From NCBI GenBank assembly GCA_903813345.2, contig CAIIXF020000010.1, positions 17,869,181-17,933,180 of the forward strand: 64,000 nucleotides of DNA, given 5' to 3'. Shown piece by piece: positions 1-64,000 of the stretch. This stretch comes from Owenia fusiformis (Eukaryota > Annelida > Polychaeta > Sabellida > Oweniidae). Positions within the stretch are counted from its first letter, which is position 1. Every line of letters begins with the position of its first letter. A model generated the notes under the pieces. The model saw only the letters and a program-made list of their open reading frames with translations, made no database searches and was not told the origin of the DNA. The position numbers and the translations under genes were made by a program.

Positions 1-22
1 TATTTTACGAGCAAAGATAAAA

Positions 23-853
23 ATGGATTGGAAAAATAGCTCAGAGGTGTATAATAACAGTACAACAACAGAGGCAGTAACCATGGATTATGGAAATACA
101 ACAACGGAATCCAGTAGAAGTACGCCAACTTCATATCCAATAGAAAGAGCAACCGATAGCGCGCAATATGACAACAGCATCGCTACTTCAGTCAGCGCTC
201 CGTTATTTAACAGGACAACTCAGTTTTATCCCTCCTCTACGGAACTAATTAGCCAGCTGGATCGTAAGAATGAAGATATGATTCCGTCGCTTGAGCAGAA
301 ATATGAACAAGCCTCTAGCATGGTAAGTGAGGATGTAGCGCCTCTGCTTCAAGCTACAACTGAAGAAATGGATTCTACACCATCACCTACAGAAAATAAT
401 ATTACACTTTCGGAGTATGTTAGACCCGATTATCTAAAATCTGCTAATTCAACCTTAAACCTTAATAAGAGTGCAGGAATTCGGGAAGGAATAATTGATG
501 ACGGGTTACACAACCTAACAAATCATACTCTATTCCCAATAGGATATACTAATATGAATGAAATGCAGTTGAATTTATCCTTCTGCGATTTTGACTTAAA
601 TTCAACATGGTGCTACTATAATGAAACAGATAACGATACTGATTCAATAAACACTATGGATGACGGATATAAATATTTTGCACTTATACTATCGATATTT
701 CCTATATTGACAGTATTTGGTAACATTCTAGTAGTTATAGCCGTCTATAGGGAAAGAAATCTCCGGACAGTCACGAACTACTTTATCGTGAGTTTGGCCC
801 TGGCAGATATAGGTGTCGCTGTACTGGTCATGCCGTTTGCAATATACGTAGAG
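23..853 (+). CDS. DRD2: D2-like receptor coding exon 1: glycosylated N-terminus, TM1 and TM2
   Basis: Encodes residues 1-277. The start ATG at 23 is the only in-frame start before TM1 that leaves the open frame intact, but only 22 upstream bases are visible, so the 5' UTR and promoter are outside the window. The exon ends after the codons for Y-V-E at 853, phase 0, with a near-consensus GTAAGT donor at 854. The frame stops four codons into the intron. The N-terminus is Ser/Thr/Asn-rich and unusually long for an aminergic receptor, where 20 to 60 residues is common. Confidence 0.93.
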
Positions 854-3800
854 GTAAGTAAACGTTAGATTCCCAGGGTACTCAATACAGTAAAATATGA
901 CTTCATTAGTTTCTGGTCAGAAATCCTGAGGACCTGATTTTGCAAGAGATAACCACATCCAAAATTGTTTTTTCTGAAGGTATGACAAAACAACAGAAAC
1001 ATGTCTTGATATTACGTTAGATTTGTAATACTAATCTTGATACTTGGTCAAATAAACAGGATGGTACGCGCATTTTTACTGTGAAGGGGACAACATTTTC
1101 GTCAAATATCCCGCTTCTCTATCATCTACTTCGATCGCAACTAGATTGAATCACAAGTTGACCCGTTTATCATTGAAAAGTTTACTGGTGGCTTGACCGA
1201 TTGATTGATTGATTGGTGAGTTGCTTGCTTGCTTGCTTGCTTGCTTGATATGTTTATTAATTGACACATCAACACATCATGTTTAACCGCTATCTTCTCC
1301 TGTCGCTAAAAGCACATTCAGAGATGCCAATGTGTACTCTACTAAGGCTCGGCGTGTATTTCTGATTTTATAAACCATTAATATTGTATATCAGTAAGTT
1401 CGCCCTGGTCTCTGTATCTGTATGCAAACTCCAGTGGATCAATAGACCAACATAATCATTGGATAGGCAAAGTTTTTGTAACAAAGGTAATGAAGTTACT
1501 TCTCGAGACCAGCCTTACAATGTTAATCTTCCTTCGATAATGACGGTGTCGCTATTCCAGTCACAAAAATCAATTGCAATCACAAAACATGGCTAATTGT
1601 AAGAAACGGTAAGGCGCTCACCTAACAGAAAAGTATTCTAATCATAGAAAGCGGACTTAAATGTCCAATTTACTTTTAAATAAACTATTGAAAATATTCA
1701 TGCTTGCAAATTGATTATCAGAAGAATGAATAACACTTAACTTATCTTGAGTTGGGACTTTAATTGGCTTTCCATTCGGATGGTGATGCATAATACAATT
1801 CGATCAATTCGTTTATCTTAGGACCAAACTGAGCCACTCATGTAATCATTTGTGTTAGAAATATCGGCGAAACTACCACTACTTGGAATTCAATAGGACT
1901 GCAAAAATATGTTAAATCGGTGACCATATAGAACCCCAGCCCAATCCCCATCGCATTATATTGTAATGGGTGTGGAAGCCTTTCAAAACGTTCTCTCACT
2001 CCTAGGAGGCACGTCAGGCCCATAGCCAGCTTAGGCTAAGGAGAATAAGGTTTTGAAAAAAATCCAGGGAGTTCAAATTTAACAAATGTTGCCCAAAATC
2101 ACTCAAAGGTGCTCAAAATGGTGAAATTTGCATGATCTTGGGCTAAAACCCTCCTCCCTCCCCCGGCCCCGGCTATGCGTGTTGCAACTAGAGTTGTCCG
2201 TGGCATTCTTCACGACTGGGATATGTTTTATATACACTATTTGTCAGTGTTAGGTGCAATCTGAGTGTTTTAGAATCAAATTATATTAGCGAAATTCACC
2301 TCATCTCTGGTAACGGCACGGTAGACAATTGAAAGCTCTCATTAAATATTCAAGACCATTAAATGATATCTCCTCCAGGAACTCGAAGAGATGAGCAACC
2401 AGATGCAAACATTGATCTTGCAGAGCCTTTGACAATGTCTCATACATCAAGGACTAAGTGTAAAAAGAATACAATAGACAACTATTGGGCACTATAGGAA
2501 AATGCCTGCAGCTAGAATCCCTTCAGAAACATGAAACACGCGTTTTATTTTTTGATAAAACATTGATTATGATTATTCACTGCGTGAGTTGCTGTGCTTT
2601 GTAAAGGAAAAACACCCCAATATACTCCCACAATGAAATCTATAAAAGCTTCGGGTAGTCAACGTTATTGAATAACTGCACTTTTCAATAAAGATAGTAT
2701 GGCAATGGCAATGAAAAAAATAGAACAACCCAATTCCGATTTTATATATAACTGTGCATAGTCAGTGTTACGAGAGTGTTCAATTCTATGCGCTAGCAAC
2801 ACCTTACATGTAACACGTTACGCGTTCTCTTGATCGATTTTATGCCCAAGCTTTTGGTCTCTTATGGCAATTACCAAACAGAGAAAACGAATGTAAATTG
2901 AAAAGAATCTAGTGTATTGAACTGTGTAATTGAATGGAATTGTTGGACCCCAATCAAACATTAACAATAGACTCCGTCAGGAAATGTACCTACATCAATA
3001 AATCAGTTTAAAAAGAAACAATTTACGTACCGACGTATACTGATGCTCATGTGCGGACCTCGGGGAATATAATTCTGATATATATCCTCCATAAAACATG
3101 GAATCGTTTACACGGGAGCATCTAAATTGCAACTGAAGATAAAAAATGCATTAATTGACTCTTAGAAGTATAAAACATAAAATAATAAATGATATGGATT
3201 TGATCCATAATTTACATTCACTGCGCAGTGCACTGACAATTACAAAAGGATTCACTAATAAACAATGCGTCACTATCAATTATCCAAATTGGAGAAAGAT
3301 AAAATCTAAAAATATCATAAAATAATTGACATTCCTACATTCTTTTTCCAGATAAAAAGATGATTGCATGAAATAGTTCGTAGTCTGGGATACGTGACCA
3401 AATGCTTATAAGTCTCAACACTTAATGTATCAGCCTGAGTTCGAGTGTTCCATGTGATATAATGGACGCAATCTTTAAAGAGATCGGGTCTCCTAAAAAC
3501 ATAGTTAGAGTAACCCCCTGATTTTTTCGTCTTATTTGATAAACAAGATTGTTTATCAACTTATCAATTTTGAGGCTTGAATTAATTCGTTAACAAATTC
3601 AAATAAAAATTCAAATTCAAATTTGAAAAGCCCGCTCTAATTTGTTCCAGTCTGATTGGCTTTTTCCTTCAGATTATTTTGGCTTAGAGAAGCCATCTAA
3701 GGGGTTACAATATAGATAAGTCCCAAAAAACATTGTATTCTGTTTTCGACTTATTGCGTTCAGTTCTGACAGTATTTTGTCGATATTGTGCTTATGATTT

Positions 3801-6800
3801 GGTCTCAAGCTATATCTAAGGTATATATGATGTTTTATGATGTTTTGCCATCTGAAAAAAAAAATTAGATATCGGATCAAAAATGTACGCTTTTGAAGAT
3901 TTGAGATACAAATTGTCTAATGTCATTGCCTTTTAAAAGACTTCAAAACTAGGAATCATTCTGCGCAAAGGGCTGCGATACATTCTTGCGAATTGCTACG
4001 TTCATAGCATTTTGTATTGTTAGCTATAAAATAGTCGAAAAAATGCTCATGCTTATTGAAAAAATGTCCACTTATAAATGGTACTGATATGTATACTTAA
4101 GTATTAATGTAATATCTTTAAAACAAGCCACGTTCATAAGTATGCGCATACTCTTTCGCAGTAACATGTTGTCTGACAATTTTTTTATTATTTCAGACTT
4201 CGATATTTACATACATCTGAGCATCTGTTCATTGTAGTTTTGTTCCGACGTAAATTGTTTTTCTTTTTTCCTTCTCATTGTGTTTCCTTAGTTTTCTCCC
4301 CTTGAATTGACCATTGCAGTGAGAAATGTATCGAGAATAACGTTATAAATGCAACCTTAGAGAACTACTTATAAAGTAGGTGTATGGGTAATATTTTATA
4401 CACTGTGACAATATAGTAATTAAATTACTATTTATCAATATAATGCTCCCAATCGTCCGAATGTAAAGACATTTACCCATTTACTAGAGATACTTACTGG
4501 TTAATCTGTCAAGAATTGGATTTACTTGTCGATAAATTGATTATCACATTTGATAATGGAATTATATATTATTATGGCCTCGTTCGAGAAGGGATGCGAA
4601 GGGAAATACATGTAATGACGTAACCTTGAAGTACTCTATTATAGAATTAATTAACTTATCATCGCCATCATCGTTTAAGCAAAGTGACCCATATCTTTGA
4701 GAATAATCATATAGAAGACAATATGAACAAATTACATAACACGTCGTGTTGTAAGGTATAATCGGAAATGTTTGTCAAATGAAATATGACTCCGTGAAAT
4801 GCATAGATCTACGGGGTGAATATTCTGCCATTTCAAATCAGAAATATGGACCCTTAGCTTGAAATCAAATAATTGATATCCGAAATCGCAACAGCGTGTA
4901 TCATTAGCGTCATTTTTAGTTGATGGGCAGATTAAGTTGTTCTTTCTGGAACCTCGTAGTGTTTGCTGTTCGCATTCTACACCTATATGATCACTATCAT
5001 CATTGAAATCATAACATCACATCACGCTGGTATTATACCAATGGAACGTTAACCAGCCATGCCTGGATTAAGAGTTACATTTCGGAAGTGTGGTTCTAGG
5101 GTACTTTTGATATAATGTTATTGCTCCCATGTACGATTGCACTAAACACACACAAAGACGAGCTTTTTATTAGTTTTTAGTTCTAAATAATCGTTAACCA
5201 GCTATTTAGGAGTTGATTAAGAACTAATGTAGTCGATCAACATCACTTAGAAAACAATAAACGTATACTTACCACACTCAATATTAATGGGGGTGTACTA
5301 TAGACCAACATGAATGGGATGGTCTTATTTTTTCTTGTATGCATATCTAACCCAGAATCATTTCAAGTGGATCTCATCAAAAGTATATATGGTAAGCAAA
5401 TGCTTGGATTACGTCAATATAATTACATACTAGAAAAAATGCCCATTTAATAAGTACCAGCGATAATAATGATTCAAACCAGGGGGTCTACACTACACAC
5501 GTGAGACGTCACTCAATGTAAATCATGACAAATCAGGAGAGTATCAACAAAATGAACATGCAAAAGACAGATGCATTGCTTGATGTTGACTCTGACATAT
5601 TATTTTGAGTTTTGGCCGGATATAACAGACAGTTGTTAAATGGTGGTAATGTTTGCCCTCGTATATTTCAGCCCTGTTGACGAGATGTACATGTTGTTCT
5701 CTTGTTTCATGTCATTTGTTTGGAACTGTTTTGTAATTTGCGTCCTATTCCAATGTTACTTTTTGTTTTGCCATTAGAAATTAAGTATTCGACTTTCCAG
5801 GATGAGTCTGAGAAAAATCAAGTTGAGTGGCATTGAAAGATTTGCTTACCATCCGTGACCAATTGATTCGAATGCACTCTGTTTACATTCCCTAAGACTA
5901 AGTGAAATTACCGTGTAGAAGATAAAAGTAGTAGTACATAAAGACCTCAAGTCGTGTAAACAATATAGACTTGAATAGTTTTTGAATAGTCTGTCAGTCT
6001 GAAACAACATACTTTGTTCAATTATTCAATGCGTAATCATGGGAATTGCATTTGATATTAAGAAATGAACAAACAAAACAAATAGAAGCGTAAAAGATTG
6101 AATTAGACCAGGCCAACTAGACTTTGAAGTTTCGACAGACATTTCAACTATACGTTCTGTGACTGCTATTATGCCGCTTTATAATCAGTGACTGATATCG
6201 TGCAAATTAATAATCTTTATCTCATACTGTGCAACTTCATAATCTGTGACTGATACCATGCAACTTCATAATCTGTGACTGATACTGTGCGACTTTATAA
6301 TCTGTGACTGATACCATGCAACTTCATAATCCGTGACTAATAATGTGCGACTTTATAATATGTGACTGGTACCATGCAACTTCGTAATCTGTGACTTATA
6401 CCGTGTAACTTCATAATCTGTGACTGACATCGTACGACATCTTAATCTGTGACTGAGACCCTGCGACTTTATGTTCCGTGACTGATACCGTGTACTTTCA
6501 TAATCTGTGACCGGTACCGTGCGACTTCATAATGTCCAACTTTATAATCTTTGATTACTATTGTGCCACTGATTGTGTTGATGATGATATACTTGTATTT
6601 TGAAGGTACCTACTCACAAAAACTCTAAAGTACAAATTGAGATCTATATAATAAAACGTGACAGAAATTCGATTCCTATAATCCCCACGGATAATGCTAA
6701 GATCCAAACTCTTAGCTATTCAATCAAATCGAATCCACATTGTCGCGCAACATTAGTGTTGACCATTGGTTGTTTAAATGGTCGGCTTTAATAATATCAT

Positions 6801-9800
6801 TATTAGCGAGTAGAAAAGACTTTACAAACAAGATTTTAGGGTGGGTAATCCAAAAAGGCCGGTTTAACATTTACCCAGAATGCCTAAAACTTATTCAGTT
6901 CGAAATTTGCATACAAAGAATCATCCCTGAAAATTTGAAATTGATACATCCGACTGTTCTTTTGAAAACGCGAAGACTAGGCTTTACAGACAAGATTTTA
7001 ACACGGAAAAGCCAAAATGGCTGCCTTAGCATTTACCGAGAATGGGTACTAATCAGTTTGAGATTTGCATACGAGGAATCATCCCTGAACATTTTAAATC
7101 GAAACGTCAAACAATTTGCGTGGAAACGTGTAGACAAGATATTACGGACAAGAAAAAACACAAACTTATATCGCTCTTAAGACATTCAAATTAGCTACCA
7201 TGACTGAGCCAACATGTCAAAAACCTAATCAGATGTATCTACAATGAAGTGACTTAAAGAAGATGTTAATGTTTTAAAAGTAAATGTGAAGCCGTTTTCC
7301 TTAAAGTTTGCAGCCAAGGATTTTAGCATTTGACATTGGGCGACAGGAAGTTAATATCGAGTCGAAATATATATGTACTCAAAGTTTTCCCTGAAAATTT
7401 GAAGGTGGTGTACGTATGTAGAGGTTTTGGAGAAAACTGTCGGACGTACGGAAAGACGGACATACAGACTGACAGACAGACAGACAGAAAGACAATATGG
7501 GCCGACATCATGGTGGACATGTTAAAATGTAATAAAAAGGATAAGGTACGATGCTAAGATGAATAGTTTCTTGGGGATGATCATGATCTGCTGGAAACAA
7601 GTCAATGATTCCGACGCCACAGTACATCAGTCGATCGTTATATAAATACAATTCATCATCTCAATCCACCCCCTTCTTGCATGTTTTTAACGCCTTGGCA
7701 AATGCTAGGTCTTGATTTATTGCAAAAATTATACCAAGTTACTACATTAATATCCCATCAAAATTGATATTATCCATTGCAGCATTATCGCATCAGATAC
7801 TACTCTGAAACTCCATCGGTTTTCCACACTGCCCTCTTAATATTTCAAATGATTTCATAGTTTTGATGCCAACTCGAAGTTTGAATTTGAAAATAAAAAT
7901 AAACAATTATTGTTAGAGAATGAATTTCTGCCACATACTCTGATTGGATATAGGCTTATTTGAAACATTAATATTTGATTAAAGAAGATACAGTAAATAT
8001 ATATGGAGTGGCTTTGACCCTCGTCGTCAAATAAAACGTCACATTCAATATCTATCCGATCTATCTCTCAGGTTTATGTTAACCATGTATATCTGTAAAG
8101 GGAGATCAATGGGAGACTGCAACTATCTGTCAAAGTCAAGGTTTTATGTATCGGCCGTCGTATGTGAAGGTTGTGTGTCGTTTTGTCCCAAGGGCGACTT
8201 TGGGTAATGGCCAAATGCCGAGGAAAGTGTTATGAGCCAGATATAGACATGAGAGTGTGCTAAATTCAACGCCCTTAATGTGGGAATCAAACTTAGGGAA
8301 TTGAACCCTCAGATCCAAAGCAACAATGCTTGGCGCCTTAGTATTGGTAAAATACAAAACTGTCTCAATCATATAATAGCTGCTTAAGTGCAAGTGCTGG
8401 AAGAATAAAGCCAAAGTAGTATAATGAAAAAGGGACTTTTAAGAGTATTTCGGTTCATAAAGAAACAAGCACATCCAAATAATGATCTACATGAAAATAC
8501 AAGAAGCGCCACTCGGGATCACAGTTAAAAGCTATTTTACTATGGCTATTTGACTATTCATACTGAGGTTAATTCAAATTAGACTTCTATTTTGCACAAA
8601 ATACTGCATGCTGGCGCTTTCGTCTGAAGCCATTTTGGCATGACTCTGATCGTAATAATTATAAACGCATTGCCTGGAATCGGAAATTGGGTTCATTCGT
8701 TATTGAAAGTCTGACATTACGTATATAGTGCTGTGTAATATACTATTTTGAATCTAATTTGGTACTATACTAGTGATGATAAAGAAAATTGGAACACACC
8801 GGGAATGCACTATTACAGGATATTCGACATCGTAAATCTCTTATTTATGAATGAATAAGCTATTATGTCCGAGCATTGTACTTCCAAACTGACAGCAACG
8901 GACATAACTTTTAATGAAGATAAGTCATAACTCCCATCTGAATGTAATTTTGTTTTGACTTTTGATTATTGAGATTTGTGCCATCAGTTATGGTGATTAT
9001 TGGAAGAATTTTTGACAGTTCGTTGGAATTAGTTCAGAGAGAATTGGGTGTGATCTTGTCAGATTTCACTGGTAAAGTTTGATGGTTTACTTCAATTACA
9101 CGATCATCTGAGAAGAAGATTTATAGCTACGATGTGTGATTCGCAGTATTCCCTTTCCGTAATTTCCTCTTTGTGTCACGAAATCGGTTATAGGAAGTCA
9201 CGAATTTTAATTGGACCAACACAAAACAACCCTAAAACAATAAGGAAAACAGAATCATTCTAGAATCACCCAGAATCACGCGAATATTCATTTAACAAGT
9301 ACATTAGTCCAGTGGTCGCATTACCGTGTTTCCAATTGATCAAAGGTAAACACACATAACTCATACACCCAAACTACCAAAAGAAGGCATGTTCTAAAAG
9401 GTGTGCTGGCTCCAATTTAGTGGACTCTGTGGCCTTATCCATTGTTTAGTCATTGTATGGTTAAAATGACTAAAAGGTGGACTGATACAAAGGCCACTGT
9501 TTAGGTATTTTGATAGAAGAATGACTAAAAAGTGGCTTCAAACTGGAGTATAAAGGGTTAAGTAAAAGGATGGTACTGAGTGATCCAACCCACCCAAGAT
9601 GCATGCCTAATAGAATCATAAAACCTTGTCAAGTGATACAACCTGTTCCTGACACCATCAACTATTGTATCTTAGTATCCCTTTAAAATTTTTATATAAT
9701 TTGTCAAAGTAACAATTATCACAAACAATGAAGCTCTGATTTCATAACTTTACATGACCCAAAACAGCCTCGAGACAGCTTAATGTTGAGAGGTGGGGGT

Positions 9801-12800
9801 AAACAATGCTAAAAAAATTAATTACAAACTTTTCCACAACTTGTAGTTGGTTAGGGTATATGTGTATCCCAATATCCTAGATGCGAGTAGAAATGATCTT
9901 GATTTAAGTCATTAAAAATTCAAAATTCAGTCAAACTGATGTCATATTTGGAATTTACATGTAAAATTACATCTAGAAATATGGTTTTGAAAAGAGTTTA
10001 TCAACTTTGAAAATTTAATTTTCTTTGAAAATGTGACTTCTAGGTCGGGGAGATTCCCCATAGCCCCCATGTTGTAATATCACAAAAATGGAAATATCTT
10101 TTCTTGTGTTGGGCAGATTATATTTTCTATTACTGGACATATTTTAATTTGTATAACTATCAGATACATAAGGGTAATATGAATAGTGAACCACTAAAAC
10201 TGATGAATATTCAAGTTTAAGGGAATTTTGTTATACCCTGCCATGTTATTTTCCCCGAGTCAGCCACCTGGTGGCGAAACTGGTAACTACCTACTCGCAT
10301 CTGAGTAATTGATATAGAATTTTCCCTATTAAATGATTATGTTGGAGGAGTTTGCAATCATTAGATTTAAGTTGTGATTTGCAAAAAATAAAAGAACTAG
10401 ATATAGTTGAATTCTATTGTTGATGAAAATTATGAAGTTACGTCATTTTTTGTAAATATATCAGAATCAATAGCATTCCATTGTAAGTTTAAGGCAGAGT
10501 AAATCTGGAAGAGCTGAATTACAAGGCTCTCATACTTTATCTCTAAAATCTAAAATTGACATACTTTATAATTTTAGTATGACCACACTTGTATAATATT
10601 TGCATAATTTGTCAAACTTAAATTATCCTTCACATTCTTTTCAATGGGGACAATCTAGCCGACAATCTACCTAGCACTCATCTGCACGCCACCTAAATAT
10701 CTTTGTTGTTTCCCTTATAAGTGTTGACTGTATATTTTGAAAAATGAAGCTCCTCATGTCATAATGTTGAACCCCAGGGCTGGACAGCCAACCTTAACTC
10801 AATTTAATTTGGAGAGGGGGGAGGGTAAAATGGTAAAACAATTGATTAAATTTACTTACTTTTTTCCACAACTATCAATTTGTAAGGACAGATGTGAATT
10901 CCAATTGATATAAAATGTTCCCTTACTGAAAATATCATAGAAGTTTGCAGTCAGTAGTTTAAATCCTTCAGTATATATTTTATAAAAATGAAAAAAAACA
11001 TATGGCGTAGTGTTGAATTATATTTTTGTAAAATGACCAATATAAAACCATTCAATTTTTTGTTTTGTAACTATATCAGAATTATTTATCATTTCATTAA
11101 AAGCGTCGACTCTTAATGGCAGGGAAATATGGAGGTAGGTGCGGAAAGTCACTTTTATTTGCTAATTTTTCCAGCCCCATGTCATTTGAATGGTAGCTTT
11201 TATCAAAAATTGTCACAAGTTTCGCTTATTCCTATAAAGACTAAATCTGTTTTCCTTGAACATGCTAAAGCCCGTGAGATTTGAGTATTATCGTTAATGG
11301 CAATTATTCCTCCAGCACTTTTTATCACTAACATTTTTTGTGGTCTTGGGAAAATGTTGCCTAAGTTAAAATATATAATAAAGATAATTATCAAAACTCT
11401 CGCTAATTGTCATATTTTCACTAAATCAAGAAAGTTAGGAAAAATGTTCATCTGATAATATCAGATAATATTGATAATTATCAAAACTATTGCTAACAGT
11501 TATAATTTTAGTTACATCAAAACTATCACTTTTATTGATAACTATTTCTAGCAAATGTTTCATACAAAAGGGCCCGTGTGAAATTAGCATTATCTGATAA
11601 TTTATAAAAACAATTGATAATTATCAAATCTATTGCTAATTTTGGTAATTCAACATTTATCAAAACTATCACTTTTATTTATTATATATTTTTTCGGGCT
11701 GGCTGGTAACAATGAAATTATATATTATCACTTATTGATAAAAGTCAGTTTCCGCACCTAAATGAAAATCCATAAGTGTTGAATTGCATTGTGGTTATAA
11801 GTTATAACACCTTTACATACTTTATCTCTAAAATCTCAAATTTACATGCTTCATAATCTTTATGGAAATGACCACACTTGATATTGAATTCACACAATGG
11901 GTACATGGACATGATGAATATAGTTCAGTAGTTAGAATGTCTTTTCTGCTGCTGGATTTAATGAAGTTTTTTTGATATAGCGATGCTCAAATGGATTATC
12001 TGGCATACATAGTATTACTGAGTTATACATGAACATACAGGGATCATAGACATTCACTTGTTTGCTTCATAATTCGACTAGTGATCCAAATTATCACACT
12101 GAAACTTTGATACATGCTGAACTTTAACTTAATATCAATCTGCCATGTCAGCTTTAAAATTTTCAGGGATGATTTTAAGCATTCTAGGTAAATGATAAGG
12201 CGATCATTTTGGATCTTCCATCCTGAATCTTGTGTGCAAAGACTTATCTACACGTTTACAGATGAACCATTTGAAAGATCGAATTCAACTTTTCAGATGT
12301 GATTCTTTGTATGAAAATCTCAAACTGATTAGTTTTGGGGCATTCTGGCTGATGTAGCCATTTTGATTTTTTTTACCTAAAATCTTGTATTTTCAACTGA
12401 TTAAAGAATTGGGCATTGGGGATAAAAACTCAAGGACCACCCATCGGTATGGACATATTGTACACGTTTGTGTTCTTAATAAGTTCGAATGGAAGAAACA
12501 ACTGGATTAATTTAAATACCTGCCATCTGGAGATCAGTAGCATATTAATGAGAGAACAAATATATTATATGAAACAATATTCCATTCCTTGTGAGTGACA
12601 CAATCTCTCCATAGCCAGAGGGGAATGTGATGGGTCGCATCCCCTCCAAAACTAATAAAAATGGAACCATTAGATAGTGGAAGAAAAGAGCTTTAAAATG
12701 CTCAAAACAGCTCAAAACAGATCTTATTTTTTTGGTTTTGCCTTGCTTATGCCACGATTATCCACCCACTTGACTGAAACCCAAAAAATTGGCGATTGTA

Positions 12801-15800
12801 CCCCCTGACTGAAAGCTGACTACGCCCCTGCTCTCCAATCTACACTAAAATGCCTTCCTCTTGCATGTAACAAAGCTATATTTTAGAAAAACACCGTCTA
12901 CTCATCCCGCTACTCATGTTATGTGTGTCTGTGCTTGACCCTTGGTGGTCAAACCTTCTAAATTCCATCTTTTTAATTTGAAAGGAATATATTTAAAAAT
13001 CCACATATTTTTTATTGTGCTTGGGAAAAGGACTTGATAAATGGAGGGCTTCGTGACATCCCTATCGAACTTCATTTGCTGGGATAATGATATTGAAAAG
13101 TTAAATTCAATTTTAGATATGTATTGCTTGAGGCCATCTTTTAGTCAAAATACTTACAGAAACTCTAAAGTGTGGCCCATAATGGAGTATAGAGGGTTAA
13201 GTCCACTTTTTAGTAATTTTGTGAAGCAATGTCTAAAAGATGGCCCAGAGTCCAGTCCATCTTTTCTTGGGGCCAGTCCACTGATTAGAACATGCCCCAA
13301 AAGAAAACATACATAACTTACATAGGTATATGATAGGAATCTCTAGCAAACATGGTCGGATAATGATATTTAGAATAGTTTAGGGATTCCTACCTTATAA
13401 CGACTTCATAAATGCCATACACGTTTCATAAATAAAAGACTTATCGCATAGGCCCGGGTACATGTATAAAAAGATCGAGTCAAATACACCAACTAAAGAG
13501 ATCTCTTTACTTGGTTTATTCGACTCGATCTTTTCTGTACATGTTCCCCGGGCCTGTGACTTATTGAGGGATGTGTTGGGTCAATCTTTTAGTATGCCTA
13601 TGTCAGAAACCACATTGCCCTGTCAATATATCGACATACTTGTAAGAGAGAATAATCTTTTGAAAAAAATACTTTCCGAAATATTACGGCAAATGATTTG
13701 TTTGTCACATTTAGGGTAAAATCAATGTGATCGAATTGCTGGCCAAAGCTATTTTTGGAGGTTTTCTTCTGGTGATGGCAATTTTGATGGAAAATTAAGC
13801 AAACTTGCATGTTTTCACATTAGCATAAAATAGACTGTATCAACATCCTGCGCTAAGTTATATGCCATTTGTGAAGCCAATGACAAAATATATCAATTGC
13901 ACCCTACCAGGTTCCCCAAGTGACCACTAGAATATTTGGTAAGATAACTGGTACAAATTATGTGACAGTTACTGTAGAGCACCCCGAAATATCTCGGGGC
14001 TGGTCACATACGATTATGATTAACCCGTCGCGTCAATGATATTAAGATACCATTAGTGCCCAGACTTCCGAAAGCACCAAACACAAATGATTATATTTAT
14101 AATATGTCTTGTTTAGAACGTCTAAAGTGTGCCTATTTTCTTGTCAATTTTCCATTGTTATACCGCTTAATTACTAGCGTCTTCTGAAAAATACACGATA
14201 ATATTGGGGTAGATGAACCGGAATGGGAAAGGGAAGCATTACCACTAAAAGCGTGAAAATAAAAGCCGTAAGTGACATTGAGGGACAATAAAATTGTTAT
14301 ATTACTAAGTTAAGATGATCTTTATGTCTAGTCTCATCATTTTATCTATTTTTACCTTGCTTTTAAAACAGGGTCACTTGTAAAGATCCAACTGCTAAGA
14401 TCAATCGTTACAGCAAACCTACAAGTGCCTTATTTGACTCCACTCCACCACTTGGTGCGTACAATGTCTTGGATCAATTTGCAAAGCACAAGTGCCAAGC
14501 AGGGTAATGTACGAAATGTATTACAGACCACGGTTAAGCAACAAGCATTTATGGATACAAACTAATGAGTTTTAAAAAACGTTCCTTGGTTCAGGGATAT
14601 TTCATTTCTTGAGGAATAAACGAAGCCCTTTGAATGAAGAATGAATGGTCAGTCAGTACAGATATACATCGTCTGACGCCTCCTTGTACCCCCACCCCTC
14701 CCATCAAAAAAATGCATGTTGAAGAATAATAACAAAACAATAAAAGCCACAACTACTCGGAGTAACAAATCCCACCGAACAAAACTTATTCCATTAAATC
14801 GCTTGTCATTTTAAATATTTCATGATAGAAAAACCGAGTAGGTGCAGTCCTTTTCAGTATGATTTACACCATGATGCGGCATGAAGCTATAGAAATCCTT
14901 CCTCGAGCATGAGTCCCAAGGCAATTTGACATCTGCCAACAAAATTTGGAGCAAATTCGAAAACTCTAATTGAATTGAAAGAGATAATATTTTTCTGAAA
15001 AGGGGACATTTTGAATGTAGCAGCCATATTGAAAATCCTTTCTTGAACAGAGTCCAATACTCAGAAGGCATCAGCACAGTTATATATCATTTTTACATTT
15101 GAGTTATCAAAAATTACTTCATTTACGAAAATTGATGGCAATTTTGAATTGAGAGACATGTTGAAGTCTTTCGTGCGCAGAAGTCCAATGCCCATTAGGC
15201 ATAAGGCTGTTAACTTTTAGCCTAGTCCGCCAATTGGGATGGTATTTGAATTATCATAGAACGAGCGGACGGACAGATGAGTGATGGCTTTCCTATATCC
15301 CTCTCGAACTTCATTCGATTGGATAATAAATAAGAACAATACTTCAACCACCATTCACAAAGTTCATAAAACACAATAATTCAACAAAAGCCATTGTGTG
15401 GAGCCAATGGCTTATTCGATCCCTATTCCTCAAGTTGAAGATGCCAATGGAACGATTGTTAGTTCGATACACAATTCACCTTACAAAAGTCCGATACCGT
15501 TGTGCATATCATAAGGTGACATATGTTTAATTCCAATGTAAAATAGGTCAAATATGTTACATTTTGTGCAAACGCCAGCTAACGGATGGCGGTAAGAGAG
15601 CGAAATAACATATACAATAGCCCTCGAACTATGGTATAAACCACCCATAGCTCAGCTTATAGTCCCTCTGATCTCATTTTCCATCAGATTTTGAACTTTG
15701 AAAAGCTGGTGCAAATAACCTCTCCCTGCAGTTTATATTTTGTAAGTGACAAATCCATGCTTTTACCTTTACAATGCAAAGTGAAAAACGTTTGAAAGAT

Positions 15801-18800
15801 GTTAAATAAGATGTTTCATTACAACATGGCCATGTATTGTACTGAAGGAACTTCAAAAAGGTATATACCTTTGACATGTTGTCCATAATATGACAATACT
15901 GCAATTATAAATATTGTTCATGATGACCCAATTATATTCGAAAATTGCTGCAGATGAAGCTTAACATATAGACATAAATCCATTCGGGGTGGCAAAGAAA
16001 TATTGCCAATGGTGAAACATAGAATTGCTAAAAGGTAATACAAACACAGACATAGTATGTTAAAAAGCATTTTCAAAAACTGATATTGAAAGAGGTATTA
16101 TAAATAAGAAGTATAATAGATATAGACAAAATTGCATACAGGGTGCTCAATATATTGGCAAAAAATGCATACTGATAATGATAATGTTGAGACAAACTTA
16201 TTCACAAGTGCTGCTACAAAAAAATGTCAAACATGGACACAAGTGCATACAAGGAGCATCCAAGGAGCACTGACAATGATGGCAAAATCATTAATGAGTA
16301 GCAACGACACAAATATAAGAATGCTTAATTGCTATTCTATATTACAACGGAAATGAAATGGTATCTCCTAACATAGTTCATGACTTTGGATTAGAAATTC
16401 TTGAAATGATATGTTGATGAAGACAAACTGATACTATTGGCAATTTTATTTGCTTCTTTGATTGCGAAACTGCTAATCAAACTTGAAACTTAAACTGTCA
16501 CAGAGCAATGAATAAATATGTTGTCATGTTACATCTTGTTAAGATATACTTACGATAGTAGGTACCGAGGCATCGAACAAGCTTTTATCACGTACCAGGT
16601 CGAAATACGAGGATACGATAACGCTCTTTCTAACAGATGTAACGTATTACCTCGATTTGTATTCATGGTATTTGCATTTTAAGAAAATGGCTTAGTTAAA
16701 TTCGTCACTTATCACTTCATATTTTTCTTACAGCACTTTGAGCTTACAATCAGCACTGTATCAGAGAAGGAAAATCTTAATAAGTCACTGACACGCTTCT
16801 TACAAAGGAGAATAAGATTAGTGAAAATGTTTTCTCGAGATTGAAAATGCATACAATTTATTCAAATTAACCAAGGATTTCTATTATTTATATTTCTTTG
16901 TATTAACCCCCTTTCAGTGGATGTCATTTGTAACTGTGGGTCCTGCCATAAATTGTTATTGAATGAGCGTTTTACTGCATTATTATTTCCTGGTGAAATC
17001 TCGTAATGTGTCTTCTGAAAGCAAGATATATCATTCTAAGTCAACGTGTTAGTATAAATCCCGATAGCACACGAATTCTTAATGTTTGTCATTTTCTCCC
17101 TGTAGCTTTGTATTATGCAGAATAAAAGAGAATCTGACAAATATCACTATTACTTAGATTAGGGTAATAGAATGAGGTATTGATAAAAGCTGGGGTCTTT
17201 AAATCAGTATCTATCTTATTTAGATTAATTCGGCATAGTTAAGCCCCTGAACGAGAAACTCTAATGGATTGTTATTTGCTGCGGGCCAGTAGCTTAGTCG
17301 TCAGGACACACATATTCTTTAAAGGTATCATATCAGCTTACTTCAGAAGTTCTAATATTGAATTCATTCTTGTCATCCGATTGTTTAGCGCTCTGGCTTA
17401 GTTCTAGAGTGACAACCAGTCACCAATAAACTAACATCCTACCAAATGAGATAAGCCTCATCGACTGTCTTAAAATTAAAAGACAGCCATGTTATAGAGG
17501 TTTGTACAAAAAGGCGTACTCAACGTGAACACCCAGAGGCACATAAAACAACGATTAAACAGCAATGTTAAAAACTAAAAGATCACTGAATTACCTTGGA
17601 TTCGGGGTAATGACTTTGACATTTCCTCCCTGTCATGTTGAAAGTCATTGACAAGAACTTAGTACTAAGGAAGTACCTCACTACGTTATGAGATAAAGTA
17701 TAACATCCTGCTTATATTAATCATCGATGTCATTACCATGTGATAGTATAAAAGGAGAATGAAACGGAAACATACAAACCTTTGACGAATGGATTTTGAG
17801 AATTCTACTTCAAAACGAACCTGATCCTTTACGAGCCAATGTCTTGATTCCTCATTTGACTACTGATATATCATCATTGTTACTATGAATCGTGTAGTGA
17901 ATAAATACCGTACCCCGTTCCGTGATTGATCACTTTAGTAAAGCCTCTTTCAAAGGCTGGCTGATAGAACAGCCTATGCTCGCCACCTATCACCCATTAC
18001 AGAGAATCGTGACGGTTGAAATTAAAATACTAAAATCAGCTGCTTACTTCATATCCCCAAATGTTCCTTACATCTCAATTCTTCGTTTGCGAAAGTATGT
18101 AAGTTATCAGTAGCTTCTGTGCCGATCAGGACTTCTCTCCATCCTCCAGTAGAAATTGTGTTTTCTACCGAGAAACCGAAATGGCGGTATTGACGAAAAT
18201 TTACGAGAAAGCGTTCGAAACCTCCGGAGAATTCCGAATGAGGGCTACCGGAAGTTCACCAATTTGTTACGTTCTTCGGAAATTCCGGGAGATTTCGGCT
18301 GTAAATTTCCGTTATGACCACCATTGTGGTTTCACGGTAGAAAAAACAAAAACATCAAGCACAGAAACAGCTGAAAACGTATATACTTATATACTTATAT
18401 ACTCGCAAATGGAGAATGGAGATGTACATAATATTTGGAGATATAAAAAAAGCAGCTGATTTCGGTATTTCAGTTCCAACCGTCGCGATTCTTTAGCGCA
18501 GTCAGCTTTGAAAGAGAGCGTCTACCACTACTGTGATGTATACAAGAGTAGGGAGCATTCTGATTCAAAATGAATAAAATAATATTATATCACGAGGATG
18601 AAATTACGCTGACATATAGATGACATAAAGAGTCATTAAAAGCTCATCCAATCCGGGTATATCTCTTACTTCCAAGATTTGAGCAATAGTCAGGCCATAA
18701 ACTAGTTTAATTAGACATGATATGCCGATCACGTGTTTTTCAGACATAAGTAATAACGCACTAGTTTAATGCGGTTTCAAATCGAATAAATAACTGTCTA

Positions 18801-21800
18801 TGACTAGTATACTACCCCTGTTACCTAAAACTGATCATTTCAAAACCAGGAATAAAATATATCTGAAAACATGTGGTAACAACTGCGATTCCTTTTAAAT
18901 GTTAGAGGGATCGATGTTATCGTATATATAGGGTAAATGACAAACAAAGGGTAACCTGAAAAACAGAACCCACAAATGTGTTCTGTTGAATTAATGGCTC
19001 TGCCTTTCTAGGCCTACCTGTAGCTTTGAGAAATATTGATTTTTCCTCAAATTGACATTTTCTCTAACATGATCTTAGTTGAGAGGATAGGGACAGACTT
19101 TATCAACAAATATACACATTTTGAGATTGAAATAACTCCAGAAATAAAGTTTTCCACGGGACTAACGTCGAGTATCAAAAACAATTCTTTCAATACAAAT
19201 GCATACCGCTTGTTTCTGCATTTGGCGTGAGCCAAGTGTAAATACACAATTACGTATTGTCGGCTAATATACAGTATTATATAAAGAAAAACAGAGCCGA
19301 AAATTAAATCTACTCAGTATTTTGATTTAATTCATGTCCCCTTTGTAAGGTTGGAAACCAGAAGTCATATTTTGGGTCACTTATCAAAGTCTGTTTATCT
19401 TTGGGCAATTAAAAAATCATTAAAATTATCATATATTATTGTCATTATTTGACGGCGGTTGGCGATCGGCGGTCGGCGTCTGTAACAAATTCTTACAACT
19501 TCCAATAATTTATCAAATACTGTATATACTGACTTCAATTGTTTGCAAAATCATCTAGACATGTTTTCAGAAGTTCAAATCTGACTTTATATTTAAGATT
19601 TGACCTTCAATGACCTTTTCAAGGTAAGAAAATGTCAAAAAGGTATTTTTCTAACTTGCTTTCAAAATCATCTTCAAGTTCTCAACATTTGAAATCTGAC
19701 TATAGATTTGACCTACAATGACATTCTCAAGGTCAAAATAGATTTGACCTTTAATAACCTCCTCAAGGTCAAAACAGTATTTTTATCTTGCTTCAACTAG
19801 GTGGTGACATTTTGTCATGTTAATGCCTTGTTTTTGAATTATTATAATTAAGGAACAAAATAAAGATTCAAACATTGAGAGGCTTTGATAAGCTATTCAA
19901 TAAAGACTTCCGGTTGACAGACTTACGGAGTGAATGTCATTTTTGATTTGATAAGAGTAATATATAACTTTTTTCGAGATTTCGAGCATGCTGCTAACTT
20001 CGTACGGGTTGTTTGCATCCGTTCTCTTTTAGACTCTTATAAGATCCAGTAGCTGCAAAATGAAATAGCACTAGATGATTTGAATTAAAGTTCATTATTA
20101 ATGTACATTCATATAAGGTTTGATAGGAGTTTCAAGACGTTGTCGGCCTAAAGTTTCAGAAATTAATTAATCAATCTTCACTAAGTTTTCACAAAAACGA
20201 TAAAGTCGGCAAGATCGTTCTAGCTTTACAGCAATAGATAATAATTACTGATATGTATATTCGAGAGTGTCAACTTGAGTGTAACCGAATCCCTGGATGA
20301 AAAAACACATTAATAATTGTTCGGCTTAAAATTTACGTCAAGCGTTAGTGCATAGCAATAATTCAGCGACTTATGGAATTGTATTTGCGTGTTATACACA
20401 ATAAAATACTTTATATTTTATTTGAAGATATTTGAATTACTGGTCTGTGAGACTTCCAAAGTAACAGAACACACCAGAAAATACATTAAGATAGTGTTAA
20501 TGACGTAAACCAGCTTTAATGTTGCCCTAATAGTTTATGTAACGTACACCTGTCCAATTTTAATCATGCTAATACACCCTCTACCTAGACATGTACCATT
20601 CCAATTTCTAAACAGAGATATGAACTTCATAACGTTTCAGCTCTTGACTACTCAGAATGACCTAAGAAATGACCTAGAGACCCAGAGGGACGAGAAAATC
20701 CGTCTCAAATTTTTTCACAAAAATTGCTCTTATTTGAACAATTTTCATCCAATTTACACAAAAATTGTTTTAAAACGTGTGGAAATGATCTCTGTCATCT
20801 AATTTTACTAAGTTGAGCATCTACAATTGTATAGGTATGTAGTAAAATATATAGTAGGTGGCAAAAATGAAAAATTCTCTGGTTTCAACCGATTTTAGAG
20901 CCTGGGATTCAAGAGGTTAACATAGAAACGAAAAGTACCATCAATAGAAAAAAATGTTATTGTGTCAAAGAAAATATTTCTTAATGAAAATATTCATTTC
21001 ACATTTCTGCACATTGAAATATCGACCTGTAAACTACATATACACTTTCAAAGAGACAAAACATATTTTCATAATTGGCTTTAATAGATCCACTCAACAT
21101 ATCCAACACATGTTTTCATAGATGTGAAGTGCTATCCCATCACCTGGGCTTGATTAGATTTCATAAAGAAATCATATCGTTTTCTTTGAAGAATTCCGAT
21201 TAGTCTGAATGAAGGTCTTAAAGTAAGTCAACATCTGGGTTGTTTAAACTACTTAAGATACTTACGTGGAAGTTAGCCCTACATCAAAGACATTAACAAT
21301 AAAAAGCGAAACTAAAGGAAGCTGATTCAAACATGTATTTTGCAACAAATGCTTTATTTGAGACGCAGAGGGGATCTTTCATTAAAATAATGTATATACA
21401 ATAATTACTGTAAATTACCAATTGTATAATGTCTGGGCAGAAACAAGTGGTTCAATAATAACAGCTATCACAACATCAATTCCAGGCCTATCAATCTGTT
21501 TAATAACATATCTGCCTAGAATTTAGCTTCATGCTAAATTGCAAAGTTCATAAACATATCGAATGTAGATGTAGTTCCCAATTTGTCAACGATTCACAAG
21601 TATTTATATAGCTCAGCTGTTCATTCAGCTGCCGATCGGCAATTGGCAGACAACGTTTTTCCAGAAAGGTTTGCATTGAAATGGAACCCACGTTAGATTA
21701 TGAGCTTCGATAATTGCATTCCATCAGAAATATACGTTTTCTCTATTAGCTTCAAAATCATGAAGTTTGGAGCACCTTGTAATTTAATTGAAATCTGAAT

Positions 21801-24800
21801 TAAAGACTATGTTAGCGAGTGTATACCCAATTGGTATCTTTAGTTATTTATCGACATGTCTTTCAAAAGCTATGGATATTGATCATTGGCAGTGCCAAGG
21901 TTGCCACTATCGCTTGGCCCCGGGTTCGATTCCCAGTTCAGACATGTGCAGGTGCATTGTTATGGATGTTTGAGTGGTCCACAACTCGTGGGTGTGGCGT
22001 GTACGTTTGTGGCTGTGTACCGATATACATAAAAGAACACGAGGCTCCTCCAATGAGGGGTTGCTGACTCTGTCAGTGCAGAAATACGTAAAATACGGAA
22101 TATACCAATGAGGTACGTGTTGCTCACCAAATAAAAACATGGCGGTTACCAAAATACAACAATGCAAGACTCAGTCATAAGTACCATCGTTTTATGTATT
22201 GACAGCGAAGGGGAAGTGGTTTTGATTTTTGAATGTTGATTGAATGAATATCAACGGTTATCAAATTCAGAAGAGTTAATCTCACCAGAACCTCTAATTA
22301 TTATGTTGACTTATAAAGTGATCACCATGTATTATTTAGTGACAAATAAAATGCATGATTAGACAATATCTGCAAATAGTAACGTATTAAATGCTTAAAG
22401 GTGCAACGACTAGTGCAGGGGGGGGGGCATTCAACGATCATCGACCAGTGTCAAAATATATTTAAGTTTGGATATTTCATCAAGACTAACATATATTTTT
22501 ATTATCTGCAAAGAAACCCCCTGGATGAACATTATTTCAGCTGATATTCCTCTATATGAAATGTGATGAATCTTAAAAATCTATAAGTGGGACTCCCTTT
22601 ATAGAAGCTTTGAACTGAATTTACACTTCTTAATGCTGAAATTGATAGCTTATCCATACATTTTAAGAAAATAGGTATGTCAAAGAAGATGTTAAGCCAA
22701 ATATTGACCTGATGGCTCAGAAAAAATAAAAAATTCGAATTTTCTCTCTATAGTCCTTGTCGCCCCTTAAATGCAAACCACACAGGCAGAAAATCTACTT
22801 GTGAATTATACAAAAAAATGAACAATATTGCAAATATAAATCATTACATCCTTGGGTATAATACATGCAGCAGTCTGATGTTCATGACTGTAACACATGG
22901 GGGTCTATCACTGCGGCCAGATGATAAACTGCCAATGTCGGGGAGGGCGAAAGCAGTATATGTTAAGTTGATTAAATCGTCACAAGCCGACCTACTCTCC
23001 ATTAATAAGAATGGAAATAACAATGCAGACAAACATACCTGTAATCCTGTTTAAGATAACGATGAAATGAACAATGCGATGTCTTTATGACAAAAGAAAT
23101 TGGCCGAGAAGAACAAAATACAATTATGTCTACAATATCGCCCATGTCCAATCAAAATTATTTGTTAAAAATGAATACCAAAACAGCTGGCTATTAAATT
23201 CGTGTCTGTCGATTTTAGTAAGACCATTGGAGATCAAAATTCAGTGTAATTGATACTACCTGAGTCAGAGTTTACAGTAGCAATAAAATATGATGCACAT
23301 TCCGTCATGGATGAACGGGACAATGCCTGTGGCGATTCAGCCATGTACTGCTTATAATGTATACCTTTGTGTTAGATTAATTAATAACGATTTCACTACA
23401 AATAACAAGAAAATCTAGTTTATACTTAGATTTATTATAAATTATTAATTTTGTATTATAGGTAGCCCCACTGCAATGCAAGCCACAAATTATTCATCAT
23501 TAATTTTTTTACGATGCCATCAAGGCTCCCCAGGATATAATAACCATTTGCCAGATGAGCTTCTGCTTTCTGTAGCTACTTCCAAGAATTGTAATTCATA
23601 TTGACGAAACAATAAATGCCGTCAAGTACAATCTCTCATAACATGTCTATCATTCTTCAAAAAGGGAGGGAGAAAAGTTTTCCATTTTGGTCGATATGTT
23701 TAATGGCATTTTTCAATGTTGTTCGACTCGATTCGGCTGTAATATTAGCTTTGATTAGTTGTAATCTTATGGTATCTTTTCTTCACTGGTTTTGTATTGA
23801 GGTTATTACATAAATTACAGTTCCACTGATTTTCTAGTGCTGCTTGTCGGGAGTTTCTGATTTACATTACTTCCATAAGTTTCATTTGACAATATGTTAA
23901 GATATCTTTAGACTTTTCTGTTCGGTTCTAGTCCATATATGATATATAATGGTTCATCAAAGGACTGTAAGGATTCATCAAAATTGTCTTAAACACGCTA
24001 ACCAGTATTCTCTCAGAACCGGAACATGTCTCCTGGGGTTCAAGCATTTGATGTAGTCATGATGTGTAAACAATCACGAAATGAAGGCCTGAGAAAGCGG
24101 TTAAGTTGAGGTTAGATTTAGTGCCCGGGGGAGTCCCATGTCATCTAAATCAATGTGTATCAATTCACATGGGTATAGCCGTTCCTATGAACTAAGCTGA
24201 GCCAACATGTGGTTCAAAGATGTTAATCATAATACATAACATATATTAGAAAAGACGCTAGCTTTAACCAGCTACGCAATATTATTCATTCATCAATTTA
24301 TTCTAAACGTTTTAGGACAAATTCATACCAGTAGAAAAAATGAAACAATTGTGTGTATAATGTACCTTGCATGTACCTTGTTAAAACTGTTTAGTGAGTT
24401 GCATTGTATTTCATACATTAACGTTCGAATGATACTTCAAAAACTTAAAAAATACAAAATTAGATTACATTTCTAGGGATCAAAACCAGCCATAGTTTTT
24501 CCTGTTGATCATTGCGAAATATTGTGTTTTATGGATTATGGCGAGTGACAACGGATAGATGTTAAACCTTTGATATGTTTATGACTTCGAGATTGGATTG
24601 TGTCTGTCCCACATCATTTCAAACTGGATGCTTTATCTTGTATGAATAGTAGAGTATTCTTGATGTTTTGAGTATTGGCTATCAACTTTGAATTTATTCT
24701 TCAACATGTCCTGTAATGTCTTCAGTATGAAAGAAACGTTTGGTGTTATGGTCTCGGAGTGTGATATTGGTACTTAAATGGTGGGGAAAGGGGATATTAG

Positions 24801-27800
24801 ACAGTTTTTCACGTTGAATTATGATTTGGGATAGTTGGGGTTGTTTTCCTTATTACTGGTGTATTCTTAGTTGTTTTCTTTTTCTTGCTGTGTTCTGTAA
24901 ATGTTTTTGATATTTTCCCACTTGTACATATATAGGCGATATGAAAATAACCAGATAAATGTGGAAATCCTTAAGTTTTAAAATGATAAAAGGAGTCCTT
25001 CAAGCATTCACCCCCTATAAATTAAGTCACGGAAATATAAAGTTAAAAAGTATATAACAACTGTAGAATGTCAAATATAATACATTGACGATATTGAGCC
25101 AAATGTCTGAAATTATTTAAGACATTGGGCTATCCCAACCTTTTAATTAAACACTTGTTAATAATGATTTAAATCAAATCTGTGTCTGCAATCAAATTTG
25201 AAAGAAATCCAATTTAACCATATTTCTTTTATCTTGACATTGTTCTTTTAAAACAAAGTGTTCATTAATTCTGATAGTGTTATATACTGAGATAAGTTTG
25301 CAGATCACGATAACGTATATCTTCAATTAACAGAAATGTCATTGTAATCTGGAATAATGAAAGAAATACTAAAATATATACAGAATATCGGCTCTTTATA
25401 CCAAAAATACTTACACGCTATCAATTGTCGGGTTTGTTAATAACAGACAATGTAAATTTATCTCAATTTGATATCGATGATTAGGTGTAAAGAAATGTTG
25501 TAATTAGAGTTAGGGTTTTTGATATGACTTCGTGTTAATGTTGTTCCTTGTGTTTTTCCAATTAGTAATAATTTTCCCCTTTTCAAGAGTCGGATGAGGA
25601 AATATAGGACTCTTTCTGACTAGAAATTGCTATTTTGGCCCATGATGAAAACACATCATAGTCCATGGTATGACTCCGGAATGTGAGGAATCCGTAGCAC
25701 ACTGTAGCGCAGCATCATTCGAACCAATATTCAAGGAGATGCATATACTTGATTTATTTTAGATACTATTTGCTGAAAAAACTTCCGGCTTTCTGGTCGA
25801 AAAATGTCTTTCATCACAAGGGGTCAAAAACGTAAATATTTCACTCTAACTTTTATACATTGTATACGTACTATAAATTGGATTATCATTATGTAAAAAT
25901 TGATTATAATTTCGACGTAAATGTTGGTGTCTAATTAGTGTTATTACATAAATGTGCTTTTTAGTTTTCAAATACGATTCAATTAAACTTTGAGAAATAT
26001 TTAGATAATTATTGATTGCAACCATTATATTAGTTTTTCACTATTTAAAATATTTCATTACCAAAATGTATCAATGGTGTCAAACAACAAATTATTGTTT
26101 TTATATTTCATGAACCCTAAAACAATGCTAAAATATATATAAGATTTATATCTAATTAAATGTTACAGAGGTTTCAGAATGTTCGTATATTCCAAGGGCA
26201 TGTCTAGAGATCTATAAGAGTCATATGCAATCGAACACCTTACAATTCTTCCTCGATGTTACGGCTAGCTATCATCACATTCTCTGATGATTATTTCTTC
26301 TTTGACATTATTTCTGGCTACCATTACATTTCTGAAGACAATGATAACGATTTTCTCAAAGATTCATGAATTCGACCAGGTCTTGGTGGTTGTTTTATAA
26401 GTAACTGAGCAATATCTAGCTGCGGGTAAAATCATTTTAGCTGAAGTCGCAATTAATCCAGGAAGAGTAATAAGTCCTCCTTTATTGATAATTTACCCCT
26501 GGGAATGACAGTCCGAATCTCGAAACAAGTGAAGACCTAAATGATATGTTTTAAATTTATTTTTATATTACTTTCTGTCGCATTTTGTACTCCAAATTGT
26601 GGAAACATTTGATTTTTGTTTTTTATAATTTTTTGACCTTTGCTAATGGCAGGCATAATTCAACATAAAAACTGGAAGTATATAAAACGGTTATAATGTA
26701 AATTCATACAGGACATATGTAGGTATGTAAATGTTAGGTCAAATACATGTATCGCTGCGCTATAGTGTGCTACCAGCTCCTTTATTAGACGTGCTATAGA
26801 GCAACTATTGGACTCGCCATACTGCGCAAACCCTGCAGCCAAACAATATGAACCCAGAGGAGCAATCTACAAAATCAAAGTGCATGATAATTCGGTTTGT
26901 CAGAAAAGTTTTCAAATGAAACAGCCCTATCAATATACAAGTATTGTTGTTTTTGATATGAGACTTATTATTTTACACTCCCTTCAAAATGTTTGGCAAA
27001 ACTGGGATTTGGTTTAGCCAAAGTTGAAGGAGATAGTACTGAGAAATCTATTTCAGGTTCTTAGAGGATTTGGTCAATCGAAAATGAATCAAATATATTG
27101 CTAGGGGTCACAATTCAATTTGACTTCATATTGCATTCATGACATCCCAAATGCATACTAAAAATGTTGTAAACAGTAATTTACCCAAGAGGTCATACAG
27201 TCGATTGGTAAAATTGGTCATAAACAACAAAGGAAAACACATCAATATAAAATCCTTTGACAATATGCATTGTGAGTTGCGGACTCTGACATGGAACAAT
27301 TCTTAGAGAAACGTATTTGAAACGAGGATTTAACATGACTTAGTCGGTATTCATATAAATATGAATCAAATATGGAATAGTATTATGGACGTACCATCAA
27401 AGGAACAACATGTATGTTCTTCTGTTTTTGGAATTTTGTTTTTCCAATTTACATCTACAAAAATTAAATTACAAGATATATAATTGGCTCGAAGCTGTAA
27501 AAAAGATTCTAAGTGAAGAATATACTGAAGGTTAAGTCCACTCGTATAACTCAGCGGTAGCGCGTGCACCTGTTACGCAATATGTCCCGGATTCAATCCC
27601 CGGTTCGTAAAGTACTTCAGGGTGTTCGACTGAGTGGTCACAACTCGTACAAAAGGATGTTGTGTGTACTTGTATGCCTATGTATGGGTGCACATAAAAG
27701 AATACGGGGCTCCTTTGAGGAGGGGTTTCTGGGTCTTCCAGAATAATTACGACCGTATATATTCGGGAGGTATTGCTCGTCTTCATTGGTGGTAAACAAA

Positions 27801-30800
27801 TTAAAAAGACAATACAATTATAAAGAATTTGGTTTTCAAATAAAGCCGCAATTCACATATGTGTCACCACCTTTGTTACGTTGACGAAATTGCGTTGACA
27901 AAAAAAGGTATTGCTCATCGTCATTGGTGGTAAACAGAAATATAATACAATTAAGAATTTGGTACATAAAAGAACACAGGGCTCCTTGGAGGAGGGATTT
28001 CTGGGTCTATCTTCCAGAATAATTACGACCGTATATATTCGGGAGGTATTGCTCATCTTCATTGGTGGTAAACAGAAAGACAATATCTAGCGATTACTTT
28101 CGTTACTTTGGTGCTTCATCTTGACAAAAATTATTTCAATTTTAAAATATTTTGGGCTTATATCATTCTTTGTCATGTCTATTTTCTGAAAATACCCCAA
28201 GTGTATACTTTATTTGAAGAAAACTAAAGATCTTTACAATAATGCAGGATAATTCAAATATGAAACCCCCATTTTTGCACTTTGAATCTTAAATAACTTC
28301 ACCAATTGATAACATATTACGGATCTTTTGGAAGGTATTATATTTGAGCGTGTAAGGAACACATAGGTAGATCATCCATATTTGACGGTACTTCTATTCC
28401 TTCGTGTATGTATGCCGGTACGTCAAAGTAATTAGATAGGAAGCAGTTGGCATTGAAAATCCTTTGAAACTGTCCCCAGACAATATTGTGCTCTAATGAG
28501 CTAATTAATCAAAGATTAAGCCTTGTTGCAAATATATATTGTCATTAATTTATGTTTAATATATCACCTTGCTTTTTAGAAAGAGACAGGAAATCATTTC
28601 GCCACATTCCACTCAGTTACCGTATGTGTACATTGTTCAATGTATCCAAAAATTATAGGCATGGTTTTTCATTTCATTTTTCACATGGCCGCAAAAACAA
28701 TTGTCATCGTTTATATTTCATTTATCAAAAACGACATATAGATGATCATTCACAGACTGTACACAATACACCAACAGTGAAGAGTAGTTCGAGTACTTAT
28801 GTTTCCGTCTCATTTCGCCTAACCGTAAGATGTCATCACAAAATTCTACTTACCAAGCAATGTATCCAATGTACCATATAAGTACATCATTCATTGTTGA
28901 AAATGAAAACACAGGGATTAATGTCTAATAATGGTCTAATGCACCCATGGGATTTCCGAGATTTTTTAAAGTGACAGATTCGTTGATGTACATATAATGC
29001 CACGTATTCCCATGGTGTCTACGCTATGATTTCCCGACATTTTGAGTGATTATATAAGACACTGCGATACGATGTTTGAAAACACCTTAGGGAAGTTTAG
29101 AATAGAGTTCTCCTTCGTGTACGTTATTGATTGACATTTTAAACAGATCGTCACCTTTAGCCATAACCTAAGTCTTTTCGTCATGTATTGTTACGAACTA
29201 GGAGTTATAAGTTATTATCAGAGGCTTTACGTCACATTTAGTCATAATCTGACGCGCTATCTAAAGCCTCACATTTGCTCTACGGTGACCGCAGGGCGGT
29301 CATAGCTTCATAAAATCGATATAGAAAACTTACATCGTACTGCTTATTCCTATTTTCATGCAGCTTATTTCTTTCGATTTTTGGAAGCTACGGCCGCCGT
29401 GCGGTTACCGTAGATCAAATGTAACTGTGGTATAACTTTAGTCAGTCTTTCACATATAGTATAATTTGATCTGTTTCTAGAATTGTAACTATAATGGGCA
29501 ACATCTCAAAAAATCCATATGTACCACATTAAACATATTGGTTAAAACAGGATTTGAACATTGTGAAACAATATAGGGATATTACTCATATTTAGTCGCT
29601 TCAACATAGAGTATGCGTGTTTATTCTTTATTTGCCAAGGTTCAAATATTAGGGAAATCAAAATGGCGTCTATTTGAAAGATCACGTGACTGTGGGGCAA
29701 AACGGCCAAAACATATAATTGCTGGAAATGTGATTAACATTTGGTTTGTACGTACCTTATTCCCCTCCGAAACTTATAATATGACGAGTATTATAGTAAA
29801 CTATAAGAATACGTTATCTGTTTGAAGGAATATGAACATGTTTGCAATTGTGGACAAGTTCTATAAATAAGTGCTAAATACTATTCAATAGGTGCAGGTT
29901 ATTTTGCCTCAAACATATGCCATTTTGCCCCACTGTCATCATAAGTATCTTTAACCGCTTGAATATTTAAGAAGATTTTTTAGACTCGAATAAAATACTT
30001 GGAAATTGTAAAACACAATCCATTGATAAAACGAAACATCAAAGTGTGCGTTGATTGACAGATAAGCACCCGTACTGAACACAGATTCGAATTTTATTTT
30101 GAGGGCCTTTTTCCCCTTGTTCCCCTCGAGGTTTAATCATGGTGATCAAAAGCAGTAGGCCTAGCATTGGGTTTCGAGTTTTTCAAAAATATAGCAAATT
30201 GCAGGTAATACGTGTTACACAGTACATGCCGTTTAGGCTCGTCTTATGCTCAACCCTGCAGAGTTGTTCGATACTGCCCTCCGACAGAGTGTAGGAAGGT
30301 GTTATCCACCTAGCTCACCCAGGGACGAGTATGGTCGTAGTTCTTTGTCGGTCATTGGATGATTTTTGACAAGCGTGCAATTGGAACTGATTTTGTACAA
30401 ATTGTGAATATGGTATCAAATGGTGAAGTTGCCCAGCGCATACGTGCCCACAGAGTCCGTCAGGGTCGTAGTACACAAGTTTTTCATACGAGAATAGAAA
30501 AAGGTCTGCCAAAAGAGGAGCACAATCTATATTCAACATATTCAACTAACTTCCAAACTAGATAGAATCGTAAAATGTAACAATCATCTAAATACTACAT
30601 TGAATTAGTTTCATTTCTGAAAATAATTGTTTGAAATCATTTATGTACATTGCTGAAATTTTAATGTTTGGAGGATACAAAATGTTCGACAGCAAAACCT
30701 AAATCCAACACAAAAATAACAATATTTTGTTTGATGATTTCATTGTCTGTCATTTAAGAGGTAACCTTTAAGGGCACTTTCTTGGTGAAATCTCATGCTG

Positions 30801-33800
30801 CATCGGCAATGTTAATTTAACCAGTGTGTTCGAGCATGGGCTTTCAAGAAAGCCCATGGTTGGAGGATATGAAATATTAGACAAATGGTATACAGCATGC
30901 ATAAAACATTATTTCATTGCACGGTTAACATGCGTCTAACATCGCCCTTTTAAAAGCCGATGTAAAACATATTTTTTATTTAGTTTGAAAAATGCCAACG
31001 CAATCGATGCGCAGTATGTGCTGTAATCCGGATTTGTATCATCACAAACAAAACAAAACCTTTTTTGACAAAAAACATCATTTAAGTTATTTTTGAGAAA
31101 TAATAAGCAATATTTTCAGTATACATCGCATGATTGTGATAACCAGTTGTGATGACTTTCCACACGACGCAGGTTTTAGTAGAACAACTGATTTTGAAAA
31201 TATCAATTATCGTAAATTTGCCCACCAATAGAACAAAATTAGAATATTGACTCATACTTTACCTCGAATGACCTAGAACTTATTCCACTGGCTTTGAGTG
31301 ATATTTAACTTTTTCCGTACTGTTTTCGGCTTCTAGAAATACAAAAATCGACGAGGCGGCCTAATCATTCTCTGATCATTAATAAACCGGAAAACCTGAA
31401 ATTATGAATGATGTCAAATGCCAATCAAAACCAAGTATATCAAAATGATTTTCACATCTAATGCCATATATTCATCAATGTAATTTATCAGAGATGAGAC
31501 TTTGGGATGTTATTTTCACCCAACCAAAATAGCCAATTCATTAATAAAGACTAAATCTATTTAACCTTGATCTTCATCCTTCGTTTCAAATCACCTTAAT
31601 CAAGATTTAATTCTTTTTGGCTCATACAAGCAATCCGGGCCCATTGCCAGTGATGTAGCGTAGATATTTTGTACATATTCTATTTAGCCATACGTATGAA
31701 CTTATTCAAGTTATTGTCAGGCAAAGTTCTACTTGTATTCGCTAGCATTTGTTTCTTTCAGGTTTTCCAATGATTCAGAATGGACGATTGGAGAGCAATC
31801 ACTTATCATTATATTTTAATGTTAATACCCATCCCATCAATTATGCACAAGATCGGTCCACGGAGATTTGATTTATTGTCAAGACTGCATCTCCGACTTC
31901 AAAGGTGGTTATAATACAACGTTGGATTAAGACTCAAGACCCAGCGAACCCCCCCTCCCCCCTGGCCAAAAATTCTTTCAAAATCATGCAGTTTTTCACC
32001 ATTTTGAGCACTTCTCAAGTGATTTTAGCCATATTTGGCCAAAATTGTCAAATGTGAACCCCCCTGGAAATTTTTGAAAACTCCCCCCCCCCCCCCCCCA
32101 CTTGGCAAATCCTGGCTACGGACATGCAAGTGAAACCTTTTGAATAAAGATAGTCCAAATTGACGAACGAAGGACTTCACCATACTCTTTCTGAATTAGT
32201 ATTGAAGTTGGTGTTTAGAGATGCTGGGTATCAATTTCTTATAAATGGTGTGTATTTATTCCATATCATTAGTAGTATATGGAGCTTTAAGAGATTGTTG
32301 TTTAATAATTGTGTTAAATTATTTCAGATCGTTGGTGTTTGGACGTTTGGTGATCAATTATGTGATGCCTGGGTATCCCTAGATGTAATGTTCTGTACGG
32401 CTTCTATACTCAATCTAACTGCGATCAGCGTGGATAGGTAAGCTTAATATTTGGAAGCTGCAGTAAACTGACCATGATAACAACTTTTATTATGCCGACT
32501 ATTCCTTATTTGAATTCACGGAGTGGACGCGGCATCGGACGCACCTTCCTAAAAACGGGTACATATAGTTTGGAATATCCCTGCTACCCATTAGACACTT
32601 GATCTACACAAGAAAATCGATAGGATTCTATGGGTTTGTGTAAAAAACCGGGTGACCGGGTAACCGGGTAATCGGGTGACCGGGTACTTAACGTTCCTAG
32701 CAGGGTTAGGATTTTTTATTTATAATGTTGGATCTGGACGATACATGTACGTTATTTTCGACGTCACGTTTTGAGGTTAACTTTTAACGTTAAAATAACG
32801 TCGGTATTGAACCGATTTAGTGAGAACATATTGACATTTTGCTGAATAGTTAAATAACGTCAGATCCAAGGAGGATTGGAAGCCAGGGTTCCAACTCGAT
32901 ATTCTTTAATCTCCACGCATGCGTCATTTGCTATTCGTGTCTGTATAATTTGTACGACTGCATGGAGAATGACCCGATACTCTCCAACAAAGCTATCGCT
33001 AGGTGATTGTTTTGCAGAATATCGGTGTTGCATTCTGGGAGCCAATCCTCCTTGGTCAGATCAATACGGTACATGAACGTCATTATTGACGTCACGTTTT
33101 GAGGTTATTTCAAATCGAAAAAACGTTTCGACTGTAACGCGGTAAATACGATACAAAAATATGTCATATTCAGCAGCGAATATGGCATATTCACTTGCGG
33201 TGTATAGTTTTTTTTTTTAGTTTTTATGGTTTCTTTATTTTACTTTACAAAATTATCTACAAATGACAGGGCCGAGGCTGAAATCAGCATTATTGGCCCT
33301 GTTAATACAAAGTTTATTCAAATTTACAAAATAGCAACAAAATGACTACCAACATGTATGTATGCATGGCAGGAATGTGTTAAAACTATATAATTATATC
33401 AATGCATTTACACAAAAAGGATTTAAAATGCTTCAATATTGAAGAATTGCATGTTATGCTAACTCCATCTCTGCCATACATTAAGATATTCAGCTTTTGC
33501 TCTATAGAGCATCCTGTAAAGAAAATGTTCATTTCTGGCATGTTCCTGAGTTCCCCCCAAAGTTTCTCTCTTATAACATTCAACAGAGGGCATTTGAAGA
33601 TTAGATGCTTTGTAGTTTGTTGTTTAAAACCACATATGCATTTGGGACTGTCAATACCTTGAAAATTATGTTGAAAAAGATGACCAGTAAAAATGAAATC
33701 ACATCTTGTTCTATTCAGTAAAATTTCTTCTTTTCTTGTAAGATCCAGGTTTGTGGTTGTTAAATGCTTCACTCTCCCTGAATATTTACGTAAATTGGTT

Positions 33801-36800
33801 TTGAAAGTGACTCTTGATGGTGCACTTTTTAGATAATTTGGAATGGCTTCCCATTCTCTTATGGCATTTATTATTGGTGACTTTTGTGAACGTGCAGTTA
33901 ACTTTGGAATAGTGTATTCTCTTGATTTTCTTAAATTAATATTATGTTGCTTGTTTTGATAACTATCAAAAATTTTTTGGACATAAGTTGGGACCAATTT
34001 CTGTCTAACATCATACATTAAACGTAATCGTTTCTCCTTTCTCCGCTCAGACAGGGTATTCCAATTTAGACATTTCAAAACCTTTACAGTAGATGTTCCA
34101 TGAATGCAGCCACTTACTAATAATGCTGCTCTATAATGAACTTGGTCTAGTTTCATAATATTATACTTGGTAGATTTTTCAAATAATATACTTCCATACT
34201 CTAAGTTTGGGAGAATAAATGATAGATACATCTTCTCTAGGTGTTTAGCTCGAATCTTGGTCTTAAGAACTTTCAATGGATTTAACATTATATTACATGA
34301 TTTTATGATATCCTGTAAATGGGCTTCAAAATTCAAATGCTCATCTAGAATGACTCCCAAGTGTTTATGAGTTCTGGTTCTATTAATGACCTCATTTCCT
34401 AGGTAGAGAGGAGGGTATAGGAGATTGCACCTCCTTGAGCCTTTAAAAATCATATCTTGACTTTTAGAAGGTTTAAATTTAAGCTTCCATTTCTGTGACC
34501 ATTCCCATAAATTATTTAAGTCAGCTTGTAAATGCTGGTTCTGTTCAATGATATTAGCTTTCCTATTAAATGGCATAAAGATTGAACTATCATCTGCATA
34601 AAGGTAAAGTTGACTATGATTTATGACTTCATGAAGGTCGTTTATATATAACAGGAAGCAAAACGGCCCAATTATGGATCCCTGCGGCACGGAACTATTT
34701 ATGAAGTATTCATTTGAGATTGCTGATAATTCTCCATTAGCTTTAACTTGAAGTCTACGATTGAAAAGATACGACTGCAAAAGTTGAGTTATAGTATCTG
34801 AAAAGCCATATGATTTAAGTTTTTTTATCAAAAGGAAATGCGGAACGGAATCAAACGCAGATTCTATATCAAGAAACACTCCTCTGACATCATGATTATT
34901 ATCAATGTTATTGTCAATCAGATCAACAATTGTTAACAGTTGTTTTTCTGTGCTATGTCCTGGAAGAAAACCAGACTGATTTTGATACATTAAGTTGTTG
35001 TCTTTAACATATTTAAACATGTTATTATAAATAATACGTTCTAGCAATTTAGAAACATTACTTAACAAGGTAACTGGTCTATAATTTTTTGAATCACCCT
35101 TTGATCCTTTGTTTTTATATAAAGGTACTACAGTTCCCAATTTCCAACAAGTGGGAAAAACTTGTTTGTCAATTATTATATTAAATAAGTCAAAAAGAGG
35201 TTGATCAATACTATCACAGCACATTTTTAACATTTTATTTGAAATGCCATCTGGCCCCCCTTGTTTTGAGACATCAAGATTTTGAATAAGTTTATTAATG
35301 TCTCCCTTAGTGAATTCAATTTTATCAAAAATCATGTCAGTTTTCAAAGGTATTTCTGGTGATTGAGTTTCATCATAGTCATGATGGAATTTAGATAAAA
35401 ATTGATTAAGCAAAAAGTTTGCATTTTCTGAGCTGTTTTCAGCGGTGTATGACAGATTCAGATTCACCTGCGGTATATGGCATACACACTAACCAATGAG
35501 AACGTGATACGGAAGTACGCAATTGTCAATTGCATCGAATGAACGAACAAGTAAAATGTTATAAATTGTTATAATGATTACTTAATCAACAGTACTGTGT
35601 ATCGAATATATTAACTTAGCAGAAGTATCAGTCACCAATCTCGCGTAATAGACTTACTCAATCAATCCAAGATGTATATATTAGTACTCGACGCACTAAC
35701 TATATTCGTAATCCAGCGTAGTTTTACATTTAAAGTCGATTCTCGCAACCAATTAAATCAAGGCTTTCTGTATCACGTTTTCACCTGTGGTATATGTCAT
35801 ATTTACCTGCGGTATATGGCATATTCCGCAATTTAGTATGACATATTCCGCAGGTGAGTATCGGGTATTCAGTGAAATCAATGTATCGCATATTCACTGC
35901 GGAATATCGCATACTCACCTGCGGAATATGCCATATACCGCATGTGAATATGGCATATTCACCCGTATCAAAAATACCGCGCAACCATGAATGTATGCCA
36001 TATACCGCGTAACATCGACAACGTTAAATGTTAACGTTAACAATACGTCGGAAATGAAACGACTTAGTGAGAACACAAAGTTTTTGTCATGTTTTTTCCA
36101 CCAAAAAATATTTGGATATTAAAAGCCTATTTTGACAACGTTAAATTCTAACGTTTGAGTTACGTCACATATGGACCAACGTAGTAAAAAATCAAACGTT
36201 CCTGTTTGTTTTGTTTTCCACACTAACGAACTTTACGGACACGTTACAACAACGTTCTTTTTATACCATCAATAGATGTCTCATGTTTACGTTGCCTCGA
36301 TGTGCAAAGAACGAAAATGTGCAACGTCTTCTTGGAACTTATATGCTACTTATGAGCAACGTGACATGGACGTCATTGTTTGCTGGATCGATTATTTTAA
36401 AAAGTGCTCTGTCTCGTATAGGGTAAAAATATCGAACAGCAGTGCACTCGGTAGGCTAAGTCTGTCAAGTCAATTCGCTACTATATATCGGGGGAAATGT
36501 GGAACTTTGAAAGTTGGTAACCCTGCCAGGAACGTTAGGTACCCGGTCGACCGGATTCTATCCTTTTTGCAAAGTTATTCCAAAAATAAAAGGCTGCATT
36601 TTTGAATCACCCTATACCATCTCTTCCTTCCACCTGTCTTCTTCTTGGACCTTGTGTCGAGTTGCTTATGCAGGATCCCCTCAAATAATTTCTACTTGTA
36701 TCCAGTCAAAAAATGTAATCGTGTTTTGGCCAATGCGATTGAAACAATAAGATATACCACGCTGAAAAACATTGAAAGCGAAGTAAAATATTCATAATGT

Positions 36801-39800
36801 TCCTACTATGTCTCTAGTAAATTGGATTTGTCAAGGGACAGAAAATAAGAAAAATAAATCAAGATTAGTGCGAAATGGGGAATTGGGTATGTACTCGACA
36901 ATGTATGGTGAGCTATGTGACAGGCTAATGTAAGTGTTGAATAATGGCCGCGCCTCTTGCTTCGGTGACTAAACATCAGCCTAAATTGCATGATTGACCT
37001 GCCCGTATGAACAAGTCTTACACACATCCAAAATACATTGACAACATACCAAATGGAAAAATTAATGTTTCACTGTGGAGAAACTCTTCAAACTAGTTAC
37101 AGAAACGGTTCCGTTTACGTAACAAAATGTCGCAGCCTTGAAGGTACGATTTCACGAGTTGTTGGCATAGAACCTTTTTGGAACAAACATGTTGCTGTTA
37201 CTGCCATACATTTTTGCCCAAAATGTCGTGGACATTCTACCTACATCTCGAGTAATCATGGAAAAAGTAGAATGGTACCTTCGTAGCTGCGACATTTTGT
37301 TACGTAAAGGGAGTTTCTCCACAGTGTGTTAGTGACAATGGTGGCTTCGAATGCATCGATTACGTAAAATGTACGTTCTATGAGGCGTTTCGAAATCGTA
37401 GACGAAACTGTATTGCTCACATCCGTATGATCCTAGATTAGGGTACAGCTGTGAATCTTGTTCTAATGTCACAGCCTTATTTATAGACTAAACATGAAAT
37501 GAACTCTAAAAGATTTACGATACTTGCATATGCCTGGCAGTGTAGCAATTTGAGGAGACATATTTCTAAGATTGTAGTGGGATTTCCCCTTTTCATCTCA
37601 ACCATAAAGAATCGCTGAGGCAATTTGGATTCAATCAAGGTGAAAAATTCAACCATTGAAAACTTTTGTTCTTTGGCAATTTATATTTGAGATCAACTTA
37701 AGGTGAAAATCCCCATCCATTTGGCATCGCAAAGAATGAACTATTGTATCAGGAATCATTGACTAACAAATTCAAATCATATACATGTACATGTATGTAG
37801 CCGCATTGGATAATAATCCACGCGCCACTGTTATAAAGATTTTTGCAAATAAATAAATAAATAATAACGTCAATCTCACCCCCCCCCCCCTTCCCCTTAC
37901 TTACTTACTATTCAAAAACATTGTCCAAAGCCAAAGACTATGAAGCATTGCGTCCATAATCAAAACACATGTTGAAGAGAAATTTAAAACATCAAAGTTA
38001 GTTATGGAAATGTTTATATATTTTGTATTTTGTACCATAATTTGGTGATTCATTATGGTACAAAATTAAACTTTGGACTATTCTTAGATAATGAGGATAA
38101 GAGTCTTCAGGTGTGATTGCAAGAAATGATTTCTGTGCAATCTCTAGAAATAGAACTTCATTAATTTGTGCTAATTCGAACCTCCTAAACAATATAATCA
38201 GAGATCAGTCGTATTTCATTGCATAAAACTTAGTTGAATTTCAAAACACGTACATTGTCACGATCAATATATTCAAATCACGTACAAAGAATAAGGTTTA
38301 CCGGGGGGCTACAGCCGTAAGCTCTTGATAATCGGGGGAATTGAATTATCTATTAAGGGGATGTGATTCCTATGAGAATGACCAGAATCAAGAGGATCAA
38401 GAAACTCTTTGTCAGCGTTCGTTATTTTGATGACACATGATGTTCAACACATGAGATTATAAATTGCTGTGATTCGAAGGGAAGGCCTGCAAAACTACAG
38501 ATACTTGATATTCCCATAGGAGTTGTAGTGTTTCTGTTTCTCTTTTGTTTTCCTTATGACTGACTTATATTTATCTTAGATATTTTGTTTTCTTGTTCTG
38601 TTTTTAGTAGACCTATTTTCCCTTTGGCACTTGTGTATACAATTTCATCTGATATGCACTTATATTTTCGAAAGTTCATATATTTTATTAGTACATCAAC
38701 ACAGCCCTCATAATTTATCTATGGGATTTACTTAATCTAGGTAGGATACTGTTTCAATTTGTTGTGATTAGTTCTGATATGTTTCAAAACCTTCTATTTG
38801 TCTTTTCAGATTTATTGCAGTTACACAGCCAATAAAGTATGCTAAACACAAAAACTCAAGACGTGTTTGGGTTATGCTTGCCCTAGCTTGGTTCATCTCT
38901 ATCGCCATTGCGTCTCCCATCGCCCTGGGTATGAACTACAGTGCAGACCTTGAACCAAAGAGGGACCCTAACCTCTGCATATTCTACAATTCAGACTTTA
39001 TTATATCATCATCAATGGGATCATTTTATATACCAGCATTAGTAATGGGGATACTGTATTGGAGGATATTCAAGGCTATCCGACTAAGAGCGCGGAAAAG
39101 CCTTCAGCATAAAAAGATAAGCAGTACATGTTTTGAAAATCAAAATACCCAAACTGGGTCAGATCATAACGATAATGGAAAGAGTTCCGACGTAGACGGG
39201 TGTGTTACAGACAATTCCCTAAAGGAGCTAGTCTCCCCATCCTCTCCCCGTCGATACAGACCAAGTTTAACTGCTGACTCTGGCGCCATTTTGAACACTG
39301 TTACCATAACGACAGAAGAGGAGACAGATACTGAGGTAATAAGAAATCAAACTGCGACAAGTGAAGACTTGTTGTCACCTACTGATGGTGAAAAACAAAG
39401 TGATAACAACAAACTTAGTCCTGTAAGTGAAGACAGTCCATCTGGACTGGAATTTGAACGCAATGGTGACTCTGGTTACCATGCCCCAGTGACAGTAGAG
39501 GCAGAGACATCTTTTAACACACTCACAGTGCCCTCTGCAAAAGCGCTCACAATACAAACTCCTAGATATATGCCAAGTCATACTGGGGGTAATTATAAAG
39601 GAGTTAAGTATAAGAAACGATTAAATCCTAAATCAAACGGGACGACACATAGGGCGCAGAGAAAGAGTGTTACCAAGTTCAACTTCCACATGCGAAGTAG
39701 TAGAAAGAGAAAGGAAAAGTTTTCCAGTAAGCGGGAAAGAAAGGCCACGAAAACACTTGCCATAGTTCTAGGTGAGTATCGAGATGTGATGAGGTTATCT

Positions 39801-42800
39801 ATTATATGATACCCTAGTCGGCCATCATCAAAATAAATACATGATTTATGTTATTGATTCAGTAGTAAAATGCTATGTGCTAATTCTGATTGACCAACTA
39901 TATCATAATCTCACTACCAGAATGAATTTATTGGACTGCACCGAGTTAAGGTAATTGGTCAAGATTATTTACGAGACAGTACCAGGTTTACAGGGCACAT
40001 TGGGACATAAAATTAATCAAGTGATTATAAGAGGTTTCAAACATGATTATCGTACTCATGAATAGCTTACTCAGCTATTATCTAAATTCTCATTTGTCAT
40101 GAGAAACTAATTATTTCACCTAGATTGAAATCAATTTATCTTCCTGAAATTGTTGGTAATAGACGCAAGTGCTTACAACAGAATACACAATATTATATCA
40201 TAATGATCACTTAACTAAAACGTTCACCCCTCGTTGATGTCATAAAGCCGTCTTCATTTAACAATGGCCATTTATTGAACAACCACAATCAACATTTTGG
40301 TCCACTAGTCACCTTGATTCATCATAGTTATGTTCCCTAGTATGAAATTACAAATGTGATGCATGGTATCGTCTGTTGATTTTTTCAAAATGTAATGGTT
40401 GTATGGTATTGTGGTTTAGGTTATTGGCATATGGTCGCTTTATTTATGTATTTGACCAATGTCGCGTGCCATGGATATAAATAAAGGCATCATGGGTATC
40501 CTGTCGAGTGTTGAACTCTTTCATTGTTGTTGTTGACCATGTCTTTATTTTTGTGTTAATGATTTGGGAATTTGGAATTTTGGAATTTTTCTGTTTCGAC
40601 AACTATTTCTATGGATTCCATGAATTATTTCAAAGTGCTGTTGCTTGGTTTTACTGTATTAGTTGGCACTCGTGCTTTTACACACATTTCCTTTGATATC
40701 TTGAAAATATAGGGATTGGCTGATTATAAGTGTGCTTTTTGGGGGATTAGACTATAAGAAACGTCATATCTTTCGTAAACCATGGTTTATGTAATAAACA
40801 ATATTGTTTTGTAATACCAATCACTTGATATCTAAAAGAAGCAGTCTCTGGAATACAATTCTGAACCAAAAATACTCCTAAATATTTTTCAAATTCATAA
40901 TGATCATTTTGTAAGAAATATCGTGCATTATGCCGGTATCCAGTTATTCTTCGATGTGCTGTTCTCAATGACAGAAATAACCCTTGGTTTTACGTGGTTT
41001 TCGATAGTACTACGGGTTGTCTGATGGGGAAGGAGGTCCTTTGAAATTGATTCTTTGTATGTTTGATAATTGCTTTGGACGTTGGGGTTTGTTTCCTCGT
41101 AACCGAATGCCTTTTCATTTTCTGAGACAATTTCTGTAAATTATCAACTTAAAGATATTATTCACATTGTACGTTAGATTTCAAAAAATGTTAGAACATC
41201 TGCTGGTGACGAGAAATCATTTTTTCAAACCTTAATTTTTCAGAAAGGAAGCTAAGTATGAACATGACTGTACTACATGATCATTTGCATCATTGAGGGT
41301 ATTCAGCTGTATGCGCAGGACTGGTTTGTGATACTACAGACATCAATTCCAAACTCAGACTAGCCGTGAAATCATCATTATGGTGTCAATGCACATCATG
41401 TAAAACGTGTGATAAAAAGAATATAGTATAGCTTTGTTGCAAATGATGATCTCAAATCAATTAGCTAATTGTAGTTATCTATCGTGGCATGTCGAATAAT
41501 GTGAATGGGGTACCAGGAGACCTATAACTACTATGGAATATATCATGTCGTATAATGATCACATCACATATCCCAGGTGTATTCCATCATGAAGTAACTG
41601 TCCTCATATTCGTATTCAAACTCAAAACCATATAGATATTTATAAAATATTGACAACGAACAGGACGACATGTTATGAATAGTTAAGCCACATTTAGGCC
41701 TCCTAGACTTCCAACAACGCAAACATCAGTTCTGAGCTCGCGAACTACGTTCCTTGCGCTCGAACCACGATTCTCACGTCGCGAACGTGAAATTTTTAGT
41801 CGCACACCACCATTTCCACGCTCCCGAACATATTTCTCCACTGCTTGCTTTTTGGATAATTGGTGTTCTGACTGAGGCAGTGCTACAAAAGTTGACAATG
41901 CCATATTTGCGAAACTAGTAGACTGAAACTATCTTTAGATTTTTATACTATTAGGTCTACAAATCCAATGTACATATTATAGAATATTCAAAAATACAAT
42001 CTTTAGCTGTTTGGAAACTATTGCTTGTAAAACTTGAAATATGTAGTGTATCCATCGAATATACCTTTGAATTTCATGTTTGACAATACAAGCATTCAAT
42101 ATGTTCCGCATATATTTCATCGCAGGGTCAATAACACCAAAAGGCACATTATACACATAAGCCCTCAGTCACAAAAGATTGAATCTTTGTAATACCTTGA
42201 TTTATGGCATCAATTCTAACGGAGTCAAATACCCTGCTATCAATTAATTAAGAACAAAGCCTTGTCTAAGACGCTATCAAATAAACTTACCCACACCAAT
42301 ATAACTACAAAAAATTCAATTTGTGCCTAAGATGAATACAGGGGAAGATAAAGAGAACATTAGCAATGGATTCAATCAACATCAGGTTTCAAACAATACC
42401 AGTAGGATTCTTCAAAGTTACTGTCTTAGACACAAGACATAAATTCCCAGACATAAACAAGCGCAATCCTATTTGTCACCATTTCATTCTAATTCATCTC
42501 CGTGTTGCGTCTCTGTTGTGGAAAGAACTCTTTTATCAAATAGATAGGATCGATAAACAACGTTTGCTTAGAACAAATATGTTTATCTTTGTTTGAACTG
42601 TTGTGGTTTGCTCTTTTTGGAATAATCGATGGACTCATTGTTATTCGTATCTAAAGAAAGATGCATATTCCTATGATTTAACAGCAACGTTTAATACTTG
42701 TCGCCGGTGGTCACCTGAACTTTCTCGTTAGAAATATACGTATTATTATTCACATCAGGAGCGATCATCTTTGTTGTTTATTTAATGATTATAATCTGAC

Positions 42801-44968
42801 CTCGTATTTTGAAGCAGATCGTGATGGAATGGACGACAAACAAATGAATATCAATGCATAAATGTTTTTTGACTTTACCATGAAATGAACCATTCGATGT
42901 TAATCCATCGAACGCAACAATTCTCATCCATTACTATTCATTAGTATATATAATACTCGCAGGCCAATCATAAAATGCATCTATCACATCAGCATCTACC
43001 TAAGGGATCCACCTACCATATCTTCCCTAACATATCTGCTTAAGCATGATATACACTCTATACTAATATAATGGGTGAATCATTACGATGAATGAAGATG
43101 AATTGTCAGAAAGGTTAACATGACTTCGGCTGATAATGATGTTAAACTAAGTTAAATAACATTAAATGAATTGGTGTGCAATCCATATAAGAGGCTAAAC
43201 ACATTAGTGAAATTCGTCTGATCTATTTGAATAATACGCATTTCCATAACCCTTGCTTTTAAATAAGATAACCGAGAGGGTGGGATTTTCTGACAGTTCA
43301 AGATATTAATTCATTCTTACGATAAGTCATATCCTGTGAGAGGATCTTGTATTTTTGAATGATAGTAAATGTCAGATTGCACTTCTATTCCTTAAGTGTA
43401 TTAAGCAAAAACTCACGTTGATTGCTTCATGATTTCTCTACTTGTACAACCTGTACAGGCCGTAACCAGGGGGACCTGGGGGTCCCATCCCCCCGATATC
43501 TCCTACAATATGTATCTCTATCTTTACTGCTTTTGTCAAGGATTTTTTTTGTATTTCGAGGTGGAATTAACATTTTGGAGAGCATTGTTTTTTCTTAATT
43601 TTTCACTGTTTTCCAAAATTTAAGATTTAGTGCCCCCCTCCCCTTAACAAATACTGGCTAAGGGCATGCCGTGTAATGTGTCGTTGGAGCAATTAATCTA
43701 TCCAATCGTCATTACATTGATTATTTTTTAATCATGGATGGATACGGCATTACTTTTATATATTAAATAGTAAAGATTTTTACACGAAGCCATTAAGTTA
43801 CATTCATGTCTGCTTCTTAAACAGCAAACACAATTCACCTTCTAGATGAGAATTGACGTAACACTGATTTTTCTATTCACTTGTGATTAGCTCCTCATCT
43901 CAGTAATGGCAGGTCTTTCATAAACAATTTAATGCCATCGAGAAAAGTTAGTCAATGTACTTTTTAGTTATCAAAACATACTCTACAATACGTCTTTTAA
44001 GGTCTGATAAATGATCAATGAATTCTTTAGTTGACATATGCCACATTTCATCTACAATATCGAGGAACAATTAGATAAAATATTATGTTTATTGTCAGTA
44101 GTCGTTTTCATTGTTAATGTCGCCTTACTGCCAGACTACTAATATGGCACAATAATGCCAGTATAGATTCCAGAGGAGTAACAAAAACATTAGCTTGGTG
44201 AAAAAACTGAATTGAACCGAATTGTACTAAGACTGACACTAAAAGATGGAGGTTAAGCGACACGTTTTTAAGTGAACCTGTGGGCGAATGTGTAGAATAA
44301 TGGTTGTCTAGGGATAAGTTCTCTTCGTAGTATTTACTTGCCTGATCGAGTGTAAATGAAAATAGTTATGGCTTCCTGGAAAGCCAATTGAGAGGGTGAC
44401 ACTCCGTCACACTAACCCCTGGGATCATAATATTACACGTACAACTATCGGTCCAACTATCTACTATAAAACGTGTAGCTTTACCTCCCTATTAACTGTA
44501 CGCTATTCGTACCTAGTGTACAATGGGCATCATTTGTTGGAACACCGAAACATCATTACTAGAAATGTATAACATCCCATAATGATGTCCTGCGCAATTA
44601 GTTTATTACGAGTACGTTCGTATTTGGCATGTAACATTTAGGAAATGCAATCATTTTCATGAATAAAGAAATATGTATTTCCCAGCTGACTCCAGTGTAT
44701 TAAATAAGATTTTTGCTTGTTTTCAGGAGTATTCCTCATATGCTGGGTGCCGTTCTTCACAGCAAATAATGTAAAAGCCATATGTATTCGATACAAACTT
44801 CAAGACAGACCCGAATGCAACATAGATCCAGTTTTATTCAGCTTTTTCGTCTGGTTAGGATACATAAACAGCTTCCTAAATCCTGTTATATACACGATAT
44901 TCAATGTGGAATTTAGGAAAGCATTTAAAAGAATTTTAGTTGATGCATGTCAGCATTCCAACGTTTGA
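23..44968 (+). CDS. DRD2: D2-like dopamine receptor, complete four-exon gene (joined CDS 23-853, 32328-32437, 38810-39771, 44727-44968)
   Basis: Class A aminergic GPCR at the plasma membrane; D2-like receptors bind dopamine and inhibit adenylyl cyclase through Gi/o (family knowledge). Joined exons total 2145 bp, 714 residues plus stop. Seen in order: extracellular N-terminus 1-217 with about 13 N-glycosylation sequons and no signal peptide; TM1 with N234 (1.50); TM2 with D262 (2.50); C289 (3.25) and amine-binding D296 (3.32) in [12 protein letters not shown] (313-315) in place of DRY; W341 (4.50); C370 for the ECL2 disulphide; TM5 serines S381, S382, S385; a long third loop (about 405-620) and [13 protein letters not shown]6 CWVPFF (640-645); TM7 WLGYINS and NPVIY; a short tail ending about 24 residues after NPxxY. 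Long third loop plus very short tail is the D2, not D1, layout. Introns after YVE, inside SVDR and inside AIVLG match the positions I recall in vertebrate DRD2. Very sure of D2-like; one-to-one orthology is inferred. Confidence 0.93.
1198..1248. repeat. Paired tetranucleotide microsatellites (GATT)n and (GCTT)n
   Basis: About four GATT units are followed directly by about six GCTT units. This is a simple-sequence tract in intron 1 that is likely length-polymorphic. Confidence 0.85.
2020..2180 (-). mobile_element. Copy 1 of a poly-C/G-ended dispersed repeat
   Basis: Read on the minus strand it contains a core (ATCATGCAAATTTCACC, then TTTTGAGCAC and AGTGATTTTGG) that also occurs at about 31975-32050 on the plus strand. 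It is bounded by TAGCCAG/GGCTA-type ends and C-rich runs. It is a non-coding, nonautonomous element of unknown class. Confidence 0.6.
6150..6575 (+). repeat. 29-bp minisatellite, about 13 degenerate units
   Basis: The unit is close to CTTCATAATCTGTGACTGATACCGTGCGA. Alternating units end GCAA and GCGA and begin CTTC or CTTT, giving a 58-bp dimer register in the left half. Units drift to lower identity toward both edges, including one of 28 bp and a truncated one near 6525. Confidence 0.9.
6800..7180 (+). repeat. Two degenerate tandem copies of a dispersed repeat
   Basis: The segments starting near 6815 and 6980 share TTTACA-ACAAGATTTTA, a CCAAAA-GG block, a CATTTACC-GAATG block, TTTGCATAC-A-GAATCATCCCTGAA, then AT-rich DNA, at about 165-170 bp spacing. 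A 146-codon open frame crosses it but is just the repeat read through. Related sequence recurs inverted at about 12120-12390. Confidence 0.65.
7325..7496 (+). repeat. Dispersed repeat end with (ACAG)n tail
   Basis: Contains TTTCCCTGAAAATTTGAAGG and GGACGTACGGAAAGACGGAC, followed by an (ACAG) microsatellite at about 7468-7495. A GGACGGACAGA-type end also occurs at 15265-15280, so this is probably the terminus of a repeat family rather than an isolated microsatellite. Confidence 0.6.
8140..8390 (-). mobile_element. Probable tRNA-derived SINE
   Basis: On the minus strand there is a B-box-like GGTTCAATTCC near 8310, preceded by AAGGCGCCAAGC and followed by a non-tRNA body of about 150 bp. The A box is unconvincing, so it is either an eroded SINE or a chance B box. 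Confidence 0.4.
11131..11763. mobile_element. MITE with TA target duplication, nested in the 9.4-13.3 kb element
   Basis: TAGGTGCGGAAA and ACTTTTAT at the left match the inverted TTTCCGCACCTA and ATAAAAGT at the right, with TA at both edges as in Tc1/mariner-type insertions. The interior repeats GATAATTATCAAAACTATTGCTAA in at least three diverged copies (about 11386, 11475 and 11617). No coding sequence is present. Confidence 0.65.
12600..12838. mobile_element. Copy of the CATAGCCAG/poly-C dispersed repeat family
   Basis: It begins CATAGCCAGAGGGG and ends CCCCCTGACTGAAAGCTGACTACGCCCC. It has the same type of ends as the repeats at about 2020, 31930 and 43455, with a different AT-rich interior. 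No coding potential. Confidence 0.5.
13438..13572. repeat. Near-perfect foldback (about 60-bp arms)
   Basis: The left arm GGCCCGGGTACATGTA...AAGATCGAGTC pairs with the right arm GACTCGATCTTTT...TACATG...CCCGGGCC around the self-complementary centre AAAGAGATCTCTTT. Outside the GC clamp, GACTTATCG and GACTTATTG extend the symmetry. It is typical of a very short palindromic MITE. Confidence 0.8.
14830..15300. repeat. Degenerate dispersed repeat ending in GGACGGACAGA
   Basis: Contains diverged internal duplicates (GAAATCCTT / GAAAATCCTTTCTTGA; CAATTTTGAATTGA). It ends in GGACGGACAGATGAGTGATGGC followed by CCCTCTCGAACTTCATTCG, a tail also recognisable at about 13040-13080. Non-coding. Confidence 0.5.
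18158..18352. mobile_element. About 195-bp MITE with long inverted repeats
   Basis: TTTTCTACCG-GAAACC-AATGG-GGT at the left is matched inverted at the right (ACC-CCATTGTGGTTTCACGGTAGAAAA). The match continues inward through AAATTTAC and the CCGGAA-TTCCG cores. It is GC-richer than the surrounding intron. A 92-codon open frame across it is fortuitous. Confidence 0.75.
19440..19800 (+). repeat. Dispersed repeat with recurring TCAAGGTCA-type motifs
   Basis: A GGCGGTTGGCGATCGGCGGT block is followed by diverged units containing TTTGACCTTCAATGACC, TTTGACCTACAATGAC and TTTGACCTTTAATAACC, each with CTCAAGGTCAAAA or a variant. It resembles a mobile repeat by its GC-rich head and internal repetition. 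The class is unknown. Confidence 0.6.
21880..22145 (+). mobile_element. tRNA-derived SINE
   Basis: A tRNA-like head with a strong B box (GGGTTCGATTCCC at about 21922) is followed by a body with ACATAAAAGAACACGAGGCTCC and an end ACCAATGAGG-ACGTGTTGCTC. The body is shared with the copy at 27536 and the fragment at 27960. The head does not fold as a complete tRNA: no acceptor-stem partner follows the B box. Confidence 0.8.
27536..27800 (+). mobile_element. tRNA-derived SINE, better-preserved copy
   Basis: An A-box-like TAACTCAGCGGTAGCGCG (about 27547) and a B box GGATTCAATCCC (about 27590) lie at pol III spacing. The body reads ACATAAAAGAATACGGGGCTCC...GGGTCTTCCAGAATAATTACG and the tail GGGAGGTATTGCTCGTCTTC, ending ATTGGTGGTAAACA. 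It is the same family as 21880. It is not a functional tRNA gene because the 3' half continues into SINE body. Confidence 0.8.
27905..28085 (+). mobile_element. Two truncated SINE 3' parts next to the 27536 copy
   Basis: GGTATTGCTCATCGTCATTGG recurs at about 27908. A fuller piece from ACATAAAAGAACACAGGGC to the GGTATTGCTC...GGTGGTAAACAG tail spans about 27963-28075. Both lack the tRNA head, so this is a local cluster of tails downstream of a full copy. Confidence 0.75.
29271..29422. mobile_element. About 150-bp MITE with inverted ends
   Basis: Left ACATTTGCTCTACGGTGACC matches right GGTTACCGTAGATCAAATGT inverted. The symmetry continues through the GCAGGGCGGTCATAGCTTC / GAAGCTACGGCCGCCGTGC pair. 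The centre is about 60 bp and AT-rich. Confidence 0.8.
31930..32125 (+). mobile_element. Copy 2 of the poly-C/G-ended dispersed repeat
   Basis: A CCCCCCCTCCCCCCTGG block, then the AAAATCATGCAGTTTTTCACC / GAGCACTTCTCAAGTGATTTT core shared (inverted) with 2020-2180, then a run of about 18 C and CTTGGCAAATCCTGGCTACG. It lies about 200 bp upstream of receptor exon 2. Confidence 0.65.
32328..32437 (+). CDS. DRD2: D2-like receptor coding exon 2: TM3 with ligand aspartate
   Basis: A 110-bp exon encoding residues 278-313 and two bases of R314. The acceptor is ATTATTTCAG ending at 32327 and the donor is AG/GTAAGC at 32438, phase 2. The peptide holds C289 (ECL1-ECL2 disulphide), D296 (3.32, salt bridge to the amine) and the [11 protein letters not shown] stretch characteristic of D2-type receptors. 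The reading frame stays open into the intron on the 5' side, which is not coding. Confidence 0.95.
33206..35466 (-). mobile_element. 5'-truncated non-LTR retrotransposon (LINE)
   Basis: The minus-strand element has a 5' end near 35466 and a 3' end at an A-run (33208-33219, seen as T on +). The flanks ATTCACTTGCGGTGTAT (33189-33205) and ATTCACCTGCGGTATAT (35462-35478) match at 15 of 17 bases and are a likely target duplication, although both also belong to the palindromic family there. The 3' UTR contains AGGGCC...GGCCCT, a possible hairpin, and AATAAAG before the A-run. The same 3' end is found at 47653-47826. The endonuclease and any ORF1 are missing. Confidence 0.85.
33386..35467 (-). pseudogene. 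LINE reverse transcriptase, 5'-truncated but with a long intact frame
   Basis: An uninterrupted frame of about 693 codons ends at TAA 33386. It has no true start; the first codon is GTG at the truncation. RT motifs in order: [41 protein letters not shown] (motif A), [20 protein letters not shown] (motif B), LYLYADDSS (motif C with the catalytic YADD), [11 protein letters not shown] (motif D) and [12 protein letters not shown] (motif E). A C-terminal CxC-x(8)-H-x(5)-C knuckle (CICGF...HLIFKC) follows, as in many LINE ORF2 proteins. Endonuclease domain absent. The lack of any stop over 2 kb means a recent insertion. The clade (CR1/Jockey-like versus others) cannot be named safely. Confidence 0.92.
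35775..36010. repeat. Palindromic array of GGTATATGGCATATTC-type units
   Basis: Multiple inverted and direct copies of CACCTGCGGTATATGGCATATTC. The two strands give nearly the same peptide, which shows the symmetry. Pieces of the same unit lie on both sides of the LINE (33165-33205 and 35462-35490), so the LINE entered this array. It is predicted to form cruciforms. Confidence 0.8.
37071..37326. mobile_element. 256-bp MITE with about 70-bp inverted repeats
   Basis: Left CACTGTGGAGAAACTC, then TTTACGTAACAAAATGTCGC and AAGGTAC, is matched inverted by GTACCTTCG, GCGACATTTTGTTACGTAAA and GAGTTTCTCCACAGTG at the right. Flanks are ATGTTT and TGTTAG, with no clear target duplication beyond TGTT. 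Confidence 0.85.
38027..38066. repeat. Perfect 14-bp stem hairpin
   Basis: ATTTTGTACCATAA and TTATGGTACAAAAT are separated by 12 bases. No downstream T-run on the sense strand and no gene context suggest a terminator. Possibly the remnant of a small palindromic insertion. Confidence 0.7.
38810..39771 (+). CDS. DRD2: D2-like receptor coding exon 3: DRF motif, TM4, TM5, third intracellular loop
   Basis: Starts with the third base of R314 after a TCTTTTCAG acceptor and ends one base into G635 at a GGTGAGTATC donor. Encodes F315-I-A-V, W341 in TM4, the ECL2 cysteine C370, TM5 with the three catechol-hydroxyl serines (381, 382, 385) spaced exactly as in mammalian D2, and about 200 residues of polar third loop. 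That loop is rich in Ser/Thr/Glu, with basic clusters near both membrane ends ([14 protein letters not shown]). Vertebrate DRD2 splits this loop over extra introns, one giving the long/short isoforms; here it is one uninterrupted exon, so that isoform choice cannot arise in the same way. Confidence 0.93.
41683..41904 (-). other. CpG-dense patch with a 73-codon open frame, unassigned
   Basis: About a dozen CpG dinucleotides fall within roughly 100 bp (41735-41835), including three CGCG or TCGCGA-type sites, in an otherwise CpG-poor intron. The minus-strand frame gives an Arg-rich peptide ([16 protein letters not shown]) that I do not recognise. It could be a young or unmethylated insertion, a promoter-like patch or a fragment of a foreign gene. 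Confidence 0.35.
43455..43672. mobile_element. Poly-C/G-ended dispersed repeat, another copy
   Basis: Starts GTAACCAGGGGGACCTGGGGG and ends GCCCCCCTCCCC...AAATACTGGCTAAGGGCATG. The ends resemble the copies at 2020, 12600 and 31930 but the interior differs. Confidence 0.55.
44727..44968 (+). CDS. DRD2: D2-like receptor coding exon 4: TM6, TM7, short C-tail
   Basis: Acceptor TGTTTTCAG ends at 44726; the first two bases complete G635. Encodes C640-W641-x-P643-F-F of TM6, an ECL3 with two cysteines (C654, C665), Y680 (7.43), N686-P687-V-I-Y690, helix 8 ([10 protein letters not shown]) and ends at TGA 44966-44968. The tail DACQHSNV contains C709, which could be palmitoylated. Position 6.55 is N648, where vertebrate D2 has histidine. 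Confidence 0.95.
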
Positions 44969-47615
44969 GGTAAAGAAAATGCTGATGACGTAAAATCTCT
45001 CGAAAACAATTAAAGGTGATGTATGTGAAAATTCGAATCTGAAACAGTAAGCCGTTCGCTTTTCTACAGAAAAATAGATGTGTTCGACTATTGTCGTTAT
45101 ACATTGCAGCTTCGATACGACTGTACATGTACATTCCCTTATTTCAGCATTTTCATTGATGCATAGCAGAGCACAGTGTCATACCATTCATCAATGGAAA
45201 CCCTAAATCTACACTGTACATACACGTACCAATAACGGATAACGTATGCACTAAACTGCACTATATGATGCACTATGTGCAATTAACTTGATCTGATATT
45301 AAAAATAACAGAGGCACAGTTGACAAGACGGTGCCTAAATTAAGATATGTGACATCACAGAACTGCATGAACTTATAAATGGTATGGTAAATGGTTACAA
45401 TAATGGTATGGAAAATGGTTACAATATGGACAACTGAGAATGTGTATCAGTCACTTGTAAACTGTTTACATATGTAAGAATCTCAATGTGTTAGCTGTGA
45501 TCTAATATTCTATGATAAACAACATTTCAATGTGCGAACAAAAGCATTAAAAAGTATTGTTCAATGCATAAGAGTGAAGTACTGGTACTAAAAACAAGAT
45601 GTTGCATAGTTTTCAGAAATAATTAGACGATGCATACAAAAATGATTATCAAGCTAAGGTTTATAATTACATTAATACGCTAATTGGGAAGTTAATGTGT
45701 AAAAATGTGTAAATATAAAGCCATATTGGTTGAATGTGTAATTGTACATCGCAAAAATGGTGCTATTCATTAGTGTATATGATATAATCGCATGTACATT
45801 ATCAGGCAGGATATAAAGATGTAATCTATAAGACTATATTGATGATGGGTACATTAATCAATTGTGCAATTGTTGTATGTGCAAGGATTATGAATGTAAC
45901 TATAATGTACAGCAATATACAAGTATCGCCATCTTTGTAGTATGTAGAGTATTTAGCAGTATTTTGCAATACATTGGTATTTTGTTTAAAAGTAAAAGCA
46001 AATTTGGTAATTAAAGATAACAGGAATGAGTCAAATACTCAAAGAAGATTATGTAAAGATATACAAGGGAACGATAAACATTGTAGTCATTAAGTGTCAG
46101 TGAAGCAGTCAATTAGCATTCAACAAAAATGTAAATAAATTAATAGAAAAAATGATAATAATTTCATAAAGCAGTCGATTAGCGAACAATAAATCAAACG
46201 ATGATGGCATTCTGTGTATTAGTTAAATAATAGCAATTCATAACATATTTCAATTTCCAGGAATGATTTATTCGTCAGAGTGGAGTTTGAGAAATATTTT
46301 TAGGATAACATAAAGTGAGGAAAAATTATTGAATGAAATTTTGTTTTCCTGCTAATATCCACAAATTGTGGGGATTTGTGCATATTAGCATCGTGTGTAC
46401 CGTTAATAGTTCAATTAAAACGAATTCATATTGTTTAATATGAAAGTATTAATTATTTTCTATATTCATTTGTATTTTGTATTGTTAATTTCTATTTTGT
46501 ATCGTTTATACCTGTGATACAACAATGATTATACGCTTCCATTGATATAGCAGAAATAGGCATTCCAAAATGATAATAATTCTGATTTCATGATCTATTA
46601 ATGGTATGATACCACATTAAGGTGTAACATAATCCACCATTTTACTGACGGGAACTGCAGTTATGTATTAAAGCATGTCCAGGAATAGTTAAATGTTTAA
46701 TTTAATTTTAATGTTAATCAAAATAGGTCCACCATTGTTGATAACACCAACTGCAATTACTTTAAAGCAGGTCCCCAAAAGCCAGGAAAAAGAATTTGAA
46801 TTAGGAAGTGTTTTGGATGAGCATACGTCTGAAATTACAACAAGTTATTTATCTGTATGAAACATTTTGAAGATATGTTTGATATTTGACTTAATCAACA
46901 CATGTAAGGAGCATTATCAAAATATGTGTTTCAAATCATAAAGCCAACACCTACAGTATCTTAGATATCATACCCTTCTTTCTCACAGGGTGGATTATGA
47001 TAGAAAAGGGATGCATTTGACTATATGTCTTAAGACTCTTAACTATGAAAAAGAATTGAAATACTTTCGATATGCAACAACATCTTGTATTATATTGATT
47101 TTTTCTTCAATAAGTTTTAAATATCGTTTGTATATCTATTCATCACAATGACAACAATAATTCTTGTGAGAATCCCTTTTATTTACAGCTCTTAACCGAA
47201 CATGCTCCTAATGTGTTAAGATATTATTAAAATGTCAATACACGGTGCAATACATTGTTTCTTCTATTTAAGTTACAGTGTTCAGACACTGAGATAATTT
47301 AATAGTTAACGAAACTGGTATATTTAGATAATGGTTGTATATTGTAGGCCAAGCTCTGACTGTAAATGTAGCATAATCAATGATTAATTAATATATAATA
47401 TTAATTAATTATTTATTAAATATCTGTTAATCTTTGCTAATATGGAATAAAGCTTTCATGTATTTTTGAGAAGAAAACCTTAATTGTTTTGTTTAATATA
47501 AACAATGTATATGTCTCTAATATGGTCACCATTGTGCCAGTGCACTACAATTACTGAAATAACTGTATTTAGTACTAACCAAAAACTTCAAAAAGGCCTA
47601 ATAGAACTATATTAA
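44969..47615 (+). other. 3' UTR and downstream region of the D2-like receptor
   Basis: Non-coding and AT-rich, without an evident transposon. AATAAA hexamers at 46188-46193 and 47446-47451 are candidate poly(A) signals; the second is followed by T-rich DNA. The transcript end cannot be fixed from sequence. Confidence 0.5.
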
Positions 47616-48050
47616 ATTGAAAATGGATTCTAGCAATACTATCCCACATGAAAATAATTATATATTTCTAACACATTCCTGCCATGCATACATACATGTT
47701 GGTAGTCATTTTGTTGCTATTTTGTTTTGAATAAACTTTGTATTAACAGGGCCAATAATGCTGATTTCAGCCTCGGCCCTGTCATTTGTAGATAATTTTG
47801 TAAAGTAAAATAAAGAAACCATAAAAACTATCCCACATGAATATACTTTTCTGAGAAAATTAGAATTTTGTACCTATATGGTGACACCAATGATGGTATC
47901 CTCATGCTAAGTCAATAGTCAATGGTGTGTATCCCCATGTTAAGTCAATACAACCTTGCTGAAATCCTCATTTTCTCAGAAGAGCTCAAGTTGATCGAGT
48001 CTCAACAAGCAGATTCACGTTGGTTAGTATTGCTAGAATCCATTTTCAAT
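47616..48050. mobile_element. MITE with 25-bp perfect inverted ends, split by a LINE fragment
   Basis: ATTGAAAATGGATTCTAGCA and the following AATACT at 47616-47640 are exactly complementary to 48026-48050. Without the LINE insert the symmetry continues inward to about 45 bp with mismatches and includes a CTGAGAAAAT/ATTTTCTCAG pair. TTAA lies just outside both ends (with one or two extra bases), so a TTAA-type target is possible. Original size is about 245 bp. Confidence 0.75.
47653..47826 (+). mobile_element. 3'-end fragment of the 33-35 kb LINE family with 15-bp target duplication
   Basis: Aligns over its whole length to the 3' end of the LINE at 33206-35466, from just before the ORF stop to CCATAAAA, on the opposite strand. 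It is flanked by perfect direct repeats ACTATCCCACATGAA (47638-47652 and 47827-47841), the signature of target-primed reverse transcription. Severely 5'-truncated: about 174 bp remain. Confidence 0.93.
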
Positions 48051-49730
48051 ATTAAGAATAGGAATTCTTAATACAGGACATTAAGGGCTCGTTGGCTCTA
48101 ATTGAGCATTCTAAACTCTGTATATGAATAATTTTTACTTCAGCCATCAGCAATACCTATAACTGCAGTTACGGCACTCATGCTGATGCCCAGTGAGGAC
48201 TGTTGAACAAGACAATTCATGAATGTTAAGGCAGACACATCGTTTTAAAATGTTGCACTGGTCATCAATATTACATTCCAACAATATGAATAAACTTCCT
48301 GTTTTTGCATTTTGCTAAATTCTCGGGAATAAATCTTGAGTTTGTGCCACGAAAAATACTAAATTCCAATTCTAATGTTCTCATTTTATGTGTAATACTT
48401 TAAGATACTTGGCAGACAGTGAATAAAAACAAATTTAGAAAAAATGTTTATTTATTTTCATTAACCAAATTTGATAATATAAACAAGCACATCAAAATTG
48501 GAATGCTCGGAGTTATGGTAAATGGGAACACCTGAGAACAGCTGATGTTAATAACAAACAGATGTAGGCTAATCTTAAACAGTAATGGAAAGGGCATCCC
48601 TGAAGTATGGAATTCATGAATACAAAATATATAATTTACATTTGGTTAGTACTAAATATATTGTATGTGTAAACAAAATCGTAAAACTGTCTCGGAAATT
48701 AAAAAGGCGACTTCGAAGTAACAAATGTATTATTAAGAAACCCACTTGTTTATAACCGTCAATACAATATATTGAATTGAAGTTAATGTAATTTTTGCTT
48801 GGTTTCTAGAACCGTTTACCCATGGACTGTAAGAGTTGTGTACCTTGTTTTATTATTCAAACATTACAGACAATATTATGTGCTGCCATCTATTTTCAAC
48901 ATGAGCATGTTTTGGATGGAAGTAAATAAATTAGTAATTTTATACTTAGGTTTAACTATTCAAAATTGATACCTTAATTACTTGCATGCATATTAGTCTG
49001 AACAGTATAATTCCTTAAATAAAGTAATTCGTTATCTTTAACTCACCTGTATCTGTAGCTTGCGCCCACTATGTAATCAACAGGTTGCCAAGAAATATAT
49101 ACACAAGGAACCTATTCAGTTCGTATTCCCAGTGTCCAACAAGATTAATTAAATCCAAATGGTTTTTGTTGAGTGTTCTCTGTTCCAAAATCGAGCCTGT
49201 GTCTATTAGAGTGTACTACTGTTTGGGTGTGACCTGCAAACACGAGTTTTTGTTAAGGCACAATAAACATTTAGGAATATCTGCCCTAGTTTGAAAACAG
49301 AAAGGTTTGCATGATGAGTATAAAATGATAATGCTCGAGTTTAGAAACTTGAAAGGTGGTGAGAATGGAATGGTATTACTGCATTGTCTATTGTTAGAGG
49401 CTGTTGTATGCCACAATAACATCCCTTGATATTTGATTGAAAAATTACCCATGTTTGTCTTTATCTTTAGAAAATGTAAATTGATGTTATATCTTGTGTT
49501 ATGGGCTATTCTATGACTTCAAGTTATTCTCAGAAACCGTTTTTGATTACATCAAGGTACGTTTTAAAGTTACAGCCCGTATGATATTGAAATGATTAAT
49601 ATCATGATAAAACAAAGAGTAGTGTTTTGAACACTCGAGGTGTTCAAAACATACCTGATTTTGTGTAGCAATCTCACTTTTTGCAATATTTGCTATAACC
49701 AATTTAACGCTCTTTTAAATGTTATTGAAA
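48051..49730. other. Intergenic, nothing recognised
   Basis: AT-rich sequence with only short open frames on either strand and no family motif, RNA gene or clear repeat. Confidence 0.7.
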
Positions 49731-49734
49731 ATAT

Positions 49735-50480
49735 ACGATCTGGCTGATAAAGGGAAAACGAGCATTGGAATATATATTGATCTTACTAAAGCTTTCGACA
49801 CCGTTGAACTTTATGGAATTAAAGGAACAACACTACCTTAGTTTGAAAGTTATCTTGAAAATAGGAAAATTATTACTGAATATACCAAACATGATTTTGA
49901 AATTGACTCAAGTACTACAACAGATATGAAATATCAATCATCTACTTCTAATATTGAATATGGGATACAACGAGGTTCTGTTTTAGGTCTCCTCCTATTT
50001 ATTATCTTCATAAATGATATTTATTTAACATCAGATAAAATTAAATTTGTTCTCAAAAGATTTTCCATCTCGAAATTTCAAGGATTTTTTCAAGAGAGAA
50101 TTGACATGATACATTCCCACGATCCGTGAAATAAACATAATTTGGTAATAGTGATTTTTAGAACTGAAACTGGTCATAAATCAGTTGCGGTCAGCGGAGT
50201 GACACTTTATAATTCTCTGTCAACAGATTTTAAAAGGCAAACCATATAACAGTTTAACAGTTTGAAAAAATTATCAAACATGATCTTATTAATCAATACT
50301 AGTGATACTTTGTGCTTCCATCTGTTCTTTTTTTCAATTAAATTCAAATTGCTTGTGGTTAACAATTAAAATATGGTTGTTGAAAATCTAATGAGCCATG
50401 AAATGTATACGCCCCCTGGGATGTCTTTTTCATGTAGTGTATGAAAAATTATATGATTGATTTTTAATTTAATAAATTGA
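49735..50480 (+). pseudogene. Decayed LINE reverse transcriptase, second family
   Basis: Around 49775 the frame reads IYIDLTKAFDTVE (motif A). After in-frame stops and shifts, GIQRGSVLGLLLFIIFINDI (49960-50020) is a motif B with R in place of P and a damaged LGP. A 67-codon frame remains. It is followed by AT-rich 3' sequence ending in an AATAAA-containing tail near 50470. Sequence differs from the 33-35 kb element. The catalytic YADD motif is not found, so it is non-functional. Confidence 0.8.
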
Positions 50481-50514
50481 ATTGATTTGAATAATGTTCT
50501 TCCTTGTTTCACTC

Positions 50515-50795
50515 ATAATGGTAACACCAAGAAAATTCATAGATGGTACTATTTCAAAGAGGTCACAATAATAGGGGTCACAATACAGACCCCCGAGCAA
50601 CCCAACAAGAAACAAAGCTTATCTCTGAGTATACACCTCCTCGAGAGTCCGTTCCATGTTACATGAATCATTCGATATATCTAATGCAGTACTTCTGATA
50701 CCATAGTATTCCAGCCTAGAGCATAAGATATCACGATAGATATTATCAAACGCTTTAGAAAGGTCAGCAAATAAACCAAGGGCATAATTCATTGT
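50515..50795 (-). pseudogene. Internally deleted LINE reverse transcriptase fragment
   Basis: The minus strand encodes GLFADLSKAFDNIYRDIL (motif A, about 50720-50780) and EYYGIRSTALDI. It then decays rapidly to FLGVTIMS near 50520-50545, which resembles motif E. The B and C motifs are missing or scrambled, so a large internal deletion is likely. It faces the 49735-50480 fossil tail to tail. Confidence 0.75.
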
Positions 50796-51009
50796 TTGAT
50801 ATTTTATTTCGTTGGGTTTTCTTTTCTTTATTCGGCTTCAAGAAACAAATATGTGAATAAAATATATTCTCGTTAGTATGAAATATCATCGGTTTCATGT
50901 CTCTCGGGAAAACTACAAATGACTAAAATCCAACAGTTTCTTTAAAATCTAACGGTGAGAACACCTACCAAAGTGAATTTAATCGAGTTGATTGAGAAGA
51001 ATGGAAACT

Positions 51010-52230
51010 TTATTTTGGGAGACTTTGTTTTACTTTCTCCATGCACTCTATAATCTTTTGAGTAATTATTTCCAAATTCTCCCAACTTCCAGCTTCATTC
51101 ACCTTGAGCAACTTTTCGTCCTGGTGTTCAAAATACAATTTATTCCCTTTCAAAACAATGAACACAAATCTAAACCCATCTGATAGAACATTGAAGAATG
51201 GAATATCCATAGCGTCAACTTCACAGTTTTCATACATCTCTTCATGCCATTCTGCCTGGATGAGCAACAGTTGAAGGATGCATTGTGGGACACTATCTCG
51301 ATTCATTGAAGACCCCTTGGCCTCTAAACAACCAACACATTGTTTACTGATGTAAAATCTATAATCATATCGGTTGTTTGGTAAGATTTCGCTATGGACC
51401 TCATCCTCTGTTCTCACACATACAGAAATAAACTTGCAAATTGGTAGAAATATGACATCCAGTATTACCCTTGCATCAGTTTCACATGTTCCTAGGCATT
51501 CTAAAGCAGTCTCGGAGGGTTTAGACTGCTCATTGCCTTTTAATTGTAAGACATTCCTCCTCTCTTTAATGTCAAGTCTAATCTTCTCAAAAACCTTGGA
51601 CGTTGATTCACATTTGTTGAACTCAAGACGCATGACGGTGTCCTCAATGTGAATATATTTGCTTAGCAGAGGAATTGTCCACTCGCTACCTGGTCTTTTA
51701 AAGTCTGGTTTGGGATCTTTGGGCTTCCTTTTTGGTTTATTTAATGGATCTGAATGAACGGTGAAAGGTCCATCAGGAAGTTCAAGTTTTGCTTTCTTAT
51801 CGTTGACTTTACCGTTTACATTTTGGGACTCTCGATTCATAGGTGATGTTGATTCCTTAGTTCGATTCATTAGGTATTCAAAGGCATTCAGATCCTGATG
51901 CAGTGAGGAAGAATCCAATGTTTCTTTCTTTACAACAGTGTCTGCATCAATTTTACAATCCTTTTCAACACTACTGAAATCATTGATGATGATAACAGCA
52001 TCTTCTGAGTCTGGCTTAGAAATAGTAGCTGGCGGTACATTAACTGAAACGTCGGCTTTTCGCTTAGATCCAATAGTAGGATACCTGTTTTCTAGAATGT
52101 CACTGATTTCAATATCCTGTGCTGGTGGAACTGATTGAGTGAGACTTTCTATGTTAGATGGACTCTCAATTACTACGTGGTGAGCTGGTTGCAACGTAGA
52201 CATTTCACCTTGATCCGCTTCTTTCTTTAA
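51010..52230 (-). CDS. 3' coding part: repeat unit 5b, SIM-like motif and nuclease-like domain
   Basis: Resumes with L-KKEADQGEMSTLQPA, the expected second half of repeat unit 5, and runs to TAA 51010. An ATG inside the MITE (52330-52332) opens the frame, but the 35 residues it adds come from transposon sequence. D323, E337 and K339 (numbered in that longer frame) are the candidate catalytic trio, with Q350 and Q354 in the following helix. EWTIPLLSKY (217-226) begins the folded domain. It could also be a nuclease-fold domain that has lost activity. Confidence 0.7.
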   Translation of the reverse strand, partial: LKKEADQGEMSTLQPAHHVVIESPSNIESLTQSVPPAQDIEISDILENRYPTIGSKRKADVSVNVPPATISKPDSEDAVIIINDFSSVEKDCKIDADTVVKKETLDSSSLHQDLNAFEYLMNRTKESTSPMNRESQNVNGKVNDKKAKLELPDGPFTVHSDPLNKPKRKPKDPKPDFKRPGSEWTIPLLSKYIHIEDTVMRLEFNKCESTSKVFEKIRLDIKERRNVLQLKGNEQSKPSETALECLGTCETDARVILDVIFLPICKFISVCVRTEDEVHSEILPNNRYDYRFYISKQCVGCLEAKGSSMNRDSVPQCILQLLLIQAEWHEEMYENCEVDAMDIPFFNVLSDGFRFVFIVLKGNKLYFEHQDEKLLKVNEAGSWENLEIITQKIIECMEKVKQSLPK

Positions 52231-53968
52231 CCCTAGAAGCCCTAAGGTAAAAATAGTCACACGAACACCTAAGGGGGGGTCAAAAGGGCACCCCCCTTTT
52301 AACTTTTTTATTAGCAGAGCTAGGATGTTCAAACTTTTTCCACATATACTTTATTCAATTATCTACAACTTGGTGTAAACACTTTAACTACTACGATGAT
52401 GTAAGATTGTGTAATTTTATTCTTAAGACAACACGTATGGTAGAATTAGTGCTAGCTTTTTTTCTGATTTTGTCTATTGGAGCTGATGCTTACATCATAA
52501 TAGATTAATAACAAATTAGTAAAGCTAGGATGTTCAAACTTTCCCAAAATATACTTCATTCAATTATCTACAACTTGGTGTAATTACTTTAACAACTATG
52601 ATGATGGAAGAATGTGTAATCTTATTCTAAAGATAACATGTATGGTAGAAATAGTGCTAGCTTTTTCCGATTTTGTCTATTGAAGCTGATGATTACATCA
52701 TAATAAATCAATTACCCTGTGTACAATCTTGCTGATTTTTTCAGAAAACATTTGTTATATCTGTAGCTTCAGCTACTGAAAATTTGAAGACCCTACCAGG
52801 TGCCAATAAAAAGTTATGGGGAAAAAACTTAACAGGGGGGGTCATTTTGACCCCCCCTTAGGGCTTCTAGGGTTAATGACACAGAGGAATCATTCTGTTC
52901 ATTCTGTTCATTCTGCAACGCTGTAGGAAAGAACGAAGTATTGCTACCCAGATTCGATGGCGTCGTTTTTTCTGACTCATCTGGTGACTCTTTATTTTCA
53001 ATATTTATGGAGACTTCTGATGCCACGAGGTCTTGATGTTCTTTTAGCATTAATGATAGATTGGAACCATTTTGTTCATACTGTGATGCTGAGGGAACGG
53101 ATATAGTATGGCTATACAGATTTAATCGCATAGTTTTATCCGACTCATTTAGCGACTCTCCGTTCTCTTTATTTATGGAAGAAGCTGGTGTCACGATAGG
53201 AATGTCTTCTCGATCCTCCTCTAGCATTGATGACACATCAGAACCATTATGTCCATGCTGTAACGCTGTTGGAACGGACGTAGTATGGCTATCCAGTTTA
53301 AGCGTAGTTTTATCTGGCTCATTTTGAGACTCACTAATCTCAATCTTTGCGGATGAAGGTGTTGTCAACGTTGAAATGCCCTCTTGACCTTCTTCTAGCA
53401 AAGACAAAGTAGACTCTCTCGTCTCTGACTTTATCAAAGAAGCTTGTGCCACAAAAGAAATGTTCTCTCGATCCGCTTCTCGCTTTGATGACACAGTGGA
53501 ATGACTTTCTTCATACTGTGACGGTGAAGAAACAGGCTGAGTATGGCTATCAAGTTTTGGCGTCGATTCATCAGACTCGTTTAGAGGCTGTACATTCCCA
53601 ATCATTTTTGAGAAAGCTGGCATCACAGTAGAGATGTCTTCTCTATCCACTTCTAGATTTGATGTCGAAGTGGAACTGTTCAATCTTTGCAGCAACGTTG
53701 ACGGAACAGGTTTAGTTTTACTACCCAGGGTTGGCTTAGTTTTACTGGATTCACTTGAGGGCTGTTCATTCTCCTTCTTTGAAAGAGGAGCTGGTCTAAT
53801 GGTGGGGTTATCATCTCGACTCTGTAATAACATTCGTGCAAATCTCGATGACAGACATTCGGAGTTTATGGAACCAATTGCAATAATATTCTTTGGTCGT
53901 TGTTTAGATTTTCCCGAACTTGAGCGAGAGTTGAGTGGACTGAGGAATTCTTTCCAGAGCTCTGCCAT
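51010..53968 (-). CDS. Unrecognised repeat-containing protein with a PD-(D/E)XK-like C-terminal domain, interrupted by a MITE
   Basis: Two frames, 53968-52877 (365 codons up to the insertion) and 52229-51010 (405 codons), form one protein of about 770 residues once the TTAA-flanked insert (52231-52872) is ignored. A basic N-terminus (SGKSKQRPK) precedes five degenerate units of about 56 residues (from residue 70). Next come a SUMO-interaction-like VIIIND with acidic neighbours, a sumoylation-type VKKE, the motif NAFEYLM, and a Lys/Pro-rich likely nuclear signal. The C-terminal domain has a D-x(13)-E-A-K core (CLEAKG), followed by QLLLIQAEW and SDGFRFVFIV, the pattern of restriction-like nuclease folds. 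No named family recognised; nuclear location and nuclease ancestry are inferences. A TTTTATTTTCAG acceptor just upstream (exon begins 54002) implies a 5' non-coding exon. TTTATT (AATAAA on -) near 50828 is a possible poly(A) signal. Confidence 0.7.
52231..52872. mobile_element. 642-bp piggyBac-type MITE inside the 51-54 kb gene
   Basis: Perfect 17-bp inverted ends CCCTAGAAGCCCTAAGG, flanked by TTAA on both sides (52227-52230 and 52873-52876). The CCCTAGAA terminus and the TTAA duplication are the piggyBac superfamily signature. Just inside each end is a GGGGGGTCAAA/CCCCCC palindrome. The interior is two tandem copies of a 205-bp unit (52311-52515 and 52516-about 52715), around 85 to 90 percent identical by eye, each with GCTAGGATGTTCAAACTTT and ATCTACAACTTGGTGTAA. 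No transposase is encoded. Confidence 0.93.
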
Positions 53969-54002
53969 TATATTTGTTTATGAATCTATTCTTCTCGAAA
54001 TA
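52873..54002 (-). CDS. 5' coding part: basic N-terminus and repeat units 1 to 5a
   Basis: ATG at 53966-53968, 34 bp inside an exon that follows a good acceptor at 54003-54004. Repeat units begin about residues 70, 130, 216, 274 and 330. Each contains a version of NESDKTT-KLDSHT-SVPTALQ followed by DREDISTVTPAS. The frame runs on 14 codons into the MITE (TLEALRGGQNDPPC) and stops at TAA 52829. Unit length and order show recent internal tandem duplication of a disordered region. Confidence 0.75.
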
Positions 54003-54610
54003 CTGAAAATAAAATGAAAATGGTAAAGATAAAACGAATTAACATAATGTTGAGCATTGCAATGTATACCACATGTACCTAAAGTGTATGTTTTATAATA
54101 TTATCTTTAATCACTATTTGGGCGTTGTCATACAACTGCCTTACCCAAAATTTACAAAGATTTTATAATAAATAAATTAAAATATGAAAATAGAATCTAA
54201 TGATAGCGTGTTATTGCCTCTAACTTCATGTGCCTCACCTATTTACAGATTTGCTTTTCCTAGACCCTGGCTAGTAGCTACGCCCCTGTCACTTGTTGAC
54301 GTTAACGACAAAAAAGTTACATACATAAAGTATATATTACACTATAATAATCGTTAGAAATATCGCACTAACTTATCGGCACTCTTATATGTGACCTAAA
54401 GGACTGTAATCTATTCGTTATCTACGCATAGTACGTATTTATATGTATAGAGTGGGCCAAAAACAATACACAAATTGAGAATGAAATAAATTTGTATTAT
54501 TACCACCTTGCCGGGCAAGTTCTAGGGGTTTTAGTGCTAGTTTAGAAGGCATTCATTTTACTATATCGACCTGAGAAATGTGTGACGTCATAGTGGTGGT
54601 CCATATGGAC
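54003..54610. other. Upstream region of the 51-54 kb gene
   Basis: A pyrimidine-rich tract then AG (minus strand) at 54003-54020 suggests intron sequence. An isolated CCTGGCTAG...CTACGCCCC at about 54265-54292 resembles an end of the poly-C/G repeat family. Nothing else is recognised, and the 5' exon and promoter are not identifiable. Confidence 0.45.
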
Positions 54611-54932
54611 AGGTGTAAAAGGGTAGGAGGTCCTATCAAATTATGGTCCTACTCTCCATTGATTTATATGGTGACCTAAATACAACTCTTTCCCTCATTA
54701 TCTAATACACAATCAGGGCCAGTAAGGGCCATTAAGAAAGGGGACCATAATCCCTGGGGGACCATCATTTCTTTCACACCGGTCTAGAATATATTCTGGA
54801 CCGGCAATTTTCCCCGGGAAATTAGATTTCGTTCAATGCGTAAGATTTTCTTGCTGTTTCAGTCCTGGTCGTTAACGGTGGTAATAATATTTCTGCCCTC
54901 GGTCCAATATATAGAGGTTATTTAATGGGAGG

Positions 54933-55078
54933 GATGGAATATGGATTTTATTCCGAGGGAAAATATGATATTGGCCAAGGAAAATATCATATTGACCGAG
55001 GGCGATAGCCCGAGTGTCAATATGATATTTTCTGAGGCCAATATCATATTTTCTCAAGGAATAAATCCATATTCCATC
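54933..55078. repeat. 146-bp foldback with about 70-bp arms
   Basis: GATGGAATATGGATTTATTCC-like arms, then AAAATATGATATTGGCC and ATATCATATTGAC, pair around GAGGGCGATAGCCCGAG. Only a few mismatches per arm are seen. The arms themselves contain repeats of ATATGATATT in both directions. Confidence 0.88.
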
Positions 55079-55208
55079 ACGACCATCAATAACCTATTTA
55101 TTTCATAATATATTTTTTTCAATTTTTGTATGTCATCATCCAATGATTGTGACATAAAATTATACAATTTATCATATAACATTTTCAACTTTTATTATCA
55201 AGTTTTAC

Positions 55209-55520
55209 TTAAAAATATAAATAATTTATAACAATAAATGGCTCATAATATGGCAAAATAAACACAATATCATGAAACGTCTTAATGAAACATGTGGATG
55301 TAGAATGGGCCATACTTATGTTAATGAAAAAATGTTTGAGGTGGTCATTAAGATCATGGGGATCTATCTCCTCGATCGGTCTGAGTTCATTCCTCTCACT
55401 CCGTAAAAAATCTACTAGGATTTTTATGTCACTTTTAGTTTTCTTCGAAGTATTGATATTTTCTTGACCTTTAATGAAGTCATCAACATCCTCTGTTGCA
55501 TACCTAGACATATTTGTCAC
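55209..55520 (-). pseudogene. Fragment of a Crypton/KIAA1958-type tyrosine recombinase N-terminal domain
   Basis: From ATG 55518-55520 the peptide reads EDVDDFIKGQENINTSKKT, then KSDIKILVDFLRSERNE, IEEIDPHDLNDHL and KHFFINI. This matches, from memory, the core-binding region shared by Crypton recombinases and their domesticated relatives (KIAA1958-like, QRICH1, ZMYM). In the family FF-x(2-3)-RK continues into the catalytic domain; here AACATAAGTATGG after FFINI looks like a splice donor and the rest of the frame is unrelated. No catalytic R-H-R-Y residues are present, so it is one exon or an exon captured by the surrounding element. Confidence 0.6.
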
Positions 55521-55666
55521 AGTAATAGACCTTTGTCACAGTAATAGACGTAAACTAGATGATAATAATTTCAATAATTTCAATTTTCCAAACGATTTTT
55601 TTACTTCCTGTAGAGATGTGCTAGACGAAAAGCGTAAAACTCAAGAGAAATTACCGGGAATATTTC

Positions 55667-55762
55667 TGATACGGGATCTGATACGGGATTTTTGCTGATA
55701 CGGGATCCAATACGGGATCTGATACGGGATTTTGGCTGATACGGGATCTGATACGGGATTTT
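55667..55762 (+). repeat. Short tandem array of GATACGGGAT
   Basis: Seven to eight copies of GATACGGGAT (one as CAATACGGGAT) are separated by CT, TTTTTGCT, CC or TTTGGCT, giving a higher-order period near 36-38 bp. Confidence 0.85.
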
Positions 55763-56718
55763 TCAAATAACACTTTTATTCCCTGTTATTTTCCCAGGGA
55801 AAACATGTTATTATGGAATAATTCACTATATTGCCCTTAGAAATGACGTTATTGTACTATTTATTTCACATTATGAAGATATATCATCATTGTGAAATAA
55901 TCACCCATGATTTGATGTGTTACATCATAGTGTAACATCAGTAGTTGATCCTTCATCCTGTTGAAAACAGCAAAATCAAGGACTGTCTCATCTGGAGAGT
56001 ATGCTATGGATGGGGCAGTTTGCCATCTATTTTGCTAGTTATTTGTGTTGGTTTCATGCAAAATGTTAGCAGTGGAACCGGGTGCATTATCCTGATGGAA
56101 AGGGTTGGCTGAATGGTTAGGTTTTAATCAACTTACCATGGCATAATACTCTGTGTTGATTTTCTGGCCCATCGGTACAGCATTGACTAGCAGGATTTCA
56201 GAAATGTTTATGAAAACTATGAACATCAATTTTCGCTAAAAACATTTGTAATTTAAATAAGAACAAATAAAAAATAGGGATCCTTCATTTACACAAATTG
56301 ATAGATTTCTGTAATGGTAAAATGTGTGACGTAAAAAGTGCCCCGCCTACCCAAAAGTCAGGTTACCATAGTAACCCTTATTTTCGACGAGATGCTGATA
56401 TTTTAAGAATCAATCAGAAAGTATTTTTATACATTGTGTGCACATTTCATGAGAAAATACCAGAAATCTTTGAAATGAGAGCATTTTCCGTGAACTTATT
56501 GGTATGTATGTTTGCTAGGTAAGCTAATTCCCTGAACTTCTCTTTCCTGATTTGTAGAGACCTATTTTAGGACCAACTCAATAGTACAGGTGTGAAAGAA
56601 ATTATGGTTCCCCATTTCTGGCCCTGATTGTGTATAAGATAATAAGGGAAAGAGGTCACCATATGAATCAATGGAGAGTAGGACATTAAATTGATAGGAC
56701 CTCCTACCCTTTTACACC

Positions 56719-58030
56719 GGTGCAACAAATAGCTCCGGATGCAATCCAAATTTCGTGATTATCAAAGTGTCATATTCAAGTGGTATACACATTTTAGGAC
56801 TCATGGGACACTTGGCACATTCAACAGAAAAGATAAAGATCGTTCAGCTTGAAGGAGATCTCCAAGAACTGCAGACAAGATTGACTCGATGGCTCTCCTC
56901 AGTTACAGTATCAACGTTTTGGGCATCACTTGGTTGCCATATGGGTTTTATTTGTGCCATGTAGTGTGGGCAAAATTTTATGGATGCCACTTGTCTAGTT
57001 TGGGAGATTTCCCTACTTCAATGGCTTCCTTTTTCTGGTCACCCTGTGTATCTACGCATATTGTGTTATTGGAGAAAAATATAGTAGTGTGGTCCCTAAA
57101 AACTTGTTTAGTGATATGGGATGGGGCTAGAGTATTAATTATATACTCGTTTGTCTTGTCATTGTGTCATGTCATGAGATATCGAACTTTGGATAAGTGG
57201 ATAAGTGATTAGAGGCGTACAGTGTTAACACGTTCAAAATAGTTTCAAAATGTTATAACCAGAATGTTCAAATTAACAAAATAATGTGGGATTTGAAATT
57301 CTTCACGTACCATCAAGAATATACCCTTTGCATTCGTTTGACTTCACTTCTTAAAAGTGTAGTTTAACTAGACTCTGCGCGCAGGGTATCAAGAATAGCA
57401 GTGTTCATGAGAACAGTTAGACTGTCGACAACATTTAGCCTAAAGGATTTTTATTCAATGATTAAGATATACAATAACTATGCACAAATGGGTTTCGTGT
57501 TGTATTTTGCTCTGTGTTCAAATGTTTGTGTTTGAATAAATTCGAAGTATTGTTTCATCTAGATTTTCATTATAATAACACTTCAGTATCAATAGGTCAA
57601 ATAATGGGGATGTTATAAGTTAATCGTTTTTGAGAGAACCTGCACGGACCCACAGGGATTACTGCCCCGCTCTCAATTCTCTTCTCCGGGAAACTAATTA
57701 CAATTATTTTCCGTGTTCCTTTATACTCGATAGGCCAAGTAAACAGTACAAATGGAGGAACTAATTCACAGATGACAATAATTCTACACGTTCACGAACA
57801 CGTTTTTAAAAAATCTTTACCTTCCTAATGACAAGTTTCGTGTATGTTGGCTGCATCTTCACAAAAACAAAGAACCCTGATTTAAATACAAAATAATCAA
57901 ACTACCAAAAAATGAACAATCCTAGTTTATTTGGATTTGGATCTAATCCAACGTCAATTGATTCCTGTGCTTAGAGTTTGGTATCAAAGGTTAATCACTT
58001 AATTCCCTAATTTGAGTACCATGGAAAGAG
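56719..58030. other. Intergenic; open frames of unknown value
   Basis: Two overlapping plus-strand frames (56755-56964, 69 codons; 56889-57212, 107 codons) stand out slightly. The second is hydrophobic (LPYGFYLCHVVW). Neither shows a family motif or convincing splice partners and I do not call them genes. The rest is AT-rich and featureless. Confidence 0.3.
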
Positions 58031-58035
58031 CTAAT

Positions 58036-58130
58036 GTATTTCCACTGGCGGATCTGGGGGGAGCTGCCCCCCCCAGATCCGCCAGTGGAAGTTTTTTCTA
58101 TGACCTGAAATTTGCCCCCCCCCCCTTGTT
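58036..58130. mobile_element. Near-perfect palindrome with CCACTGGCGGATC ends
   Basis: TTCCACTGGCGGATCTGGGG and its inverse CCCCAGATCCGCCAGTGGAA flank GGAGCTGCCCC. A C-run and CCAGATTCGCCCCGG follow. The same CACTGGCGGATCCAG end occurs at 59066, also before a G/C-run, so it is a repeat family terminus. Confidence 0.75.
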
Positions 58131-59065
58131 GGTTCCCAGATTCGCCCCGGATTTCCATGCAGGATAACAGGGATAAACAGCCAGAAAAGATACTTGAGAG
58201 ACCATTTTAATAAGATTCTAAAATGATAAAATACAGATCTAAACATAAATTTTTTATTTTTCTGTATCTAGTTATGGTACATGTTGTAATTCAAACATAA
58301 TTAGAAAAGACCAGTGATTTCAAGCATTCGATTTTCATTCCCTTTTCGGCATAATTTGCTTTGAACATTGAATTTCGATATTGTTGAAGTATCGAATGAT
58401 CTCGCCACCAAAAACTGAAGCTAAAACTGAAAAGAATAGAGATCAAGTCTACTTGCATTTTGATATTGCTACAAAAACAAACTTAAAAGTTAAATAATGC
58501 TGATTTGTTAAGAGATTTTATTCATGGTAAATAAAATTACAATCTACATAGAACACACAGATAAATAATGTTGAGTTGGGTTACAATCTGGTTAAAATAA
58601 AATGACTTTCAATTAATGTACAATAAACGTTCAACTAAACTCATGATAGATATAGGCTAATATAGTTATTGACATAATAAATAGTACAGATTCTATGTAT
58701 ACAATTATAGTACTTTATACAGCTAGGGTTGTCATGTATAAAATACAATTTGGTTTTGAAAATGTCTGAATATTTGTGTTTATCAAGCAGAAGGAATAAC
58801 AAATATTGCATTACACTTAAATGTATAAGTACGAGGTTATAATCTATACAATTATTAAATAAATTAGTTATATCATGTATACAACCGCATATCCTGAATA
58901 AGAAATAATGAAATACATTTTAATAAGTGCATTGTTTAACAATTACATAATTTTGAGGTATAGCTGTATTGTTTGACAATGAAAGCTACATAGCCTCAAT
59001 GACACTCCTCTTACGCAGAACATAATACCGTAACTCATTCTTGGATATTTTAAAGTAACATACAC

Positions 59066-59145
59066 ACTGGCGGATCCAGAAGCTAACAGGGGGGGATTTT
59101 GAGTCAGGGCACAGATTTGTTTCTGCCCCCCCCCCCCCCCTCATT
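59066..59145. mobile_element. CACTGGCGGATCCAG/poly-C repeat end
   Basis: CACTGGCGGATCCAGAAGC is followed by GGGGGGGA and then a run of about 16 C at 59127. It shares its terminus with the palindrome at 58036. Confidence 0.6.
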
Positions 59146-59214
59146 CTAGACAGTCTAGAATTGGGTAGGTTGTGTGAGATCAAGTCTTGTATCTAAAACA
59201 TGACATATTTTGGT

Positions 59215-59312
59215 AATCTTTGTTACCACATTACCATATTAGGTATTACCACATTACCATATTGGGTATTACCACATTCGGTATTACCACATTACCATAT
59301 TAGGTACCACAA
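59215..59312 (+). repeat. Tandem ATTACCACATTACCATATT(A/G)GGT repeat
   Basis: Four to five units of about 22-24 bp, one truncated to ATTACCACATTCGGT. Confidence 0.85.
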
Positions 59313-62300
59313 ACATGCTCAGTCTTAGATGTGTGTAGGTCTATGACCAAATGTCAGCAGTTGTAAAAAAGTTAATTTTCTTAGGAGAGCTAGTAAATGA
59401 TGGTTTCAGGTAAAGAAATGTGAAAATTGAAAACATTCAAGTGAGAGGCAAATCAAGGGGAGGTTTGACCACAAAGCAACTTAATTTTTCAACAACAACT
59501 GTGAACAATGCAAGTGCTGAGTTCACAAATGCTTCAATACAAGTTATTTGCTCGCTTATAATATAGGTGACTGACTACAGACATGTTCAACACTACATGT
59601 TCTCTCGTTTACTATCTTTGATCATAAACACATTTAAACAGACCTAATAGCAAATACAGACACACATTCTAATTACAGGGCAGGGCAGGATAACGAGCTA
59701 TGGCACATTTGGTGAGCGCTATAATATCATTTGGTTTACCCAGCATGCCCTGAAAATGTCAAATCAATCTGTCGGGGCAGTAGTCTGGAAATATACAGAC
59801 AGGAAAAGTCTGACACCTTCACCTGCATGCAAAGATGACAAAGTTACTATCACAAAGAAAACCTCTACTACATCGACCTTAAAACTACAATTATCTACTT
59901 CAAACCTACACACTACAATGTAATAAAAATACAATTATACTGCAATACAATTGTGCATATTTCAAATTGGAATAGTTCTTCAGTTACTTCTATGCATTTA
60001 ATTCAGCGTGGTCCCTGCTACAAGCGTCAAGTTTATAAAAGTTACAGTTGTTTGTGAAAATAAAATTGAATTGAATCTCATTAGTTTACAGTGTAAACTT
60101 TACACATAATTTAGTCTATCACATAGCTCCATATACTTTGCTTATAGTTTGAATTTGTCTCAACTATACTCTTTCGTCATGGTTGTCTGTGTGAAAGATT
60201 TAAATATAAATGCAGTACTTACAACATATAAAAAAGTCTCAAATTATTTTAAAAACACACTTTTTAAAGTATACAATGTACATTATTCTCCTTTAAAGCA
60301 TCTTAACAAGGGTTCATAATTAGGTAAGGTGTGCATGCCATTAAGGACAACAATATGTACATGGCTGACACAAATATCCTAACAAGTATGTCATTTCACA
60401 TGCTGAATAATAATTTTTTTTATTAAAACTCTCATACCATTTCCCAAGAAACTAATGTTCTCTAAAACATTTGTATAATTTTACAATCAATAGCTAGCTT
60501 CAAAGCTGCTGAAAAATAAGAAGCCAGATTATCATGCTTCAAACTACGATGTCTCTCTCAAGCCTATCTTATCTTCTACCCTGTTTCCACTCCAAGAATT
60601 CTCTCGCATCATACCCCTGTCAATTGTTGCCCATTTCCAATGTCAACTATGTAGACATGGGAATGAAGGGCAACAACACAAGGGATCGATGTGACACTAC
60701 ATTTACAATCATTTTCTCTGAAAGCACTCCACCTATAGGTCAGCATAATTTATTACTGCTAAATATAAATATGTTTTTATATATTTAAAGCTACAGTGCT
60801 AGACTCAATGTTTAACATTGTATATTTGTAGAATGTTTTGCTTTTTCATATACCCCAAAAAATAGTTTGTTACCTATGATAAACATTCTGCTGTCAGAAA
60901 TAGATTTAATAAGTTAAAATAAAAGATTTGTTCATATGAATACTGCACGTGTTCTATTTAAGGAATAAAGACCGAGATTTTATGTTTTTTGGGCGTAATA
61001 TATGACCGAAAATTTGATTTTGTTCATTGTTAAAAGACCAAAATTGCGTAGTGATTGAGGTCTTTGGCAATGGCCAGAATAAAATTTGAGGTCATATATT
61101 ACTCCCTAAATCATAAAATTGAGGTCTTTATGTTACGATTCTAATATGATAAATAGACAAGAAACACAACTATTTGCATTTATGGATTTTAGCGGTTATA
61201 TATACTCCAATATAGACCAGTAAATCAATTGTTCTAGCTTTTGTGTTGTCACGTATAATATTAGAAGTTTTATTTATACATTTAAACAGAGATGGACAGG
61301 AAAAAAATATGCAAAACGTTTTATCTATTTACCATGGCTTAATAAAATAAAGCTGACTGACTCTTTATAATAATTACTACTGAAATATAATATATATATA
61401 TGTATATATAACCTATTTAATGTATAAATTAAAGTACTTATTTACAGTGAAATAAAATTATGACAAACGTCATATGGATTTGATATGTCTACATGATTTT
61501 GAGTTTCAATAAAGCAGTTCAGCTGTACTGTTAAGAAACTAAAATACACAAAGAGATCAATAAACTAGACAAACTCTTTTAAAATTAGTTTTTCAATTTG
61601 TTCAAGAAATGACATATTTCGTCATTTTGCATTTTTAAGGTTAGAATATTAAAAATAAAATCTCGACTAGCTTTATTTTACTTAGTTAATTCCAAGAATA
61701 AGCTTGTGTAAAATGATGTGCTTGAAGCGTTGTTGAAAATTGTTTAAACCTCGTATTGGGAAAAGTATAAATAAATAAAATAAGTAGTAAAATAATCAGT
61801 TAAATTACGACGGTTGATCACAAATTAGTCAATAGTTTTGGACGACCTATTTCCTTTTTTACACACTGTACATATATTTGATTTTCTTGCAATAAACAAC
61901 ATTACAAGTGATCTCCCAACATAGGGAAATGAAGAGAGTATTTTGCGAAATGGCGGCAGCATCGTACAACATTAAGTAAAAATCAGCAAAACAGTATTTT
62001 GTAAAATTTTGTTAAGCAAAAATGACACTTAAATCTAGATTCCATAGTAATCAGGTCTAAAAATCAGTTGAAATTTAAATTTCGGTGCAAATATTTCACA
62101 TGATACTAACTAATTTTCCTTTCCTTTTTTTAAAATTCAAGTGAAAACAAATATGAAATGATTTTTATAAGCTTAAGTAAAGTATGGTTTTGAAATGATT
62201 TTTTCACTAGATGACCATGGTTTTGAACTTTTGACCATCCTTCCCTTTTTCACTCTGGTTAATAATGCAAATCGTTCACCCACTTAATTTCCTTTATAAG

Positions 62301-62503
62301 GTGAAACAAAAATCAGAAAATAAAATGCAAATCTGAATTATGTCATGGATCATTAAGGAATATATTTCTCGAAAAATGAGAGAAATGTCCGCTGCAAACA
62401 TTTACAACGATTCGATCAATCCATATGTAGAAAAAAACTATTTTGATTAAAATAAAATTCTGATCACAGTAGTGTTTTTGTAATCAGCTTGAAGCTAAGT
62501 GTG

Positions 62504-62698
62504 TTATTTGAGAATATTTGGGTGAAATCTCTCCAAGGCCCATTGTATGGACCATATACACAGGGGCCTCATGTACCCCAAGGACCTGTAGTAACCTCCC
62601 TCCATATAGGCCTCTGGGCTCTGGTAAGCAAGACCATAATCCTCATAGACTGTGCGGTAGGCACCATATGCTGTCTGAAATCCCATTTCTACCTTCCC
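62504..62698 (-). CDS. GBA2: GBA2 last coding exon
   Basis: 195 bp including the TAA stop (62504-62506). Acceptor TTTGATTTTCAG ends at 62699. Begins [20 protein letters not shown] and ends RFHPNILK. The internal ATG at 62684-62686 is not a start; the exon begins four codons earlier. Confidence 0.95.
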   Translation of the reverse strand, partial: GKVEMGFQTAYGAYRTVYEDYGLAYQSPEAYMEGGYYRSLGYMRPLCIWSIQWALERFHPNILK

Positions 62699-63575
62699 CT
62701 GAAAATCAAAATAAATCCATCTCTAATTTGCAGGTCAAGAAGATTATATTTTTTATCATGATTTTAAATTTTTATGAAATCAAAAAACATAAACATCATT
62801 TTATAGTTGATATATCATAAATGCTAGGAAAATAAACCAATGTCAGTATCTGTGCCCCATGCAATAATCCTCTGTTGTCTCACAACGAACCTGCATAACA
62901 AATTCAAATAATGTATCTTTTCTGAGTTTCTTTACTTACCTCTTGTATCATGGTAGCCCCTAGTCCATAGGTAACTCCAGTCCAGAACTCCTCTGATTGA
63001 ACACTGGTTAAATCCTTCTTGCCATTGGGCCTCATACCATTGATGGCTCCCATGGTCCCATTCTTGAATGGAAGGATGTTATGCTTGTATATTGTATCCA
63101 GTGCAGTATGGATGTTCTCCTTTGGAAAAACCTGAAAAATAAAATTATTCTTATATGTACTCTGTAAAATGAATGGAATTGATGAAATTGAGGTGCATTA
63201 AAATCTATCAATGAAGACATTTCTTTAAAGTTGATACCTCAAGAACTTTTTTGCCAGGTTCAACGGATATTCCATTGACTTTCATATATAGGCCTACATG
63301 TAATTAAAGGATTTCACCCCAGGGCCCAACAATTTATTGACTATTTTAAGCACAACGCCATAACAGAATAGAGGCAGCTGATATGACAACAGGACTCGAA
63401 GCAGTCAACCTCGATGAGCATTGGAACTTCTAGAACCCCCCCCCAAATAGGACTCATCTACTTACTGCATCATCTGGTAGGCCTGATGCCTTCAGGAACC
63501 AGTGTCCAGCCAGTTGGTCAGACATAACGCTGTCATGATATACTGCCTTACTGCTGTCATAGTTGTAATAGCTAC
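62504..63575 (-). CDS. GBA2: Non-lysosomal glucosylceramidase (GBA2), last three coding exons; 5' part outside window
   Basis: GBA2 (glycoside hydrolase family 116) hydrolyses glucosylceramide to glucose and ceramide at cytosol-facing ER/Golgi and plasma membranes. Joined exons 63575-63466, 63131-62940 and 62698-62504 encode about 164 C-terminal residues of a protein that in mammals has roughly 930. Hallmark stretches recognised from memory: [83 protein letters not shown]. Both internal junctions are phase 0. The frame stops soon after the conserved MRPL-IW block, so the tail is some 30 residues shorter than in mammals. It is transcribed convergently to the receptor gene. Confidence 0.95.
62940..63131 (-). 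CDS. GBA2: GBA2 second-from-last coding exon
   Basis: 192 bp, phase 0 at both ends. Acceptor TTTATTTTTCAG, donor GAG/GTAAGTAAAG. Encodes [27 protein letters not shown] and ATMIQE. Confidence 0.95.
63466..63575 (-). CDS. GBA2: GBA2 third-from-last coding exon
   Basis: 110 bp. Acceptor TATATATGCAG ends at 63576; the exon begins with the last two bases of a codon (phase 1) and ends after LPDDA at a GTAAGTAG donor (63465-63458). Encodes YYNYDSS and the conserved SDQ-AG-WF block. A damaged copy of its 5' half lies at 63633-63689. Confidence 0.93.
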
Positions 63576-63632
63576 CTGCATATATACAATAAAATACATT
63601 ATTATATCACTGTCATATCCCCCATTCTTTCA

Positions 63633-63689
63633 TTGGTCAAACATAACGCTGTCATGATATAACTGCCTTACTGCTGTCATAGTTGTAAT
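63633..63689 (-). pseudogene. Partial tandem copy of the GBA2 exon at 63466-63575
   Basis: About 57 bp nearly identical to 63514-63569, covering [19 protein letters not shown]. It has one extra A (GATATAACTG against GATATACTG) that breaks the frame and a G-to-A change at the SDQ end. It lies about 120 bp upstream of the real exon in the transcript and has no acceptor of its own, so inclusion in mRNA is unlikely. Confidence 0.9.
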
Positions 63690-64000
63690 CACGCCCGGTG
63701 ATCGTGAAAATGGGACGGAGGGGGGGAGCAGGCAATTTCCGCTAGAAAATTCAACAAATCTGGTAAAATTATTTTTTTAAGACAGAGTTTACGATTGAAT
63801 TGCAAATTGAATAAGCGCACGGTATGATAAAATATGTTAGGTATTCTAGGATTATTTTTCAACCGATACTCTTTTAAGATATAAGATCTATTAAAAAAGG
63901 CGCAACGCAACCAACGTGCAAAAGTCTACGTTTTTGCTATAAATCAAGCAACAACGGACTACACGACCTGTAATAAATACTTGTAAGTGATGTTATCATA
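63690..64000. other. GBA2 intron or inserted repeat
   Basis: Begins CACGCCCGGTGATCGTG (self-complementary around the centre) and a G-run directly at the end of the duplicated exon piece, like the terminus of a short repeat. No further GBA2 exon is found to the window end. A 73-codon minus-strand frame is not recognisable. Confidence 0.4.

Follow-up and report, generated by a model that had tools for sequence, protein, structure and literature searches.

Probable truncation of a repeat-bearing gene of Owenia fusiformis by a TTAA-flanked piggyBac-type MITE

The DNA analysed here is a window of 64,000 nucleotides from Owenia fusiformis, in which the minus strand is open on either side of a short element with inverted ends. 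The question raised by this locus is whether the two open frames are the halves of a single gene broken by a transposable element, two separate genes with an element between them, or one gene from whose message the element is removed. The features concerned are collected in Table 1. Joined at one copy of TTAA, the two sides give an open stretch of 773 codons, of which 770 are counted from the ATG; the joined frame, on the minus strand, begins with the ATG at 53968, ends with the stop at 51010-51012 and reads ...SSVS-L-KKEAD... across the junction. The initial annotation had described open frames on both sides that become continuous on joining, and this is borne out over the 770 codons. It had also stressed that excision restores the frame. 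The joined frame is indeed open, but such a restoration is automatic for any TTAA insert in coding DNA, because the insert is removed together with one TTAA.

Table 1. Features of the interrupted gene and of the inserted element, in window positions.
Feature	Position	Strand	Length	Description
piggyBac-type MITE, non-autonomous	52231..52872		642 bp	17-bp perfect inverted ends, tandem duplication inside
TTAA, one target-site copy	52227..52230			
TTAA, other target-site copy	52873..52876			
Read-through into element end	52829..52872	-		leucine by TTA, 14 foreign residues, in-frame stop
5' part of interrupted gene	52873..53968	-		ATG first base 53968; 364 codons before TTAA
3' part of interrupted gene	51010..52226	-		rest of repeat unit, conserved C-terminal region and stop

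The 5' part carries repeats of about 55-60 amino acids, as counted by eye, and the insertion had been placed in register with them. When the joined DNA was aligned to positions 688-786 of the same gene, which lie upstream, the junction was crossed ungapped with TTAA facing TCAA, and the single gap, of 9 bases, lay away from the junction. This alignment scored 74; 300 controls in which the right half was replaced by random window DNA had a median of 47, and none went above 60. The left half alone scored 46. The right half alone found its best match elsewhere in the gene, at positions 314-354 with a score of 32; by eye, this stretch is the equivalent portion of a different repeat unit. The score above all 300 controls upholds the register of the insertion with the coding repeat; the assignment to the fifth unit was followed by eye only.

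A genome search found the gene of 51010-53968 at only two places, the window and a locus on the same chromosome (C10:5.29 Mb). The paralogue at the latter is one intact frame of 570 amino acids in which the beginning of the 5' half and a large part of the 3' half find a match, and since a single intact frame matches parts of both, the two halves were one gene. The paralogue is without the expanded repeat units of about 55-60 amino acids (by eye) seen in the window copy; it thus shows that the halves belong to one gene and does not provide an exact empty site. Over 256 aligned C-terminal codons, dN between the window gene and the paralogue is 0.19 and dS is 0.76, which argues that the gene pair has been under constraint. 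The opposite view, that each open frame is a gene of its own, with the element in between, can draw on the long frame present on each side and on an ATG at codon 10 past the site on the 3' side. However, the one intact paralogue matches parts of both frames and the junction is in register with the repeat, and we regard two separate genes as extremely unlikely. The host gene is shown to have been continuous before the insertion. With respect to the encoded protein, Pfam gave no family for the 5' half, the 3' half, the C-terminal region or the paralogue, and a PDB search by sequence gave no match for the 3' half. An AlphaFold2 model of 241 own residues of the C-terminal region had a mean pLDDT of 36.7 and was of no use. 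By eye, this region contains an E-x-K motif, which presumably recalls PD-(D/E)XK nucleases.

Concerning the element, its coordinates, its perfect 17-bp ends and the TTAA on both sides had all been given correctly, as judged by the window sequence. The ends, CCCTAGAAGCCCTAAGG, form a perfect 17-bp inverted repeat that begins CCCTAGAA. Terminal inverted repeats of the piggyBac superfamily start with CCC/CCY, and CCCTAGAAGCCCTAAGG, perfect over 17 bp, starts in agreement with this motif. In the interior lies a 152-bp tandem duplication (52310-52461 and 52515-52666, 88% alike), extended by 54 bp at 89% and with a spacing of 203-205, and the subterminal stretches are G/C-rich. The coding capacity is small, the longest stop-to-stop frame wholly inside the element being 83 amino acids. 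Among the literature text matches for the string CCCTAGAAGCCC, no transposon paper was found by title.

A DNA search of the species' own genome (498 Mb in 525 contigs, with 40 of 283 candidates scored) returned at least 40 long matches to the element, the window copy included, at 91-100% identity. An exact 19-mer composed of TTAA and 15 bases of the element end occurs 136 times in the genome and its reversed control not once, which argues that the end is not a product of chance; the left end with inner bases, at up to two mismatches, occurs 70 times, again against none for the control. TTAA adjoins the left end in all 39 other long copies and the right end in 38, the exception (L046) being without a right end. 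The length is 623-656 bp in 37 of the 39, a set that omits a 429-bp form and other short end pairs, and the two remaining copies measure 596 bp (one end missing) and 1027 bp (internal insertion). As in other non-autonomous piggyBac elements, a TTAA duplication and inverted ends are found together with the lack of an own transposase and with many copies of similar length. The element is like piggyBac-type MITEs in having TTAA on both sides, in ends beginning CCC, in being short, non-coding and multi-copy, and in sharing its genome with PF13843-family transposase genes. It is unlike them in that no same-ended partner was found among the loci examined, and in its two forms, one of two units (642 bp) and one of one unit (429 bp). 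Judged by TTAA on both sides, by end sequence and by copy uniformity, the element is a piggyBac-type MITE.

The one-unit form also provided an empty site. A 429-bp member of the family (L056, 3555-3991) lies within a repeat that also bears a piggyBac-family transposase frame, and a second repeat (L059), 97% identical to the first, continues through this position uninterrupted by the element. The joined L056 has TTAA here and the empty copy TTTA, a difference that counts against the insertion reading and that we take to be a later substitution. The pair shows the ends of the family and the tetranucleotide that it duplicates. The family copies, this empty site elsewhere in the genome, the in-register join and the intact paralogue all support what the initial annotation had proposed, namely a piggyBac-type MITE inside a coding repeat of a once-continuous gene.

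The insertion may be pictured as follows. A transposase supplied in trans would have inserted the non-autonomous element at a TTAA in a repeat unit of the long open minus-strand coding region, with duplication of the TTAA. The interrupted copy would then read 14 foreign residues and stop at 379 of 770 codons, so that the conserved C-terminal region would be lost. The frame from the ATG in the window now ends at 379 amino acids, compared with 770, and the allele is most likely a null or truncation allele with a presumed loss of function. A shorter protein may be started at the ATG found at codon 10 after the site, and we count this against the main reading. Taken as a whole, we consider it very probable that a TTAA element was inserted in a once-continuous gene and truncated the window copy.

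How often the family lies in host exons was scanned in the joined flanks (450 bp on each side, a span that shorter exons would escape) of the 38 other copies with TTAA on both sides, L046 being dropped. The join at the window copy is open over the whole span (298 codons). The longest open stretches over the join among the other copies are 175 codons at L017, 162 at L047 and 124 at L011. The flanks of L017 look by eye like a retrotransposon, and the joined frame of L047 resembles no protein recognised by eye. Only two host-exon insertions, one per orientation, were recognised among the 39 copies with joined flanks, and this number does not by itself call for targeting. The second of them is at L011 (G000:C12:28437138-28438787), where a family copy has split exon 1 of a clustered cytochrome P450 gene; to the right of the site there is a Pfam p450 match (E 9.6e-9). 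Identity to the joined exon is 75-78% at its 8 closest matches within this C12 cluster, and the site is spanned without the element, and with no net gap, in all eight, one of which has a stop inside.

Both exonic insertions bear on a different outcome, in which the element would be spliced out as an introner-like new intron through an acceptor near its end and a nearly full-length protein would be kept. Splice sites were scored with approximate frequencies, and the scores are rough both ways. The window gene offers 81 in-frame stop-free GT-AG pairs, its halves are both still open, and its best pairs use strong acceptors in the element, at the 98th-99th percentile of window AGs. However, in none of the 81 pairs do donor and acceptor both reach the 90th percentile. 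No usable donor ranks above the 75th percentile (score -2.6), whereas the presumed real exon end of the receptor gene in the window reaches 6.4 and the top percentile on the same score, and the best gene-sense donor inside the element lies behind an in-frame stop. A side remark of the initial annotation, that the allele may splice around the insert, thus finds little in the window gene to sustain it: strong element acceptors pair there with poor donors, and truncation is therefore the likeliest outcome. The P450 copy is more favourable to splicing. Its scan, counted from the ATG, gave 43 in-frame pairs, and in 2 of them donor and acceptor both reach at least the 90th percentile. The better of the two joins, in frame, a host donor at the 96th percentile, 8 bases ahead of the TTAA, and an acceptor at the 99th percentile in the element end. 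The family carries acceptor-like ends, and splicing at the P450 copy is a live but unproven possibility. The low number of host-exon insertions, with 2 recognised among 39 copies with joined flanks, counts against splicing, and we consider it unlikely that the window element is removed in this way. If it were so removed, the locus would offer a modest but testable example of an animal gaining an intron.

The conversion of transposable elements to introns is of a known kind, and introners carrying a 3' site and taking the 5' site from elsewhere have been described (PMC9860276). The present family is like the introners of this account in that a short inverted-end element lies in a coding exon and has strong acceptor-like sites in its ends. 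It is unlike them in that the window gene has no in-frame pair with two good sites and in the small share of its copies in host exons (2 of 39). Exon inserts that are excised are also of a known kind in ciliates (PMC8354472; PMC9942856). As in the internal eliminated sequences of Paramecium (PMC8354472), we observe a transposon-derived exon insert whose exact removal would restore the frame; the present genome, however, is that of an animal, in keeping with the rhodopsin-family receptor in the window, and any developmental elimination of DNA here would be hypothetical.

The age of the insertion was approached through an alignment and tree of the window copy and 38 other copies, L047 being left out on account of its internal insertion. 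The window copy differs from the family consensus by 29 substitutions in 641, only 7 differences are private to it, and it sits in an older subgroup of the family. Its terminal branch is 0.017, which is an upper bound on the time since insertion because it may include time before the window copy arose. Against truncation, neither half of the window gene has acquired a stop or a frameshift. A simple neutral model puts the probability of such an outcome at 2% for a divergence of 0.017 since insertion, at 8% for 0.011 and at 31% for 0.005, which indicates either an insertion more recent than the branch would imply or a gene that has kept some function. Of these two, the more recent date is the simpler explanation. 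It may even be that the insertion is very young or polymorphic, with intact alleles still circulating and the interrupted one represented in the assembly, a view compatible with the main reading and differing from it in age and frequency only. The absence of lesions in either half and the mere 7 private differences speak for it, but the 29 substitutions from the consensus and the placement in an older subgroup, the terminal branch of 0.017 and the failure to find a second, empty allele in the assembly do not; we see it as a serious possibility, though one towards which we do not quite lean. It has also to be considered whether removal of the element, either from the message or from somatic DNA, is frequent enough to keep host genes working, so that the MITE would serve as a new intron with its own acceptor in the inverted ends and a donor borrowed from the host. 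Such removal would explain the lesion-free halves of the window gene and fits the good pair at the P450 copy, and yet we rate it as decidedly unlikely. The truncation of the window copy remains the reading that we prefer.

As regards the source of transposase, 113 genome stretches are over the cut-off of the piggyBac transposase family (PF13843). Thirteen of the loci with transposase matches (L048-L060) were selected and searched for the element ends with up to 6 mismatches in 21, in limited flanks (to 10 kb at L058). Element ends around the transposase were absent in 12 of these 13 loci, and the match at L056 is the nested short copy. A looser end search gave other candidate ends at 7 of the 13. 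Two of the loci, L049 and L050 (G000:C5:1031612 and C5:3529821), have piggyBac-family transposase frames of equal score and the same candidate ends, and are perhaps a recently copied element or a duplication. Of the 136 end sites, 100 were listed. Four places have atypical inner bases, one of them being the copy L041. Three atypical places were fetched: one is a pair of ends separated by about 430 bases, each of the two others shows a single typical end within 4.5 kb, and by eye none of the three has a transposase-like frame. The suggested search for an autonomous piggyBac with the same ends therefore found none among the 13 transposase loci and these three places, a point against the main reading.

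Integration of piggyBac at TTAA and its footprint-free excision are known (PMC7351741). The insertion described here is clean but ordinary; it exemplifies a well-known kind and not a new one, and as it stands it leaves the knowledge of piggyBac elements unchanged. It is of value as a natural instance in which the breaking of a coding exon by a TTAA element is clear and the empty state has independent support, and as a marker of past activity of the element family. For annotation, the locus is to be treated as one interrupted gene, not two. Elsewhere in the window, a rhodopsin-family receptor exon lies at 38778-39809, its best PDB matches being the serotonin 1A, dopamine D4 and dopamine D2 receptors. 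An open frame of 700 amino acids with a reverse transcriptase domain (Pfam RVT_1, E 1.3e-32) is found at 33389-35488, and this stretch is probably a retrotransposon.
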